This document shows positions 1 to 64,000 of a stretch of 64,000 nucleotides of DNA, piece by piece (position 1 is the first letter of the stretch; every line of letters begins with the position of its first letter). Position numbers and translations under genes: made by a program. The notes beneath the pieces are model-generated. The model saw only the letters and a program-made list of their open reading frames with translations. It was not told the DNA's origin and made no database searches. Where the stretch lies: contig JAEELO010000006.1 of the NCBI GenBank assembly GCA_016282705.1, positions 1 to 64,000 on the forward strand, given 5' to 3'. This DNA comes from Candidatus Gastranaerophilales bacterium (GTDB lineage: Bacteria > Cyanobacteriota > Vampirovibrionia > Gastranaerophilales > Gastranaerophilaceae).

Positions 1-1
1 G

Positions 2-290
2 ACACAAACTCCGACGGTAACACCAACACAAACTCCGACGGTGACACCAACACAAACGCCGACGGTAACACCAACACAAACTCCGACGCAGACCCCGACA
101 TGTCAACCAACTCCAACGGAAACACCGTCAAGTGAACCAACACCTTCAATCCCAACACCGACGGTAACGCCGACACAAACACCGACGGTAACGCCAACAC
201 AAACGCCGACGGTAACACCAACACAAACTCCGACGGTAACACCAACACAAACTCCGACATGTCAACAAACTACCACGGAAACACCGTCGA
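2..290 (+). repeat. In-frame tandem repeat, 24-nt unit encoding TPTQTPTV
   Basis: Repeated acaccaacacaaactccgacggta units, interrupted by a duplicated CQxTxTETPSxEPTPSIPTP block. Confidence 0.85.
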
Positions 291-841
291 CTGAACCAAC
301 ACCTTCAATTCCAACACCACCAACTACAGAAACATGTGAACCGACAGATCCTGAAAATCCTTCTACAGAGCCTACACCTGTAATTCCACAGGGTACAACT
401 TCTTCTGAGGAAGAGTCTCAAGAACCATCTTGTGAATCACCGTCTGATTCAGATACATTGCAGGGTGAAGATGTTCCGGTATTAAATATGCAATCAACTC
501 AAGAAACAACTCAGACTGAGACAACTCAGACCGAGACAACTCAAGAAACAACTCATACTGAGACAACTCAAACTGAAACAACTCAAACTGAGACAACTCA
601 AACAGAAACAACTCAGACTGAGACAACTCAAACAGAAACAACTCAGACTGAAGAACATTGTGATTCACCGTCTGATTCTGATATACCCCAAGGTGAAGAA
701 ATTCCTACATTGGGCACATCAAGAATTTATCTTGATGGAAATAAACGTCCGTCATTAGCAGAAAAACTTTCTTTATTCTTAATAAGAAAAATTCCTGTTA
801 AAACGACTTCTGAAAACAAACACATTAAATTTAACGCATAA
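2..841 (+). CDS. Thr/Pro/Gln-rich tandem-repeat protein, 5' truncated by window edge
   Basis: Frame is open from base 2 to the stop at 839-841. Encodes TPTQTPTV repeats, then TTQTE repeats, then a short unique C-terminus (RPSLAEKLSLFLIRKIPV). The GTG at 41 given by the ORF track is probably internal. Confidence 0.7.
   Translation, partial: TQTPTVTPTQTPTVTPTQTPTVTPTQTPTQTPTCQPTPTETPSSEPTPSIPTPTVTPTQTPTVTPTQTPTVTPTQTPTVTPTQTPTCQQTTTETPSTEPTPSIPTPPTTETCEPTDPENPSTEPTPVIPQGTTSSEEESQEPSCESPSDSDTLQGEDVPVLNMQSTQETTQTETTQTETTQETTHTETTQTETTQTETTQTETTQTETTQTETTQTEEHCDSPSDSDIPQGEEIPTLGTSRIYLDGNKRPSLAEKLSLFLIRKIPVKTTSENKHIKFNA
496..652 (+). repeat. In-frame tandem repeat, 15-nt unit encoding TTQTE
   Basis: Repeated acaactcagactgag / acaactcaaacagaa units, flanked on both sides by a duplicated SPSDSDxxQGE motif. 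Confidence 0.85.
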
Positions 842-852
842 TTTAACAGATA

Positions 853-886
853 AAATAGCAGGTAGAATATACTACCTGCTATTTTT
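853..886. terminator. Bidirectional rho-independent terminator between convergent genes
   Basis: aaatagcaggta-gaata-tacctgctattttt hairpin with A/T tracts on both sides; overlaps the 3' end of the minus-strand CDS. Confidence 0.75.
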
Positions 887-2981
887 ATGCTGAAATTCCT
901 TTATAATATCTTGAACTTGCTCTTAATGAATCGTCTTTCCCGTCTCTTATGTTTATTGTAACTCCGCTCGCATTTGCATCAGCTGTCAGGAAGATATCAT
1001 TTCCGTTTTTGTCTTTTATGTGTGCAAGAATCATTCCTATATGTCTTTCACCGTTATTGTATATGTCTCCTGTCTTTGCATTGGCTGCTGAAACTTCTTG
1101 ATTACTTGATTTTACTTCTGCGGATGTTGAGCCTATCGGATGTCCCATTTTTGAAAATACATAATTTGCATATAATACGCAGTTATCGCCTTGTCCTTGA
1201 TATCCTGATTCATTAAATGCTCCTAATGCCGTATTTATAAATTGTTCTGCATTTGGTGCTGATTTTCTTATCTGGCTTACAAAATCTTCTAAGCTTGTAT
1301 TAATAGTGTATGTCGGTTGATCTTTTGCCCATTTTTGAGTTTTATCACTGCTTAATGTTACGGAGTCACCGTTTGCAGTAAATGTGCCCATTGCATTTGA
1401 ATAGCTTATAAAATTGCCGTCTTTATCAAATTTATATGTAACTTCTGTTCCGTCGTCATTCTTTTCAGTAACAACATAACTGCCGTCGTCTTGCTCAACT
1501 GCCGTTGCATTATCGGGATTTCCTCCTACTTCTTTAATTTTATTCTCTATTTTTGTCGTAGCTTCATCTGAATTGTATTTATTTGATATTTCTTTGTTTT
1601 CGACTTCTGCTATTTGTGTATTAATTTTATCTAAATATTCTTGGTTTTCTTTTATTGCACTTTCGACAGATGTTAATGCTTCTTTTCTACCTGTTTCGTA
1701 GTCTGTTTGTGCTTGGTCATATGCTTCTTTTACTGTTTTCAATTCCGGATTTGCATCGTAAAGCTTGCTTATTTCTCCGTCTAATTTTGTAACTTCTTCT
1801 TTTAATGTTGTTAATTCACCTTCAAGTGCTGTTTTTTCTTGTTCCAAAGTATTAACTTTTTGTTCTAATTCATCTTTTTTTGCTTTAGCAGTGTCACGTG
1901 CTTGCTTTGCTGTTTCAAGTTCGGCTTTTGCGCTGTCTATTTGACCCTGAATTTCTGCTTTTTTATCATTATCTGCTGAACCAAGAGCTGATTCTAATGA
2001 TGAAATTGTAGTTTCTAATGTAGAAACTTTTGATTCTGCATTTGTAACTGTAGTTTTCGCATCATCTAATTCGGATTTTGTATTTGTTATTTCAATAGTT
2101 TTATCATCAATTGCTTTTTGTTTATTATCTACAGATGTTTTTGCTTCATCATATTTAGTAGACAAATCTTTATTGATTTCTTTTAATTTTTTTTGAAAGG
2201 CATCATAAGTTGTAGTTATGTTATCTTTTAGCGCTTTAACGGATTCGTCAGTTCCGTTCATAATTGCGGCATATTTATCAAGATTTGCTTTTTTAGCATT
2301 TTCAGTATTTGTTTTTTCCGTCTTTAATTGTTCGGCGGACATAAGTTTGGGGTCTTTTCCGTCAGGATTGTCTGTTGGGGTTTGGCTGGGAGTTTGTGTC
2401 GGAGTTGGTGTAGTTGGAGTAGATGGAGTGCCTCCGCCACCGTCAACATTGCCGGGACTATTAGGTGTTGGCGTTTCCGCTGCTGGCTCTTCTTCCTGTG
2501 GTTCCCCAAGGCTAAATGTACCGTTTTTAATGGCATCATATCCTGTAAACATATCAGTTAATGAAAATTCGCCTTCTTTTTTGTCATATTTATCTAATTC
2601 TTCTAAGAAAGCTGCTATTTCATCTTTTGATATTTTTTCATTATCATCTTTATCAACTAAATCTTTTACTTCTTTGTTTCCAAGTAAATCACTTATAAAC
2701 TGAGTAAAGAAATTTTTAGAATCTTTGTCTTTTTTATCGATTGCAAATTCTTCTTTGTTTTCATCGTATAAGTTTATCAAATCCATAATTGAACCTGAAA
2801 AATTCGATGGAATACCTAACTCTCTTCCTTTTTCTTTAACAAAATTATTCCATTCACTGGCATAAGCAAAAATGCTTGTATCATCTTTAATAGGATTAGT
2901 AGCTGCTCCGGAATGTTGTTCCTTTTCTTGTATAAATTTAAAAAATTCTGATTTTATTGACCCAAAATCCAGAGTACTCAT
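885..2981 (-). CDS. Coiled-coil protein with EF-hand-like segment, Thr/Pro linker and C-terminal CHAP/NlpC-type cysteine peptidase-like domain
   Basis: 698 aa. DKDDNEKISKDEI EF-hand-like segment; TPTPTQTPSQTP linker; long coiled coil; C-terminal DNCVLYANYVF ... GERHIGMI Cys/His pattern. Confidence 0.65.
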   Translation of the reverse strand: MSTLDFGSIKSEFFKFIQEKEQHSGAATNPIKDDTSIFAYASEWNNFVKEKGRELGIPSNFSGSIMDLINLYDENKEEFAIDKKDKDSKNFFTQFISDLLGNKEVKDLVDKDDNEKISKDEIAAFLEELDKYDKKEGEFSLTDMFTGYDAIKNGTFSLGEPQEEEPAAETPTPNSPGNVDGGGGTPSTPTTPTPTQTPSQTPTDNPDGKDPKLMSAEQLKTEKTNTENAKKANLDKYAAIMNGTDESVKALKDNITTTYDAFQKKLKEINKDLSTKYDEAKTSVDNKQKAIDDKTIEITNTKSELDDAKTTVTNAESKVSTLETTISSLESALGSADNDKKAEIQGQIDSAKAELETAKQARDTAKAKKDELEQKVNTLEQEKTALEGELTTLKEEVTKLDGEISKLYDANPELKTVKEAYDQAQTDYETGRKEALTSVESAIKENQEYLDKINTQIAEVENKEISNKYNSDEATTKIENKIKEVGGNPDNATAVEQDDGSYVVTEKNDDGTEVTYKFDKDGNFISYSNAMGTFTANGDSVTLSSDKTQKWAKDQPTYTINTSLEDFVSQIRKSAPNAEQFINTALGAFNESGYQGQGDNCVLYANYVFSKMGHPIGSTSAEVKSSNQEVSAANAKTGDIYNNGERHIGMILAHIKDKNGNDIFLTADANASGVTINIRDGKDDSLRASSRYYKGISA

Positions 2982-3111
2982 TTCTTTATCCTATTTCATA
3001 TTATTACTTAAAAAAGTAACTCAATCTCTCTTAATGCCCTCGTATATATATAAAGTTTTTTTTTCTTTCCTAATTTTAATTTTTTGAAAAATTTTACAAA
3101 TCTTAATAAAA

Positions 3112-3143
3112 AAAAGAGAACTTGTTTAAAGTTCTCTTTTTTG
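3112..3143 (-). terminator. Rho-independent terminator downstream of hppA
   Basis: aagagaactt-gttta-aagttctctt stem with flanking A/T runs, just past the hppA stop. Confidence 0.65.
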
Positions 3144-3158
3144 GGTAAAAATTTATTT

Positions 3159-5579
3159 CTATTTTTCAGTAGGAATTCTCATTCCGTAGAATGAACGCAT
3201 TACAAAAATAATGGCAATTATAAATAAAATTGTGCCTGCAGTAGGAGCAATTTTATCAAATGCGGGTGATATTGCTATTTCCATTGCTAATAAACCAAAT
3301 AGTGTTGTGAATTTTATTATAGGATTCATTGCTACGGATGATGTATCTTTGAATGGGTCGCCAACTGTATCGCCAACTACTGTTGCATCATGCAGAGGCG
3401 TTCCTTTTTCATTTAAATCAACTTCAACAATTTTCTTCGCATTATCCCAGCATCCGCCGGCATTTGCCATAAATACTGCTTGGAATAATCCAAATATTGC
3501 AATTCCGATTAAATAGCTTACGAAAAATGATACCGGAATTGAATTTCCGTTAATCGGTGCTGATAAACAAGCTAAGGAAAGTGCAAATGCAAATAATGCT
3601 ATAAATATGTTTACCATACCCTTTTGAGCATATTCGGTACATATTTTAACTACTTCTTTTGAATTATCAATATTTGCTTTTTTATCGTCGCTTTCTCCTA
3701 ATTTAATATGGTTTGCAATGTATTTAACTGCTCTGTATGCACCTGTTGTAACTGCTTGCATAGATGCTCCGGAGAACCAGTAAATAACTGCTCCGCCCAT
3801 TAATAAACCTAATATTGTATAAGGATTTAGCAAGTTTAATATAGATTCAGGTGCAATACCTAATGTTTCTCTAATTACAAGTATTAACGAGAATATCATT
3901 GTAGTCGCACCAACAACAGCTGTTCCGATTAATACAGGCTTAGATGTCGCTTTAAATGTATTTCCTGCACCGTCGTTCTGTTCTAAGTATTTTTTCGCAT
4001 TTTCAAAATTCGGTTCAAATCCGAATTCATTTTTTATTTCTTCAGAAATATTCGGTATTTCTTCTATCAATGATAATTCATATACAGATTGCGCATTATC
4101 GGTAACAGGTCCGTAACTGTCAACTGCTATTGTAACAGGCCCCATTCCGAGGAAACCGAATGCAACAAGACCAAACGCAAATACTGATGAATAAATCATA
4201 ATATTATCAGGTATATGTGTGCTTGCAAAGTATGCCATAGTCATTAAGAATACTATTACTAATCCAATCCAAAATCCTGAGAAGTTTCCTGAAACGATGC
4301 CTGATAATATTGTCAACGAAGCACCGCCTTCTTTTGATGCTGTTACTACTTCTAATGTGTGTTTTGCTTTTGGACTTGTGAATACTTTTGTGAATTCGGG
4401 TATCAAAGCTGCACCAAGTGTACCGCAACTTATAATTACTGAAAGTATTAGCCATAATTTATTCGGAAGATTACCGAGTAAATATTTACTTACACCAAAT
4501 GTCATAAATATAGATAGTATTGATGTTAACCAAACTAGATTTGTTAATGGTGCTTCAAAATCAAAATCATTAGTATTTCCGAATAATATTTTATTAAATA
4601 TTCCGTTAATAGCATATGAAATGACTGATGTAATTATCATTAAATATCTCATTACAAATATCCAAGTTAACAGTTGGATTTGATACTCAGGAAATACACC
4701 GAGTAATATAAAACTTACAAGAGCAACGCCTGTTACACCGTAAGTTTCAAAACCGTCAGCTGTCGGTCCTATAGAATCACCTGCATTGTCACCTGTACAG
4801 TCGGCAATAACTCCGGGATTCCTCGGATCATCTTCTTTTATGCCGAATTGTATTTTCATTAAGTCTGAACCGATATCTGCTATTTTTGTGAATATACCGC
4901 CTGCAACACGAAGAGCAGATGCGCCCAATGATTCACCAATTGCAAATCCTATAAAACATGCACCTGCAAGATGTCCGGGAATAAATAATAAAATTGTCAG
5001 CATAACTATAAGTTCAACACTTACAAGTAATACGCCAATACTCATACCTGCTTTCAGCGGTATATTTAAAATATCTAATGGCTTATTTTTTAATGCAGTA
5101 AATGATGTTCTTGCATTTGCAAGCGTGTTCATTCTTATTCCAAACCATGCAACTCCGTATGAGCCAAGTATACCAACTACTGATGCTGCTAAGATTACTA
5201 ATACACTTTTTATGCTCATTTGCTGCAAAAAGCCAAAATAAAATGCTATACATATTGCAATTAAAATTTCTAGTCCTATTAAAAATTTACCCTGTTGTAT
5301 AAGATATGTTTTACATGTTTCAAAAATTGTATTTCCTATTTCTAACATTGATTTGTGAGCTTTAATGGCTTTTATTTGTCCGAAAGCTATAAGTCCCCAT
5401 ATTAAGCCTAATACTGAAACAATAATACCTACCAGAAGTAAATTGAATTCAGTTCCTTTAAAACTGGGAACAACAAGGTTTGCTTCACCTGCGTACGACG
5501 GTATTGATGTCAGAAATAATGCAGTTAATATCAAAACAGTCTTTAACAGTGAGCTTTTACATTTACTAAAAAATGTCAT
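3159..5579 (-). CDS. hppA: Membrane-bound ion-translocating pyrophosphatase
   Basis: 806 aa multi-TM protein with DPRNPGVIADCTGDNAGDSIGPTADGFETYG, GNTFKATSKP and DATVVGDTVGDPFKDTSSVAMNPIIKF signatures. Confidence 0.95.
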   Translation of the reverse strand: MTFFSKCKSSLLKTVLILTALFLTSIPSYAGEANLVVPSFKGTEFNLLLVGIIVSVLGLIWGLIAFGQIKAIKAHKSMLEIGNTIFETCKTYLIQQGKFLIGLEILIAICIAFYFGFLQQMSIKSVLVILAASVVGILGSYGVAWFGIRMNTLANARTSFTALKNKPLDILNIPLKAGMSIGVLLVSVELIVMLTILLFIPGHLAGACFIGFAIGESLGASALRVAGGIFTKIADIGSDLMKIQFGIKEDDPRNPGVIADCTGDNAGDSIGPTADGFETYGVTGVALVSFILLGVFPEYQIQLLTWIFVMRYLMIITSVISYAINGIFNKILFGNTNDFDFEAPLTNLVWLTSILSIFMTFGVSKYLLGNLPNKLWLILSVIISCGTLGAALIPEFTKVFTSPKAKHTLEVVTASKEGGASLTILSGIVSGNFSGFWIGLVIVFLMTMAYFASTHIPDNIMIYSSVFAFGLVAFGFLGMGPVTIAVDSYGPVTDNAQSVYELSLIEEIPNISEEIKNEFGFEPNFENAKKYLEQNDGAGNTFKATSKPVLIGTAVVGATTMIFSLILVIRETLGIAPESILNLLNPYTILGLLMGGAVIYWFSGASMQAVTTGAYRAVKYIANHIKLGESDDKKANIDNSKEVVKICTEYAQKGMVNIFIALFAFALSLACLSAPINGNSIPVSFFVSYLIGIAIFGLFQAVFMANAGGCWDNAKKIVEVDLNEKGTPLHDATVVGDTVGDPFKDTSSVAMNPIIKFTTLFGLLAMEIAISPAFDKIAPTAGTILFIIAIIFVMRSFYGMRIPTEK

Positions 5580-5671
5580 TATTCTCTCCTCTTAACTACC
5601 TGATTTATTGAGTAATTATACAATATTGTCTATTTTTTAGCTAATTTTTAAGAATAGTATACAAATTATAA

Positions 5672-6049
5672 TTATTTTTTTTCGGAGAATATGTCTTCAC
5701 CTAAAACTGTTTGCAGTGTTTTCTTAACTTCTTCAGCCCAATTAACTCCGTCTACAACTTTCCCTTCTTGTTCTGTTATTGATATAACAAGACAATCTTT
5801 TACATCAGGATTCTTTTTTATAAAATCTTTTAACGGCATAGAACTTCTCTTTTGATTCCAAGTTCTTTTTACTATTAAATAATTACCATACTCATTTTTT
5901 CCGCCTTGTGAAAGAGGAATTATGTGTTCTATTGTTTTTGTATCACGCGGTTCAAAATTTTCTCTTGAATAACAGCATGTATTGAACATTTTCTTAAATT
6001 GTTTTTTAGTACCAAATGTTATATTTGGTGTAACCGGTGTTATTCGCAT
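5672..6049 (-). CDS. HNH endonuclease-like protein
   Basis: 125 aa; CCYSRENF...IEHIIPLSQGGKNEYGNYLIVKRTWNQKR resembles an HNH nuclease core. Confidence 0.65.
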   Translation of the reverse strand: MRITPVTPNITFGTKKQFKKMFNTCCYSRENFEPRDTKTIEHIIPLSQGGKNEYGNYLIVKRTWNQKRSSMPLKDFIKKNPDVKDCLVISITEQEGKVVDGVNWAEEVKKTLQTVLGEDIFSEKK

Positions 6050-6078
6050 TTGTATCCCCCAATGTATAAACTATTTCA

Positions 6079-6621
6079 TTAAAATTTAAATTTAATAGCC
6101 GAATTTACCTGAGCTTTTGCAGGCTGATTATCTATAGAAAATGCTTGTTCAGTCCCAACATCCAAATCAAGCCTTTTATCTTTAAATGGCTTTATTGTCA
6201 TAACAACATCACTTTTTTCTTGTTCCGTACTTAGTCCCTGAGGATTTGCATTTTTAACTGACAAGTGCCTGTTTACTTCAATTTCGGGTGCAACAGACAT
6301 TGATTCATTGTTAATTGTGTTTAATGTATTCTCTTCTTTAATTTGATTGTATTCATTAGAAAATACAAATTTATCTTTTTGATATTTGGAAACAGCATCA
6401 TTTGCACTACCATCTGTCTTTTCATTTAAATTGGTAGAATAGTTCAGCTTTAGACTGTCATTATCTTTCTGCGTATATTTTTCTTTATCAAAAACAGAAG
6501 GTTCTTTATCTAAGTTAAGAACTACCTGATTCTTTGAATAAGGCTGCTCGGTCTTTTTTGCTGCAAATACTACTGTATTTACTAATAAGAATATTATTAA
6601 TAATGTAAAAATTTTCTTCAT
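6079..6621 (-). CDS. Hypothetical exported protein
   Basis: 180 aa with N-terminal signal peptide (MKKIFTLLIIFLLVNTVVFAA); no recognisable domain. Confidence 0.55.
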   Translation of the reverse strand: MKKIFTLLIIFLLVNTVVFAAKKTEQPYSKNQVVLNLDKEPSVFDKEKYTQKDNDSLKLNYSTNLNEKTDGSANDAVSKYQKDKFVFSNEYNQIKEENTLNTINNESMSVAPEIEVNRHLSVKNANPQGLSTEQEKSDVVMTIKPFKDKRLDLDVGTEQAFSIDNQPAKAQVNSAIKFKF

Positions 6622-6635
6622 ATTAATATTATAAT

Positions 6636-7355
6636 TTATTTTTCATTTTCGACAATACCTTCGGGAATCAATCTGTATCCTCCGCCATATATTGTTTCAA
6701 TATATTTCTTTCCGTTAGAAATCTTATCTATTTTGCTTCTTATGTGTCTCATATGAACTCTTATTGTTTCTACCGTATCATCTGGTGAATAACCCCATAC
6801 ATCGTTTAAAATTTTTGCGCCGGATACCATGTTGCCATAGTTCTGCATTAGTAAATTTACTATATCAAATTCAATTGGTGTTAATTTTGCCTGTTTACCG
6901 TTTATTTCAACAGAATATGTTTCTGGAATTAATGTTATATCGCCACGTGTTAATACCTCTTTTACCGCAACAGATTTTGGTATGTTATTTGTCCTTTTTA
7001 AGAGTGCTTTTACTCTTACTAATAATTCTTCCATTTCAAAAGGTTTTACAAGATAATCATCAACACCGATGTTGAATCCTTCAACTTTATTTTGAAGCAT
7101 TCCGAGTGCTGTCAACATAATTATAGGGATGTCCTTAGTCGTAGGATTTTCTCTTATTCTTTTTGCAACCGTATAACCGTCCACTTCGGGCATCATAACA
7201 TCTAAAATTATTAAATCCGGCTGTTCTTGTTTCGCAAGAGCATATCCTTTATTTCCGTCTAATGCCGTTATTACGGTATAATATGCAAGTTCTAAATTGA
7301 CTTTAATTAATTCATTTATTGCTGTATCGTCATCTATTACCAATATTTTTGCCAT
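6636..7355 (-). CDS. OmpR/PhoB-family response regulator (RpaB/RpaA-like)
   Basis: 239 aa; receiver domain (VIDDD, LDVMMPEVDGY, VKPF) plus winged-helix DNA-binding domain (VETIRVHMRHIRSKI...IYGGGYRL). Confidence 0.9.
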   Translation of the reverse strand: MAKILVIDDDTAINELIKVNLELAYYTVITALDGNKGYALAKQEQPDLIILDVMMPEVDGYTVAKRIRENPTTKDIPIIMLTALGMLQNKVEGFNIGVDDYLVKPFEMEELLVRVKALLKRTNNIPKSVAVKEVLTRGDITLIPETYSVEINGKQAKLTPIEFDIVNLLMQNYGNMVSGAKILNDVWGYSPDDTVETIRVHMRHIRSKIDKISNGKKYIETIYGGGYRLIPEGIVENEK

Positions 7356-8277
7356 ATATCACCTTTAACATGCCTTTTAATCTGTCATAATACGAAAAAT
7401 TACTTGCAGCATTCCTTTTACCTTTTATAGCTATCATTTGTGCAATATTTAAGTTGTTTTGATAAAAACGTATTTTATCTGTTAAATCATTTGCATTTGT
7501 GTATGTTTCAAGTTCTTTTCCGTCTTCAAAATATTTTATTATTTCTTCATTAAATTGAGATATAAGAAATCCTCCCGATGACAATATCTCCAGACATCTG
7601 TAGTTGATGTTTTTAGGATTTCCGTTATTTATATCAATATTTATTTTTGTTGCCGAGTATATTGAAGACAATTCTTTTTGAGTATTAACATATCCTTTAT
7701 AGGATTGTTTATATAATTCCATAAAATATTCATCTAAAAGTTTATTTTCATACATTTCATCTGCGCTTTTGTAAAAATCAAACGAACGACAAAATATATT
7801 TATTGGCCCGAAATTATATATTATTTTTGCAAGGATTTCTTCCCTGTTTCTATATGCGGGATTTCCTGCAAATGTAATATTATATTTGTATCCGTTAAAT
7901 TTCGTTTTATAATCTTGATGTGATATTGCAGGATATAATTTCCTTTTTTTTGTTTTTGAATCCAAAGTAAAAATGTGATTGTTTTTTTTCTTTTTATATT
8001 CTTTGGGAATTTCGGATAAATATTCAGCGCAATGGATATAAGTTGTTTTTTCACAGTTGTATTGTTCTTGCAAATTTTTTATTCTGTCTTTTTCTGTTAA
8101 TCCGGTCCAAAAAATAAATATTATATCAGGTAATATTTGATTGACTTCCTGAACATTTATATCATAAAATTTTTTCTCTATAACAAAATATGACAATTCC
8201 CTGAAGGCATTACTGTAGCCTTTTGTCATATATTTTCCTTTATTATTTTCGGGTATTATTACTAATGCTTTATCCAT
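7330..8277 (-). CDS. CgeB-like glycosyltransferase (group 1-type C-terminal domain)
   Basis: 315 aa; NINYRCLEILSSGGFLISQFNEEIIKYFEDGKELETY resembles the conserved C-terminal region of CgeB/Glyco_trans_1_2 proteins. Confidence 0.65.
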   Translation of the reverse strand: MDKALVIIPENNKGKYMTKGYSNAFRELSYFVIEKKFYDINVQEVNQILPDIIFIFWTGLTEKDRIKNLQEQYNCEKTTYIHCAEYLSEIPKEYKKKKNNHIFTLDSKTKKRKLYPAISHQDYKTKFNGYKYNITFAGNPAYRNREEILAKIIYNFGPINIFCRSFDFYKSADEMYENKLLDEYFMELYKQSYKGYVNTQKELSSIYSATKINIDINNGNPKNINYRCLEILSSGGFLISQFNEEIIKYFEDGKELETYTNANDLTDKIRFYQNNLNIAQMIAIKGKRNAASNFSYYDRLKGMLKVIYGKNIGNR

Positions 8278-8340
8278 TATTCTATTCTACATCTTTTTAG
8301 TTTAAATAAACATACCCTGCTAATATTTCGCAACAAATAC

Positions 8341-8367
8341 TTGAAAAATTTATTTTAATGATATAAT
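8341..8367 (+). promoter_or_regulatory. Putative promoter with extended -10 upstream of ferredoxin
   Basis: TTGAAA at 8341 and TGATATAAT (extended -10) at 8359-8367; spacing is only 15 nt. Confidence 0.4.
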
Positions 8368-8411
8368 AAATAAAGTATTTCATTTTTAAGTTGAATCAGA
8401 AGGAGAAAATA

Positions 8412-8588
8412 ATGAAAGTTACAGTTAATGATAGTTGTATAGCTTGCGGAGCTTGCGAATCAGTATGTGATTCAGTATTCTCTGTTGAAGATAAAGCTGT
8501 AGTTAATGAAGCTGCAGTTGCAGCAAATGTAGATTGCGTTAAAGAAGCTGCTGATTGCTGCCCTGTTAATGCTATTGAAATTGCTTAG
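8412..8588 (+). CDS. [4Fe-4S] ferredoxin
   Basis: CIACGACESVC ... CCPVNAIEI motifs; ATG at 8412 is preceded by an agaaggag Shine-Dalgarno, so the upstream TTG at 8391 is unlikely. Confidence 0.9.
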   Translation: MKVTVNDSCIACGACESVCDSVFSVEDKAVVNEAAVAANVDCVKEAADCCPVNAIEIA

Positions 8589-8604
8589 TATATAAATTAA
8601 ATAA

Positions 8605-8640
8605 GAAAAGAGAGCGTTCTGTTTGAACCTCTCTTTTTTT
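8605..8640 (+). terminator. Rho-independent terminator after ferredoxin
   Basis: aagagag...ctctctttttttt hairpin plus T tract. Confidence 0.65.
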
Positions 8641-8691
8641 ATTTTCTTGTATATAATTTTCATCTTTAATATAATTATTCAGGGTTATATT

Positions 8692-9681
8692 ATGAAAAAG
8701 TTTTTTAAAATTACAATAATAGCTATATTAAATATATTTTTATTATTTTGCTTATTATTAATATCTGATCATATTGTATATAATGCTTTTGCTACACCCG
8801 AAAAATATTATGCAATAAGACCTTTAGATGAACCTATTCCCGGATTTGAATATTATATCGACAAACCTTATGTTATGTTTACTGAATTTGACGGTTTCTT
8901 TTCGGGAAAAGATAATTTCTTTTCAGGACGACTTCCTGTCGGGCTTAAATATTACGACAAAAAACCTATAGTCCTGTTTGGAGATTCATATATGTATGGT
9001 CAATATCTTAAGCCTGAACAATCTTTTCATTATAAATTATCTGAGGCTATAAAACGTCCCGTTTATAACAGGGCTGTTTCCGGTACTGCATTTGCAACCA
9101 TGTATTATCAGGTTGATTCGGAATATTCCGATAATTTCTATAGAGAAGTTCCCCCATCTGATACCGTATTTTATTTAGTTATAAACCATCACTGGTGGAG
9201 AACTTTAGCTTTAGGGGACACATATGTTCTGGGTAAATTATATTATATGAGATATACTCCTAAACATGGCAAGCTTGTTATGGATAATTATAAAAATAAG
9301 TTTTATAACTTTATAAAATCCTCATATACAATTCGTTATTTAAATTTGAAGTATATAGATTGGTATTTAACTAAGGGTAACAGCGCAGAAAAACTTACAA
9401 ATCTTGCACTTACTTATTTTAAAGAAACCCGAAGAGTTCTTGAAGAAAAATGGAATACTAAAATTAAATTTGTTGTTGTTTTTTATCAAACTCCTAATAT
9501 TATACATTCTGAATTATTAAAAAATAAATTAAAAGCTAACGGTTTTGTTGTCATAGATACTAATGAACTAACTAATGAAGACTTGAATTCGGAAAAATAT
9601 ATGATGAAAAATAATCTTCATCCTACCGAAGCTGCTTGGGATTTACTTACTCCGTTAATTATAAATGCGGCTAATCTTTAG
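8692..9681 (+). CDS. Membrane-anchored SGNH/GDSL-like hydrolase family protein
   Basis: N-terminal TM; VLFGDSYMYGQ block I-like and LHPTEAAWDLL block V-like motifs; ATG at 8692 preferred over the upstream TTG at 8623. Confidence 0.6.
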   Translation: MKKFFKITIIAILNIFLLFCLLLISDHIVYNAFATPEKYYAIRPLDEPIPGFEYYIDKPYVMFTEFDGFFSGKDNFFSGRLPVGLKYYDKKPIVLFGDSYMYGQYLKPEQSFHYKLSEAIKRPVYNRAVSGTAFATMYYQVDSEYSDNFYREVPPSDTVFYLVINHHWWRTLALGDTYVLGKLYYMRYTPKHGKLVMDNYKNKFYNFIKSSYTIRYLNLKYIDWYLTKGNSAEKLTNLALTYFKETRRVLEEKWNTKIKFVVVFYQTPNIIHSELLKNKLKANGFVVIDTNELTNEDLNSEKYMMKNNLHPTEAAWDLLTPLIINAANL

Positions 9682-10682
9682 CAGTTTATAAGTTTAGAAA
9701 TTAAAACACCCCTGTCTATAAGTTCTACATCTAAATTCTTTTCTTTTATTAAATTTAGTGCAAATTTGGATATATCAATTATATGCTGAGGAATATTATC
9801 CTTATGTTCGTTATACCACATCATTTCTATATCAAAAGCTACATGCTTTACACCTGCTTCAATTGATTTATTAATCCAAGCTGTTATTTCTTCTTCTGTA
9901 TCATTTATATTTGGTATTAATATAAATTTTGTTTTAACTCTGTCGCTTTGCGGTTGAACAGCTGCATATCTCTTTATATTTTCCCAAACTTTGTCATAAA
10001 AATCATATCTTTTAACTTTTTCAAATGTTTCTTTTGTTCCGGAATCGACTGAAACAACTATATTTACGCGGCCTTCTTGTATGCCTTTTTCAACAATCGG
10101 ACTGTATTTAGTTGCATTTGTCAGGACTCTTATTGATGATAAATCGTGTTCTATAAATAGCTTTATTAAACTGTCAAACTCTGGTGCTACACTGGGTTCT
10201 CCGCCTGCAATTGTTATATGTCCGCCTTTTCTTAAATAGCCTCTATCAGCCATATCTTTAATTGCGGGAAATACATTATATTGTTTTTGATGCGGTTTAT
10301 CAGGATCGTTTAGCCAACAGTATACGCAATGTTCATTGCAAATAGTCCAGTTATTGAAGTTTATAAATGAAATATAATCTTCATTATCCCATTTCTTTTT
10401 TTGAAGATATATGCAATTTTTACATTCGGGAACTATATCTCCTCTTTTCATTTGTTCCCTATAGCCTCTTTTAATTGCAAAAAAGTTCTTCCAATCAATA
10501 AGCTCTCCGTTATAATGTTCAAGTATTTTTTTATAGCCTTTGTCTGTAGGCGGAATCCTGCAGCAGAAATTAATACTGTCCGTAAAAAAATCGAGTCCGT
10601 GTTCTATTAAATCACAGCTGACATATTCTGTGTATTCTGTTTCTTTCTTTTTGAAAATATTTTTTAATAAATTACCTAGCAT
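9678..10682 (-). CDS. Radical SAM protein
   Basis: 334 aa; CNEHCVYC (CxxxCxxC) motif, GGEP motif, extra N-terminal CKNC. Confidence 0.85.
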   Translation of the reverse strand: MLGNLLKNIFKKKETEYTEYVSCDLIEHGLDFFTDSINFCCRIPPTDKGYKKILEHYNGELIDWKNFFAIKRGYREQMKRGDIVPECKNCIYLQKKKWDNEDYISFINFNNWTICNEHCVYCWLNDPDKPHQKQYNVFPAIKDMADRGYLRKGGHITIAGGEPSVAPEFDSLIKLFIEHDLSSIRVLTNATKYSPIVEKGIQEGRVNIVVSVDSGTKETFEKVKRYDFYDKVWENIKRYAAVQPQSDRVKTKFILIPNINDTEEEITAWINKSIEAGVKHVAFDIEMMWYNEHKDNIPQHIIDISKFALNLIKEKNLDVELIDRGVLISKLINC

Positions 10683-13072
10683 TCTATTAATTCCTTTATA
10701 TCATCTATTGATGAATTTAAATAAAATTGTCTGAAATCATTAATATCCTTAATTAATGAAGTTAATTCCAAATACATATCATGTTCTTTTACTTTTGACA
10801 ATTCAATCGGATGAACATATGTGATTTTATAATTTGTTTCATTTTCTTTATTTAAATCTATCATTTGTATATCATCAAATATCGTTAATGCACATTCAAC
10901 CGCATCATTTGTAACTCCGAGTGCTTTCGATATTCTTGATAAATCTATTTCTCCGTTTAAATTTGAAATTGAATAATTAAGCATTCCCGAAAGTTTTGTA
11001 ATAAATGAATCAGTATTAATTTCATTAACATTAAAATTCATAAGATGAATAAGATTTGCCCCTGTATCTTTTAATATATCAGAAAACTGTTCTTTAGAAG
11101 ACGGAACATCAAAAAACATAAGCTGCTCAATTTCTGTTGGAATGTCATTCCGTGAAAATATTCTGTCGGATGGTATTTTGTTTATTTGTTTTATTAATGA
11201 CGGATTTTCAACAAAAATAGCTGTTTTTTTCTTCGTTGTATTAACAAAATCCAATACCTGATTTAATATATTTTTTTTATTTCTGTGGTCTAAAATTTTT
11301 ATCGAACTTGTATCATTTGAGGTCTTTAAATATTTGCTATGGATATCATCTGCAATCAATTGTACAGTTTTCACGTTATTAAATATATTCAGTTTTAGTG
11401 TGAATAAAATATCTAATTCAGAATTAACAGGTAAAGAAAAGTCAGGCGAATTCCATTTTATGCATTCAATTTGTGGAGAATTATTTTTAGAAAGAAACAT
11501 TTTTAAATGATTGTTATCTTGCCCCATCATTTTGTAACTGTTCAATGTTACATTTTCCATTGCAAAGACCGGTGAGGGATTTGCACTCCCGAACGGTTGC
11601 AGTTTCTCAATTTGATTTAGGTTATCTTCTGTTATATCTTCAGGATTTAAATACATATCAAAATCTACAGGAATTTCATTAAAATTAATATCTTGTGTGT
11701 ATTCATCTATAGTTACACTAAGTAATTTCTTAAATTTTTCAAAAGAAATTTTGTTTTCGTCAAAAGAAAAACCGGCAGCCATTTTATGTCCGCCAAACCC
11801 TTCAAAGAGTTCTTTGTGATTTGATAATATAGAGTGAATATTTATCTCCGAGATACTTCTGCATGAACATCTGATAATATTTTGTGAATTAGCATCTTTT
11901 GTCATTAAAAATACAGGTTTATTATAAGTTTCTACTAATTTTGATGCTACTATCCCTATGATGCCTATATGCCAATTTTCATTTAATAGGATAATGCTTT
12001 TTTTATTATTTGCAATATCAGATAAATACATTGATTTTGCTTGTTCAAATATTTCATCGCATAATTGCTGCCTTAATGTATTAAGTTCGTTCAATGTTTT
12101 AACATATTTGTTTATTTCTTCATCATTATCTGAAATTAATATTTGTATTGCCGTATTGGGTGATTCCAACCTGCCTGCCGCATTAATTCTTGGTACGAGA
12201 ATAAATGCTATATTTTCGGAAGAAACTTTTGTAATATCTTCAATTCCGGCACTTTCTAATACTTTTGTTATTCCTCTATTCTTTGCACTTCTTATAATTT
12301 CAAGTCCCATTGCCACAATTGAACGATTTTCACCTATTAATTCAACAACATCTCCAATTGTCCCTATTGCAGCTATCGGAAGAATTTTATGTACAAAATT
12401 TTCTTTGTTATATTCTTTTAATAATTTGCATGCCAGCTTAAATGCTACACCAACTCCGGCTAAGTAGTTTAAGCTTTGAATTTCTTCTATATCTAAAGTA
12501 TCAGATAAGGAATTCGGTGCTTTCGGATTTAAAATTGCATATGCATCAGGAATTTGTTCTGGTGCTTCATGGTGGTCGGTTATTATAATGTCTGCTTTAA
12601 ACCCTTTTGCAAAGTTAACTTCGGAAATATTACTTATACCGCAATCTACCGTTATAATCAGCTTCGTTTTCTTTTTCGATATGATTTGAACTAAAGCTTT
12701 TGTATTTAGACCATGACTTTCCGTGTTTCTGTCAGGTAAATAGAAGTCAACATCTGCACCGAGTTCTTTCAATGTTAAATATAGTAACGCTGTTGAAGTT
12801 ACACCGTCAGCATCAAAATCACCATATACCGTTATATGTTCTTTATTATCAATTGCTGTTTTTATTCTGAGGTATGCTTTTTGCATATCAACAAACACAT
12901 CGGGTGAGGATAAAATTGCTTTTAGCGGATTAAGAAAAACGGCTGCTTTTTCCGGTGTATTTATTCCTCTTGTTGATAACAATGAAGCAAGAATTCTATT
13001 ATTCCCGCAGCTTTGAATAAGTTGTTCGGTCGGTTCAATATATTTACTTTTCCAAATTTTGCGGACAGTCAT
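10676..13072 (-). CDS. recJ: Single-stranded-DNA-specific exonuclease RecJ
   Basis: 798 aa; VYGDFDADGVTSTALL, TVDCGIS, ITDHHE, NPK, GGHKMAAGF signatures of DHH/DHHA1 RecJ. Confidence 0.95.
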   Translation of the reverse strand: MTVRKIWKSKYIEPTEQLIQSCGNNRILASLLSTRGINTPEKAAVFLNPLKAILSSPDVFVDMQKAYLRIKTAIDNKEHITVYGDFDADGVTSTALLYLTLKELGADVDFYLPDRNTESHGLNTKALVQIISKKKTKLIITVDCGISNISEVNFAKGFKADIIITDHHEAPEQIPDAYAILNPKAPNSLSDTLDIEEIQSLNYLAGVGVAFKLACKLLKEYNKENFVHKILPIAAIGTIGDVVELIGENRSIVAMGLEIIRSAKNRGITKVLESAGIEDITKVSSENIAFILVPRINAAGRLESPNTAIQILISDNDEEINKYVKTLNELNTLRQQLCDEIFEQAKSMYLSDIANNKKSIILLNENWHIGIIGIVASKLVETYNKPVFLMTKDANSQNIIRCSCRSISEINIHSILSNHKELFEGFGGHKMAAGFSFDENKISFEKFKKLLSVTIDEYTQDINFNEIPVDFDMYLNPEDITEDNLNQIEKLQPFGSANPSPVFAMENVTLNSYKMMGQDNNHLKMFLSKNNSPQIECIKWNSPDFSLPVNSELDILFTLKLNIFNNVKTVQLIADDIHSKYLKTSNDTSSIKILDHRNKKNILNQVLDFVNTTKKKTAIFVENPSLIKQINKIPSDRIFSRNDIPTEIEQLMFFDVPSSKEQFSDILKDTGANLIHLMNFNVNEINTDSFITKLSGMLNYSISNLNGEIDLSRISKALGVTNDAVECALTIFDDIQMIDLNKENETNYKITYVHPIELSKVKEHDMYLELTSLIKDINDFRQFYLNSSIDDIKELIEC

Positions 13073-13090
13073 TATTTAATTTGCCATTTC

Positions 13091-13498
13091 TTAGTTTTCT
13101 GAAGATTCTTGTTGTTCGAGTTCTCTTTTTAATTCTTCAACGTCTTTGTCTTCTTTAATTTTTTCTATTACTATTTTTGCCATCTCTTTTGCAATAATTT
13201 TTTGTGTATCTTCAGGTGAATTTTGAAGCATATTTATTGCAGCTCTTACAGTTCTGTCAATATCATACCATCTTGAGTTTGCTCTTTCATCCATACCTTC
13301 TTCAACTGCTTCAATAATTTCATTTACATCGGTATATTCGCTGAAGGCAAGGTTATGTTCAACTATAATCTTTATTAAATTGAGCGCAACTTTAATTTGT
13401 GTCTCATCATCAGATGCTTCTAAGGTTTTCATAGAACGAGACAATATAGGATCTTTATCATACCATCTTCTTTGTTTGTTAGAATAATCTTCTTGCAT
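13091..13498 (-). CDS. Hypothetical helical protein with internal duplication
   Basis: 135 aa; two related segments RRWYDKDPILSRSMKTLEASDDETQIKVALNLIKIIVE and SRWYDIDRTVRAAINMLQNSPEDTQKIIAKEMAKIVIE. Confidence 0.65.
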   Translation of the reverse strand: MQEDYSNKQRRWYDKDPILSRSMKTLEASDDETQIKVALNLIKIIVEHNLAFSEYTDVNEIIEAVEEGMDERANSRWYDIDRTVRAAINMLQNSPEDTQKIIAKEMAKIVIEKIKEDKDVEELKRELEQQESSEN

Positions 13499-13513
13499 AT
13501 TTACCTCACTTTA

Positions 13514-13801
13514 CTAGCCGTTTTTAAATTTAACTCCGTATTCCGCATCGGGGTATACCCACAATATATTGCCTTTTTCACAGGCAATTTTGCAGGCACC
13601 GCATTCAAGACAATTTTCGTATCTTATGTTCATTAATAATTTTTCTTCATTCCATTCATATACTTGTGCGGGACAAATATATGTACAGCATTTGTCTTTG
13701 CATCTTATACAAACATCATTATCCACGGATAAATGACTCTCGTTTGATTTATTATATTTTAGTGTAGCTAATTTGTCATTTATGTTCATTTTTTTAAACA
13801 T
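13514..13801 (-). CDS. fixX: FixX-like ferredoxin (ETF-QO associated)
   Basis: CIRCKDKCCTYICPAQVYEW...CLECGACKIACEKGNILWVYPDAEYGVKFKNG; immediately downstream of fixC. Confidence 0.85.
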   Translation of the reverse strand: MFKKMNINDKLATLKYNKSNESHLSVDNDVCIRCKDKCCTYICPAQVYEWNEEKLLMNIRYENCLECGACKIACEKGNILWVYPDAEYGVKFKNG

Positions 13802-15078
13802 TTCCCCATTGCAAATATTCCAAGCGGAATTGATTTTCGTATTACACCTGATTTCATTATATCAGAGAATAACTCATTGTATGTTTCCTTTTTTGGTTTC
13901 CCGTTTGCACAAGCAAGTACTGATAATGCTTTACAAGCAAGCTCCGGATATAATGATGTTATTGTATTTATATTTTTCTTTAGTACATCGATGGTGTTGT
14001 TATGTGTATCTAAATCTTTTACTATTATGCTGTCTTTTAGTTTTTTGTAATACATTGAAAGCACAGTTGCAGATGTGTCACCTTTTTCCAGTGCAAATAT
14101 TGCTGTTTCTCCTGCCAGTTTACCGCTGAGCATAGCAAGATTTGTACCTTCAAAATGAATATTATCAATAAAACCGGCAGCATCACCAACTACCATAACT
14201 CCGTTATCGTATACTTTGGGAATTTTATCCAAACAGCCTTCGGGTATCATGTGTGCTGAATATTCTATTAATTCAGCATCTTTTATGTATGCCGCAATAG
14301 TAGGATGTTCTTTTAATTTATCCATTAGTTCATACGGTTTGATTTTGTTCTTTTTTAATTCATCAAGAGAGGCACCGTACCCTATTGAGATAGTATCTTT
14401 GTTCGTGTACATAAATCCCATTGCAAACATATCTTTTAAAGGGCCGCCGATAATTCTTGCCGATGTTCCTAAAATTGTATTTACCCTGAATCTGTCTTCA
14501 AGTCTTTCTCTCGGTAATCTGAATACTTCTTTGACATTTAGTGTCATATCGGAATCTTTAAAATTGTGTCTTAACCCGATTTGTTTTGCTAATAGTGAAT
14601 TAACCCCATCAGCTATGATTACTATATCAGCATAATATTTTTCAAATTGTGTTTGAACCCCAATTACTTTACCGTTTTCTGTAATTAATTCTTTTACCAA
14701 TGTTTTAGGTGCGAAATATGCTCCGTTTTTAACTGCCTGTTCAACACACCATTTATCCCATTTTGAGCGGATGACAGTATATGCAGGATATTCGTTATTT
14801 GATTTATATCTGTATGAAATATCAACGGAATCTTTATCCGTAAGCATTATTATTTTTTCTTCGGTTATTGCTCTTTCTAAAGGTCCATCAATATAGTTAT
14901 AGAAAATATCAACAGTTTGCTGTGTATAGATACATCCGCCAAAAACATTTTTATCTCCCGGATTATCCGCTCTGTCTAATAAAAGAACTTTTTTTCCTGC
15001 TTTCGCAAGTGTTATTGCGGCACTTACACCTGCAGGACCTGCTCCTACAACTATTGCTTGTATTTTATTATTGTCCAT
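13786..15078 (-). CDS. fixC: FixC-like FAD-dependent electron-transfer flavoprotein:quinone oxidoreductase
   Basis: 430 aa; GAGPAGVSAAITLAKAG FAD-binding, GVQTQFEKYYADIVIIADGVNSLLAKQIGL, VVGDAAGFID. Confidence 0.88.
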   Translation of the reverse strand: MDNNKIQAIVVGAGPAGVSAAITLAKAGKKVLLLDRADNPGDKNVFGGCIYTQQTVDIFYNYIDGPLERAITEEKIIMLTDKDSVDISYRYKSNNEYPAYTVIRSKWDKWCVEQAVKNGAYFAPKTLVKELITENGKVIGVQTQFEKYYADIVIIADGVNSLLAKQIGLRHNFKDSDMTLNVKEVFRLPRERLEDRFRVNTILGTSARIIGGPLKDMFAMGFMYTNKDTISIGYGASLDELKKNKIKPYELMDKLKEHPTIAAYIKDAELIEYSAHMIPEGCLDKIPKVYDNGVMVVGDAAGFIDNIHFEGTNLAMLSGKLAGETAIFALEKGDTSATVLSMYYKKLKDSIIVKDLDTHNNTIDVLKKNINTITSLYPELACKALSVLACANGKPKKETYNELFSDIMKSGVIRKSIPLGIFAMGKCLKK

Positions 15079-15192
15079 AATCTACCTGTTTATCTGTTTT
15101 CTATTATACAATTAAACATACATATTAAGCAAAAATATATAATATTGTAAAATTTATTGAAAATATTGGTTATATACAATATCATTAATTCT

Positions 15193-16587
15193 ATGTTTAG
15201 AAAATTTATATTTACACTAATATTTTTTTTCATATTATCTCAGCAGACATATGCCAAAATTGATATAGTATATCCGACATCTAAAGATGTAAAAGTAAAA
15301 TCAGCCTCGCTGTTTTTTATTGGTAATACTGACTATGGTTCAGTTTTCTCAATTAATTCTGAATCCGTGCAGTTGTGGGAAGATAATTTTTTTGTACATG
15401 TCGTTCCGCTCCAATACGGTCGAAATGAGATTAAAATGGTATCATATCACCATGGTGAAGTTGAAACATTAACGTATTATGTAACAAGACTTAAAACCTC
15501 GCCTGCTGCTGCTTCTTATTCATATTCTTCCTATACTTATTTGCCTTCATTACAAAAAACAAAAACTGTAAAGTCTAATGCTACAGTTAGAGAAAAACCT
15601 TCAGTATCTTCATCAAGGATAATTGATTTGCCTGAAGGTGTGGTTTTATATCTTTCCGCTAAAAAAGGTGATTTTTATAAAATTGCAGAATACGGAGAAA
15701 CAGAATATTGGATTCATAAATCAAATATTTCAACTCCACAAAGCATAGAAGTTAAAGAACAGCCTGTATTAAGCGGGAAATATGTTTCTTCTGATGACAA
15801 GTATGATTATGTTACATTCAACTTGTCATATCCTGTTTTTTATACTTTAAAACAAAACGGTAATTCTGTAGATTTGACATTATACGGGGTTCAAGCCGAC
15901 TCTGCAAATAATTATAGATATACATTCTCTACCGATAGGACAATTATTGGGTATGATGCATATTATCAAGGCAATAATTTAGTATTTAGAATTGCAAAAA
16001 TTCCTGATAATTTTGATGAAAAAAATCCTTTGAAAGGCATTACTGTTTTTGTTGACCCCGGTCATGGAGGTGAGGAAAAAGGTTCTGTCGGACCAAGCAG
16101 AGTACCTGAAAAAGATATAAATTTATATATTTCCAGATACCTTACCGAATATTTAAAAAGGGCAGGTGCTATCGTAATTATGTCCAGAAATGATGACAGA
16201 AAAGTTCCTTTGTATGATAGAGTTAAAATGGCAAAAAATAATAATGCGATTATTTCTCTGAGCATACATTCTAATGCACTTCCGAATGGTTATGACCCAT
16301 ATGAAAACCATGGTACGGAAGTTCACTATTATAACGAAAATGCTAAACAATTAGCCGACATTATAAAAAATAATTTAGTTTATGATGTACATTTAAAGGA
16401 CAACGGTGTAAGGAAATCCAGTTTTGCACTTAATCGTTCTACTAACCCTGTTTCTGTTCTGGTAGAAGTCGCATATATGATTAATCCTCAAGAGTACATT
16501 TTATTAAAGAGTCCTGAATTTCAAGAAAATGTTGCGAAATCTATCAAAAAAAGCCTTGAACAATATATTTTTGTGATTAAAAAATGA
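15193..16587 (+). CDS. N-acetylmuramoyl-L-alanine amidase (Amidase_3) with SH3-like domain
   Basis: VFVDPGHGGEEKGSVGPS, ISLSIHSNA, VEVAYMIN; signal peptide from the ATG at 15193. Confidence 0.9.
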   Translation: MFRKFIFTLIFFFILSQQTYAKIDIVYPTSKDVKVKSASLFFIGNTDYGSVFSINSESVQLWEDNFFVHVVPLQYGRNEIKMVSYHHGEVETLTYYVTRLKTSPAAASYSYSSYTYLPSLQKTKTVKSNATVREKPSVSSSRIIDLPEGVVLYLSAKKGDFYKIAEYGETEYWIHKSNISTPQSIEVKEQPVLSGKYVSSDDKYDYVTFNLSYPVFYTLKQNGNSVDLTLYGVQADSANNYRYTFSTDRTIIGYDAYYQGNNLVFRIAKIPDNFDEKNPLKGITVFVDPGHGGEEKGSVGPSRVPEKDINLYISRYLTEYLKRAGAIVIMSRNDDRKVPLYDRVKMAKNNNAIISLSIHSNALPNGYDPYENHGTEVHYYNENAKQLADIIKNNLVYDVHLKDNGVRKSSFALNRSTNPVSVLVEVAYMINPQEYILLKSPEFQENVAKSIKKSLEQYIFVIKK

Positions 16588-16592
16588 TATTG

Positions 16593-18010
<1,418 letters not shown>

Positions 18011-18030
18011 AATTAAATTTTATACAAAAT

Positions 18031-18059
18031 AAAGAGGGCAGTTAATTTGCCCTCTTTTA
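18031..18059. terminator. Bidirectional rho-independent terminator
   Basis: aaagagggca-gttaatt-tgccctcttt stem between convergent gdhA and the minus-strand CDS. Confidence 0.75.
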
Positions 18060-18077
18060 TTATATATACGGATATTA

Positions 18078-18818
18078 TTAAACGTAGTTTTTAAGTCCTT
18101 TGCTCATATCTTCATATTTTTGTTCTATTTTACCTGCGTTATATGTTGCTTTATTGTGATTTTTACTGATAAATATTGCTGTAATTGCTGCGCCTATCGC
18201 TAAAACTGCTTTTGCAGGACCAGGTAAGTTTTTAACTTTGTTTACACCTTTTTTTAATAATTCTTTTACTGATTCGCCTTTAAATTTACTTGTAAATTTA
18301 CTTGCCAAATCTTTAATTTTTCCTTTTCCAGCTGATAATATTGTTTTCGGATTTTTAATTTTTTCTGTTAACCCTTTAAGCTTATCCGGATTAATATTTG
18401 TTTTTATTTTGTCTGATAAATTTTTCATTTTATCCGAACTCAAATGTGATTTTATATTATTTGGAATATTTTTTAACTTTTCTGCCGTAAACTTGTTTTT
18501 AAGAGAGTTTACAAATGATTCAAATTGTTCAGGAGTTAATTTAGCTTTAAATTCGCTTACTGTATTTTTAATTTGTGACGGTTTTAAATTATTAATTATG
18601 CTCTTAAAATCAATATTTGAAGATGCTACTTTTGCTGTAATTCCGGCTGCTGCTGCTGTTCCTGCTGCACCTGCTGTAACTATTAATGTATCTTTTGCAT
18701 CTCGTTTCAATGAATTAATTGCATCTTCACAGACATAATCGGCTCTTAATCTTTTATCAATATTTTGATTGAATTTTCTGTTTACTCCGTTAAGTAGAAC
18801 TCCATTTGTAATGTTCAT
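18078..18818 (-). CDS. Lys-rich helical-repeat protein with two Ala/Gly-rich hydrophobic segments; paralogous in layout to 23160-23657
   Basis: 246 aa; RDAKDTLIVTAGAAGTAAAAGITA and LPGPAKAVLAIGAAITAIF segments; internal LxxDKxKxLxxKIKxxxxPDKLKxLxEKIK repeats. Confidence 0.65.
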   Translation of the reverse strand: MNITNGVLLNGVNRKFNQNIDKRLRADYVCEDAINSLKRDAKDTLIVTAGAAGTAAAAGITAKVASSNIDFKSIINNLKPSQIKNTVSEFKAKLTPEQFESFVNSLKNKFTAEKLKNIPNNIKSHLSSDKMKNLSDKIKTNINPDKLKGLTEKIKNPKTILSAGKGKIKDLASKFTSKFKGESVKELLKKGVNKVKNLPGPAKAVLAIGAAITAIFISKNHNKATYNAGKIEQKYEDMSKGLKNYV

Positions 18819-18901
18819 GCTAATCTCCTATTCCATTCTTTTCTTCTAACCTATATTTATATAAAAGTATTTTTTTATATATAAATTGCCAAATTTTTGT
18901 G

Positions 18902-18940
18902 AAAAAATGGCTTTATATCAAATATAAAGCCATTTTTTTG
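18902..18940 (-). terminator. Rho-independent terminator
   Basis: aaaaatggctttatat-caa-atataaagccattttttt near-perfect hairpin, between two minus-strand genes. Confidence 0.75.
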
Positions 18941-18972
18941 TTGTTACATTATTTAATAATAATTATTTTTGT

Positions 18973-19257
18973 TTAATCGTCTATTTCATCTTCTATTTCT
19001 TCAATGTATGCAGCTACTTTGTCGAATTCTTCGTCGTTTTCTATTTGTTCAAAATAATATTCTTCACCGTCTCTTTTAACTCTCATTATTACGGCTTCAT
19101 CTTCGCATCCGCAATCACATTCTTTTTCATGATGTCCAACGGGAAGTAACAGAGCATATTCAATATCATCTAATGTAAACATATCCAAAACTTCCAATGA
19201 AATTTCTCTGCCTTCTTCATCAACCACCACAGCTATGTTGTCGTTTTCATTTGCCAT
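18973..19257 (-). CDS. DUF1292 family (YrzB-like) acidic protein
   Basis: 94 aa acidic protein (YALLLPVG...EAVIMRV...GEEYYFEQIENDEEFDKVAAYIEE) directly downstream of ruvX, as in the well-known yrrK-yrzB arrangement. Confidence 0.75.
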   Translation of the reverse strand: MANENDNIAVVVDEEGREISLEVLDMFTLDDIEYALLLPVGHHEKECDCGCEDEAVIMRVKRDGEEYYFEQIENDEEFDKVAAYIEEIEDEIDD

Positions 19258-19264
19258 ATATTTC

Positions 19265-19669
19265 TCACTTTCTATCTAAGTATTGTTGTAATATTAAACA
19301 TGCACTTTTTAAATCAACCAGTTTCTTATCTTTTGTGTATTTATGTCCTGTTTGCGCAAGAATAAATTCGGCTTGTTTACTTGTTAATCTTTCATCTTCA
19401 AAGATTATTTCATATTCGTTTTTTAATTTATCCATAAAATTTATGCAATCTTGAGCTTGTTCACCTATTGTATTATTCATATTTTTAGGCAATCCTGCAA
19501 CTATTTTTTTTATGTTATTGTCTTTGCAAATTTGTCTTATTTTCTCTATTGCTGCTTTTTCAGGTTCTCTCAATATTGTTTCAACAGGATGAGCAATAAG
19601 TCCCATAATGTCACTAATTGCAATTCCTATCCTCTTTTTACCTATATCCAGTCCTAATATTTTATCCAT
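19265..19669 (-). CDS. ruvX: Putative pre-16S rRNA nuclease / Holliday junction resolvase YqgF
   Basis: GLDIGKKRIGIAISD, VAGLPKNMNNTIGEQAQ, FEDERLTSKQAE. Confidence 0.92.
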   Translation of the reverse strand: MDKILGLDIGKKRIGIAISDIMGLIAHPVETILREPEKAAIEKIRQICKDNNIKKIVAGLPKNMNNTIGEQAQDCINFMDKLKNEYEIIFEDERLTSKQAEFILAQTGHKYTKDKKLVDLKSACLILQQYLDRK

Positions 19670-21299
19670 TTAACCAGCTTCTGTTTAGTATTTCTATTAT
19701 TTCATCTATTTTTTTTGAATCTAATTTATTTTCTGCCGAATTACGTTTCCTAAATATGTTTGCTGCCAATTTTGTATCATTTATATGTTCTTTTTTGGTT
19801 ACAAAATTATTGAATACACTTCTTTGCAGAAGTATTTCTTTGAACAATAAAAGATATTCTTCAGATTTTAGCATTGTATAAAATAAATCGGCATCTTTAA
19901 GTTTTGCGTTCATTCTTAAAAGATAAATTAAATTATATATTCTATTTAACCATAATTCGGTAAATTCTTGATTAAATAATGTTGTAACTTTATCTTTTAA
20001 CATTGAATTAATTTTGTTAATTTCTATATTGTCTGTTGAATATATTGTATCGACTACCTCTTTAATTATTTTATTCTCTTCAGGAGTTATAAACCAGCGC
20101 AAAGTATAGTCTTTGGTTAATAATTGAAGTATATCATTTCTTGATACCAATTGAATTTTGCAATTTTTTTCGGCATATTCTTTTAAAGATATGTCTAATG
20201 GTTTGATATCACATAAAAGAGGACTCCAACAAATAAATTCATACGGGAAATTTCTCTTTAATGATATGTTTTTATTTATGGCATCAATAGTTTTTGATTT
20301 TATATATTCTTTTGTAACTTTGTATTTTCCTTCAGCTTGGTAAAATTTAGCCAAAATTTTAATTAATTCTTCTTGCGTTATATTGTAAAATCCAAAACAG
20401 TCTATAACTCCGGATATATCATTTGTAACCGTTGCTGATAACAAATATTTTGATTCGGGAGTGCATCTTGAAACCAGTAATGCTTGATTTCCGTTGCCGT
20501 CGGGTATTGTTGTAAAAAATTCGGCAGGTTTAGTAGATTTAATTATGTTTTTAAAATATTCTTCAGCTATTTCTGATTTTGCTCCGGATAATTTTAATTT
20601 TTTTAGCCCTGTTTTACAAGCATTTACAATTTCCGTATTTTCTGACGTTTCAATTAAATATTTAAAAGGTGCTATTGCAATAGATGATTTTGAATCACTT
20701 AAAATATTTACTACATTTAGTTTAAAATCATCTTCAAAATTAGAATATAAAATCGGATATATTATATTTGCAAGAACATCTCCTGAGTAATCCATTTTTA
20801 ACGAATTGAGAAGCAAACTTCTGTCATGAGCTGATACAGCTGATGTAAAATCCAAAAAATCGAGCATAGATTCAGGATTAAATACAGCTGCTTCTAATAA
20901 TCGCTTAGTTTCTTTATCTAATACTTCTTCCGGATTATCAAAATATTGAGGTATCTCATTGTAATCAAGTTCTTTTCCTGTAATTCTTATAAGCTGAATG
21001 AGTTTATATTTTAATTCATCCGATAAATTGGTTGATTTTAATAATTCCATGCATTCGGTATTTATATAGTCATTTGGAACAGTTTCTTTTAGTAGTAATG
21101 AAGAAAAAATGTATTCTTTTTCATTCATTTTAATATATTCTTTTATAAAGATATCAAATAATGCCTTTTTATCTTCAATTTCACTAAAGTCTGAAATAAA
21201 TCGAAGTAAAATATCTTCACTATATGTTTGTATAGATTTAATTTCAGATATTACAGTAAGAACTTTAGCTCTTATTTGAAGTTTAGAAAGCTCGGGCAT
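19662..21299 (-). CDS. Hypothetical helical-repeat (HEAT-like) protein
   Basis: 545 aa, alpha-helical composition with HEAT-like spacing (KSSIAIAPFKYLIETSENTEIVNACKTGLKKL); overlaps ruvX start by 8 nt. Confidence 0.55.
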   Translation of the reverse strand: MPELSKLQIRAKVLTVISEIKSIQTYSEDILLRFISDFSEIEDKKALFDIFIKEYIKMNEKEYIFSSLLLKETVPNDYINTECMELLKSTNLSDELKYKLIQLIRITGKELDYNEIPQYFDNPEEVLDKETKRLLEAAVFNPESMLDFLDFTSAVSAHDRSLLLNSLKMDYSGDVLANIIYPILYSNFEDDFKLNVVNILSDSKSSIAIAPFKYLIETSENTEIVNACKTGLKKLKLSGAKSEIAEEYFKNIIKSTKPAEFFTTIPDGNGNQALLVSRCTPESKYLLSATVTNDISGVIDCFGFYNITQEELIKILAKFYQAEGKYKVTKEYIKSKTIDAINKNISLKRNFPYEFICWSPLLCDIKPLDISLKEYAEKNCKIQLVSRNDILQLLTKDYTLRWFITPEENKIIKEVVDTIYSTDNIEINKINSMLKDKVTTLFNQEFTELWLNRIYNLIYLLRMNAKLKDADLFYTMLKSEEYLLLFKEILLQRSVFNNFVTKKEHINDTKLAANIFRKRNSAENKLDSKKIDEIIEILNRSWLNG

Positions 21300-21589
21300 T
21301 ATTTAATTTTGCTCCAAAATATGTCAAGAATTTTTTGTGCTTCACCTGACGGCAGTTTGTCTTCAAGAATCAAATATTGTACTGCAATCATTGTACATTC
21401 CGAACAAATATTAACGCCGGGACCTTGTACCATTTTTGCAACTTGTGTATTTGGTCTGCCGCAAAAACTGCAATGAACAAGTTCTTGTGTATTTTGCTTA
21501 TTATTTTCAGGTTTTTGTTCGGATGCTTTAGGCTCTTTTACTTTTTTTCTTGCACTTTTTAGTGAAACAATTTTTTCGGAATCTGACAT
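21299..21589 (-). CDS. Stand-alone ClpX-type C4 zinc-finger protein
   Basis: 96 aa; HCSFCGRPNTQVAKMVQGPGVNICSECT matches the ClpX zinc-binding domain, but there is no AAA+ domain. Confidence 0.8.
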   Translation of the reverse strand: MSDSEKIVSLKSARKKVKEPKASEQKPENNKQNTQELVHCSFCGRPNTQVAKMVQGPGVNICSECTMIAVQYLILEDKLPSGEAQKILDIFWSKIK

Positions 21590-21695
21590 GTTATTCTCTC
21601 AATATTCTACTCCTCCAAATATTGTATCCTATTTTAAAAATATTGCAAAATTTTCATTTTGCGTTTATAGTGTAAGAAACTTGAGGGGATTTTAC

Positions 21696-22340
21696 ATGAA
21701 GAAAATTTTATTGTTATTTACAATATTATCTGTCTCTGTAATAACATCAGCTTGTATTAATAACTTAGCTGTACAAGAGTTAAATAATAAAGCCGAATCA
21801 TATATGGACAAAGGTGATACAGAAGCTGCAATATGTCGATTAAAGGCAAGTTTGGATTTAGATGATCAAATGTTCCAAACTCATTATAATCTTGCGGTAG
21901 CATATAATTCTGTAGGGAATTATGATGGTGCTGTTAATGAGGCTAATAAGGTTCTGGAATTAAAACCTGATTTTAAAGATGCTATGTATATTATGGCTGT
22001 TGCAAAAGAATCTATTGCATATCAGGTTATTGAACAAGTAGAAGATGCGAATGAATTGTCTCTTGATGAAATTGCAGACTTTAATAATAAAGCATCAGAT
22101 GCTGTTGATGCTTATAACAAATATTTGGTAAGTAATCCTTCATCTTCTGAAACAGATCAAATTAATAATAAAATTACCGAATTAAATAATAAAATTAAAG
22201 AATATACTGATTTATATGATAATAAATCTCTTGAGCATGACGAACAAATTCAAGAAGATATTAATGGTGAAGAAGAAAATCAAGAGCAGCAAGATTCTGA
22301 TTCATCCGATGAACAAAACAATGTAGAAGAATCTGATTAA
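21696..22340 (+). CDS. TPR-containing lipoprotein
   Basis: ATG at 21696 with gaggggat SD; signal peptide with lipobox-like ITSAC; TPR segment; acidic C-terminus. Confidence 0.75.
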   Translation: MKKILLLFTILSVSVITSACINNLAVQELNNKAESYMDKGDTEAAICRLKASLDLDDQMFQTHYNLAVAYNSVGNYDGAVNEANKVLELKPDFKDAMYIMAVAKESIAYQVIEQVEDANELSLDEIADFNNKASDAVDAYNKYLVSNPSSSETDQINNKITELNNKIKEYTDLYDNKSLEHDEQIQEDINGEEENQEQQDSDSSDEQNNVEESD

Positions 22341-22342
22341 TA

Positions 22343-23131
22343 ATGTTTCAATCACCCGGAGATATTGCATTTACAATAGGAAATATTGATATATACTGGT
22401 ATGGTGTTTTAATGTCATTTGCAATATTATTCGGACTTTTGGTTACATGTTTTGTTGCAAAAAAATATTTTAAAGAAATATCAGTTGATTTAATTGTTGA
22501 TTTATCCTTTTGTTTGATTATTTTGGGATTAGTCTTTGCCAGATTATATTATGTCTTATTAGATTATAAATACTTTATTAAATATCCTGCGGAAATCATT
22601 GCTGTTTGGCATGGAGGTATTTCCATTCAAGGTGCAATAATTGGTGGTATTATTGCAGGACTTTTATATGTGCGTGAGTTTAAATTAAGCTTTTTAAGAT
22701 TAGCTGATTTATTCTCTTTTGGTTTAATTACTGGACAAATTATCGGACGATGGGGAAATTTCTTTAATTCTGAAGCTTTTGGGCTTCCTACAGAGCTTCC
22801 TTGGAAACTTTATATTCCTTTTTCTTCAAGACCGATAGAATATAAAGCATTTGATTTCTTTCATCCTACTTTTTTATATGAATCTATTCTTAATTTTTTT
22901 GTTCTTTTAATTTTATTCTTTTTATTGGTAAAAATAAAAGACAGAAAAAATGGAATAATTTTCTTTTCTTATTTAATTTTATACTCAATTGTCAGAATTC
23001 TTGTAGAATCTTTAAGAATTGACAGTATATTAAATATTAACGGTATTCATATTGCACATATTGCAAGTATTATTTTTATATTGACAGGTGTTATAGGTCT
23101 GTTATGTATAAAAAAACGTCGTGAGAATTAA
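22343..23131 (+). CDS. lgt: Prolipoprotein diacylglyceryl transferase
   Basis: WYGVLMSFAILFG, GGISIQGAIIGG, GQIIGRWGNFFNSEAFG, HPTFLYES. Confidence 0.95.
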   Translation: MFQSPGDIAFTIGNIDIYWYGVLMSFAILFGLLVTCFVAKKYFKEISVDLIVDLSFCLIILGLVFARLYYVLLDYKYFIKYPAEIIAVWHGGISIQGAIIGGIIAGLLYVREFKLSFLRLADLFSFGLITGQIIGRWGNFFNSEAFGLPTELPWKLYIPFSSRPIEYKAFDFFHPTFLYESILNFFVLLILFFLLVKIKDRKNGIIFFSYLILYSIVRILVESLRIDSILNINGIHIAHIASIIFILTGVIGLLCIKKRREN

Positions 23132-23150
23132 TCACGACGTTCTTTTTATT
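23115..23150. terminator. Rho-independent terminator overlapping the lgt stop codon
   Basis: aacgtcgtga-gaattaa-tcacgacgtt followed by ctttttat. Confidence 0.75.
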
Positions 23151-23159
23151 TCTTTGTTC

Positions 23160-23657
23160 TTATTTCTTTTCAGCTTTTGTTTCAATTTGAGCTTTTTTTG
23201 CAATATTATTTGTTGTTAATATCTTACTTGCAATAGCCAAAGTTGCCGTTGCAGCTACAATGCCTGCTTTCGCAAATGTAGGTAAAGCTTTAAACTTGCT
23301 GTACATTGAATTTGGATTTTTTGCCATTTCTGCTAATTTCTTTTCTACTACACCTTTTGCGGAAACAAAATATTTTTTCCCTGATTTTCCAACTTTTTGT
23401 ATGCCTATTTTACTTAATATGTTTCCGACGGCTTCTTTCCCGCCATTTGCAATGTTTACTACTTTAGCTGCAAATTTAGGGCTGCTTTTTGTAGCTGCCG
23501 CAACTACAACACCTGCGGTTGCAGCTGTTCCTGCAATTGCTAAGCTGTCTTTAGCATCTTGTTTGTGGAATTTATTTAAAACTTTTAGCTTTTCTTTGGA
23601 ATCAATATCTTTGTTTGTTAAGACATGCATTGTTGAACCTGTTATTCCAATTCCCAT
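23160..23657 (-). CDS. Ala/Gly-helix, Lys-rich small protein; paralogous in layout to 18078-18818
   Basis: 165 aa; KQDAKDSLAIAGTAATAGVVVAA and LPTFAKAGIVAATATLAIA segments. Confidence 0.65.
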   Translation of the reverse strand: MGIGITGSTMHVLTNKDIDSKEKLKVLNKFHKQDAKDSLAIAGTAATAGVVVAAATKSSPKFAAKVVNIANGGKEAVGNILSKIGIQKVGKSGKKYFVSAKGVVEKKLAEMAKNPNSMYSKFKALPTFAKAGIVAATATLAIASKILTTNNIAKKAQIETKAEKK

Positions 23658-23814
23658 AAAATTTCCCCTTCATATTTAAAGTTTACAATATATATTATTT
23701 AAAGTTATTTTTTTTATCAAAATTGCGTTTTATTGTTAAGAATATTAAATTTTATTATTTAATTAGAAATGTTAATGTTTTTGCAAAATTATTCCTGTAA
23801 TATAGAATATTATT

Positions 23815-25809
23815 ATGTATAAGAACTTAAGAGTAAAAGTAATTGTCTTTATAATTTTCTTCTTGATTACTATCGGTATATATTTGTTTGCCGATAAGTT
23901 TTTAGATAATAGAGTTAACGATTTCTTTATAAATATAATTACTTCAATTCGAAATCCTAAGCCGACTGATGAAGTTGTATTAGTTGTTATTGATGATAAA
24001 TCGTTAAAAAATATTGCTTGGCCTTGGCGTCGTGATTTGTTTTCAGATATTTTTGATTTTCTTGAAAAGAAAGCTCACGCAAAATCTATTGCTTTTGATA
24101 ATTTAATTCTTTTTCCTGATACTTATTATCCTGATAGTGATTTAATTTTTAATGAAAGATTAAAAGAGCAAAATATACTTATAAATTCTTATATACTTTT
24201 AAATTCAAATATGGCAGGTGATATATTGCCAAGTGAATATGTTCGCATTTTTGATACTAAATCGAATGTCTTTATTAAAGACGAACGTTCGGATAAATCT
24301 ATGCCGTCTTACAGAAGTGTTATAAATATACCTAAATCTTTTTTAAATAATACTAAATATCTTGGCTCATCTGTTATTCCCGAAGATGATGATACTATTG
24401 TTCGCCATTATATGCCTGTGGTTTTATATAATGATAAATTGTATCCTTCAGTTGCATTAAGTGCATATGCGATGTATTCAGGTATTAATCATTTTGTATT
24501 GTATGATAAATATTTATGCTCTGATGACGGATGTGAAACTCTAAAGATTCCAATTCAATTAAAATCGGGTACTGATTACATTGGTAATACCATATATGGT
24601 ATTTTTTCCACATACAGGTGGTACAATGTAAAGAATAAATATTATACACATAAATCTTATTCGGCAATTGATGTTTTATTATCTTATTATGCTATTTTGG
24701 ACGGGAAACCGCCTAAAATTAATCCTGATGTCTTTAAAGATAAAATAGTTGTTGTCGGTTTAAATGCGGATAAAAACGTTTGGGAAAGATTAAGTGAAAC
24801 TCCGGTATTAAAAAGACAAGCTGATATTGATGTACATGCAACAATGATTAGTAATATGCTTGAAAATAAGTTTGTTACCGTTGCGCCGACAAAGCATGTT
24901 ATTGTTATAACTTTTATTTTTTGTTTCTTTATAATTAGAGGGTTTAGAAGATTAAAAAGAAATTTAATATATTCTTCTACTTTTGCTTGTATTTATTTCA
25001 TATATTACTTATACCAGTATTTCAACAACATATATGTTCCGCCCTTTTCTCCGATTGCAGCTATGTATTCAACCGCATTTTTTAAATATATATTTAAAAT
25101 AATAACTACTGATAAATATAGCGAGTTAATAAAGCGAGCTATGGGTAAATATATGTCTAAAGATGTTATGAATAAAGTAGTTTCTAATCTTGATAACATC
25201 GATTTGGGCGGTGTAAGGACAGAAGTTACTGTTCTATTTATTGATATTCGTAATTTTACAGAAATTTCCGAGAATATTACTGCACAAGAAGTGTCATATA
25301 TATTGAATGAGTATTTTAGTGTTGTTGAGCCTATTATTGCGAAATATAACGGTGTAGTAAATAAATATATGGGTGACGGTATTCTTGCTATTTTCGGGGA
25401 ACCTATAAAAGATAAAAATCATGCTATAAATGCTGTAATGTGCAGCAGTGATATTATTAAAGCTGTTAGTATTCTTAGGGATAACTTTATTCTTGAAAAC
25501 AAACCTGTAATTGACATCGGTGTCGGTATAAATACAGGTGAAGTTTTTGCAGGAAATATCGGTACAGATGAACGTTTAGAGTATACTGTTATTGGTGATA
25601 ATGTCAATTTGGCATATAGAATAGAGTCCTATAATCATATTTTGAAAACTCAATTTTTAATTAGTGAATATACATATAATCAGGTTAAAAATTATGTTGA
25701 TGTCGTAAAATTAAGTCAGGTTTCAATTAAAGGTAAAGCAAAGCCTATTGACATATATGAAGTATTGAAAATTAATAACTATGACAAGGAATTATTTAAA
25801 AGAAATTGA
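23815..25809 (+). CDS. CHASE2-domain class III adenylate/guanylate cyclase
   Basis: 664 aa; CHASE2-like extracytoplasmic domain (VLVVIDDKSLKNIAWPWRRDLFSDIFDFLEKKAHAKSIAFD), C-terminal TMs, cyclase core VTVLFIDIRNFTEISE...KYMGDGILAIFG...IGVGINTGEVFAGNIG. Confidence 0.9.
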   Translation: MYKNLRVKVIVFIIFFLITIGIYLFADKFLDNRVNDFFINIITSIRNPKPTDEVVLVVIDDKSLKNIAWPWRRDLFSDIFDFLEKKAHAKSIAFDNLILFPDTYYPDSDLIFNERLKEQNILINSYILLNSNMAGDILPSEYVRIFDTKSNVFIKDERSDKSMPSYRSVINIPKSFLNNTKYLGSSVIPEDDDTIVRHYMPVVLYNDKLYPSVALSAYAMYSGINHFVLYDKYLCSDDGCETLKIPIQLKSGTDYIGNTIYGIFSTYRWYNVKNKYYTHKSYSAIDVLLSYYAILDGKPPKINPDVFKDKIVVVGLNADKNVWERLSETPVLKRQADIDVHATMISNMLENKFVTVAPTKHVIVITFIFCFFIIRGFRRLKRNLIYSSTFACIYFIYYLYQYFNNIYVPPFSPIAAMYSTAFFKYIFKIITTDKYSELIKRAMGKYMSKDVMNKVVSNLDNIDLGGVRTEVTVLFIDIRNFTEISENITAQEVSYILNEYFSVVEPIIAKYNGVVNKYMGDGILAIFGEPIKDKNHAINAVMCSSDIIKAVSILRDNFILENKPVIDIGVGINTGEVFAGNIGTDERLEYTVIGDNVNLAYRIESYNHILKTQFLISEYTYNQVKNYVDVVKLSQVSIKGKAKPIDIYEVLKINNYDKELFKRN

Positions 25810-28189
25810 TATTGATCATATCAGAAGAGCTATACAGGTAGAAGAAAAGTTTAAATACATAAATATTCTTGGGCGTGAGACAGCTTTTTCCGGTTTTATG
25901 CTCAAAAATTTAAAACAAATATATAAACTTTCGGGTAAAAATCCTAAATGGCTTCCTCTTATTGAGGCTTTTGAACATTATCCGCAAGAAAATATTTTTC
26001 AGCGAAAAAAAACAATTTTACGTTTTGCATCTTTAATTAAGGATGAACTAAAAAAAACAGTTGCTTCATCGGATAGTAAATCAAATTCAGATGAATCACT
26101 TTATGATGCAGATGTTGTAATGCTTAAAGGTGTTGGACCGAAATTCGGATATTTATTAAATAAGCTTGGTATCTTTTCGGTTTTTGATTTAATTAGTTTC
26201 TTCCCTAAAAAATATATAGATTATTCGTCCAGAAGTTTAATAAAACATTTAAAAGAAGGTCAAAATGTAACTATATATGGAAAAATTACATCTGTTAAAA
26301 CATATACAACTAAAAATGGACTGACTATTATAAAAGTTTTAATTACAGATGAATCAGGTTCATTAGAATTAAATTTCTTTTATTCAAAAATTAACAGATA
26401 TTCAATTGAGCGATATAAATCTCAATTCCCCAATGGAGCTTCTATCATTGTTTCCGGCACAGCTAAAGTTGATACATATTCTATGAAGATGACAATTGAT
26501 AAACCTCAACATCAAATAATCAGCGAAGAAAATATTTCAAAAGAAAATCTTAATCTGGGAAGAATAGTTCCTGTTTATCCTTTAGTTGAAAGTTTAAATA
26601 TCAAAGCATTAAGAAAAGCAATATATAATGCTATTGAACTGTATAAAGGTTCAATACAAGATATAATTCCGTCGGAATTAATTGATAAAAGAAATTTAAT
26701 GCACAGAAATGCTGCATTAAGTATAATTCATTTCCCTGATACGCAAGATCAGCTTGAACAAGCAAGATATACCCTTGTATATGAAGAACTTTTTTTACTT
26801 GAATTGAAAATGTTATTAATTCGTGAAATAACTTCTAAATCATATAAAACAGTTTCTCTTCAAGTAAAAGAAGATGGACTTGTTCAGAAATTTATTAAAA
26901 GTCTTCCTTTTGAATTGACTTCTGCACAAAAAAGAGCAATTAATGAAATAATTAATGATATTAACACAGATAAGCCTATGCAAAGACTACTTCAAGGTGA
27001 TGTAGGCAGCGGTAAAACCGTAGTGGCTTGTATTATGCTTTTGGCGGCTATAGAAAACGGTTATCAAACTGCAATTATGGCGCCCACCGAAATACTTGCT
27101 CAACAGCATTTTAATAACTTTATTAATTGGCTTACTCCTTTTGGAATAAATATCGGACTTTTTACTTCCTCAAATACTAAAAAACAGAGAGCAAAACTTG
27201 AGCAAGATTTAAGAAACGGGCAGATTAATATTGCAGTTGGCACACATTCGCTTATTCAGGATAATGTTGAATTTAATAACCTCGGTGCTATTGTTATTGA
27301 TGAACAGCACAGATTTGGTGTAAAACAGCGCAATATTTTAAGAAATAAGGCGGAAATACCTCAATTACTTACAATGACGGCAACCCCTATTCCGAGAACA
27401 CTTGCTTTGACAGTACATGGTGATTTGGATTTAACGGTTATTGATGAATTACCCAAAGGAAGAAAACCCATTAAAACGGCATTATTACCTTCATCACAAA
27501 GAAAAAAAGCACTAAATCTTATAAGAGAGCAAGTTGAAGCTGGCCATCAGGCTTATATTGTTTTTCCATTAATTGATGAATCAGAAACATTATCTGCAAA
27601 AGCTGCAACAAAAGAAGCTGAAGAGCTTCAGAACGGTGTATTTTCTGACTTAAAAGTCGGACTTCTGCACGGCAAAATGAAAACCGATGAAAAAGATAAG
27701 GTTATGTCTGATTTTAAAAATAAAAAGTATGATGTACTTGTTTCAACAACAGTTGTAGAAGTTGGTGTTGATGTGCCAAATGCTACTGTTATTGTCATTG
27801 AAAATGCTGAAAGATTTGGTTTATCTCAATTACATCAATTAAGAGGTCGTGTCGGTAGAAGCAACATTCAATCATATTGTGTGCTTGTTTCTTCTTCGAA
27901 AAATGAGGAAACGATATATCGTCTTAATGTTCTTGTACAAACTAATGACGGATTTGTTATTGCTGAAAAAGATTTAGAAATCAGAGGCCCCGGCGAATTT
28001 TTAGGTACTCGTCAAAGCGGTATAGCAGAGCTCCATCTTGCTGATTTGTCTAAAGATTTGCCTATTCTTGAAATGGCAAGAAATGATGCTCAGAAATATC
28101 TTCAAAGTCATTCTAAAGATGAATTTTCAACAGAATTAAAAAAGTATATAGATTATGCCGTTTCTTCTGTTACTGATTTGTCATCTTAA
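25781..28189 (+). CDS. recG: ATP-dependent DNA helicase RecG with N-terminal extension
   Basis: 802 aa; LKGVGPKFGYLLNKLGI, QGDVGSGKTVVA, MAPTEILAQQHF, DEQHRFGVKQR, TMTATPIPRTLA. Overlaps the cyclase gene by 29 nt. Confidence 0.95.
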   Translation: MTRNYLKEIDIDHIRRAIQVEEKFKYINILGRETAFSGFMLKNLKQIYKLSGKNPKWLPLIEAFEHYPQENIFQRKKTILRFASLIKDELKKTVASSDSKSNSDESLYDADVVMLKGVGPKFGYLLNKLGIFSVFDLISFFPKKYIDYSSRSLIKHLKEGQNVTIYGKITSVKTYTTKNGLTIIKVLITDESGSLELNFFYSKINRYSIERYKSQFPNGASIIVSGTAKVDTYSMKMTIDKPQHQIISEENISKENLNLGRIVPVYPLVESLNIKALRKAIYNAIELYKGSIQDIIPSELIDKRNLMHRNAALSIIHFPDTQDQLEQARYTLVYEELFLLELKMLLIREITSKSYKTVSLQVKEDGLVQKFIKSLPFELTSAQKRAINEIINDINTDKPMQRLLQGDVGSGKTVVACIMLLAAIENGYQTAIMAPTEILAQQHFNNFINWLTPFGINIGLFTSSNTKKQRAKLEQDLRNGQINIAVGTHSLIQDNVEFNNLGAIVIDEQHRFGVKQRNILRNKAEIPQLLTMTATPIPRTLALTVHGDLDLTVIDELPKGRKPIKTALLPSSQRKKALNLIREQVEAGHQAYIVFPLIDESETLSAKAATKEAEELQNGVFSDLKVGLLHGKMKTDEKDKVMSDFKNKKYDVLVSTTVVEVGVDVPNATVIVIENAERFGLSQLHQLRGRVGRSNIQSYCVLVSSSKNEETIYRLNVLVQTNDGFVIAEKDLEIRGPGEFLGTRQSGIAELHLADLSKDLPILEMARNDAQKYLQSHSKDEFSTELKKYIDYAVSSVTDLSS

Positions 28190-29895
28190 TCAGTAATCTT
28201 TTCGTAGACAATTAGTGTCCATGCTCCGGATTGCGTTATACTGTCAATTTTATAGTCATTTTTAAATGAATACATTAAATTATTTTTTAAGGTAGAAAAT
28301 GCTAAAAATATAAATGGTGTTTTTTGATATTGTTCTTCATTTTGCAGAATATTTTTTATATTTTCTATTGATAAAAATGATACATTGTCTAAATATACGA
28401 TTCCGATTTTATCACCTTTTTTTGTTTGTGTTTTAAATTTATCATATGAATATTTTTGTATAATTTGGTTTGGAAATTTGTAAAAATAATCTTTGTATAA
28501 TGTTTTTCCGTATTTTATTGTTTGGTAGTAATTTTCATTATTGAACATTATGTAATTAAAATTGAACTTGTTTATTGATATAAAATTGTAGTTTAATTCG
28601 GCAGGTAAATATCTTTGAAATCGGTCTATATCATAATATGTAAGTATAACAATATCATTTTGTTTTAATCTCGAATTTTTAATTAATTCTACAACGGTTC
28701 TGTGGCCTTCCGGTCGCGGCAATTTTGGTGCGGATGTTGAGGATTCTGCAATATATATTAAATTTAATCCGGCAAACATTATAAGTAAAAATAATTTTAG
28801 GATAATTTTATTAAATGATAATAATCCGACAGATATTGCCAATATTAATATCGGGTACATTTCTATACTATACTTTGTTGATAAAACCATTTTCCCTGAA
28901 ATAGAAAGAATAATAAGTACCGTAAAAAATAAAAAAGAAGATATTAACAGTAAATTTAAAATTTTATCTTTTTCTCTTACAGCCTTTATAATTGCTACAA
29001 ATGCTGTTATTAATGGTATTATTGCAAAAATTATAAAAGAATAATTTATTTTTGAATGCGCATAGATGTAGGGTAAAATACTGTCAGGAGAAGTTGAAAT
29101 ATTTGTTTGTATAGGTGAAAAATAATCTATAAATGTAAATATTATTTTAGAAAAAGAAAAATCCGACCAAAATTGCGATAAAGATTTAGAAAAAACAATA
29201 GATATAAGTAACGGCATCAATAGTAATATTGCTATAACAACCGGTAATGTATATTTAATAAGTTCTTTAAATCCTGATAAAATGTTTTTTATATTATCTT
29301 TATTTTTCATTTCATAGTAAATTAATGCCAGTATATTAAAAAATGAAAATATTAATCCAAGAGTATGTGTCGCACATAATAGTGCGTTAAATGTAAAATA
29401 TAACAGTAATGTTAATTTTGAATTTTCTTTGCAAACTTTTATGAAATACAAAGCAACAAGTGCGCTGAATAAAAATAATAGGCTGTATAATCTTACTTCC
29501 TGTGCGAAATATATATTAAATGAGCTTATTGCTGTAATAAATGCAGCTAAGAGTCCTGTCTTTATATCTTTTAATTTATATCCTATTTTATACATTACGG
29601 GAATAGCGATTAATGACGGTATTACTGATGATAATCTCAATGATAAATCAGTGTCAGGAAATAGTTTTAACCATAATTTTAAATATAAATAATAAAGCGG
29701 AGTATGACAATTATTGAATATTTCCGAAATAAATTTGTGAAAATCCTTTTGAGAGGCAATAAACCATCCGACATATTCATCATTCCACAAACCTTCGGGT
29801 TTATCTATAAACCAGAGTCTTAGTACTAATGCCAAAATTATAATTATAAATAGTTTAAAAAATGTATTGTTTTTCATGATAAATTGGTTTTTCAT
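28186..29895 (-). CDS. GT-C-fold membrane glycosyltransferase (ArnT/PMT_2-like)
   Basis: 569 aa multi-TM; N-terminal LWNDEYVGWFIA...NNCHTPLYYLYLKLWLKLFPDTDLSLRLSSVIPSL pattern. Confidence 0.75.
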   Translation of the reverse strand: MKNQFIMKNNTFFKLFIIIILALVLRLWFIDKPEGLWNDEYVGWFIASQKDFHKFISEIFNNCHTPLYYLYLKLWLKLFPDTDLSLRLSSVIPSLIAIPVMYKIGYKLKDIKTGLLAAFITAISSFNIYFAQEVRLYSLLFLFSALVALYFIKVCKENSKLTLLLYFTFNALLCATHTLGLIFSFFNILALIYYEMKNKDNIKNILSGFKELIKYTLPVVIAILLLMPLLISIVFSKSLSQFWSDFSFSKIIFTFIDYFSPIQTNISTSPDSILPYIYAHSKINYSFIIFAIIPLITAFVAIIKAVREKDKILNLLLISSFLFFTVLIILSISGKMVLSTKYSIEMYPILILAISVGLLSFNKIILKLFLLIMFAGLNLIYIAESSTSAPKLPRPEGHRTVVELIKNSRLKQNDIVILTYYDIDRFQRYLPAELNYNFISINKFNFNYIMFNNENYYQTIKYGKTLYKDYFYKFPNQIIQKYSYDKFKTQTKKGDKIGIVYLDNVSFLSIENIKNILQNEEQYQKTPFIFLAFSTLKNNLMYSFKNDYKIDSITQSGAWTLIVYEKITD

Positions 29896-29936
29896 GTTAA
29901 TATTATTATAATTTTAACATATAACTAAATATAAAT

Positions 29937-30875
29937 ATGAAATTAATAATACAGATACCTTGTTATAATGAAGAAGTTGCGCTTCCGGTTACTCTTTCGC
30001 AATTGCCACAACATATAGACGGAATTGATGAAATTGAAGTGTTAATTTGTGATGACGGAAGTACTGACAGAACTGTTGAAATCGCAAAAGATTACGGTGT
30101 TAAATATATTGAAACGACCACTCATCACAGAGGTTTGGCTAAAACATTTATAATGGGTATACAACGAGCATTGGCAGAAGGTGCAGATATAATTGTTAAT
30201 ACTGATGCCGATAATCAGTATTGTGCAGATGATATTGAAAAGTTGGTAAGGCCTATTTTAGAGAAAAAAGCTGATATTGTTATAGGTGCACGTCCGATAA
30301 AAGATATAAAAACTTTTTCTCCTATGAAAAAACTTCTTCAATTTATTGGCTCAAAGATTGTCAGATTACTTAGCTCTACAACTACAGAGGATGCACCAAG
30401 CGGATTTAGAGCATTTTCACGTGATGCTGCATTGTCTTTAAATGTTTTTGATAATTATACTTATACGATTGAAACTGTTATTCAATCCAAGACAAAAGGT
30501 CTTCATATAATGTCAGTTCCTATACGTGTAAATTCTACATATAGAAAATCAAGATTAGTTAAAAATATATTTACTTATATACAAAAAAATTCTTTTACAA
30601 TTTTAAGAATGTTTATTATATACAGACCATTTAGATTTTTTGCTATAATTGGCGGTACAACATTACTTCTGGGACTTCTCTTATTGGCAAGATTTATTAT
30701 GTTATACCTTTTAGATAGCGGCAACGGTCATATTCAGTCTTTAATAATATCTTCTATATTAATAATTACCGGTTTTCAAACTACTGTTTTTGGAGTTTTG
30801 GCAGATTTGTTGTCTATTAACAGAAAATTAGTCGAAGATATTCAATATCGTGTTAAAAAATTAGAAAATAAATAG
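29937..30875 (+). CDS. Family 2 glycosyltransferase with C-terminal TMs (dolichyl/polyprenyl-phosphate mannose synthase-like)
   Basis: IPCYNEEVALPVTL, VLICDDGSTDRTVEIA, NTDADNQY, two C-terminal TM segments. Confidence 0.9.
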   Translation: MKLIIQIPCYNEEVALPVTLSQLPQHIDGIDEIEVLICDDGSTDRTVEIAKDYGVKYIETTTHHRGLAKTFIMGIQRALAEGADIIVNTDADNQYCADDIEKLVRPILEKKADIVIGARPIKDIKTFSPMKKLLQFIGSKIVRLLSSTTTEDAPSGFRAFSRDAALSLNVFDNYTYTIETVIQSKTKGLHIMSVPIRVNSTYRKSRLVKNIFTYIQKNSFTILRMFIIYRPFRFFAIIGGTTLLLGLLLLARFIMLYLLDSGNGHIQSLIISSILIITGFQTTVFGVLADLLSINRKLVEDIQYRVKKLENK

Positions 30876-30936
30876 ACACTTGGTCATATACACAAAGCTG
30901 ACTTATATTTTTTATAATTGAATAATAATTCTCATT

Positions 30937-32412
30937 ATGAGAGTAATTATAATTATTATTTTATTGTTATTTCCTGCTTATGCGCTGGCTAATGTTTCAG
31001 AGTATATTGATTCTTATGCAAAATATTTTGAACATGAAAGTTATAAATCATTTTCTCAAATTGTTAAAGGTCAAGCCAGTATTTCAGATATAGAAAAACA
31101 ACTAATAATTGATAAAGAAATAGCGGATGAATTAAATACAAATTTTATATATTCGGATTTATCAGAATGTATTAAAATTGCCCTTGACAAAAACTATGAT
31201 ATAAAAATAAATAAAGAGCTAAAAAACGAAGCCTTATGGCTGTATAGAAATACTCAAGTACAAATAATTCCCGACATTTATTATAATTTTGATATTAAAA
31301 ACCTTGGAGGCAGATATTTAGTTGGGGGAATTCTTTCAACTACCGCACATGAAGTGCCGATTCAAAGTATTGCAGGACTCGAATGGTCAACTATAAATCA
31401 GGGACAATATTTCTTTTATATGGCTCAAGCAAAAAATTTATTTAAATCTGCAGACTACAATTATGAATTTGAAAAAGAGAAAATTATCTTAAATACAGTT
31501 CTCTCTTATTATGATTTATTAAGTATGAAAAGACAAATTGAAGTTCAAAAAATTAACTTATATGACAGAGTAGAACAATTAAAATATACTAAAGCCAGAT
31601 ATGATGCTGGAATAGGTACATTATATGATGTTAAAAGGGCTCAAGCAGAAGTTGCAGGTGCTCAGCAAGAATATACAACCGTATTAAATTCATTACGACT
31701 TTTACAGGCAAATCTTGCAAATGTCATCGGTGTTGATGTCCTCGATGCAATATATCCGTTTGAAATTTTTGTTGACGTTAGAGAACTTATAAATCCGAAT
31801 ATATCTATAGAAAAACTTTATGAAATAGCATTAGAATCAAGACTTGATATTAAGTCATTTGAAGCAGAAATTTTGGCAGCAAAAGCTCAACGAAATTCTA
31901 ATTATACAGATATAATTCCTGCTGTCGTTGTATCTTATCAAAATGGTTTTGTAGGAACAAAAAGAGCAGGTTTGGGACATCAAAACAGTTTAACTCTTGA
32001 TATTCGTGCAACGCTTGGTAAAAATCTTTTAACCGGTACAATAACACAGTTAAAAGCTGATAATGCACTTGTAAAACAAAAAAAATTACAACTTATAAAT
32101 TTAAAAAGGCAAATTAAAGAAGATATTATAAATTCTTATTATGATTCTGAAAATGCATTAAAAAAAATTGAGGCAGCAAAAGTAGAAGTTGAATCTGCCG
32201 ACATTAGTTTAGATTTATCCATTGCAAATATGAAAGCAGGTGAGGCAACTTTTATAGATGTTATTGCTTCTCAAAATTTAAAAGTTCAAGCAAACATCAA
32301 TTTAATTAAAAATATGATAGAATACAATAAGGCACAAACACAGCTTTTGTTTAATATTGGTATTCTGAGTCCTAAAAATGTCTTAAAAGATTATAAATCA
32401 AGGTTTTATTAA
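30937..32412 (+). CDS. TolC-family outer membrane efflux protein
   Basis: 491 aa; signal peptide, duplicated helical TolC pattern (YTKARYDAGIGTLYDVKRAQAEVAGAQQEY; IANMKAGEATFIDVIASQNL). Confidence 0.85.
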   Translation: MRVIIIIILLLFPAYALANVSEYIDSYAKYFEHESYKSFSQIVKGQASISDIEKQLIIDKEIADELNTNFIYSDLSECIKIALDKNYDIKINKELKNEALWLYRNTQVQIIPDIYYNFDIKNLGGRYLVGGILSTTAHEVPIQSIAGLEWSTINQGQYFFYMAQAKNLFKSADYNYEFEKEKIILNTVLSYYDLLSMKRQIEVQKINLYDRVEQLKYTKARYDAGIGTLYDVKRAQAEVAGAQQEYTTVLNSLRLLQANLANVIGVDVLDAIYPFEIFVDVRELINPNISIEKLYEIALESRLDIKSFEAEILAAKAQRNSNYTDIIPAVVVSYQNGFVGTKRAGLGHQNSLTLDIRATLGKNLLTGTITQLKADNALVKQKKLQLINLKRQIKEDIINSYYDSENALKKIEAAKVEVESADISLDLSIANMKAGEATFIDVIASQNLKVQANINLIKNMIEYNKAQTQLLFNIGILSPKNVLKDYKSRFY

Positions 32413-32456
32413 ACAAATATAAAATGTGTGTACGGCATGTATAAAAAAGGATATTT

Positions 32457-33542
32457 ATGAATTTATTAAAAAAATTATTTATTAGGTTTACATTGAATAA
32501 AAAAACGGATATGGAAGCTGAAATATACTCCCAGCCGGATATTATATTTGATTTAATAAGAAAATATATAAAAAAAGATTATACATTGAATATTGATATG
32601 CCTGAAAATATTAAAAAGGTTGCACTAATTGCAAGCGGTTCATCATATCACAGCGCTGCAATTGCTGCTAATTTTCTCAGACATCAGGTTCATTGTGACG
32701 CACAATCATATTACGCAAGTGAAGTTGCTCTTACTGAAAATATAGATGTTGATACTGAAACTTTATATGTTTTTATTTCTCAATCAGGAGAAACTAAAGA
32801 TACTAATATTTCTTTATCTAAAATCAGAATTAAAACCGACAAAACACTTGCCATTACTAATACTAAAAATTCTTCTTTATATAAGAATTGTAAGTATAAA
32901 ATGCTCACGTATGCCGGTCTTGAAAAAGCTATAGCTTCTACTAAGGCAATGTGTGCTCAAATGTTTTGTTTGTTTCTTATTTCGGCAAAAATTATGCAGC
33001 AAAAAGAACTTCCTTCAATACAAGTTATTGATGAACTTTTAAATGTTCCTGAATACATTAATAATGCTTTACATCAGGTTGAAAATATTAAGCATTATTC
33101 GGAAAGTCTTGTGAATTATGATAATGCTGCTATATTAGCTTCCGGTATGTTCTATCCTCTTGCAAAAGAAGGTGCATTAAAAATAAAAGAAACTTCATAT
33201 ATCAATACAACGGCATATCCTACCGGCGAGTTTTTACACGGTCATATTGCAATTTTAAATAAAAAGTGTGCAGTAATTTCTTTGGTAAATAATCATAATG
33301 TCCAATTCACTATTGATGTTTTAAATAAAATTAATTCAACATATAAAACAGATTCTCTGATTATAACCGCTTTACCGCTTTCACAATTAACCTTAAGTAA
33401 TGTTATTGAAATACCTGCCCACAGTGATATAAATTTCTTATTTTCATCTTTAATTATCTTTCAGCTGCTTGCATATTATTCCGCATTATTATTAAACAGA
33501 AATATTGATGCACCGGAAGGATTGCAAAAAATTGTAAAATAA
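32457..33542 (+). CDS. SIS-domain isomerase, GlmS-isomerase-like without glutaminase domain
   Basis: 361 aa; IASGSSYHSAAIAANF, SQSGETKDT, EKAIASTKAMCAQM, LKIKETSYINTTAYPTGEFLHG. Confidence 0.82.
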   Translation: MNLLKKLFIRFTLNKKTDMEAEIYSQPDIIFDLIRKYIKKDYTLNIDMPENIKKVALIASGSSYHSAAIAANFLRHQVHCDAQSYYASEVALTENIDVDTETLYVFISQSGETKDTNISLSKIRIKTDKTLAITNTKNSSLYKNCKYKMLTYAGLEKAIASTKAMCAQMFCLFLISAKIMQQKELPSIQVIDELLNVPEYINNALHQVENIKHYSESLVNYDNAAILASGMFYPLAKEGALKIKETSYINTTAYPTGEFLHGHIAILNKKCAVISLVNNHNVQFTIDVLNKINSTYKTDSLIITALPLSQLTLSNVIEIPAHSDINFLFSSLIIFQLLAYYSALLLNRNIDAPEGLQKIVK

Positions 33543-33601
33543 TATTAACAGGTTTGTATTCTTCTGACATTAAATATTTTTATGGGATTTATATAAATAA
33601 T

Positions 33602-35113
33602 ATGAAAGTTATAGCACAATATTTGAATCTACCTTTTGTAACTACGCAGCATAATAATGTTTCTAAAACAGTGAAATATCCTAATTTGTTGCCGCTTAGT
33701 CATGATACTGTGTCTTTTTCAGCCAGTGCTCAAATGAATTCTACTGCAAGAAAAAATATGCCCAATGCATCTCTTTGCAGACAAATATATGAAAACGCAG
33801 AGCCTGCTAAGTTCTATATGGATATGGTTTTAAAAAAATATATCGGACCTCTTTCACAAGAAGAAGTCGGGTCGGGGAAGTATAAGTCTAAATATTTGGA
33901 ATATGTGTCAAGACGTAAAACTCCAAACAGTATTATGGAAAAAGTAGGATCGAAATTTAATAAAATTACTACATCAAATGACAAAGCCTTTACAAAAGAC
34001 GTATCTAAAATGATTGTAGAAAATTTTAAATTACAAAAAGGTGCTAATAAAAACATGGTATATTCACTTGTAATGAGGGCAGTATCTGATTCTCAATTTA
34101 CATGTAAATATCCTCCTCATATAAATGCCGATATATATTTAACTGCAGTAAGATCGCTTTTGGAGGCTTCTAATGTCATAGATTTTAGTGCTAATTCTCC
34201 TGAGGAAATAGATGATAAATTTAATGCAATTAAAGAAAAAATTTCTATCTTACCGCCAAATGCCGAGCATAATGACAAGAAAAAATATTTTAATCCTTTA
34301 ACAGTTGAAGGGGTTAAACATTATGCTAATGATATTTGTCAATCAAGAATTATAATGTTAAAACCACAAAAAGAATACACTGCAAGAGTTTTAAGTGCAT
34401 TAGAAGAAGCCGCTAAAAACGGAGACTTAAAAATATTATCTATTGAAAATAATTTACCTGATGAAGAAAAAATTCCTGACGGAAAACAAATTTCTGATTA
34501 TGAATATGTAGATGAGGCTGTTTTAAGAAAACTTGCTAAGTCAGTTAATGCAGAGTATCAAAAGAATTTCTCAAAATCAGGTTATCTTGGCATCCACATA
34601 AACATTGATTTATCTAATAGTTTATTTCCTCCGGAATTTGATGGATATACCGGCGAAATTCAAATTATAGGTAATGATGTACTTGAACTTAAAGAAGTTG
34701 AAGATTTATGCTATAAAATTAAAGATAATAAAGATGTTGTTACAAGAGGCTATAATAATTTTAAAGATTATTTATTAAAATACCTGACTCCTCAAAACAG
34801 ACAAGCATTTGATGATTATACTTATGCTTTGTATCTTTCTCAAAGAGAATTAAAACCTCATATAGGAAGATGTCAATTTAAATCAATAGATAAATTCGGT
34901 TTTACAAGGGAACAACTCCCATATGAACTTGACTATAATATTTTAAGGTCTATTAAAGAAGCATCTGATATATCAATCAAAAAAGAAGAAGCCAAAGCTG
35001 CTGCGGAAGATGAAGAAAAACTTAAAAAAGACCCTCATAAAACTAAATCAATGATAGAAAAACAACATAGAATTTCGAATATAATCGGGCAACTAAAATA
35101 TGCCTTTGATTAA
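33602..35113 (+). CDS. Divergent RelA/SpoT-like nucleotidyltransferase-domain protein (putative)
   Basis: Ordered motifs SRRKTPNSIMEKV, NDICQSRII, KSGYLGIHI, GEIQIIG resemble the RelA/SpoT synthetase motif series. Start chosen at ATG 33602 rather than TTG 33554. Confidence 0.5.
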   Translation: MKVIAQYLNLPFVTTQHNNVSKTVKYPNLLPLSHDTVSFSASAQMNSTARKNMPNASLCRQIYENAEPAKFYMDMVLKKYIGPLSQEEVGSGKYKSKYLEYVSRRKTPNSIMEKVGSKFNKITTSNDKAFTKDVSKMIVENFKLQKGANKNMVYSLVMRAVSDSQFTCKYPPHINADIYLTAVRSLLEASNVIDFSANSPEEIDDKFNAIKEKISILPPNAEHNDKKKYFNPLTVEGVKHYANDICQSRIIMLKPQKEYTARVLSALEEAAKNGDLKILSIENNLPDEEKIPDGKQISDYEYVDEAVLRKLAKSVNAEYQKNFSKSGYLGIHINIDLSNSLFPPEFDGYTGEIQIIGNDVLELKEVEDLCYKIKDNKDVVTRGYNNFKDYLLKYLTPQNRQAFDDYTYALYLSQRELKPHIGRCQFKSIDKFGFTREQLPYELDYNILRSIKEASDISIKKEEAKAAAEDEEKLKKDPHKTKSMIEKQHRISNIIGQLKYAFD

Positions 35114-35559
35114 TTTTCATACTGTTTCATAGTTTTATTCATAATGCCTGATAAAAACGGAATATAAAATATTCTTCCGATTAATACTCCGATAATAATA
35201 TATAAAAGGAGTGCGGATATTATTATTTGCAATATATTTAAATTTATATATGAATTTTTTATCATTGCAGATGAAAAGAATAAATTTAACTTAATTGCAA
35301 ATGTGCTTAGAAAAGGAATTAGCAATAATAACTTGATAATTATGTATTTAATTAAATTAATTATCGCAAATAAAATTGAAATTACCATTGACTGTACAAT
35401 ATTGTATTTGAGAAAATATCTCATCTCTCTTTTTATTAAATATGCAATAATAAACCAAATCATACCAATAATACCAAAAGTAAAGTATGACAATATAGAA
35501 ATTATTTTTTCAATTGGTGAAACAGAATAATTATTATGCGGCATTTTGCGAGTCACCAT
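35110..35559 (-). CDS. Small multi-TM protein, possibly Tic20-like/DUF4870-like
   Basis: 149 aa, four predicted hydrophobic segments; EKIISILSYF...REMRYFLKYNIVQSMVISILFAI resembles the Tic20-type R-FL-+-N--Q pattern. Confidence 0.4.
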   Translation of the reverse strand: MVTRKMPHNNYSVSPIEKIISILSYFTFGIIGMIWFIIAYLIKREMRYFLKYNIVQSMVISILFAIINLIKYIIIKLLLLIPFLSTFAIKLNLFFSSAMIKNSYINLNILQIIISALLLYIIIGVLIGRIFYIPFLSGIMNKTMKQYEN

Positions 35560-36604
35560 TGTCTCTGTTTTTTATGTATTCTTGAATAATTTCAATATAG
35601 ATGAGCTTTATTTCATCATTGTCAGAATCAATATCAACAGCCTGTTTATACATACTTATTGCTGAACGCAAATCTTTAAGCATTACATATGAATTTCCGA
35701 GAAGCGTATAAGCATTGGAATATGCAGGCTGTAATTCAACAACTTTTTTGTAATATTCTATAGCTTCATCAAATTTTTGTTCTGAGCAGTATAAATTTCC
35801 TAAGAGCAAATAACCATTAACTGAATCAGGTGATACGTTAATCGCCTTATTGTACATTTCAATTGATTTTTCAATGTTTTCCTGCTCATATAAAGATATT
35901 CCATAGCATATATATGCTTGATATAAAGACGGATTTTTACTTATAACTGATTCAAATAACTGATTAGCCTTTATATAGTTTTTATCAGATGAATATGCAT
36001 TAGCGCAATGTAAAGGATATAATGAATTATTAGGTGCTAATTTCATTGCATCTTCAAATAACTCGGCAGCTGTACCGTTTTTCCCGAGTTTTGTAAGTAT
36101 AAATGCTAAGTTCACGTAATTATCAGGTATATCTTTTCTTAGCTTTAATGCTTTTTCGTAGTATATTAAAGCTTCTTCATAATTTTTATTATCCTGATGA
36201 AGCATTCCAATTGCAGAATAAACCTGATAGTTGTTCTTATCTATATTTAAGGCTTTAATATAATTGGACATTGCCTGTCTGAATTCGCCGATTTCTGCAA
36301 AAGCATTTCCAAGGTTAAAATATATAGATAAATTATCAATTCCGAGATTTGTAACTCTTGAATAATAATTTATAGCCTGGTTATACTCTTTGTTTATAAA
36401 GCAAATGCTGCCTAAATTTGTCAGTGCAACATAATTATCAGGCTCAACACTTAATAAACTTTCATATACGTGCGCCGCATGTTCGAACTCAGAATTTTGA
36501 AAATAAATACTTCCTAACTGTAAATAATTATCAGATTCATTAGGATTATCAACTATCTTTTTAATTAAATTTTCTGTTAATTGTTTTTCTTTATTATTTT
36601 TCAT
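35534..36604 (-). CDS. TPR-repeat protein
   Basis: 356 aa of consecutive TPR units (e.g. NGYLLLGNLYCSEQKFDEAIEYYKKVVELQPAYSNAYTLLGNSYV). Confidence 0.9.
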   Translation of the reverse strand: MKNNKEKQLTENLIKKIVDNPNESDNYLQLGSIYFQNSEFEHAAHVYESLLSVEPDNYVALTNLGSICFINKEYNQAINYYSRVTNLGIDNLSIYFNLGNAFAEIGEFRQAMSNYIKALNIDKNNYQVYSAIGMLHQDNKNYEEALIYYEKALKLRKDIPDNYVNLAFILTKLGKNGTAAELFEDAMKLAPNNSLYPLHCANAYSSDKNYIKANQLFESVISKNPSLYQAYICYGISLYEQENIEKSIEMYNKAINVSPDSVNGYLLLGNLYCSEQKFDEAIEYYKKVVELQPAYSNAYTLLGNSYVMLKDLRSAISMYKQAVDIDSDNDEIKLIYIEIIQEYIKNRDNGDSQNAA

Positions 36605-36670
36605 AACTAGTATTATACAAGATTATATCTTTCGTAGCAATTATTATAATATCAACTATTTAGCTGATTT

Positions 36671-37600
36671 TTATTTTATAACTGTTTCAAAGTATTCTAT
36701 TGTCTTTTTAATACCTTCAGTTACAGAAACAGTCGGCTGCCAGTTTAGTTTTTCTTTTGCAAGTGTTATATCTGGTTCTCTTTGAACAGGGTCATCTTTA
36801 GGTAATTCTTTGAATATAATTTCCGAATTAGAATTTGTCATTTTAATAATTAATTTAGCAAAATCCAGAATTGTGTATTCTCCGGGATTACCCAAATTAA
36901 CAGGTAATGTATAATCGCAGTTCATTAATTTTATTAGTCCGTCAACCAAATCATCAACGTAGCAAAATGCTCTGGTTTGGTTTCCTGTACCGTATACCGT
37001 AATAGGTTCATTCTTTAGAGCTTGTACAATAAAATTAGATACGACTCTTCCGTCATTTATAGCCATTCTTGGACCGTATGTATTAAATATACGGGCTATT
37101 CTTATATCTACTTTATTTTGTCTGTGGTAATCAAGCATTAATGTTTCAGCACATCTTTTCCCTTCATCATAACAGCTTCTTATTCCTATTGGATTAACAT
37201 TTCCCCAATATTCTTCAACTTGAGGATGTATTTGCGGATTTCCGTATATTTCACTTGTACTTGCTTGTAAAATTGTAGCTTTGCACCTTTTTGCCAGACC
37301 TAGCATATTTATAATACCCATAACAGAGGTTTTAATTGTTTTAATAGGGTTATATTGGTAGTGAATAGGTGATGCCGGACAAGCTAAGTTGTATATTTGG
37401 TCAACTTCAGCCAAATATTCGTTAATTATGTCATGTCTTACAAGCTCAAAATGGTTATTTCCGATTAAATGGCGAATATTATCTTTAGAACCTGTAAAAA
37501 AATTATCAAGACATATTATATCATTACCTTCGTTCAGAAGCCTTTCTGAAAGGTGAGAACCAATAAAACCGGCGCCTCCTGTTATAAGAATTCTTTTCAT
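36671..37600 (-). CDS. UDP-glucuronate decarboxylase-like NAD-dependent epimerase/dehydratase
   Basis: 309 aa; [67 protein letters not shown]. Confidence 0.88.
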
Positions 37601-39424
37601 CTAAATTTTCTCCATAATCGATTGTTGATTGTTTTTAAATTGCATTTCATATAAATGCTTATATTGTCCATTTTCAATAGAAATCAATTGTTCATGTGAA
37701 CCAAGTTCAACAAGGATTCCATTATTTATTACAGCAATTCTGTCTGCATTTTTTATAGTTGAAAGTCTGTGTGCTATTACAAATACCGTTTTATTTACCA
37801 TTAAATTATCCAGAGCTTTTTGTACTATTGCTTCCGATTCATTGTCCAATGCAGATGTGGCTTCATCTAAAATGACTATAGGTGTGTTTCTAATCATTGC
37901 TCTTGCAATAGCTACACGCTGACGCTGTCCTCCTGATAAAGTTAATCCTCTTTCACCGAGCATTGTATCTATACCATCAGGCAGAGCATTTATAACTTCA
38001 ACTAAATGAGATGCCTCAATTGCATCATTCAAATCTTGCTCAGTTGCATCAGGTTTTGCAAGCATAATATTTTCTCTGATGGTTCCGGTAAATAAAAAAT
38101 TATCTTGAAATACAAAAGAAATAGAGTTTCTCAGGTCATTCAGTTTAAAATCCTTTATGTTAATTCCGTTGAATTTTATAGCACCGGATTGGACATCATA
38201 AAATCTTGGAATTAAATTTACAAGTGTTGATTTCCCGCCGCCGGAGTTGCCGACAATTGCAAGTGTTTCTCCCGCATTAACATTCAAATTAATATTTTTT
38301 AAGACAGGTTTGTCTTCCACATAAGCAAATGATACATTATCAAAAGTGACTGAATTGCAAAATTCAGGAACAGGAACCGTAATTTCTTTATCTTTAATTG
38401 ATGGCTTATAATCAAATAATTCAAATACTCTGCCCATTGCTACGAAAATATTTTGAATTTTAGTCATTGTATGGCCAAGGGTTTTAATCGGTTTATATAA
38501 TAATAGCAGTGAAGTAACAAATGATGCGAATGAGCCTGCTGTCATATGCCCGTCATATATTAATTTTGTTCCGTAAAATAATACAAAAGCTATGCCGAAT
38601 GAAGCAATTAAATACATAATAGGAGACATCCAGCCGACACGTTTTGTCAAAGAAATTGATACATTAAAACTTTTTTGTATTCCGTCAGTAAATAATTCTT
38701 TTTGTCTGTCTTGTAAATTGTAAGCACTTACAACTTTGTTGCCCGAATATGTTTCATTCATAGTTGTCATAATGTCGCCGATTATTACCGTATTTTTATT
38801 GGATACGGATTTTATTTTTTTTCTGATTAGAAATACCGGTATAAATGCTAATGTAAGAACAACTACTCCGACAACCGCTAATTTCCATGAACTGTATATC
38901 ATTACGGCAATTAATGAAATAGCACCAAATAAACTTATAATAAATGTTTTTATTTGTTCAACTACTCCTTTTGATGCTTCGTCCGGGTCTGTTAAATATC
39001 TGTTTATAATAAGTCCCGAAGGATTTTCATCAAAAAATGAAGTATCCATATATACAAGATTTGCAAATAATGCATTTTTAACGGAATTAGTAATTTTTAA
39101 GCTGGTCCAGTCTGTTAAATATACATTAATGTATCTTAAAAGTCCTTGAAATGCTGCAAAAAATATTATCGCAAAAGGCATAGCAACTGCCATTAAGGAA
39201 TATGAAATTTCATATCCCCATATATGAAGATTTTGCTGACCTACAACATAATCCATATATGGTTTTAGTGCAAAAGAAACAACACCGTCTAAAAGTCCGA
39301 CAGGTATGGCAACAATAAAACCGAGAAGAACTCTAACCCAGAACGGTTTTATATATGGAAATATCCTCTTTAATAACCAGCCGTATCGGAATGAAGTAGC
39401 GGCTTGTGTATCTTTTAATTTCAT
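37601..39424 (-). CDS. ABC transporter, MsbA-like fused permease/ATPase
   Basis: 607 aa; TM domain plus GNSGGGKSTLVNLIPRFYD Walker A, LSGGQRQRVAIARA signature, VILDEATSALD. Confidence 0.92.
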   Translation of the reverse strand: MKLKDTQAATSFRYGWLLKRIFPYIKPFWVRVLLGFIVAIPVGLLDGVVSFALKPYMDYVVGQQNLHIWGYEISYSLMAVAMPFAIIFFAAFQGLLRYINVYLTDWTSLKITNSVKNALFANLVYMDTSFFDENPSGLIINRYLTDPDEASKGVVEQIKTFIISLFGAISLIAVMIYSSWKLAVVGVVVLTLAFIPVFLIRKKIKSVSNKNTVIIGDIMTTMNETYSGNKVVSAYNLQDRQKELFTDGIQKSFNVSISLTKRVGWMSPIMYLIASFGIAFVLFYGTKLIYDGHMTAGSFASFVTSLLLLYKPIKTLGHTMTKIQNIFVAMGRVFELFDYKPSIKDKEITVPVPEFCNSVTFDNVSFAYVEDKPVLKNINLNVNAGETLAIVGNSGGGKSTLVNLIPRFYDVQSGAIKFNGINIKDFKLNDLRNSISFVFQDNFLFTGTIRENIMLAKPDATEQDLNDAIEASHLVEVINALPDGIDTMLGERGLTLSGGQRQRVAIARAMIRNTPIVILDEATSALDNESEAIVQKALDNLMVNKTVFVIAHRLSTIKNADRIAVINNGILVELGSHEQLISIENGQYKHLYEMQFKNNQQSIMEKI

Positions 39425-39666
39425 AATCTACCTATAAATAACTGTCATGTTATTTATTTTATAATGAATATAACTATGTATACAGTTTGACACATAAATT
39501 AATAGTAATGTTTGTAAAGAATATAAAAAAATTGTTTTATTAATTCTAATTTGCTAATATATTTCTATGGTCTTTTTTGTTACAAAATCTTAATATATTA
39601 TCCTAAAAATAGCATAATATATATTTACAAGAGTTGTAACAAGTGTGTTTATAAAAGGGGTATCAT

Positions 39667-42324
39667 ATGAGTTTAGGAGTATTTTCTGATTTCGCTACGC
39701 GTCCGAGTGCTAACAGTCCGATTACAAGTAAGGAAGTTGAACAAAAACAGGCTGTAACTGTTAATGTTCCTGCAAAAAAAACTTTTGCCGAAACTGTTAA
39801 AACAGTTGCACCAATTGTTATTCCTTTAGTCGCAATTCCAATTACTGCAGGTATTACCTACAAACTCTCCACAAAAAGTGTTGCAGGATTAAAAAATGAA
39901 ATGCAGGCTTTAACAAAAGAATTAGCAAATCTGAAAATACAACAAGAAAAACAATCACAAGTACTCGCAGATACTCTAAAAAAACAAGCTGCAAAAAATA
40001 AAAAAGCAAATGCTCAAATTTGGTCTGCTTTATTAGCTGCAGCCGGTTTAACAGGTTCATATAAAGCAGGGAAACTTTCTAAAGATGATAAAAAGGAAGT
40101 TGCACAGAAATTAGGAAACAGAGTATCTGATATAGATGCTCGTTCATCAAGTGCATTAAGCAGCGCTGAGCAGTCAGTAGCATTAACAGGTAACAGTCTT
40201 GGAAGGAAATATACAGTGAACATCAATGGTGTTCAGCTTCTTCAAAATACTAATGTTTTGACCAGAAATACACAAAAATATGATAAAGCTATTGAGACCA
40301 TTAAATCAGCTGCTCCTAAAAGGTTGTATGAAGCACCTGATAGTATGCCGTTAACTGTTGAACATCCGACAATATGGTCTGTTACATCTGAGTTTGCTCC
40401 GATAAAAGAAGGAGGATTGGGTTCAGTTCCTGTTGAAGTGCAAAACAATGTTACTAAGCTTGGTATTGATATCCCGAATTTTATTCCAATGTATCAACAA
40501 AAAGGCAGAGCTATATTCAGACAAGAAAATGGTGAATATATTTATACATATAAAAAGGATTTTAAACTCCAAAAAGCTGCAAGTTTTAAAGTAGATACAT
40601 ATCAAAATGGAAAAGCAAAAACCGAAGAAGTCGAAGTATATGTTCATAATTCCAGAGATAAAGACGGAAAAAATAAACAATTGATATTTATTAAAAATGA
40701 TAACTATTTTAACGGTACTATATATCAAACAAGTGAAAAGACAGAAGAACCGGAAAAATTTGCATTTTTCTCTAAGGCTGTTTATGAACTTGCAAAAGCA
40801 AAAGAAGATTTAAATAGTGTTAAAGATTTAAATATTGTTGATAAAGAAGCATTTGATTCTATAAAAGCTCCTGATGCATTTATGTTGAATGATTGGCAGG
40901 CATCTCCAATTGCTGCACTGGCACGCTATAAAGCTCCGATGGAAAATGCATACGATCAGCTTTCTGATGAAGCTGCAAAAAAACTTGCTAATATGAAAAT
41001 TATAACAATCGGGCATAATGCTATGTATCAAGGTTCTACAAGAGATAATAATGATAACGCTCAAAGAAAAGATTCAACAACAAATATTTTGAATACTTTA
41101 TTTGACAATTTTGCATATGATATAGTTAGTAATTCAGTAACAGGTGCATCTGCAACTAATCCTGCAGATAATGGTTTAAAAAATTTAGATAATGTATTGT
41201 TATTAAATTCTCATGACCCATACTCTAATCATACAAATTTATTGAACATGGGTATTTGTTTGAGCGATTACTTCCATCCTGTTTCTCAAAATTATGCACA
41301 AGAAATTATTTCAGACGATCATAAAGAACTTGCAGGTGAGTTAAGATGGGCTTTAAACCAAAAAAATAATTCCGGTTCTTTAGTCGGAATTATTAATGGT
41401 AATGATTTTAATAACTTGTCAATTGAAGCAAAAGCTCAGCAAATTAAAAACATGACAGGATTGGATTTTGAAACATATAATAAAAAATCTGATATTGATG
41501 ATGTAATGAAAGCTCGTCAAGCTAATAAAATTAATTTTTATAACAATTATATTATTCCGTTTACTTTGAAGAATGATTCTTCAAATAAAGATGAAAAAGT
41601 TGAATCAGTTCGCCAATTATCTAAACGTTTGGAATGTGTAGATAAAGGCGGTAATACAAAATTACCTGCCTTATCCGATTCTGTTCTTGCAGAAACTCCG
41701 ATAATAACATCTGTCGGCAGACTTGTTTCTCAAAAAGGCATAGGTGTTATGACTGAGGCTATTAATATGTTAATGAAGAATTGGGATAAAGATTTTCCTT
41801 CCAAACCAAAACCAATATTCTATTTAGCCGGTGAAGATGCTGAAGGCGGTACACAAAGAGCTTATATTGAAGACTTAAAAAATAATAAATTATCAAAAGA
41901 AGATTCAAACAGAATTGTATTCGGTCACGGATTTGCACCAATGGCCGCATTGATGGCTGCATCTGATTTCTTCCTTTTACCAAGTATATTTGAACCTTGC
42001 GGTTTAACACAAGGTGAGTCGTTTGCAGTAGCAACACCCGTTATAGGAAGTGCTGTCGGAGGTATTGTAGATACAGTTAATCGTGACGGAAAACAAAACG
42101 GAATTTTAACTGATAAAGATAAAAAACTTGATGCTAATGGTTTTTATGAAGCAATGAAAAAAGGTCTTGAAGTGTACTTTAACAATAAAGACCAATATAA
42201 AACAATGGTAAAAGACTCACTTGCAGAAGACTTTAGCTGGATACAAAAAGGTAAACAAGGTCCTGTTTTTGATTATCTTGACAAAATTGGTATAAATAGA
42301 ACAACCCTACCTGATGTTGTTTAA
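39667..42324 (+). CDS. glgA: Glycogen/starch synthase with long N-terminal extension
   Basis: 885 aa; TSEFAPIKEGGLGSVP, HNAMYQGS, GIINGNDFN, SVGRLVSQKGIGVMTEA, FLLPSIFEPCGLTQGESFAVATPVIGSAVGGIVDTV. About 210 aa precede the catalytic domain. Confidence 0.9.
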   Translation: MSLGVFSDFATRPSANSPITSKEVEQKQAVTVNVPAKKTFAETVKTVAPIVIPLVAIPITAGITYKLSTKSVAGLKNEMQALTKELANLKIQQEKQSQVLADTLKKQAAKNKKANAQIWSALLAAAGLTGSYKAGKLSKDDKKEVAQKLGNRVSDIDARSSSALSSAEQSVALTGNSLGRKYTVNINGVQLLQNTNVLTRNTQKYDKAIETIKSAAPKRLYEAPDSMPLTVEHPTIWSVTSEFAPIKEGGLGSVPVEVQNNVTKLGIDIPNFIPMYQQKGRAIFRQENGEYIYTYKKDFKLQKAASFKVDTYQNGKAKTEEVEVYVHNSRDKDGKNKQLIFIKNDNYFNGTIYQTSEKTEEPEKFAFFSKAVYELAKAKEDLNSVKDLNIVDKEAFDSIKAPDAFMLNDWQASPIAALARYKAPMENAYDQLSDEAAKKLANMKIITIGHNAMYQGSTRDNNDNAQRKDSTTNILNTLFDNFAYDIVSNSVTGASATNPADNGLKNLDNVLLLNSHDPYSNHTNLLNMGICLSDYFHPVSQNYAQEIISDDHKELAGELRWALNQKNNSGSLVGIINGNDFNNLSIEAKAQQIKNMTGLDFETYNKKSDIDDVMKARQANKINFYNNYIIPFTLKNDSSNKDEKVESVRQLSKRLECVDKGGNTKLPALSDSVLAETPIITSVGRLVSQKGIGVMTEAINMLMKNWDKDFPSKPKPIFYLAGEDAEGGTQRAYIEDLKNNKLSKEDSNRIVFGHGFAPMAALMAASDFFLLPSIFEPCGLTQGESFAVATPVIGSAVGGIVDTVNRDGKQNGILTDKDKKLDANGFYEAMKKGLEVYFNNKDQYKTMVKDSLAEDFSWIQKGKQGPVFDYLDKIGINRTTLPDVV

Positions 42325-42362
42325 AACTTGCCTAAAAACTTAATATAATTTATCATAATTTT

Positions 42363-44513
42363 ATGACTGAAAATTATAAAAATTTAGTTGATATGGCATA
42401 TAAAATGCATGTTGAAGGTAAGCTCGAAGATGCAAAGGCCGTTTATGAAAAACTTCTTGCTATGAAGCCTGATGATTTGGACGTACAGAGTTTATATGCA
42501 CAATTAAATCTTGCAATGAAAAATTATGATGTTGCATTAGAGTTATTTGAAAGTTTATATGAACAAACTCAATTACCTGATATGATGGTTAATGCGGCAA
42601 AAGTACATTTTTTTAGAAAAGATTATGAAATAGCTGTCAGTTGTATAAATGCAATCCAATATAAAAATCTTGCTGCATTGAGATTACTTGCATTATCCTA
42701 TTCAAAGTTAAATAACGAACCAAAAGCAATTGAAACATATCTTGAATTAATTAAATTACAAGATATAAATTATTCCGATTATCTTAATCTTTCAATCAGT
42801 TATTTAAAAAACAATGAAATGGACAAGGCATTGGAATATGCACAAAAGGCATATTCTTTAAATGAAAAAGATATTAGCGTTAACCTCCAGCTTGCTTCAA
42901 TATATGATAAAAATAATGATTATGAACATGCGTTAAATCATTTACTTTTTGTTTCTCAAGTTAAACCTGATGTAGATTTATTATATAGAATCGGAGTTTT
43001 ATACAAGAAACTAAAAAATGATGAAATGGCAGTTGCATACTTTAATGCAATTCTTGATGTTGATCCTTTCCATAAAAATGCACTATTAAATATTGCTATT
43101 ATATTTAAAAATCATGATAAAAATGTAACTATTGAGATATTTAACAAACTTCTTGAAAAATATCCTGACGACGAACATTTAATTGAACAAATGTTTTTTG
43201 TTTACTTAAAAATGCAAAATTTCAATGAAGCTCTTATTGCAGCGGAAAAATTAATTAATATTAATCCGTTTGAATCAAATTATTTGGTATATGCCGCTGA
43301 TGTTCTGGTTAATTTATTCAGATATGATGAATCTTTGGAATATTATAAAAGGGCATTAGAGTCATATTCAAATCCTGATTATGTTGAATTGCAGATAGCG
43401 TATATATATTCATATACAAACAGAGATGATGAAGCACGTGAAATCTTACATAAACATCTTGATTTAAAAGGAGCCAGAGTTGATTTAGCATTTTTAGAAT
43501 GCCGAAATCGTAATTTGGAAGCTGTGCGTGAGTATATGCATGAACATCTGACAAAGGTTCTTGAAGCTGATGAAATAGATGATAAAGTACATGAAACAAT
43601 TTATGCACTAAAATTAGACAAAAAATTCGGTATTGACCAAGATGTAATTGGTGCATTGAAGGATGAGGGACAAGAATTCATATTAAAGAGACAAAGGGCA
43701 TATCTAGAAAAGAATTTTCATAATAAAGATATTACCGGCAAAAGGGTTTTATTATATTCTAATAACGGTATGGGTGACTTGTTTATGTTTGCGAGATATA
43801 TTCATAGAGTTATTGAAAAAGCCTCAAAAGTTTTAATACAGGTTCCAAATAATTGCCGAAAAATATTTGAAACAAGTTTTCCTCAAGCTGAATTTATAAA
43901 AGATGACATTTTGTTGGAAGATTCCGAATATGATTATTCTTCCAGTGTATTTCAGCTGCTTACAAATTTAGATGTTTCTTTGAATGACATTGAGGGTAAT
44001 GAAGGCTATTTATTTATTGATAATCAAACAATAAAAGAAAAATCAGAATTTGATTTTATGCAAACAAATAAGAAAAAAGTTGGACTTTTCTGGCAGGGAA
44101 ATCCTACATTACTTACTAATCGTTCTATAAAGCTTGAAAAACTAAAACCGTTGTTTGATCTCAATAACATTCAATATTATTCTTTCCAGATTACTAAGAT
44201 TGATTTTGAATCTGAAGAATTAAAACAAGAACTGCCAATTATTGATTTGGCAACACATATAAAAAGTTATGCCGACACTGCCGGATTTTTGAAAAATATT
44301 GACACTCTTGTCACAATAGATACTTCTATTGCAAATTTGGCAGGTGCTATGGGAATTAAAACATATCTATTGCTTCCGTATGCAACTGAATGGCGCTGGT
44401 TTAAAGATTCAGATAAAACTCCTTGGTATGACAGTGTTAAAATATTTAAACAAAAAGTGCCTAATGATTGGGATGAAGTAGTACAAAGAGTAAAAAATGA
44501 ACTTCAGTTATAA
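42363..44513 (+). CDS. TPR protein with C-terminal GT9-like glycosyltransferase domain (paralogue 1)
   Basis: 716 aa; N-terminal TPRs, C-terminal KKVGLFWQGNPTLLTNRSIKLEKLKPLF...TLVTIDTSIANLAGAMGIKTYLLLPYATEWRWF. Confidence 0.85.
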   Translation: MTENYKNLVDMAYKMHVEGKLEDAKAVYEKLLAMKPDDLDVQSLYAQLNLAMKNYDVALELFESLYEQTQLPDMMVNAAKVHFFRKDYEIAVSCINAIQYKNLAALRLLALSYSKLNNEPKAIETYLELIKLQDINYSDYLNLSISYLKNNEMDKALEYAQKAYSLNEKDISVNLQLASIYDKNNDYEHALNHLLFVSQVKPDVDLLYRIGVLYKKLKNDEMAVAYFNAILDVDPFHKNALLNIAIIFKNHDKNVTIEIFNKLLEKYPDDEHLIEQMFFVYLKMQNFNEALIAAEKLININPFESNYLVYAADVLVNLFRYDESLEYYKRALESYSNPDYVELQIAYIYSYTNRDDEAREILHKHLDLKGARVDLAFLECRNRNLEAVREYMHEHLTKVLEADEIDDKVHETIYALKLDKKFGIDQDVIGALKDEGQEFILKRQRAYLEKNFHNKDITGKRVLLYSNNGMGDLFMFARYIHRVIEKASKVLIQVPNNCRKIFETSFPQAEFIKDDILLEDSEYDYSSSVFQLLTNLDVSLNDIEGNEGYLFIDNQTIKEKSEFDFMQTNKKKVGLFWQGNPTLLTNRSIKLEKLKPLFDLNNIQYYSFQITKIDFESEELKQELPIIDLATHIKSYADTAGFLKNIDTLVTIDTSIANLAGAMGIKTYLLLPYATEWRWFKDSDKTPWYDSVKIFKQKVPNDWDEVVQRVKNELQL

Positions 44514-46500
44514 AGAGAAATCTGATTGTGCATACAAATTACATACCCAAAATAAACTTGATGATGCACAAAAATTATATATTGAACTTCTTAATGAAAA
44601 TCCCGATGATGTTAATATTTTAAATTTGCTTGGATTATTATATTTGTCAAAAAACATGCCTGACAAAGCAGTGGAATTTCTTTCAAAAGCTTTTGTTTTA
44701 AACCAATCCGAGTATATATGTACTAATCTTGCAAAAGCATATTATTTTAATAATGAATTTGAAAAATCAGTTAAATTGTATAAACAAGCAATTCAATACG
44801 GTGAAACTGACGATTTATATTATTCTATGGCAATTTCATATAAAAAACTCGGTGATTATACTAATGTTATAAAATGCTATGAAAAAGCTATTGAAATTAA
44901 CCCGAAAAATGTTAATGCGTTATATAATTTATCTTTAGCATATAAACAAATTAATGACTTAAAAAAAGCCTTGTACTATGCCGAAATGTGTTTGGAATTT
45001 AATCAAAATGATGAAGATTTATATTCTTTATTATCAGGTTATTATGAAGATTTCGGTAATTATAATTCTGCTGCATATATGCTCGAACAGGCTTATGAAT
45101 TAAATAAAAACAATTATCTGTATTCATACAACCTTGGAGTTTTATATTCTAGACTTAATGATAGTCAAAAAGCACTTAATTATTATATTAAAGCAATAGA
45201 AATAAACCCAAACTACGTGGAATCTTATGTAAACGCAGCATCATTATTAAAAGGAAAAAATGATAATAAAGCGCTTGATTATTTACTTCAAGCATACAAA
45301 ATAAACAGTAATGATGAAAAAATACTTTTGAGCCTGGCTCAAACATTAAAGGATATGTTTGAAAATGAAAAAAGTTTAGAATTGGTTAATAAAATTATTG
45401 AAAATAATCCAAAATCTGCTGAAGCATATTCTCTTTTAGGTATAAATTATATGGATACGGGTAATTATGAATTAGCTTCTGACGCATATGATATGTCATT
45501 GGAAATATGTCCCAATAATATTAATTATCTTCATGGTAAAGCCATTGTACTAAAGTATCTGGGTAAAGAAGAAGAATCGAAAAAACTTCTTGAATACATT
45601 GTTAAACAAGATAATGCTTCAATACAAAGTATTACCTCATTAGGAATGGCATATTTAACTGAAAAAGACTTTAAAAACGGAATGAGATTGTATAGAAGAC
45701 GTTCTGAAGAAAACAATATGCTTTCAGTATTTAAAGATAAAATTTGGGATTACGGCAAGAAAATTGAGAATAAAGATGTATTAATATACACAAATTGCGG
45801 ATTAGGAGATACTATAATGTATTCTCGTTATATCCCTATTATCGAAAAAAAAGCAAAAAGTGTTACATTACAAACGGATAAAGAGCTTGTGTCTGTTTTA
45901 TCTCACTCATTTCCTAATATTAAAGTAATAAAAAAAGGTGTTAAGCCTGAAAATTATGAAATAGTTGTTCCGATGATGGATATACAACTTGTATTAAATA
46001 TGGACTTTTCTGATATTCCTTATTCAGAAGGTTATATTAAATCTCCACACAAAGATATACCTTTGATTTTAAATACAAACAAGAAAAAAGTTGGATTATT
46101 TTGGCAAGGTAATAAAAAAATATTTAAAAACAGATCTGTTGACTTAGAATATTACCGTCAATTAATTTTAAATAAGAATATTATGTTTTATTCATTTCAA
46201 AAGGATATAGATATCATTGAAACAGATAATTTTATATCATTAAAAAATTATATAAATGATTATTCCGATACTGCAGCATTTCTGTCTAATATTGATATTC
46301 TTATTACTATAGATTCCTCAATTGCTCATATGGCAGGTGCCATAGGTATTAAAACATTTTTACTGCTTCCGTTAGTTGCTGAGTGGAGATGGTTTAAAGA
46401 TGATAAAACAACGCCATGGTATAATAGTGTGGGAATTTTCAGACAAAAAGAAAACGGAAATTGGCAAGAAGTAATAGATCGAGTAAAAAAACAATTATGA
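44497..46500 (+). CDS. TPR protein with C-terminal GT9-like glycosyltransferase domain (paralogue 2)
   Basis: 667 aa; same architecture as the upstream gene (KKKVGLFWQGNKKIFKNRSVDLEYYRQL...ILITIDSSIAHMAGAIGIKTFLLLPLVAEWRWF); 17-nt overlap with it. Confidence 0.85.
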   Translation: MNFSYKEKSDCAYKLHTQNKLDDAQKLYIELLNENPDDVNILNLLGLLYLSKNMPDKAVEFLSKAFVLNQSEYICTNLAKAYYFNNEFEKSVKLYKQAIQYGETDDLYYSMAISYKKLGDYTNVIKCYEKAIEINPKNVNALYNLSLAYKQINDLKKALYYAEMCLEFNQNDEDLYSLLSGYYEDFGNYNSAAYMLEQAYELNKNNYLYSYNLGVLYSRLNDSQKALNYYIKAIEINPNYVESYVNAASLLKGKNDNKALDYLLQAYKINSNDEKILLSLAQTLKDMFENEKSLELVNKIIENNPKSAEAYSLLGINYMDTGNYELASDAYDMSLEICPNNINYLHGKAIVLKYLGKEEESKKLLEYIVKQDNASIQSITSLGMAYLTEKDFKNGMRLYRRRSEENNMLSVFKDKIWDYGKKIENKDVLIYTNCGLGDTIMYSRYIPIIEKKAKSVTLQTDKELVSVLSHSFPNIKVIKKGVKPENYEIVVPMMDIQLVLNMDFSDIPYSEGYIKSPHKDIPLILNTNKKKVGLFWQGNKKIFKNRSVDLEYYRQLILNKNIMFYSFQKDIDIIETDNFISLKNYINDYSDTAAFLSNIDILITIDSSIAHMAGAIGIKTFLLLPLVAEWRWFKDDKTTPWYNSVGIFRQKENGNWQEVIDRVKKQL

Positions 46501-47873
46501 ATATTTCTGATGAATATACTGTAAAAATTGAAAAATTGATTAATGAAGGCGCTGGTATAGCCAGAATTGACGGCGTCCCTGTTTTTATTGAAAATTCTTG
46601 TCCAAATGATGTATTAAAAATAAAAATTACAAAAAAAAATAAAAATTATTATATTGGTGAAATTATTGAAATAATTGAAAAAACGAACTATAGAGTTAAT
46701 CCTGTATGTGCTCTGAGTAAAATCTGCGGAAGCTGTAATTGGCTTCATATTGATTATTCCGAGCAATTAAAACAGAAGAAAAATATAGTTTATGAAACCA
46801 TAAAAAATATTTCGGGAATTGATATAAATGTATCTGAAACTCTACCGTCAGACAAGATTACTGAATATAGATGTAAAGTGCAAATTCCGATACAACAGAC
46901 AAAAGTTTCAAAGCGTATTTTATCAGGATATTATAAAAGAAATTCTCATGAATTAATTAATATAAAATATTGTCCTATGCAGCCTAAGATAATTAACGAA
47001 ATAGCTGAATATATCAAAACAACTGCACAAGAATTCGGTATTTCGGGTTATGATGAAAAGAATAACAGCGGATTATTACGACATATTATTTTCCGCATTT
47101 CTTCCGATGAAAAGAATTTATTAATAATATTTGTTTTAAATTCAGATGTTGTTCCTGCAAAATTAAAAAAATTATCTGAAGATTTAATTTCAAAATATCC
47201 GATTATAAAAGGAATATGTGCTAATTTTAATACATTAAAAACTAATGTTATTTTAGGAAATAATACTCAAACTATACTTGGTCAAGATTATTATATAGAA
47301 CAGCTTGATGATATGAAATATAAAATTTCCGCAAACAGTTTTTTTCAAATAAATCCGTTATGTGCAAAGAAAATTTTTAATAAAGTAAAATCAATAATAA
47401 CTGATAAGTGCGAAAATCCCGTTATATTGGATGCATATTCAGGAGTATCTTCATTCGGTATTTGGTTATCTTCAATAGCAAAAGAAGTAATATCTGTCGA
47501 AGAGTCAAAAAGCTCCACTAATGATGCAATAGAAAATATAAAATTAAACAATATCAATAATTTAAAAATTATTAACGGAGATGCAGCAAAAGAATTTAAC
47601 AATTTGATATCACAAAACATTAAATTTGATGTTTCTCTTGTTGACCCTCCAAGAAAGGGATGCAGCGAACAATCAATAGAATTTCTTAATAAATTAACAA
47701 AAAAATATATTGTTTATATAAGCTGTAATCCTGCTACGCTTGCAAGAGATATAAAATTGCTTTTAAAGCATTCCTTTAAACCAATATATATTCAACCTGT
47801 TGATATGTTTCCAAATACATATCATATTGAAACAATTGCACTTTTAGAAAGAGATAGTAATTATGTCATTTAA
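46497..47873 (+). CDS. 23S rRNA (uracil-5-)-methyltransferase, RlmD/RlmCD (RumA)-type
   Basis: TRAM domain; CALSKICGSCNWLHI; SFFQINPLCAKKIF; DPPRKGCS; YISCNPATLARDI. ATGA overlap with the preceding stop supports a start at 46497. Confidence 0.92.
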   Translation: MNISDEYTVKIEKLINEGAGIARIDGVPVFIENSCPNDVLKIKITKKNKNYYIGEIIEIIEKTNYRVNPVCALSKICGSCNWLHIDYSEQLKQKKNIVYETIKNISGIDINVSETLPSDKITEYRCKVQIPIQQTKVSKRILSGYYKRNSHELINIKYCPMQPKIINEIAEYIKTTAQEFGISGYDEKNNSGLLRHIIFRISSDEKNLLIIFVLNSDVVPAKLKKLSEDLISKYPIIKGICANFNTLKTNVILGNNTQTILGQDYYIEQLDDMKYKISANSFFQINPLCAKKIFNKVKSIITDKCENPVILDAYSGVSSFGIWLSSIAKEVISVEESKSSTNDAIENIKLNNINNLKIINGDAAKEFNNLISQNIKFDVSLVDPPRKGCSEQSIEFLNKLTKKYIVYISCNPATLARDIKLLLKHSFKPIYIQPVDMFPNTYHIETIALLERDSNYVI

Positions 47874-49359
47874 TTCAATAAATTTTTTAATATTTTTACC
47901 TGTAGTAATATTGGTTACATTTATTATACCCAAGAAATTCCGGTATATTTGGTTATTAATTGCCAGTTATTTCTTCTATATGAGCTGGAATGCAAAATAT
48001 TCAATATTGATTTTATCTGCAACAGTAATATCCTACTTTACGGCGGTTTTTATTTCAAAAATTAATGATTCTGCCTTGCCTGATAATAAGAAAATTTTTA
48101 ATAAAAAGATTTCTTTATTTATATCTATAGCAGCAATCATTTCTGTTTTAGTATTTTTTAAATATTCTAATTTTATTATAGAAATTATTTCATACTTGTC
48201 AGCATTACTACATATTGATTTTTCAATTAAAAAATTTGATATACTTTTGCCGGTTGGTATCTCTTTTTATACATTCCAAACTGTGGGATATATCATTGAT
48301 GTATATAGAAATGAAATAAAAGCCGAGTCTAACTTCTTTAAATATGCTTTATTTGTTTCATTTTTTCCACAATTAGTTGCTGGTCCTATTGAACGTGCAA
48401 AAAATATTCTCTTTCAATTAAATGATATAGAAAAACCTAAATATGAAAATTTAAAGACCGGATTTTTATTAATATTATGGGGATTCTTTTTAAAAATTGT
48501 AATTGCAGACAGAATATCAATTTTTGTTGATACGGTTTATGCGGATACAAATCTGTTTTGCGGGTGGTATATAATTATTGCAACTGTTTTATTTGCTTTT
48601 CAAATATACTGTGATTTTTATGGATACTCAGTTATTGCGCTTGGTTCGGCTAAAATGTTGAATATAAAAATTATGGATAACTTTAATGCTCCGTATTTAG
48701 CATTAAATGTTTCTGATTTCTGGAGAAAATGGCATATTTCGTTAACATCATGGTTATTTGATTATATATATAAACCTTTAGGCGGTAATAAAAAAGGCAA
48801 GCTCAGAAAATATATTAATATTTTGATTGTCTTTTTAATTAGCGGAATATGGCATGGTGCTTCATTCTCCTTTGTGGTTTGGGGTGGTTTAAACGGTTTA
48901 TATTTGATTTTAGAAGATTTAACAAAAACTTTGAGAGAAAATATTCTAAAAATATTTAGAATCAATAAAGATAATATTTCCCACAAAATATTGCAATGCA
49001 TTTTAATTTTTATACTGATTGATATTACTTGGATATTTTTTAGAGCAAAAAGTCTATCCAATGCAGTTGATATTATAAATAATATTTTCACTTCAAACAA
49101 TATATCGATTTTATTTGATGGCTCATTGTTTAATTGCGGTTTGGATGCACCTAATTTTGTGTTATTAATTGTTTCATTATTAATATTATTTATTTCTGAT
49201 TTACTAAAAAATAATAATATTATTATTAGTGAAATTATATTAAAACAGGACTTATGGTTTAAATATCTCGCAATTATATTTATAATATTTTTTATTTTAA
49301 TATTTGGTATGTGGGGTAACTTATATAATCATTCTCAATTTATTTATTTTCAATTTTAA
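47863..49359 (+). CDS. MBOAT-family O-acyltransferase (AlgI-like)
   Basis: 498 aa; LLPVGISFYTFQTVGYIIDVYR, PQLVAGPIERA, DFWRKWHISLTSWLFDYIYKPLGGNKKG, GIWHGASFSFVVWG. Confidence 0.94.
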   Translation: MSFNSINFLIFLPVVILVTFIIPKKFRYIWLLIASYFFYMSWNAKYSILILSATVISYFTAVFISKINDSALPDNKKIFNKKISLFISIAAIISVLVFFKYSNFIIEIISYLSALLHIDFSIKKFDILLPVGISFYTFQTVGYIIDVYRNEIKAESNFFKYALFVSFFPQLVAGPIERAKNILFQLNDIEKPKYENLKTGFLLILWGFFLKIVIADRISIFVDTVYADTNLFCGWYIIIATVLFAFQIYCDFYGYSVIALGSAKMLNIKIMDNFNAPYLALNVSDFWRKWHISLTSWLFDYIYKPLGGNKKGKLRKYINILIVFLISGIWHGASFSFVVWGGLNGLYLILEDLTKTLRENILKIFRINKDNISHKILQCILIFILIDITWIFFRAKSLSNAVDIINNIFTSNNISILFDGSLFNCGLDAPNFVLLIVSLLILFISDLLKNNNIIISEIILKQDLWFKYLAIIFIIFFILIFGMWGNLYNHSQFIYFQF

Positions 49360-49371
49360 AAGGACTATTTT

Positions 49372-50862
49372 ATGCTTAAAATTCTAAAAATCTTTAAATA
49401 TATTTTAATAATAATTTTATTCTTTTTTACTTATTTTGTATGTAATTATATTCTTTCTAATAAGATTTCATATATAATTAACCAATCTTATATCAAAGAA
49501 AAACATCCTGTTGACATAATATTTATTGGTACAAGTCATGTTAGAAATGCAATTTATCCGATGGAATTATGGAATAAATACGGAATAATTTCATATGATG
49601 TATCAGGAAACGGGAATACAATACCGGTTATATACTGGCTATTAATAAATACATTCGATTATAAGAAACCCAAGCTTGTTGTTTTAGATATTTATAATTT
49701 CGCGCCAAATAATAAAATTTCAAATGAGCCGCACCAACTTCATAGTGCATTTGATTTTCTTCCTCTAAGCAAAAATAAAATTAAGGCAATATTTGATTTA
49801 GTTGATGAAAATACTAATGCTATTAAAAAAGATGAAATAAATAATTTCAGATATGAATTGCTTTTTCCGTTTATTATTTATCATTCAAGATGGAATAATT
49901 TATCTTCTGAAGATTTTTTATCTTATAAACATTCCGAAACTAAAGGTAGTGAATTGACAAGCCGTGTTGTTAAATTTGATTATAGAATTCAAGATTATGA
50001 TGAACATAAATATGATGAACTGGCTAAAAAATATATAATCAGGATTATTGAATCGTGCAAAAATAATAATATAGATATTATGTTAATAAATACCGGATTT
50101 AATGCCACACCGACGGTTAAAATGTTCTCTGATTCAATTCCGGAAATAGCAAAAAAATATAATATAGACTATATTGATTTTACAAATATGAATATTATAA
50201 ATTTTGATACAGATGTTTCAACAGCGGGAATTAATGTACATCTTAATTTCTCAGGTGCACAAAAAATGACAGATTATTTAGGCAATTATATAAATAATAA
50301 ATATAATTTTGAAAATAAAAAGGAAAATAAAATTTATTTAGATTGGGAAAAAGATTTTCAAATATATAAAAATGATAAATATTCTATGATAAAAGATATA
50401 ATTGATTTAGACCAATATCTTGTTATGTTATCTGATGATAATATTGATGTTTTAATTGAATTATTTAATGATAATTTATTTAAAAATTCATATTTTGAAA
50501 CTTTATTTAAAAATATTGGTATAGAAAAAAAGAATATTTCCGGCGATATTCGTTATATAACTCTAAATAACAAAAAACAGGCAGAATACATAAATAAATA
50601 TTCTGATAATATTCAAACAAATATTGGTTTGTTAACCAGATATGACGATAATAATTCAATTAATATAAATGGTGATAATATTTATTTAAATAACAAATTC
50701 TTATATTCAAAAAATGAAAATAGTGTTGTTTCATTTGATATAAGAGTAATTGTTCTTGATAAAGAAACAAAAGATATTATAGATGATTCATTATTTTATA
50801 CAGACAGAAATACAGGTAAAGCAATAAAATTAGGCGAATATACAGATAAATATGTTTTTTAA
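49372..50862 (+). CDS. Membrane-anchored SGNH-like protein paired with MBOAT acyltransferase
   Basis: N-terminal TM; IIFIGTSHVRNAIYPMELW, VHLNFSGAQKMTDYLG; adjacent to the AlgI-like gene. Confidence 0.65.
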   Translation: MLKILKIFKYILIIILFFFTYFVCNYILSNKISYIINQSYIKEKHPVDIIFIGTSHVRNAIYPMELWNKYGIISYDVSGNGNTIPVIYWLLINTFDYKKPKLVVLDIYNFAPNNKISNEPHQLHSAFDFLPLSKNKIKAIFDLVDENTNAIKKDEINNFRYELLFPFIIYHSRWNNLSSEDFLSYKHSETKGSELTSRVVKFDYRIQDYDEHKYDELAKKYIIRIIESCKNNNIDIMLINTGFNATPTVKMFSDSIPEIAKKYNIDYIDFTNMNIINFDTDVSTAGINVHLNFSGAQKMTDYLGNYINNKYNFENKKENKIYLDWEKDFQIYKNDKYSMIKDIIDLDQYLVMLSDDNIDVLIELFNDNLFKNSYFETLFKNIGIEKKNISGDIRYITLNNKKQAEYINKYSDNIQTNIGLLTRYDDNNSININGDNIYLNNKFLYSKNENSVVSFDIRVIVLDKETKDIIDDSLFYTDRNTGKAIKLGEYTDKYVF

Positions 50863-50884
50863 TGAAAAGTAAATTCCAAATATA

Positions 50885-50911
50885 AAAAAGAAGCCGTTTG
50901 GCTTCTTTTTT
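50885..50911. terminator. Rho-independent terminator
   Basis: aaaaagaagcc-gttt-ggcttcttttt hairpin between convergent genes. Confidence 0.75.
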
Positions 50912-50929
50912 ACTTTAATTCGGGTTTTA

Positions 50930-51118
50930 TCAGTCAAGCAATGTTTCTAATATGCTTGCATTCTTCATTGCTATTGCGTTCTCTTTAATTCTTTGTTTAT
51001 GAATGTATGTTCTTAATGCTTCTCTGATTAATTCACTTCTGGTACGATTTTCACCTTCTGCAACTTCATCAATTCTACTTAAAAACTCTTCGGGCATAGA
51101 TATTAAAACACGTGCCAT
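50930..51118 (-). CDS. Ribbon-helix-helix (CopG-family) protein
   Basis: MARVLISMPEEFLSRIDEVAEGENRTRSELIREALRTYI; ATG at 51118 preferred over the upstream alternative start. Confidence 0.85.
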   Translation of the reverse strand: MARVLISMPEEFLSRIDEVAEGENRTRSELIREALRTYIHKQRIKENAIAMKNASILETLLD

Positions 51119-51217
51119 AAAAACCTCTTTCAATAATAATTCTTCTATTTATATAAAAACTTAAAAAAATAAAAATTGCATAAAAAGTATATATTCTTTA
51201 TAACTTTTTTACAAAAA

Positions 51218-53704
51218 TTAAAACTTTTTAAGTTGTGCAAAAGAGGAATCTAAAGCTTTTTGTCCGAATTTGCCAAAATCTACAATAATCATAGAGGAAG
51301 AACCAACTTCTTTAATTTCAACAACCTTCCCGACTCCGAATTTTGAGTGAAATACCCTGTCTCCTGATGTAAAATCAATATTTTGAGATGAAGAAGAATT
51401 ATTTAAATGTTCCTGTTCCGCTGTTTGTGTTTCTTTTAGTTTTTTTTCAAGAAGCAATTTTTTTATCGGATTGTTTTCAAGTATATCTTTAATTTTTTCA
51501 TTATCATTTTTAATTCGTTCTTCTTTATTAATGTCATGATTTCTGCTTTTAATGACAAAACTGGTATTGTGTTGTAATTTTCTTTTTGAAGGAGCAACAA
51601 AACCTTTTCCGAATGTTGTAACTGATTTAATACTGCCGTCTGAATTCTCAGATAACTGCCTTGATTTAATTGAATCAACCGCTCTTTTAAATGTGTAGGT
51701 TTCTTTTTGTGCAGATGAAGATGACGTAATGTTGTCTGATTCTTCGCTATCTATAAGCATTGGCGGAATTTCCGAAATAAATCTGCTTGGATTATAGTAT
51801 TTATAGTCACCCCACATCTTACGGCGTTTTGCACAGCTCAAGAACAAATGTTTCTTTGCTCTTGTAATTCCAACATACATAAGACGGCGTTCTTCTTCCA
51901 TCTCTGACGGTGATTCTAAAGACCTGTTATGTGGAAATATTCCTTCTTCAAGACCAGCCAAAAACACTGTATCAAATTCCAACCCCTTTGCGCTGTGAAG
52001 TGTCATTAAGGTCAGAGCATTTGTATCATCAACATAGGTATCAATGTCGCTGACAAGAGAAACTTGTGATAAAAATTCGCCGAGTATATCCTCGTCTGTG
52101 GGTGTAAATTCATTTGCAACACTTATAAATTCTTGCAGGTTATCAATTCTTCCTTCTGCCGTAGTCTCATCTTCATTTTCTTCTACATCTTTTTTGTATC
52201 CGGATTTTTCAAGTACATAGCCGATGAATGCCGGCAAATCCATTTTATAATAGGCTGACTGAAAATCAGTAATTAACTCATAAAAGGCTTTTAGTTTGGC
52301 TTTTACACCTGAGGAAAATTCATCATATTTATCGATATCTTTTAGTATTTCTATAAACGGATTTTCTGTATTATCTGAAATCTCAAGCAGTTTATCGACA
52401 GTTGCCGTTCCTATTGCTCTTTTGGGAACATTGATTATTCTTCTTAAACTTTGTGAATCCTGAGGATTGTAGATTAATTTTAAGTATGCAACAATATCTT
52501 TAATTTCTTTTCTGTCATAGAATTTTAACCCGCCGACTACTTTATATGGTACATTGTTAGCCATACAGGCTTCTTCAATAGCTCTTGATTGAGAGTTAGT
52601 TCTGTATAATACAGCAATATCTGAAAGCGGTTTTGAAACAGAAAGTCTGTTTACTTCTCTTACGAGATGCAGTGCCTCATCTGCCTCGTCATTAGCATAA
52701 TATAATGAAAGTTTTTCACCTTTTCCAAGGTTTGAATATAAATTTTTACTTATTCTTTGTTTATTGTTGCAAATTACACTATTAGCGGCATCAAGTATTG
52801 TTTCTGCCGAACGATAATTTTGCTCCAATTTTATCAAATGTGTTTTTTTATAAGTAGACTGTAAATTCAATATTATTCTGTAATCTGCGCCTCTCCAGCT
52901 GTAGATTGACTGGTCAACATCACCAACTACACATAAGCTTTTTTCCGGTGGTATTTCTTCTTCATCTTTATTATTTGTGTATATAGCATTAATCATCTTA
53001 TATTGACATAAGTTTGTATCTTGAAATTCATCAACAAGAATATGTTTAAATCGGTTAAAATACTTACTTCTGACGGTTTCTGATTGTTCAAGCAATTTAA
53101 CGGCAAGAACAAGCATATCATCAAAATCTAAGGCATTATTAGCAAGTAATTGTTTTTGATATTCAAGAAATATTTGAGCATATTTTTCAGTTCTGTAGTC
53201 TCTTGCACGGGTTGCATAATTATATGCATCATACATTTTATTCTTTGCATTGGAAATTATTGTCTTTAAGAGTTTGGGCTGATATATCTTTTCATCCAAA
53301 CTGCATTTTTTTATAGCATTTTTTATGACAGTATTAGAATCTGTATCATCATATATTACAAATTTATTATTATATGATTTTCCGTCTTCATCTTTATATT
53401 CGGAAATATCTGTTCTTAGTATTCTGCCAGAAATGGAGTGGAATGTACCAATCCACATTTTTTTTGCTTTTTCTTCACCTATCATTGAAGATAGTCTTTG
53501 AACCATTTCTTTTGCCGCTTTGTTAGTGAAAGTTACTGCAAGAATTTCATAAGGAGAAACACCATTTTTAACCAAATTTGCTATTCTTGTAGTCAAAACT
53601 TTAGTCTTTCCGCAGCCTGCACCTGCCAGTACAAGAATAGTACCTCTTTCTTGTAATACAGCTTCTTTCTGTTCTCTGTTTAATCCCTCTAACAAATCCG
53701 TCAT
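51218..53704 (-). CDS. pcrA: UvrD/PcrA-type DNA helicase
   Basis: LNREQKEAVLQ, VLAGAGCGKTKVLTTRIA, VDEFQDTN, VGDVDQSIYSWRGADYR, LMTLHSAKGLEFDTVFLAG, RRLMYVGITRAKKHL. Confidence 0.94.
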   Translation of the reverse strand: MTDLLEGLNREQKEAVLQERGTILVLAGAGCGKTKVLTTRIANLVKNGVSPYEILAVTFTNKAAKEMVQRLSSMIGEEKAKKMWIGTFHSISGRILRTDISEYKDEDGKSYNNKFVIYDDTDSNTVIKNAIKKCSLDEKIYQPKLLKTIISNAKNKMYDAYNYATRARDYRTEKYAQIFLEYQKQLLANNALDFDDMLVLAVKLLEQSETVRSKYFNRFKHILVDEFQDTNLCQYKMINAIYTNNKDEEEIPPEKSLCVVGDVDQSIYSWRGADYRIILNLQSTYKKTHLIKLEQNYRSAETILDAANSVICNNKQRISKNLYSNLGKGEKLSLYYANDEADEALHLVREVNRLSVSKPLSDIAVLYRTNSQSRAIEEACMANNVPYKVVGGLKFYDRKEIKDIVAYLKLIYNPQDSQSLRRIINVPKRAIGTATVDKLLEISDNTENPFIEILKDIDKYDEFSSGVKAKLKAFYELITDFQSAYYKMDLPAFIGYVLEKSGYKKDVEENEDETTAEGRIDNLQEFISVANEFTPTDEDILGEFLSQVSLVSDIDTYVDDTNALTLMTLHSAKGLEFDTVFLAGLEEGIFPHNRSLESPSEMEEERRLMYVGITRAKKHLFLSCAKRRKMWGDYKYYNPSRFISEIPPMLIDSEESDNITSSSSAQKETYTFKRAVDSIKSRQLSENSDGSIKSVTTFGKGFVAPSKRKLQHNTSFVIKSRNHDINKEERIKNDNEKIKDILENNPIKKLLLEKKLKETQTAEQEHLNNSSSSQNIDFTSGDRVFHSKFGVGKVVEIKEVGSSSMIIVDFGKFGQKALDSSFAQLKKF

Positions 53705-53812
53705 TATTAAAATACTATATAACCTATCTACATAAATACTATAATATAAAAGCAATTGTTAATACACTAATATTGCAAATATTAACATGTACCTTTTATT
53801 TTTTCAAAAATG

Positions 53813-53821
53813 TGGTATGAT
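53813..53821 (+). promoter_or_regulatory. Putative extended -10 (TGGTATGAT) upstream of the DprA/SLOG-like gene
   Basis: TGnTATnAT-type element 37 nt before the ATG. Confidence 0.3.
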
Positions 53822-53857
53822 TAATATATTGTATTATACAAATTAATAAGGAAATTT

Positions 53858-54418
53858 ATGTCAGACGAGAATAAACAAGAGCAGCAAATTATGGTACCTG
53901 TTGATGATATGGATACAGTACCGGCGAAAGATGCTCATACTCTTGATGCACTAGCAATGGAATTGGCAACAATACAACAATCAGCAAAGAAAGTTGCAAT
54001 AATTGGCAGCAGAAATCTTCCAATTACACATCAGCAAATTATAGAAATATTATCATATGCATTAGTAATGCAAGGTAATACAGTAATTACATCAGGAGGT
54101 TCAAGCGGTACAAATGCTGCAACTATCAGAGGTGCTATGAAAGCTAATCCTGATAAGTTAAGAGTTATTCTTCCTCAAACAATCGGACAGCAGCCATCAG
54201 ATGTTCAAGACCAATTAATTGGTGTTCCCAATATTATTGAACATCCGGATCGTTCAATGATGACTCTTGCAGATGCAAGCCGTATTTGTAACAGAGAGAT
54301 TATAGATGAATGTCAGCAATTAATTTGTTTCTTATCCCATACATCTAATACCTTACATAAAGCAATACAACATGCTGAAGATTCTCATAAGGTTGTAACA
54401 GCATTCTATTTAGATTAA
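53858..54418 (+). CDS. DprA/SLOG-like Rossmann protein (type conserved in cyanobacteria)
   Basis: 186 aa; KVAIIGSRNLPITHQQIIEILSYALVMQGNTVITSGGSSGTNAATIRGA ... NREIIDECQQLICF. Confidence 0.72.
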   Translation: MSDENKQEQQIMVPVDDMDTVPAKDAHTLDALAMELATIQQSAKKVAIIGSRNLPITHQQIIEILSYALVMQGNTVITSGGSSGTNAATIRGAMKANPDKLRVILPQTIGQQPSDVQDQLIGVPNIIEHPDRSMMTLADASRICNREIIDECQQLICFLSHTSNTLHKAIQHAEDSHKVVTAFYLD

Positions 54419-55962
54419 TGTATAAATATAAAAGCTTTTTATCAGACAAAATACCCATTATTATAAATATTGCAGTATTTTGTCTGATAGTTTATTTATC
54501 ATATTGTTTCTCTCAGTATCACACGGTAATTTTGGATGATTTATATCAAATTTTCATTGATAAAGATAAAAGTATATTTAATCAGTTTATCTTAGATGTT
54601 TATCATGGCAGATATATTGGTAATTTTTTGACAAAATTTACAGGCTCTGTACTGCCATTTTGTTTTGGAATTCAGGTAAATATATGGGCAAATACATATG
54701 GTGCTGTTATAAAGGGAATATTTTTAGCAATTTTTTGTTTTACAATTGCAAATTTTTCGTGTATTTTTTCAAAAAACAAATTTATAGTTCCTTTTTTGGC
54801 AGTAATCATATATTTGTTTTATCAATATAATTTTATTGGAAAATATCCTGATTTTTTGTACACATCTTTCTACGGATTTACTTTCCCTTTTATATTTTTC
54901 TTAATTTTTCTGTATTATTTAATTAATTATTTATTTCTAATAAAAAATATAAACTTTAAAATGCTTTATTTATTTGCATTTTTAACGGGAATTTCAACAG
55001 AATTTACGTCAATTACCCTATTTATTATTTTATTATTATTGATTACGTGTAAAAGGCTATTTGACAGTGATTTAAAACCTATTTATATCAGTTTTGTATT
55101 TTTATCAACAGGCATACTGCTATATTTTATAAATCCCGGATTAATTCGCTTAGCTATGGAAAAAGGTACATTTCAGTACAATTTTATAGAAGAATTGCCT
55201 CAATTTTTAAATGGTTTTTGTTCTGTTTTTTATACTGAATTCATAAAATATTTAATAATAATTCTATGCTTAATGCTCGTTATAAACTATTTTTCTGAAA
55301 AGGTAATAAAAAATAAAATCCTTCTTTTTTCTGCAATATTATTGATATCCGGCTTTTGTTTTTATTTTTTACTAATATTTACCGGAAGAACAAATTTTAA
55401 AGAATATTCTTTATATGTTTATCATTTAGACCTTATTATGCAAATGAAGATATATTTAATAATGAATATATTTTTGTTATTTGGCGTTATTGCAAAAAGA
55501 GGAACAGTATTCATAGTTACATTGGCTGTTATTCTTTTATATTTGCTTTCTGCTTTTAATACCTTAAATGTAATTAATGAACAATGGTATATAAACAGAT
55601 ATTTATTGAAACACGGCATTAAAACATATGCATATGAAAGACAGGGGAAATTCTATAAAAATTTGTATTCTCAAAGGTATTTACTTGAGAGAATTTATGC
55701 ATTTTTTGCTTATAAAAATATACCTGTTACCATAATGGAAAACGATTCATATGATTTACCGTCATCATATTTTCCGTATTCAGATGTATATATAAAAGCG
55801 GTATATGGAAATTCGCCCGAAATTATAAATAAAACAAATAATTTAGATGAACTTTATAATATTTATATTAAAAATGGCGGATGTGAAATAAATAAAACAG
55901 ATATAGAAAAAACAGATTTTCAACAATTATTGAATAAAGACTATGTTTTAATTTGCAAGTAA
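54418..55962 (+). CDS. Multi-TM membrane protein, possibly DUF6056/GT-C-like
   Basis: 514 aa, about ten hydrophobic segments; start overlaps the upstream stop codon by 1 nt. Confidence 0.55.
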   Translation: MYKYKSFLSDKIPIIINIAVFCLIVYLSYCFSQYHTVILDDLYQIFIDKDKSIFNQFILDVYHGRYIGNFLTKFTGSVLPFCFGIQVNIWANTYGAVIKGIFLAIFCFTIANFSCIFSKNKFIVPFLAVIIYLFYQYNFIGKYPDFLYTSFYGFTFPFIFFLIFLYYLINYLFLIKNINFKMLYLFAFLTGISTEFTSITLFIILLLLITCKRLFDSDLKPIYISFVFLSTGILLYFINPGLIRLAMEKGTFQYNFIEELPQFLNGFCSVFYTEFIKYLIIILCLMLVINYFSEKVIKNKILLFSAILLISGFCFYFLLIFTGRTNFKEYSLYVYHLDLIMQMKIYLIMNIFLLFGVIAKRGTVFIVTLAVILLYLLSAFNTLNVINEQWYINRYLLKHGIKTYAYERQGKFYKNLYSQRYLLERIYAFFAYKNIPVTIMENDSYDLPSSYFPYSDVYIKAVYGNSPEIINKTNNLDELYNIYIKNGGCEINKTDIEKTDFQQLLNKDYVLICK

Positions 55963-57228
55963 ACCTGATTTTTTTGCTATATCTTTTGCTGCAGCTTCCC
56001 CCATAGAGAAGCAGTTCAATTGTGTTCGTATTGCAGCTTGTGCTTCAAAATCAGCACTGATTATCCTGCCTGCTGCATACAATTGCTCGAATTTTTCAGA
56101 TATAAGAGCCTCTATAGGAACATAATATCTTGAATTATGAAATTCAAGTTTATCTTCTTTATAACTGTTGGAATGTATATCTATAGGATAATCAGAGCAA
56201 AAGGCAATATTTTCAAATTGTTTAGGATTAATAATATCGTCAACGGTAACAGTATATTTGCCTTTAACTCTATATGATTCTCTAATTCCAAGAACATCAG
56301 AAATATGTGAAATAAATGCATTTTCAAATCCCGGAAAATATTTTTTACAGAATTTATATAGTCTGTATATTCTTTCTCTGCCTTGTTTTACTGCTTTTGA
56401 ATATATATAAGGGTTATGAATATCATCATTATCATTAAGAATAATTCTTGGTGCATTAAAATTAAGCGTCCCAGACATATTGGGAACTGAAAATACCTGA
56501 AAATAGGCGGTATCATTGAATTCAAGGTCACCATTTTTAACGGCGGCATCAAATATAGGCTTTAATGCCCACTTTGTATTATTATCCCAAGTACAAGCTG
56601 TAGAAAGCATAGTATATAGACCTGTTCTGTCAACGGTTGTTATGTTTCTATCCGTATCTGTTTGTTCTAACCAGTCCGCAAACTTGTCTGTATCAATACC
56701 GGACATCATGAATCTTAAAGTCGTTGCTTGATTTTTTTCAGAATTTTTTTGAAAATCACAATTTAAAATTTTAAAAATTTTTCCGTTTGATGTTGCGTCT
56801 ACAATATATTTCGTTTCAATATATAACGATAATAAATTATGAACTAAGTTTATTGTAAAAGTATGTAATTTATTATCAAAAGAGATATCAGATGGCTCAC
56901 AAGAGAATAATACATTGCATTTCACAGATGCCAGCATTTCATCCAATGCTATTTTTAAAAGTTCTGTATTAAACCATGCCTGATTTCCGTCTATATAAGT
57001 ATGTTGAGCATTAAATTTTTTTGCAAATTTCAATAAGTCATTGAAAAATTCAGTATTTATGTTATTTGTATCAGTTTGCATTGAGGGAATAACAAGTCCT
57101 TTGGTAATAGTGCCGCCTAAAACATCCGATTTTTCAACAAGTAAAGTTTTAAGTCCGTATTTTGCAGCAATATATGCTGCAGCAACTCCTGCAGTTCCGC
57201 CCCCAAATACTAACAAATCATACTTCAT
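55948..57228 (-). CDS. FAD-dependent oxidoreductase
   Basis: 426 aa; FGGGTAGVAAAYIAAKYGLKTLLVEKSDVLGGTITKGLVIP N-terminal FAD motif; YAAGRIISADFEAQAAIRTQLNCFSMGEAAA C-terminal motif. Confidence 0.85.
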   Translation of the reverse strand: MKYDLLVFGGGTAGVAAAYIAAKYGLKTLLVEKSDVLGGTITKGLVIPSMQTDTNNINTEFFNDLLKFAKKFNAQHTYIDGNQAWFNTELLKIALDEMLASVKCNVLFSCEPSDISFDNKLHTFTINLVHNLLSLYIETKYIVDATSNGKIFKILNCDFQKNSEKNQATTLRFMMSGIDTDKFADWLEQTDTDRNITTVDRTGLYTMLSTACTWDNNTKWALKPIFDAAVKNGDLEFNDTAYFQVFSVPNMSGTLNFNAPRIILNDNDDIHNPYIYSKAVKQGRERIYRLYKFCKKYFPGFENAFISHISDVLGIRESYRVKGKYTVTVDDIINPKQFENIAFCSDYPIDIHSNSYKEDKLEFHNSRYYVPIEALISEKFEQLYAAGRIISADFEAQAAIRTQLNCFSMGEAAAKDIAKKSGLLAN

Positions 57229-57446
57229 AGTTTATCCTATTTAATCTCGTACAGCATATCAAATTCAATAATGATATACTCTCTGGTCAATTTAGACTTT
57301 TATTATAGACAATGTAAAAGTAATAGTCAATTTATATAGTATTTTATAAAAAATTTTTTAATTTAAAATTATTCTTATATTATATCTCTATAAGATATAT
57401 AATTATAAAATATTATAATAGCTCGAATAGAAATATAACAATAAAA

Positions 57447-58490
57447 TTATATAGACTTATCAGCTTGAGAACGTGAAATTCTATCAGAAGATTGAGATTC
57501 CAGTTCTCTATTTATAAGAATTTGTTCAGCAGGTAAGTTCAGTTCTGCATCTCTATATGGTATTCCGCTTCTGGAAGCAATGATTTCTTTATCTTTGCTG
57601 TTAAGATGATTTCTAATATATGCCGGATTCAATGAAGCAATAGTACCAATGTCCTGATAATCATATATTGTTTTTCCGACAAAAAATCCCAACTCTAATA
57701 AAGCACTTCTAAACGGAGTTGATTTAGAATAAGAAAGAAGTAAAGAATTTTTTTTCATTTTGGATTTAACCACAGATAAAAAATTTATTGTCCAAAGTAC
57801 AGGATTAATTTTTGGTGAATATGCATCAAGAAATACAATATCATATTGCTTATTTGTATCAAAAATCGTTTTTCTGGCATCGCCGTAGTATGCATTAAAA
57901 AATGATTTGTTATAGTTATTGAACTTAAGGTCATTCATCATGCTATCAGATATATAATTATAATATATATTATGTAAATTTGAAATAAATTCATCAAAGG
58001 GTATATTTATAACCCCATTATCTGATAAAAAATTAAAGAAAGTCATTCCAAAGGGCGAAATAAAATCAGATTTGTTTTTAATTAACTCAGATAAAATACT
58101 ATATAAATTATTTAAATCATCTTTGGATTTAATTATGTTCTTTATAATGAATAGTTTTAAATTATCATCAACAACACCGTCATTTATAAAAGGTGACATG
58201 TAAACATATGATTTATTAATTTCCAGTGCGTCAACATTTACGGAATCATATAGAATTGATAATGAATTTAATAATGCTTTTGAATTGTATCCTATGCCAT
58301 AACAAATATCTAAAACATTTACGACATTTTCAAATTCAATAAATGAATCATTTATAGGATTAATAAATTTATCAAAGGCCTCTTTTAATGCACCTGTCTC
58401 GGAATGTAAGATGTCACCTGCAGTATTATCGAACAAACCTACAGTACCATCTTGCGTATATTTAAAATTTAATTCATTGAAATCTTCCAT
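57447..58490 (-). CDS. MnmC-like SAM-dependent methyltransferase (methyltransferase domain only)
   Basis: VLDICYGIGYNSKALL, VDALEINKSY, YDIVFLDAYSPKINPVLWTINFLSVVKSKM. Confidence 0.75.
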   Translation of the reverse strand: MEDFNELNFKYTQDGTVGLFDNTAGDILHSETGALKEAFDKFINPINDSFIEFENVVNVLDICYGIGYNSKALLNSLSILYDSVNVDALEINKSYVYMSPFINDGVVDDNLKLFIIKNIIKSKDDLNNLYSILSELIKNKSDFISPFGMTFFNFLSDNGVINIPFDEFISNLHNIYYNYISDSMMNDLKFNNYNKSFFNAYYGDARKTIFDTNKQYDIVFLDAYSPKINPVLWTINFLSVVKSKMKKNSLLLSYSKSTPFRSALLELGFFVGKTIYDYQDIGTIASLNPAYIRNHLNSKDKEIIASRSGIPYRDAELNLPAEQILINRELESQSSDRISRSQADKSI

Positions 58491-58722
58491 ATTTTTATTT
58501 TATATTCTTTTTTATTTTTTGGCACATTTTATCATTATATATCTAATAGATTTATAACAATAATTTATTATAATGTTATCATTATATGTCTTTTCGATAT
58601 TATTCTTAAAAAATAAAAAATTTTATTTTAAATTTTAAAAATAAAAAATTAATCTAAAAAAAATTTTCATAGAGGATAAATTTAATTTTAAATCTGAATA
58701 ATATATTTGTGGAGGTGGATAT

Positions 58723-59391
58723 ATGAATAATCCAATTCACATAATGCTTGTAGAAGATTATAAATTAATAAGGGTTGGTATAAAAAGTATATTCGATGAA
58801 GCAAACGGTTATGAGGTCATATGTGAGGCAGACAACGGCACAGATGCAATAAAAAAAGCGATACAATATAAGCCTGAAATTATAATTTTAGATCTTGAAT
58901 TGCCTGATATGAAAGGCATTAAGGTTATTAAAGAAATATTGAATGCATGTATAATGCCTAAAATAATAGTTCTTTCAGCATATGATAATATAGAAGACAT
59001 TAAAAAATGCATTTCTTTGGGTGTATATGCATACGTAATTAAAGATATAAGTACAGATTCGCTATTAAATATTGTCAAAACCGTACATAAAGGTGCGATG
59101 TGGTTTGATCCTAAAATTGTCCCTAAATTACGAGATAATAATTACAGTATAAATTACTCGGAAAAACAAACTAAAAAAAACTTTAAAAATACCCATGCTA
59201 ATTTAACTCCAAGAGAATTCGAAGTTCTAAAGCTTATTGTAGACGGCAAATCAAACATTGATATTGCTCAAACTTTATGCATAAGTGAACATACAGCTAA
59301 AGCTCACGTATGTAATATAATCCAAAAGCTTGTTGTTGATGACAGAACACAAGCAGCAGTCAAAGCCATAAAAGAAGGTATAATTGAGTAA
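58723..59391 (+). CDS. NarL/FixJ-family response regulator
   Basis: 222 aa; receiver domain (MLVEDYKLIRVGIKSIF, LDLELPDMKGI) and LuxR HTH (LTPREFEVLKLIVDGKSNIDIAQTLCISEHTAKAHVCNIIQKL). Confidence 0.94.
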   Translation: MNNPIHIMLVEDYKLIRVGIKSIFDEANGYEVICEADNGTDAIKKAIQYKPEIIILDLELPDMKGIKVIKEILNACIMPKIIVLSAYDNIEDIKKCISLGVYAYVIKDISTDSLLNIVKTVHKGAMWFDPKIVPKLRDNNYSINYSEKQTKKNFKNTHANLTPREFEVLKLIVDGKSNIDIAQTLCISEHTAKAHVCNIIQKLVVDDRTQAAVKAIKEGIIE

Positions 59392-59487
59392 ATATTTATT
59401 TAAAGTAACGAATTATTAAATTTTAATATGAAAATAACAAAAAATATTATAATGTGACTTATAATAAATAAAAAAATCGGAGATATT

Positions 59488-60627
59488 ATGTCCAAAACAA
59501 TTTCGGAAAACAGAAGGATAAGTGTTAGTGAATTACCTTCAGAAATACCTGATTTTTCAGCTTCATTTGAGCCTAAAGATTCACTTATAAAAAAATGGAT
59601 AATAAACTGGATTAAATCTGCTATTTCAAAAAAAGAAATTAAAGAAAATGATTTAATTCCTAATAAAGCCGATATTTCGCATCATTTAGGCGTAAGTATC
59701 GGTACGGTACAGAATGCTATAAGATATGTTGAAGATGAAGGATATTTAAAATCTAAACAGAAATTAGGTACAATGATTTCCAATTGTACAAACCCTATTT
59801 CTCAAGATAATAAATCAACATCTAAACGTGATAAAGCCGTATTAGCAATAAAAAAAGCAATAATACAAAAAAATTATAAAATAGGAAAACCGATTCCTTC
59901 AACAAGAAAAATGTCCGATTTCTTGGGAATATCTCAAAATACAACACGCCTTGCATACGAATTTTTATGTTCCGAGGGAATACTTGAATCTATGCAAATG
60001 CGAGGTAATGATTCTAACTGGTATTTAAAAAGAATGCCGTCAATTACTTCAATTGATATTAAAAGTATTGAAAATATGTCAGCAGATACTTTAGTAGATA
60101 AAATCACCAAAAGTTTAAAATATTACTTACACGATAATTTTAAATTAGGCGATAAAATACCTTCACACGAAGAACTTGCAAAAAATTTAAACGTAAGTAT
60201 TAAAACAATAAATGATTGTATAAAATCCCTTAACAAAGAGGGTATTGTTATATCAAGAAGGGGCAGATACGGAAGTATATTATCTCAAAACCCGTTAAAC
60301 CCTGTATATGAACCATTAAAAGAAAATTCAATATTTGCAAAAGCTGAAGATGCAGCATTTTATAGTTATCAAAAAATCAAGTCACAAATAACAGACCTTA
60401 TAAACAAAAGTTATAATGCAGGTGAAAAATTACCATCAATGCTTGAATTATCAGCAAAATTTGATGTCAGTACAAATACAGTCAGAAAAGCATTGATTTC
60501 ATTGGAACAAGATGGCATTGTTACTTTTGGACGAGGCAGATTCGGAGGTACATTTGTTATAGAAAAACCGTCAAATTCTGAAAAACAGCAATATCAGTGG
60601 ATTTCTATAAATCCTGATTATATATAG
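59488..60627 (+). CDS. Transcriptional regulator with four tandem GntR-type winged-helix domains
   Basis: 379 aa; four consecutive P--xx-xx-LgVSxxTVxxAixxLexEGxIxxxxxxGxxV-like blocks. Confidence 0.8.
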   Translation: MSKTISENRRISVSELPSEIPDFSASFEPKDSLIKKWIINWIKSAISKKEIKENDLIPNKADISHHLGVSIGTVQNAIRYVEDEGYLKSKQKLGTMISNCTNPISQDNKSTSKRDKAVLAIKKAIIQKNYKIGKPIPSTRKMSDFLGISQNTTRLAYEFLCSEGILESMQMRGNDSNWYLKRMPSITSIDIKSIENMSADTLVDKITKSLKYYLHDNFKLGDKIPSHEELAKNLNVSIKTINDCIKSLNKEGIVISRRGRYGSILSQNPLNPVYEPLKENSIFAKAEDAAFYSYQKIKSQITDLINKSYNAGEKLPSMLELSAKFDVSTNTVRKALISLEQDGIVTFGRGRFGGTFVIEKPSNSEKQQYQWISINPDYI

Positions 60628-60809
60628 TTTTTATGTTTATAAAAACAATTTAATTCAATAAATTTTACATTGTAAAACTCTTTCAAGTATTGACTTATAA
60701 AAATTATTGAAACTAACCACATGCTAAAACCATAAATAAGTGTTACAATTATAATATAATTCGTCATTAGACATTTTATATATGTACTAGATAATAAAGG
60801 AGGCTCCCT

Positions 60810-60977
60810 ATGTCAAATTGTGTATCTGAAGTTCCACAGACTTCAAAAATAAAAACATCTAAATTTACTGAAGAATTTGAAAAATATTTACAAAAACAAT
60901 CATTAAAAGCAACATTTAACGGTTGTGATATAGAAACATTCAGTTGGTATAAAAAGATGCTCGGCATAGGTTGTTAG
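60810..60977 (+). CDS. 55-aa Cys-containing small protein of unknown function
   Basis: My own translation: MSNCVSEVPQTSKIKTSKFTEEFEKYLQKQSLKATFNGCDIETFSWYKKMLGIGC. Strong SD (aaaggaggct) just upstream and a terminator just downstream. Not in the ORF track (below its size cutoff). Confidence 0.7.
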   Translation: MSNCVSEVPQTSKIKTSKFTEEFEKYLQKQSLKATFNGCDIETFSWYKKMLGIGC

Positions 60978-60994
60978 AATTATAAAATATAATA

Positions 60995-61026
60995 AAAAAA
61001 GGAACACAAAATGTTCCTTTTTTTTA
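60995..61026 (+). terminator. Rho-independent terminator after the 55-aa ORF
   Basis: aaaaggaaca-caaaa-tgttccttttttttt hairpin with T tract. Confidence 0.8.
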
Positions 61027-61053
61027 TTGAAAATTTTCTGCTAAAATACTGAT

Positions 61054-61875
61054 ATGAAATTATTATCAAAAATATTATTTTTAATATTAATAGTTATTTC
61101 AATGTCTTCTGCGGTTTTTGCAGAAGAAATACTTATTCTTTTTGATGCTTCTGTCAGCATGAATGAAGATTTTTACGGAAGTCCTAAATATGTTGTTGCA
61201 ATCAGAGAAGCAAAAAAATTTCTTTCAACACTAGATAATAACCGAAGTATAGGACTTCGTACAATAGGTATTAAAGTTGATGAACAAGTTCTGAATTACG
61301 TGATGAACCCTGCTTCTATGTGTAAAGCAACGCAATTAGACGTACCTATCAGAAAAGGGAATAATCAATATATTAATACCGCATTAGACAGTATTCTTCC
61401 TTTGGGAACTACGCCATTAGAGTATAGTTTAAGAACAGCTATTAATTCTGATTTTTCATATGGCAGTGATTTAAAGCATATAGTTTTAATTACGGATGGT
61501 GCTGAAAGCTGTGATGCAGACCCTTGCAGATTTATAAGACAAGTAATGCAAAAGAGAAAAGATATCAGAATTGATGTAATTGCTATTTCTGTTAATAACA
61601 ATGATTTTCTGCAATTAAAATGTCTTACTGATGCAACATCAGGCATAATTACAAATATAAAAAATCCGCAAGAATTACCTAAAGCATATAGTGAAATTCT
61701 TGCTCAACCTTCAATTAATAATACGGCATCTAATTATTCCCGACCGTCAGTTAATAATACTGCAACATCTTATTCTCAGCCTTCAGTTAATAATGTTACA
61801 CCCGCATACGTTCAAAGTGAAAAACAAACAAAAGCAATTTTATATAAAACTATTTACTTTGACACTTATGATTAA
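61054..61875 (+). CDS. Secreted von Willebrand factor A-domain protein (tandem copy 1)
   Basis: Signal peptide; MIDAS-like DASVSMN; ITDGAESCDADPC; C-terminal QPSVNNxxxxYxx repeats. Confidence 0.85.
   Translation: MKLLSKILFLILIVISMSSAVFAEEILILFDASVSMNEDFYGSPKYVVAIREAKKFLSTLDNNRSIGLRTIGIKVDEQVLNYVMNPASMCKATQLDVPIRKGNNQYINTALDSILPLGTTPLEYSLRTAINSDFSYGSDLKHIVLITDGAESCDADPCRFIRQVMQKRKDIRIDVIAISVNNNDFLQLKCLTDATSGIITNIKNPQELPKAYSEILAQPSINNTASNYSRPSVNNTATSYSQPSVNNVTPAYVQSEKQTKAILYKTIYFDTYD
61696..61811 (+). repeat. Short in-frame repeats encoding approx. QPSINNTASNYSR / PSVNNTATSYSQ / PSVNNVTPAYVQ
   Basis: Three consecutive related 12-13-aa units. Confidence 0.6.
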
Positions 61876-61924
61876 TGACTTAATTAATGTTTTTTGTTAG
61901 AATATAATAAGTCTGAGGTCTAAA

Positions 61925-62803
61925 TTGAAAAAGTTTATATTATTTTTTGCTTTAATATTAATATTTTCTATACTTTCTTGTGCTAAAGCGTATCAAGCTT
62001 ATGACGGGAAATATAATTATAATCAGTATGGACCGCAATCCAGAGTTCAAACATATCAAATTAATCCAAATAACTCCAATACTGAAGTACTTTTTATAGT
62101 TGATTTTTCGTCAAGTATGAGAGATTTAATGGGTTCATATACAAAAGCGCAACTGGCTTCTGATGCTTTAATTTCTATTATTAATAATACTGCCAGCCAA
62201 ACAAAAATGGGTTTAAGAATATTCGGTGTTACGGATAAACCTTTAATGACTCAAACACCTAACGGTATTCTTTTTAACAGAAATAACATTTGTACTGCTA
62301 CAAATTTGTTGTTACCAATAGCGAGATACAATGCTTCAAATATTTCATACAAACTGGCAAGAATAAATCCAAACGGCGGCACTCCTATAGGCTATTCTTT
62401 ACGTCAGGCAGTAAAATACGATTTTAGTAACGGTCCTCAACTTAAGCATATTATATTAATAACCGATGGTGGAGAGAACTGCGGCGATAATCCCTGTGCG
62501 TTTATTAACAGCTTAATGTCAATGCGCCACGATTTTAGAGTAGATGTTATTGGAATATCTGTATCTAATAATGCATATTCTCAACTTTCTTGCATCGCAA
62601 AAGCAGGAGGCGGTAACTATTATAGTATATCAAGACCACAAGATTTTAAAATAAAATTCCAGCAGGCATTGGATTCTGTTCCGCATCCCGCACAAAACAT
62701 TAATGCTTCAACAGCTGTTGCACCACCCAGATTTACACCTCCAATTGAACTTTCAAATAATAAAATTCGTTATAAAACATATGGATTTCAGTTCGGTTAC
62801 TAA
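61925..62803 (+). CDS. Secreted von Willebrand factor A-domain protein (tandem copy 2)
   Basis: TTG start; signal peptide; FIVDFSSSMRDL MIDAS; ITDGGENCGDNPC. Confidence 0.85.
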   Translation: MKKFILFFALILIFSILSCAKAYQAYDGKYNYNQYGPQSRVQTYQINPNNSNTEVLFIVDFSSSMRDLMGSYTKAQLASDALISIINNTASQTKMGLRIFGVTDKPLMTQTPNGILFNRNNICTATNLLLPIARYNASNISYKLARINPNGGTPIGYSLRQAVKYDFSNGPQLKHIILITDGGENCGDNPCAFINSLMSMRHDFRVDVIGISVSNNAYSQLSCIAKAGGGNYYSISRPQDFKIKFQQALDSVPHPAQNINASTAVAPPRFTPPIELSNNKIRYKTYGFQFGY

Positions 62804-62875
62804 ATAACATTATATAAAAGATTAATGACAATGCATATTATTTTTGATAATATTGCATTGAGAAGTGAGTGAAAT

Positions 62876-63607
62876 ATGAAAAAAGCAATATTATTTTTTA
62901 TTTTGTCTTGTGTATTATGCTTAACGGCATATTCTGCAAATTATACGTATTCAACACCGGATACTTATAAATATAATCCAAAAGAATCAACATCAATAAA
63001 AGAAAAAATTCTATTTATAGTTGATTTTTCAAACAGTATGAACGAAAATCTCGGACACCGCAGAAAAATAGATATTGCTTTATCAACAATGAGGGAAATT
63101 CTGCCGTTAATTCCCTCAAATGTAGCTGTAGGACTCAGAGTATACGGGCACAGAACTGGATTTACACCAAAACAGAGCTGCACAGCATCTCAATTGGTTT
63201 CTCCAATACAAACTAACAATTCTGCAAACATTTATGCAAGACTTAATTCTATAAATGCAGTCGGTTGGACTCCTATTACATATTCATTGAAACAAGCAGC
63301 ATATTATGATTTTGACGATACAACATCAAAAAAACGTATAATATTAATTAGTGACGGCGGTGAAAACTGTGATGAAAGTCCTTGTGATTTTATTATTAAT
63401 TTACAAAAATATCGCGATGATATTAGAATAGATGTAATCGCACTTGCTATTGGGGATATGGATGCCAATAATCAATTAAAATGCGTAGCACTTGTTACAT
63501 CCGGTAAATTTTATAATGCAAATACTGCAAGTGAGTTAAAAAACAGCTTAGAAGATTCTCTTAATCTACAAAAAGAAGTTCAAGGCGTAATTATTCAAAA
63601 CCATTAA
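62876..63607 (+). CDS. Secreted von Willebrand factor A-domain protein (tandem copy 3)
   Basis: Signal peptide; FIVDFSNSMNEN MIDAS; ISDGGENCDESPC. Confidence 0.85.
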   Translation: MKKAILFFILSCVLCLTAYSANYTYSTPDTYKYNPKESTSIKEKILFIVDFSNSMNENLGHRRKIDIALSTMREILPLIPSNVAVGLRVYGHRTGFTPKQSCTASQLVSPIQTNNSANIYARLNSINAVGWTPITYSLKQAAYYDFDDTTSKKRIILISDGGENCDESPCDFIINLQKYRDDIRIDVIALAIGDMDANNQLKCVALVTSGKFYNANTASELKNSLEDSLNLQKEVQGVIIQNH

Positions 63608-63713
63608 TAAATAGAGCTTTTTTATGAAGAATTGTAATTTATTCGACTACACTTTAGCAAAATTATGTATCAGTGTTTTTTTACAATTGGATACTTAAAG
63701 AGGATGTTTATGT

Positions 63714-64000
63714 ATGAGAATAACTTCAATCGGTTCAACATATTACAGCGGTAATATAAAAAAATCATTAAATTTTGGTTCCGGTGTTTATGTAGCTAAA
63801 AGAGCTAATCCTGATAATAATACATATGTATTCATAGGAAATATGGATTTAGAAGGTTTACATCAATATAGCAAAACTTCTGATAATACATGTAAAAACA
63901 GTATTATAGAAGAGCTTCAATATGGATGTTTTACTGTTCCTTATGGTGATCCGAGAGGTTTAACCCATATTGGATACAGATATATCGACAAATTTGGCGG
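63714..64000 (+). CDS. Hypothetical protein, 3' truncated by window edge
   Basis: Open frame from ATG 63714 to the window end: MRITSIGSTYYSGNIKKSLNFGSGVYVAKRANPDNNTYVFIGNMDLEGLHQYSK...; N-terminus resembles that of the HNH gene (MRITPVTPNITFGTKK). Confidence 0.6.
   Translation, partial: MRITSIGSTYYSGNIKKSLNFGSGVYVAKRANPDNNTYVFIGNMDLEGLHQYSKTSDNTCKNSIIEELQYGCFTVPYGDPRGLTHIGYRYIDKFG

Follow-up and report, generated by a model that had tools for sequence, protein, structure and literature searches.

The closest solved relatives of the family described here, by profile and by fold, are RelP/YwaC and RelQ/YjbM (PF04607), which have the same synthetase fold and the same order of motifs and which, as in this family, carry no HD, TGS or ACT domain. 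Exported alarmone synthetases (SaEAS, VpEAS and AaEAS; PDB 8vx3) are encoded by stand-alone genes with no immunity gene, and their toxicity is confined to the cytosol (PMC12691689). Apk1/Tas1 and Apk2 (MuF) are (p)ppApp-making toxins; guanosine- and adenosine-type signatures are given in the same work, and swapping them leaves specificity unchanged (PMC12226406). The toxSAS toxins CapRel and FaRel2 are tRNA pyrophosphokinases (PMC11559606).

The locus compared with these systems lies in a window of 64,000 nucleotides (the whole stretch of DNA that was analysed) from a Candidatus Gastranaerophilales bacterium. The gene was confirmed as a real, unannotated relative of the ppGpp-making enzymes, belonging to a family found only in Gastranaerophilales. 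The ATG at 33602 agrees as start codon with the N-termini of the homologues and the TTG at 33554 does not. The features are as follows (residue conservation refers to an alignment of 71 homologues):

32457 to 33542, plus strand: SIS-domain gene (SIS match 2.4e-25), 59 bp upstream and a constant neighbour within the window's genus (position -1 in 37 loci); context only, not part of the enzyme.
33602 to 35113, plus strand: coding sequence (503 amino acids) of the tagged, putative RelA/SpoT-type pyrophosphokinase, from the open reading frame, motifs, orthologues and dN/dS.
33686 to 33724, plus strand: tag LLPLSHDTVSFSA (residues 29-41) in the N-terminus, predicted as disordered from pLDDT; Asp and Phe in 70/71.
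33911 to 33943, plus strand: first motif, R-x-K-x-x-x-S-I-x-x-K (R104-K114); K106, S110 and K114 invariant, R104 in 67/71.
33956 to 34288, plus strand: clade-specific insertion (about residues 119-229), modelled as helices; from length comparison and model, with approximate boundaries.
34331 to 34348, plus strand: second motif, D-x-x-x-x-R (D244-R249); D244 and R249 invariant.
34580 to 34597, plus strand: third motif, GY-x-x-x-H (G327-H332); Y328 and H332 invariant, position 330 Ala/Gly in 68/71 in place of the usual Ser.
34655 to 34672, plus strand: fourth motif, E-I-Q-I-x-G (E352-G357); E352 and Q354 invariant, position 356 Leu/Ile/Met/Val in place of the usual Arg.
34688 to 34717, plus strand: L-K-x-x-E-D-x-x-Y-K element (L363-K372), aligned with RelP; K364, E367, D368 and K372 invariant.
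34808 to 34957, plus strand: conserved C-terminal module F...YT...Y..QR...LDFN.L...K (residues 403-452); Y406 and D444 invariant, the others nearly so.

A preliminary description of this DNA had recognised four motifs of the RelA/SpoT synthetase series in the protein, and all four were found in order at the places it gave: SRRKTPNSIMEKV (33908-33946), NDICQSRII (from 34328), KSGYLGIHI (from 34574) and GEIQIIG (34652-34672). When searched alone, the window protein matched no NCBIfam family, gave insignificant Pfam and PDB matches and had no PF04607 match, presumably because the insertion splits the domain. Because these single-sequence searches were uninformative, the identity of the protein was assigned via its relatives. 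A scan of GTDB species genomes gave 97 relatives, 80 of which were kept; most were labelled Candidatus Gastranaerophilales or close kin, and the remainder were MAGs labelled only 'bacterium' or 'Cyanobacteria', plus one Clostridia-labelled bin. The alignment comprised 71 homologues from Gastranaerophilales or unclassified MAGs, the most distant of which share 25% identity with the window protein. Insert-free homologues exceeded the PF04607 gathering cut-off (30.5 and 30.3 bits against 27), PF04607 was matched at E <= 0.01 by 43 of the 71 members, and the window protein is filed, through its family, in the RelA/SpoT synthetase superfamily (PF04607). Residues K106, S110, K114, D244, R249, Y328, H332, E352, Q354, K364, E367, D368, K372, Y406 and D444 were invariant (71/71), and since these include the catalytic positions of all four motifs, occurrence of the motifs by chance is excluded.

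A profile of the insert-free members retrieved YwaC/RelP first from the PDB (E 7e-12), followed by other RelP- and RelQ-type entries. The profile alignment superposed R-K-S-I-K, D-x-x-G-x-R, GY-x-x-x-H and EIQI on the corresponding RelP motifs, and identified the L363-K372 element as the counterpart of the helix that follows EIQIRT in RelP/RelQ. Structures were predicted with AlphaFold2 for the window protein (pLDDT 90.4, pTM 0.86) and for the insert-free homologue L124 (pLDDT 86.6, pTM 0.81). The best 39 Foldseek matches of the L124 model in the PDB were all RelA/SpoT synthetases, most at probability 1.00, and included RelP, CapRel, RelQ, the exported synthetase 8vx3, FaRel2 and SpoT. The same RelA/SpoT group came out on top for the window-protein model, at weak E-values (0.06-0.2) that were expected, since the large insertion sits in the domain. 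The RelA/SpoT fold, on which the preliminary description had made its assignment depend, was thus found in confident models. The family is conserved and RelA/SpoT-type in fold, and it keeps the catalytic residues; these three observations support the original reading of a divergent RelA/SpoT-type pyrophosphokinase, with a predicted activity.

The absence of HD, TGS and ACT domains, also claimed at the outset, holds for the window protein and for all 71 members (Pfam), and the domain content is that of a small alarmone synthetase (a synthetase domain without HD, TGS or ACT). A separate, complete RSH of 737 amino acids, without the tag, is encoded elsewhere in the same genome. From the conserved residues we infer that pyrophosphate would be transferred from ATP to the 3'-OH of an acceptor. 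The guanosine-type signature consists of S-x-H in the third motif and Arg in the fourth; in this family the His is kept, Ser is replaced by Ala/Gly and Arg by Leu/Ile/Met/Val, so the acceptor is not readable from the motifs, which are also unlike the adenosine-type signatures of PMC12226406. These two replacements (Ser in the third motif, Arg in EIQIR) distinguish the family from RelP/RelQ, to which it adds the N-terminal tag, the conserved C-terminal module and, in one clade, an insertion of ~110 amino acids.

That insertion had been noted from the window protein as a large separation of the first two motifs, and it is real: K106 to D244 spans 138 residues, about 110 of which are insertion, ~110 more than in relatives from other genera. 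It is, however, restricted to one clade and not family-wide. The intermotif length was 108-120 residues in 31 members and 5-27 in 40, and in a maximum-likelihood tree built without the insertion region all 31 insertion-bearing members fell into one 33-member clade (support 100/99), together with L118 and L119, which have no insertion; one gain and two losses is therefore the simplest history. L119 has normal synteny; in L118 (271-1446), on a MAG contig of 2.8 kb, the insertion is missing in frame, through a deletion or an assembly error. The insertion, modelled as helices in the window protein, is a clade-specific elaboration that does not define the family.

Orthologues were found in 33 of the 37 searched genomes of the window's genus. 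Across the order the family is patchy (about 68 full-length matches, counted by row, in 193 sampled genomes), and Gastranaerophilales outside the genus are often without the gene; near-constant in the genus and patchy elsewhere, it was rejected as a universal core gene of the order. Between close pairs dN/dS was 0.05-0.15, which shows that the family is under purifying selection. No phage or plasmid record matched the family.

In the window's genus, the SIS-domain gene and an outer-membrane-efflux-type gene precede the gene, which faces genes for a small membrane protein and a TPR protein. In other genera, it adjoins glucose-6-phosphate isomerase, sits between a UPF0102-type gene and a ferredoxin oxidoreductase (these three named from sequence), or lies elsewhere. 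An adjacent antitoxin or immunity gene was sought and no neighbour was common to different genera, so there is no conserved antitoxin or immunity gene. In this respect the family resembles the isolated genes of the exported alarmone synthetases (PMC12691689), which are likewise stand-alone and one of which (8vx3) is among the fold matches; unlike them, it lacks a Sec-like signal as well as the export domains listed in that work, and carries instead the tag, a possible new signal. Apk1/Tas1 and Apk2 have their synthetase domain in delivered toxins, whereas the window gene has neither a PAAR nor a MuF domain and no adjacent immunity gene. Very large proteins with such domains also occur in Gastranaerophilales: in untagged proteins of ~950-2500 amino acids (L284-L291 and L050:5535-8405), divergent RelA/SpoT synthetase domains lie within the chain or at its end, as in polymorphic toxins, and some of these proteins have glycine-rich hydrophobic stretches. 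Another architecture of the same order is a 529-amino-acid protein (L048:3087-4676) with a hydrophobic segment and a PF04607 match above the cut-off (34.8 bits).

The preliminary description had also pointed to a long N-terminal region. This region is present, and most of it is a disordered tag whose conserved motif had been missed: in the AlphaFold2 prediction the first 45 residues of the window protein are mostly disordered (pLDDT mostly < 60 over residues 1-50), and the consensus LxPLxxDTVSFSG, with its Asp and Phe in 70 of 71 members, places the Asp at residues 31-49. Among the matches listed, a strict codon pattern for the tag gave 67 matches in 193 genomes of the order and reversed-pattern controls gave 0; in a phylum-wide scan of 388 genomes, every match was within Gastranaerophilales, with 1 control match elsewhere. 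These controls (0 and 1) argue against the tag having arisen by chance or at the DNA level, and both origins were rejected; its codons vary, so that the peptide is what is conserved. A common proteome-wide feature was likewise ruled out, with 1-2 clear cases in each of two 400-kb samples.

Among the 80 tagged ORFs examined (some genes, fetched twice, were counted twice), 27 belong to this family and 53 lie outside it. The loci at which the tag starts an unrelated protein are L054, L058, L059, L061, L069, L071, L075, L084, L086, L207-L217 and 30 among L228-L283. The non-family proteins, few of which are named by Pfam, include a phosphoglucomutase in the window's own genome, a tRNA-nucleotidyltransferase-type enzyme, pyruvate phosphate dikinase, a PRPP synthetase (genome G047), and ankyrin-like, HNH- or HExxH-bearing and very large multidomain proteins. 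Genomes with a tagged PRPP synthetase, phosphoglucomutase or tRNA-nucleotidyltransferase-type enzyme encode further copies of that enzyme, and the other PRPP synthetase and phosphoglucomutase copies read in the window's own genome have no tag. With an untagged RSH elsewhere in the genome, the window protein fits this pattern of a tagged extra copy. A second PRPP synthetase of the same genome (L218:1301-2344, contig C92) has an N-terminal extension with a degenerate tag, SADIFCFKG. In the window itself, an untagged starch-synthase-type protein (39667-42324) has a long N-terminal extension of low complexity ahead of the catalytic domain.

Only 1 of the 71 N-termini passed a 12-residue hydropathy mean of 1.8 as a Sec-type hydrophobic stretch, the tag matched no export domain on the published list for exported alarmone synthetases (PMC12691689), and Pfam found no known export domain in family members. 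The tag looks like an address label, perhaps for export. It is quite possible, if clearly short of an even chance, that it is an undescribed export or sorting signal marking effectors and duplicated metabolic enzymes, including a RelA/SpoT-type synthetase that would act outside the cytosol of the producer.

The reading that we favour, to which we give almost an even chance, is that the protein is a catalytically intact nucleotide 3'-pyrophosphokinase, directed by its tag away from the cytosol together with other tagged proteins and most likely exported by a non-Sec route. The activity, product, targeting and export that we infer for the window enzyme are as follows. A single-domain RelA/SpoT-type enzyme, the second beside the housekeeping RSH, would transfer pyrophosphate from ATP to a nucleotide 3'-OH, with products of the (p)ppGpp or (p)ppApp type; the disordered N-terminal tag would send it, with a few tagged enzymes and effector-like proteins, to a non-cytosolic site, most likely extracellular and reached by a non-Sec route, as in exported alarmone synthetases. 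That precedent (PMC12691689) makes export the leading idea, and export would account for both the missing hydrolase domain and the missing immunity gene. Against it, the family is patchy in the order, the N-termini are not Sec-like and the tag is outside the listed export domains; moreover, several tagged proteins are ordinary metabolic enzymes, for which an internal site fits as well as export, and targeting to an enzyme complex or to a compartment inside the cell is a reasonable alternative. It is possible, though less likely than the favoured reading, that the protein is an ordinary small alarmone synthetase of the cytosol that supplements the (p)ppGpp made by the RSH; the tag would then be a docking peptide that might, for instance, assemble nucleotide and sugar-phosphate enzymes in a complex or in a compartment within the cell. 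RelP and RelQ being the closest solved relatives, the stable synteny and presence in 33/37 genus genomes (as for a physiological gene) and the tagged PRPP synthetase, phosphoglucomutase and pyruvate phosphate dikinase all suit such a role; the tag on HNH, HExxH, ankyrin-like and very large multidomain proteins does not, nor does the frequent absence of the gene from Gastranaerophilales outside the genus.

A toxSAS or anti-phage abortive-infection protein, acting by tRNA pyrophosphorylation or (p)ppApp and autoinhibited through its C-terminal module like the fused system CapRel, is unlikely. CapRel and FaRel2 share the fold of the family, CapRel is among the best fold matches and has a C-terminal module for which the conserved module of the family is a candidate counterpart, and 12 of the 40 members without insertion hit the PADLOC phage-defence-candidate model PDC-S33 (best 1.1e-07). 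However, the family has no adjacent antitoxin gene, its position in the genus is constant, unlike that of defence islands, its sequence profile retrieves RelP/RelQ and not CapRel or FaRel2, no relative is found among phage or plasmid records, and the tag would be left unexplained. A pseudoenzyme that keeps the fold as a binding module would fit the non-canonical residues (Ala/Gly for Ser in the third motif, Leu/Ile/Met/Val for Arg in the fourth and, in the window protein, Gln at residue 247 where Gly is canonical), yet it is very improbable: all the named metal- and ATP-site residues are invariant over 71 sequences, and a dead enzyme is not expected to keep them.

The fold and the chemistry are already known; what is new is the order-specific branch, the clade-specific insertion and the link to a tag that spans unrelated proteins, and no paper on the family or the tag was found in the open-access library searched. 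With this family the alarmone synthetase superfamily gains a branch specific to one order, which standard annotation overlooks in the insertion clade. Its tag, shared with other proteins, marks out a set that can be put to the test, in gut bacteria that are common but mostly uncultured. Should the tag prove to be an export signal, it would give access to the secretion biology of Gastranaerophilales and provide a new delivery route for alarmone synthetases.

Follow-up and report, generated by a model that had tools for sequence, protein, structure and literature searches.

The gene tetra-GntR, at 59488..60627 of the window (the whole 64,000-nucleotide stretch analyzed), encodes four tandem winged-helix (wHTH) units of the GntR type, and we put the probability at slightly better than even, about 0.55, that its product is a sequence-specific, autoregulated transcription regulator which sets four non-equivalent heads on a long, mostly asymmetric site. 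A single chain would thus bring four different recognition helices to bear on such a site, most likely the conserved block of ~45–50 bp that covers its own promoter, thereby setting its own level. The argument is carried by the composition of the protein, the constraint on its four recognition helices, its retention across the class, and a promoter block that is conserved between genera and unique within genomes.

Domain composition and predicted fold

The gene and the parts of its product lie as follows.

59488..60627, + strand: tetra-GntR (four-wHTH) gene, 379 aa, ATG start
59515..59583, + strand: extension at the N-terminus, conserved and not part of any wHTH unit, SELPxxLPDF...KD; P17, P21 and K30 invariant in A1
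59608..59778, + strand: GntR unit 1, 29.6 bits; recognition helix VSIGTVQNAIR
59806..59835, + strand: basic linker joining unit 1 to unit 2, conserved, with an SKR motif
59830..60006, + strand: GntR unit 2, 36.3 bits; recognition-helix signature N-T-T-R
60103..60267, + strand: GntR unit 3, 36.6 bits; signature VS-x-K-T; wing RGRYG
60367..60558, + strand: GntR unit 4, 56.4 bits; signature VS-x-N-T-x-R-K; wing RGRFGGTF
60568..60624, + strand: C-terminal tail W-[LIV]-[SA]-[IV]-N-P, conserved in the order; low predicted confidence

The original prediction was of four tandem GntR-type winged helices with no effector domain, and both parts of it are borne out. A search of the 379-aa ORF against Pfam (hmmscan) matched PF00392 in four stretches (E = 2.3e-43), rather than in one or two, and in a six-frame search of the source genome, which gave the scores listed above, every unit exceeds the curated Pfam cut-off of 27 bits, applied unit by unit; these four are the only GntR domains above cut-off in the 2.2-Mb source assembly. 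The AlphaFold2 model, for which the input was an alignment of 28 sequences (orthologs), contains four separate wHTH folds, each a helix–helix–helix–strand–strand unit, at residues 30–97, 113–180, 202–265, and 286–357, and no other fold; no non-HTH domain was found by Pfam, NCBIfam, or the model. Many GntR regulators are matched in NCBIfam through their wHTH parts, always far under the cut-offs, and the PDB matches are to GntR DNA-binding domains, a single unit each time. By profile comparison the four units are mutually related, units 3 and 4 being the closest pair.

The units are mostly predicted at pLDDT 80–90, with a pTM of 0.34, so their mutual arrangement is not fixed; the model lends no support to a defined four-domain arrangement on DNA, and the units, joined by flexible linkers, can probably move against one another. 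The linker ahead of unit 4 is conserved, as is the basic one that joins unit 1 to unit 2. The C-terminal tail, which is absent from two members (L128 and L130), is a possible docking motif.

In the textbook GntR protein, a single DNA-binding head is joined to a sensing domain, and the protein works as a dimer on a short palindrome. The known subfamilies have one N-terminal GntR unit followed by a dimerization/ligand or aminotransferase domain (PMC5083789; PMC4494728). Each unit of tetra-GntR is, by profile and predicted fold, a winged helix of this superfamily (FadR, HutC, YtrA, AraR, MocR/GabR), but where classical members carry one N-terminal wHTH and a C-terminal effector/oligomerization domain, tetra-GntR has four units and no effector. 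The aminotransferase-like C-terminal domain of MocR/GabR is likewise missing from it according to Pfam and NCBIfam, and the MocR-type NCBIfam models cover just its wHTH part, far under their cut-offs. PlmA, a GntR-type regulator that is a hallmark of oxygenic cyanobacteria (PMC5083789), comes from a sister lineage but pairs one GntR domain, at its N-terminus, with a distinct domain at the C-terminus; orthology with PlmA was rejected on this difference in architecture and because a search of the phylum with the four-unit profile matched oxygenic cyanobacteria only generically, one GntR unit at a time. Tetra-GntR is GntR by domain, with an architecture outside the GntR subfamilies checked (PlmA, MocR, and one head plus effector). 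Literature searches on tandem or multiple GntR domains, and on Melainabacteria/Vampirovibrionia with GntR, returned no relevant paper from a coverage that mostly excludes subscription journals; the literature searched yielded no report of two-unit effector-less GntR proteins and no regulator study for Gastranaerophilales.

Tandem winged helices also occur in elongation factor SelB, a SECIS RNA-binding protein with a GTPase part. Its C-terminal region has four of them, as tetra-GntR does, and the top Foldseek matches of the model include SelB WH2–WH4 (2uwm, E 8e-5), alongside other tandem-WH proteins, all with low TM-scores. That tetra-GntR is an RNA-binding protein of the SelB kind is nevertheless extremely improbable: its units are GntR by sequence, a DNA-binding family, and SelB is not.

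Constraint on the recognition helices and distribution of the orthologs

Over 90 partly redundant tetra-GntR sequences, the mean entropy of the recognition helix, set against that of the whole domain, is 0.53/1.25 bits in D1, 1.09/1.61 in D2, 1.19/1.41 in D3, and 1.01/1.34 in D4. Conservation within each of the four domains is highest, or close to its highest, in the recognition helix; the wing is about as conserved or slightly more so in D3 and D4. Unit 1 has invariant S70, G72, T73, Q75, A77, I78, and R79 (S-x-G-T-x-Q), unit 3 V236, S237, K239, T240, and D243 (S-x-K-T), and unit 4 V327, S328, N330, R333, and K334 (S-x-N-x-x-R-K), while in unit 2 N151 and T152 are invariant in A1 and R154 nearly so (N-T-x-R). 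The polar ones among these positions match the DNA-contacting residues of FadR and AraR. The DNA contacts of GntR proteins have been tabulated (PMC4494728). Part of this conservation reflects the core of the fold; even so, four conserved helices with distinct invariant signatures make all four units look functional and non-equivalent.

Such helices, best or near-best conserved and differing in their invariant residues, would be unexpected in an architectural, nucleoid-type binder of little sequence specificity, one that bridges or bends AT-rich DNA and has no particular promoter target. Several features would suit such a binder (a core gene, no effector domain, a basic linker, AT-rich genomes, and no regulon motif found), but the gene-specific promoter block that co-occurs with tetra-GntR also argues against it, and we consider it unlikely.

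Of 58 relatives, 49 carry a single full-length ortholog with 40–80% identity, and in one further relative the gene is split into two pieces. Recurrence of the four-unit layout at this identity in so many relatives excludes chance. The window belongs to a Gastranaerophilales genome, and the relatives with an organism name are metagenome-assembled genomes (MAGs) of Candidatus Gastranaerophilales (Melainabacteria). When a profile made from 28 members was searched against 289 genomes of the class, the protein was found in nearly all sampled genomes of the home family and of the order's other families, and as full-length, single-copy orthologs in three more families of the class, f9, f14, and f15 (E 1e-124 to 1e-171); families f8, f12, and f13 gave generic one-unit GntR matches only. 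In a GntR scan of 24 chosen genomes, the units of tetra-GntR made up nearly all GntR domains of the genome in 20, and the other four had neither the gene nor a GntR domain above cut-off. Both are missing from G039, G192, G257, and G289 (99% complete), through loss or an assembly gap; all four match the 55-aa protein described below, G039 weakly. The remote members that were spot-checked have four PF00392 stretches each, which together with the wide occurrence indicates an old and stable architecture rather than a recent tandem duplication. Tetra-GntR is a class-level core gene.

A search for multi-GntR proteins, proposed with the original prediction, thus yields four-unit orthologs across the order and in three further families of the class, and outside them two-unit proteins from Streptomyces plasmids. 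Plasmids gave partial matches only, two of them to these proteins (WP_328373381.1 and WP_212728876.1; 258–265 aa), which resemble tetra-GntR in having tandem GntR units and no Pfam effector domain, but differ in having two PF00392 stretches each and 22–29% identity over part of it; none of the tests applied indicated orthology. Given these proteins, tandem GntR units as such are not unique to tetra-GntR. A viral origin was also considered and rejected, as the viral contigs held no relative and the phage matches were partial and single-unit.

The promoter block and its possible reader

Upstream of the gene, three promoter elements can be distinguished.

59399..59419, + strand: promoter box 1, TTTAAAGTAACGAATTATTAA; conserved in the genus, sole exact match in the source genome
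59431..59448, + strand: promoter box 2, AAAATAACAAAAAATATT; TARCAAA-type core retained in the family's and the order's other genera
59459..59465, + strand: TTATAAT, likely −10 element; 23–24 bp from box 2, nearly fixed within the genus

Throughout the home genus, the promoter has two similar boxes, TTTAAAGTWACRAAWTATTAA and AATAACAAAAAAT, spaced 29–31 bp and followed by TTATAAT. The block in the family's other genera reads about TARCAAAAAWWWW-n-TTGATGTTTTTTTATAAATAGTGTATTATTA; the block is AT-rich, the home genus has a sequence of its own in it, and in 14 promoters of the other genera its mean column identity is 72–93%, versus about 25–55% for the upstream flanks. In several of the order's other families, the tetra-GntR promoter has a core of TAGCAA and an AT run. 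No convincing dyad is apparent in the block by inspection, and Rfam has no match near the locus. Extra half-sites beside GntR palindromes are known (PMC4494728). An extended or repeated operator had been suggested for the protein, and the two halves of this suggestion fare differently: the extended site is favored, indirectly, by the four conserved, distinct recognition helices and by a long, genome-unique promoter block conserved across genera, while the repeated site finds a counterpart in the two similar boxes of the home genus and no clear direct repeats in the block of other genera.

The block is also specific to this gene. A 31-bp pattern with ≤3 mismatches has a single match in 9 of 10 genomes, always directly 5′ of the tetra-GntR gene, and the 20-bp core has one exact match per genome in all eight genomes tried (eight genera), always ahead of the gene. 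Allowing two mismatches in the 20-bp core produced extra matches only at the level of a reversed-pattern control; the same was true of a regulon search with the home-genus box and the other genera's 20-bp core, and the remaining matches of TARCAAAAAA in the source genome are chance-like. No second target site for the block pattern was found in the genomes searched. A motif belonging to promoters in general or to a sigma factor would be expected to recur, as this block does not, and autoregulation appears to be the simplest reading of its conservation and per-genome uniqueness. It would probably be repression, because the block overlaps the −35/−10 region; that all four units bind DNA, that tetra-GntR is the protein occupying the block, and the sign of the regulation are what we infer. 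Tetra-GntR would in addition control further promoters besides its own.

The reader of the block could be a factor other than tetra-GntR: the block may be the site of another regulator, or a peculiarity of the core promoter, with tetra-GntR acting elsewhere and without self-regulation. The link between block and protein is one of correlation, and in the home genus a response-regulator gene adjoins tetra-GntR. Most other genera, however, have no response regulator beside tetra-GntR and still keep the block, and the uniqueness of the block in each genome is easier to reconcile with autoregulation specific to this gene than with a general regulator or sigma factor. We regard a different reader as doubtful, though it deserves to be taken seriously.

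Neighboring genes and possible control of the regulator

The order of genes around tetra-GntR is not conserved past the home genus. Of the flanking features, three are listed here.

58723..59391, + strand: NarL/LuxR-type response regulator, 5′ of tetra-GntR; linkage confined to the home genus and its closest relatives
60810..60977, + strand: conserved 55-aa ORF, ~183 bp 3′ of the tetra-GntR gene; strong RBS
60994..61024, no strand assigned: terminator-like hairpin 3′ of the 55-aa ORF, AAAAAAAGGAACA...TGTTCCTTTTTTT

Throughout the home genus the response regulator lies upstream and secreted proteins of the von Willebrand type (vWA) lie downstream, a retention that would be expected if tetra-GntR were a local pathway regulator of these neighbors. 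Such a role is very unlikely, since both kinds of gene are absent around tetra-GntR in the order's other families, where the protein is still conserved, and no site of the box 1/box 2 type was found ahead of the vWA genes. In the window, three successive related vWA-domain proteins with signal-peptide-like N-termini occupy 61054-63607 (+), and within the home genus their number varies from 1 to 3. A similar short leader, M-x-I-x-x-I..., often with FxG/FGK, begins the ORFs at 63714-63998 (+), L117 2696, and L172 +50; it seems common to many otherwise unrelated ORFs of the lineage and may be a shared N-terminal signal.

Elsewhere the neighbors are of another kind. In genera g30, g33, and g39, the next same-strand gene encodes a putative HExxH metalloprotease of ~237 aa, with HE[AT]GH and then a conserved E-E pair, and begins 6–42 bp after the tetra-GntR stop in most measured loci; Pfam M78 (IrrE-like) matches it under cut-off (E 0.12). 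It was not found within the window. The family (~205–259 aa), seen 3′ of tetra-GntR in L102-L123 and also in L141, L269, L280, L285, and L295, often adjoins the 55-aa gene. The 55-aa protein, with the core SKFTEEFEKYLKKQxLKTTFNGxDIETFSWYKKMLG, has no match in Pfam or NCBIfam, is predicted by AlphaFold to form two helices at modest confidence, and occurs in 190 of the 289 class genomes, almost always as a single copy. Its gene lies 172–296 bp 3′ of tetra-GntR in the home genus, g41, and g47, and after the protease, ~930 bp past tetra-GntR, in g30 and g33; in g43 protease and 55-aa gene stand beside tetra-GntR on the opposite strand, in g24, g28, g29, and g35 they occur together with no tetra-GntR alongside, and in most other sampled genera the 55-aa gene has no protease alongside. 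Each pair among the three genes is adjacent somewhere, and this pattern of gene order suggests a common function, for example proteolytic control of the regulator.

Because tetra-GntR has no ligand domain, its activity is probably set by the amount of protein, by a partner, or by proteolysis, and the HExxH protein encoded downstream in some genera would be the best candidate for the last of these. Repressor–protease pairs are known in ImmR/ImmA and DdrO/IrrE. The likeness to them lies in the putative metalloprotease that follows tetra-GntR in g30, g33, and g39, whereas tetra-GntR is not a Cro/CI-type HTH protein and its neighbor falls under the Pfam M78 cut-off. The full combination, a core regulator specific to the class, a single polypeptide that with four specialized GntR heads and no ligand domain reads an asymmetric operator of ~45–50 bp and is switched by the co-encoded metalloprotease and 55-aa protein, is a tentative proposal that we would not expect to hold in every part.

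With four heads and no sensor, tetra-GntR represents another way of using the GntR fold, and a multi-head autoregulator, if true, would depart from the way in which other GntR proteins work, as a dimer on a palindrome. It is a natural system for asking how chained, specialized winged helices read a long site, and, coming with a candidate operator, it offers a rare handle on regulation in the Gastranaerophilales, gut bacteria that are relatives of the cyanobacteria.
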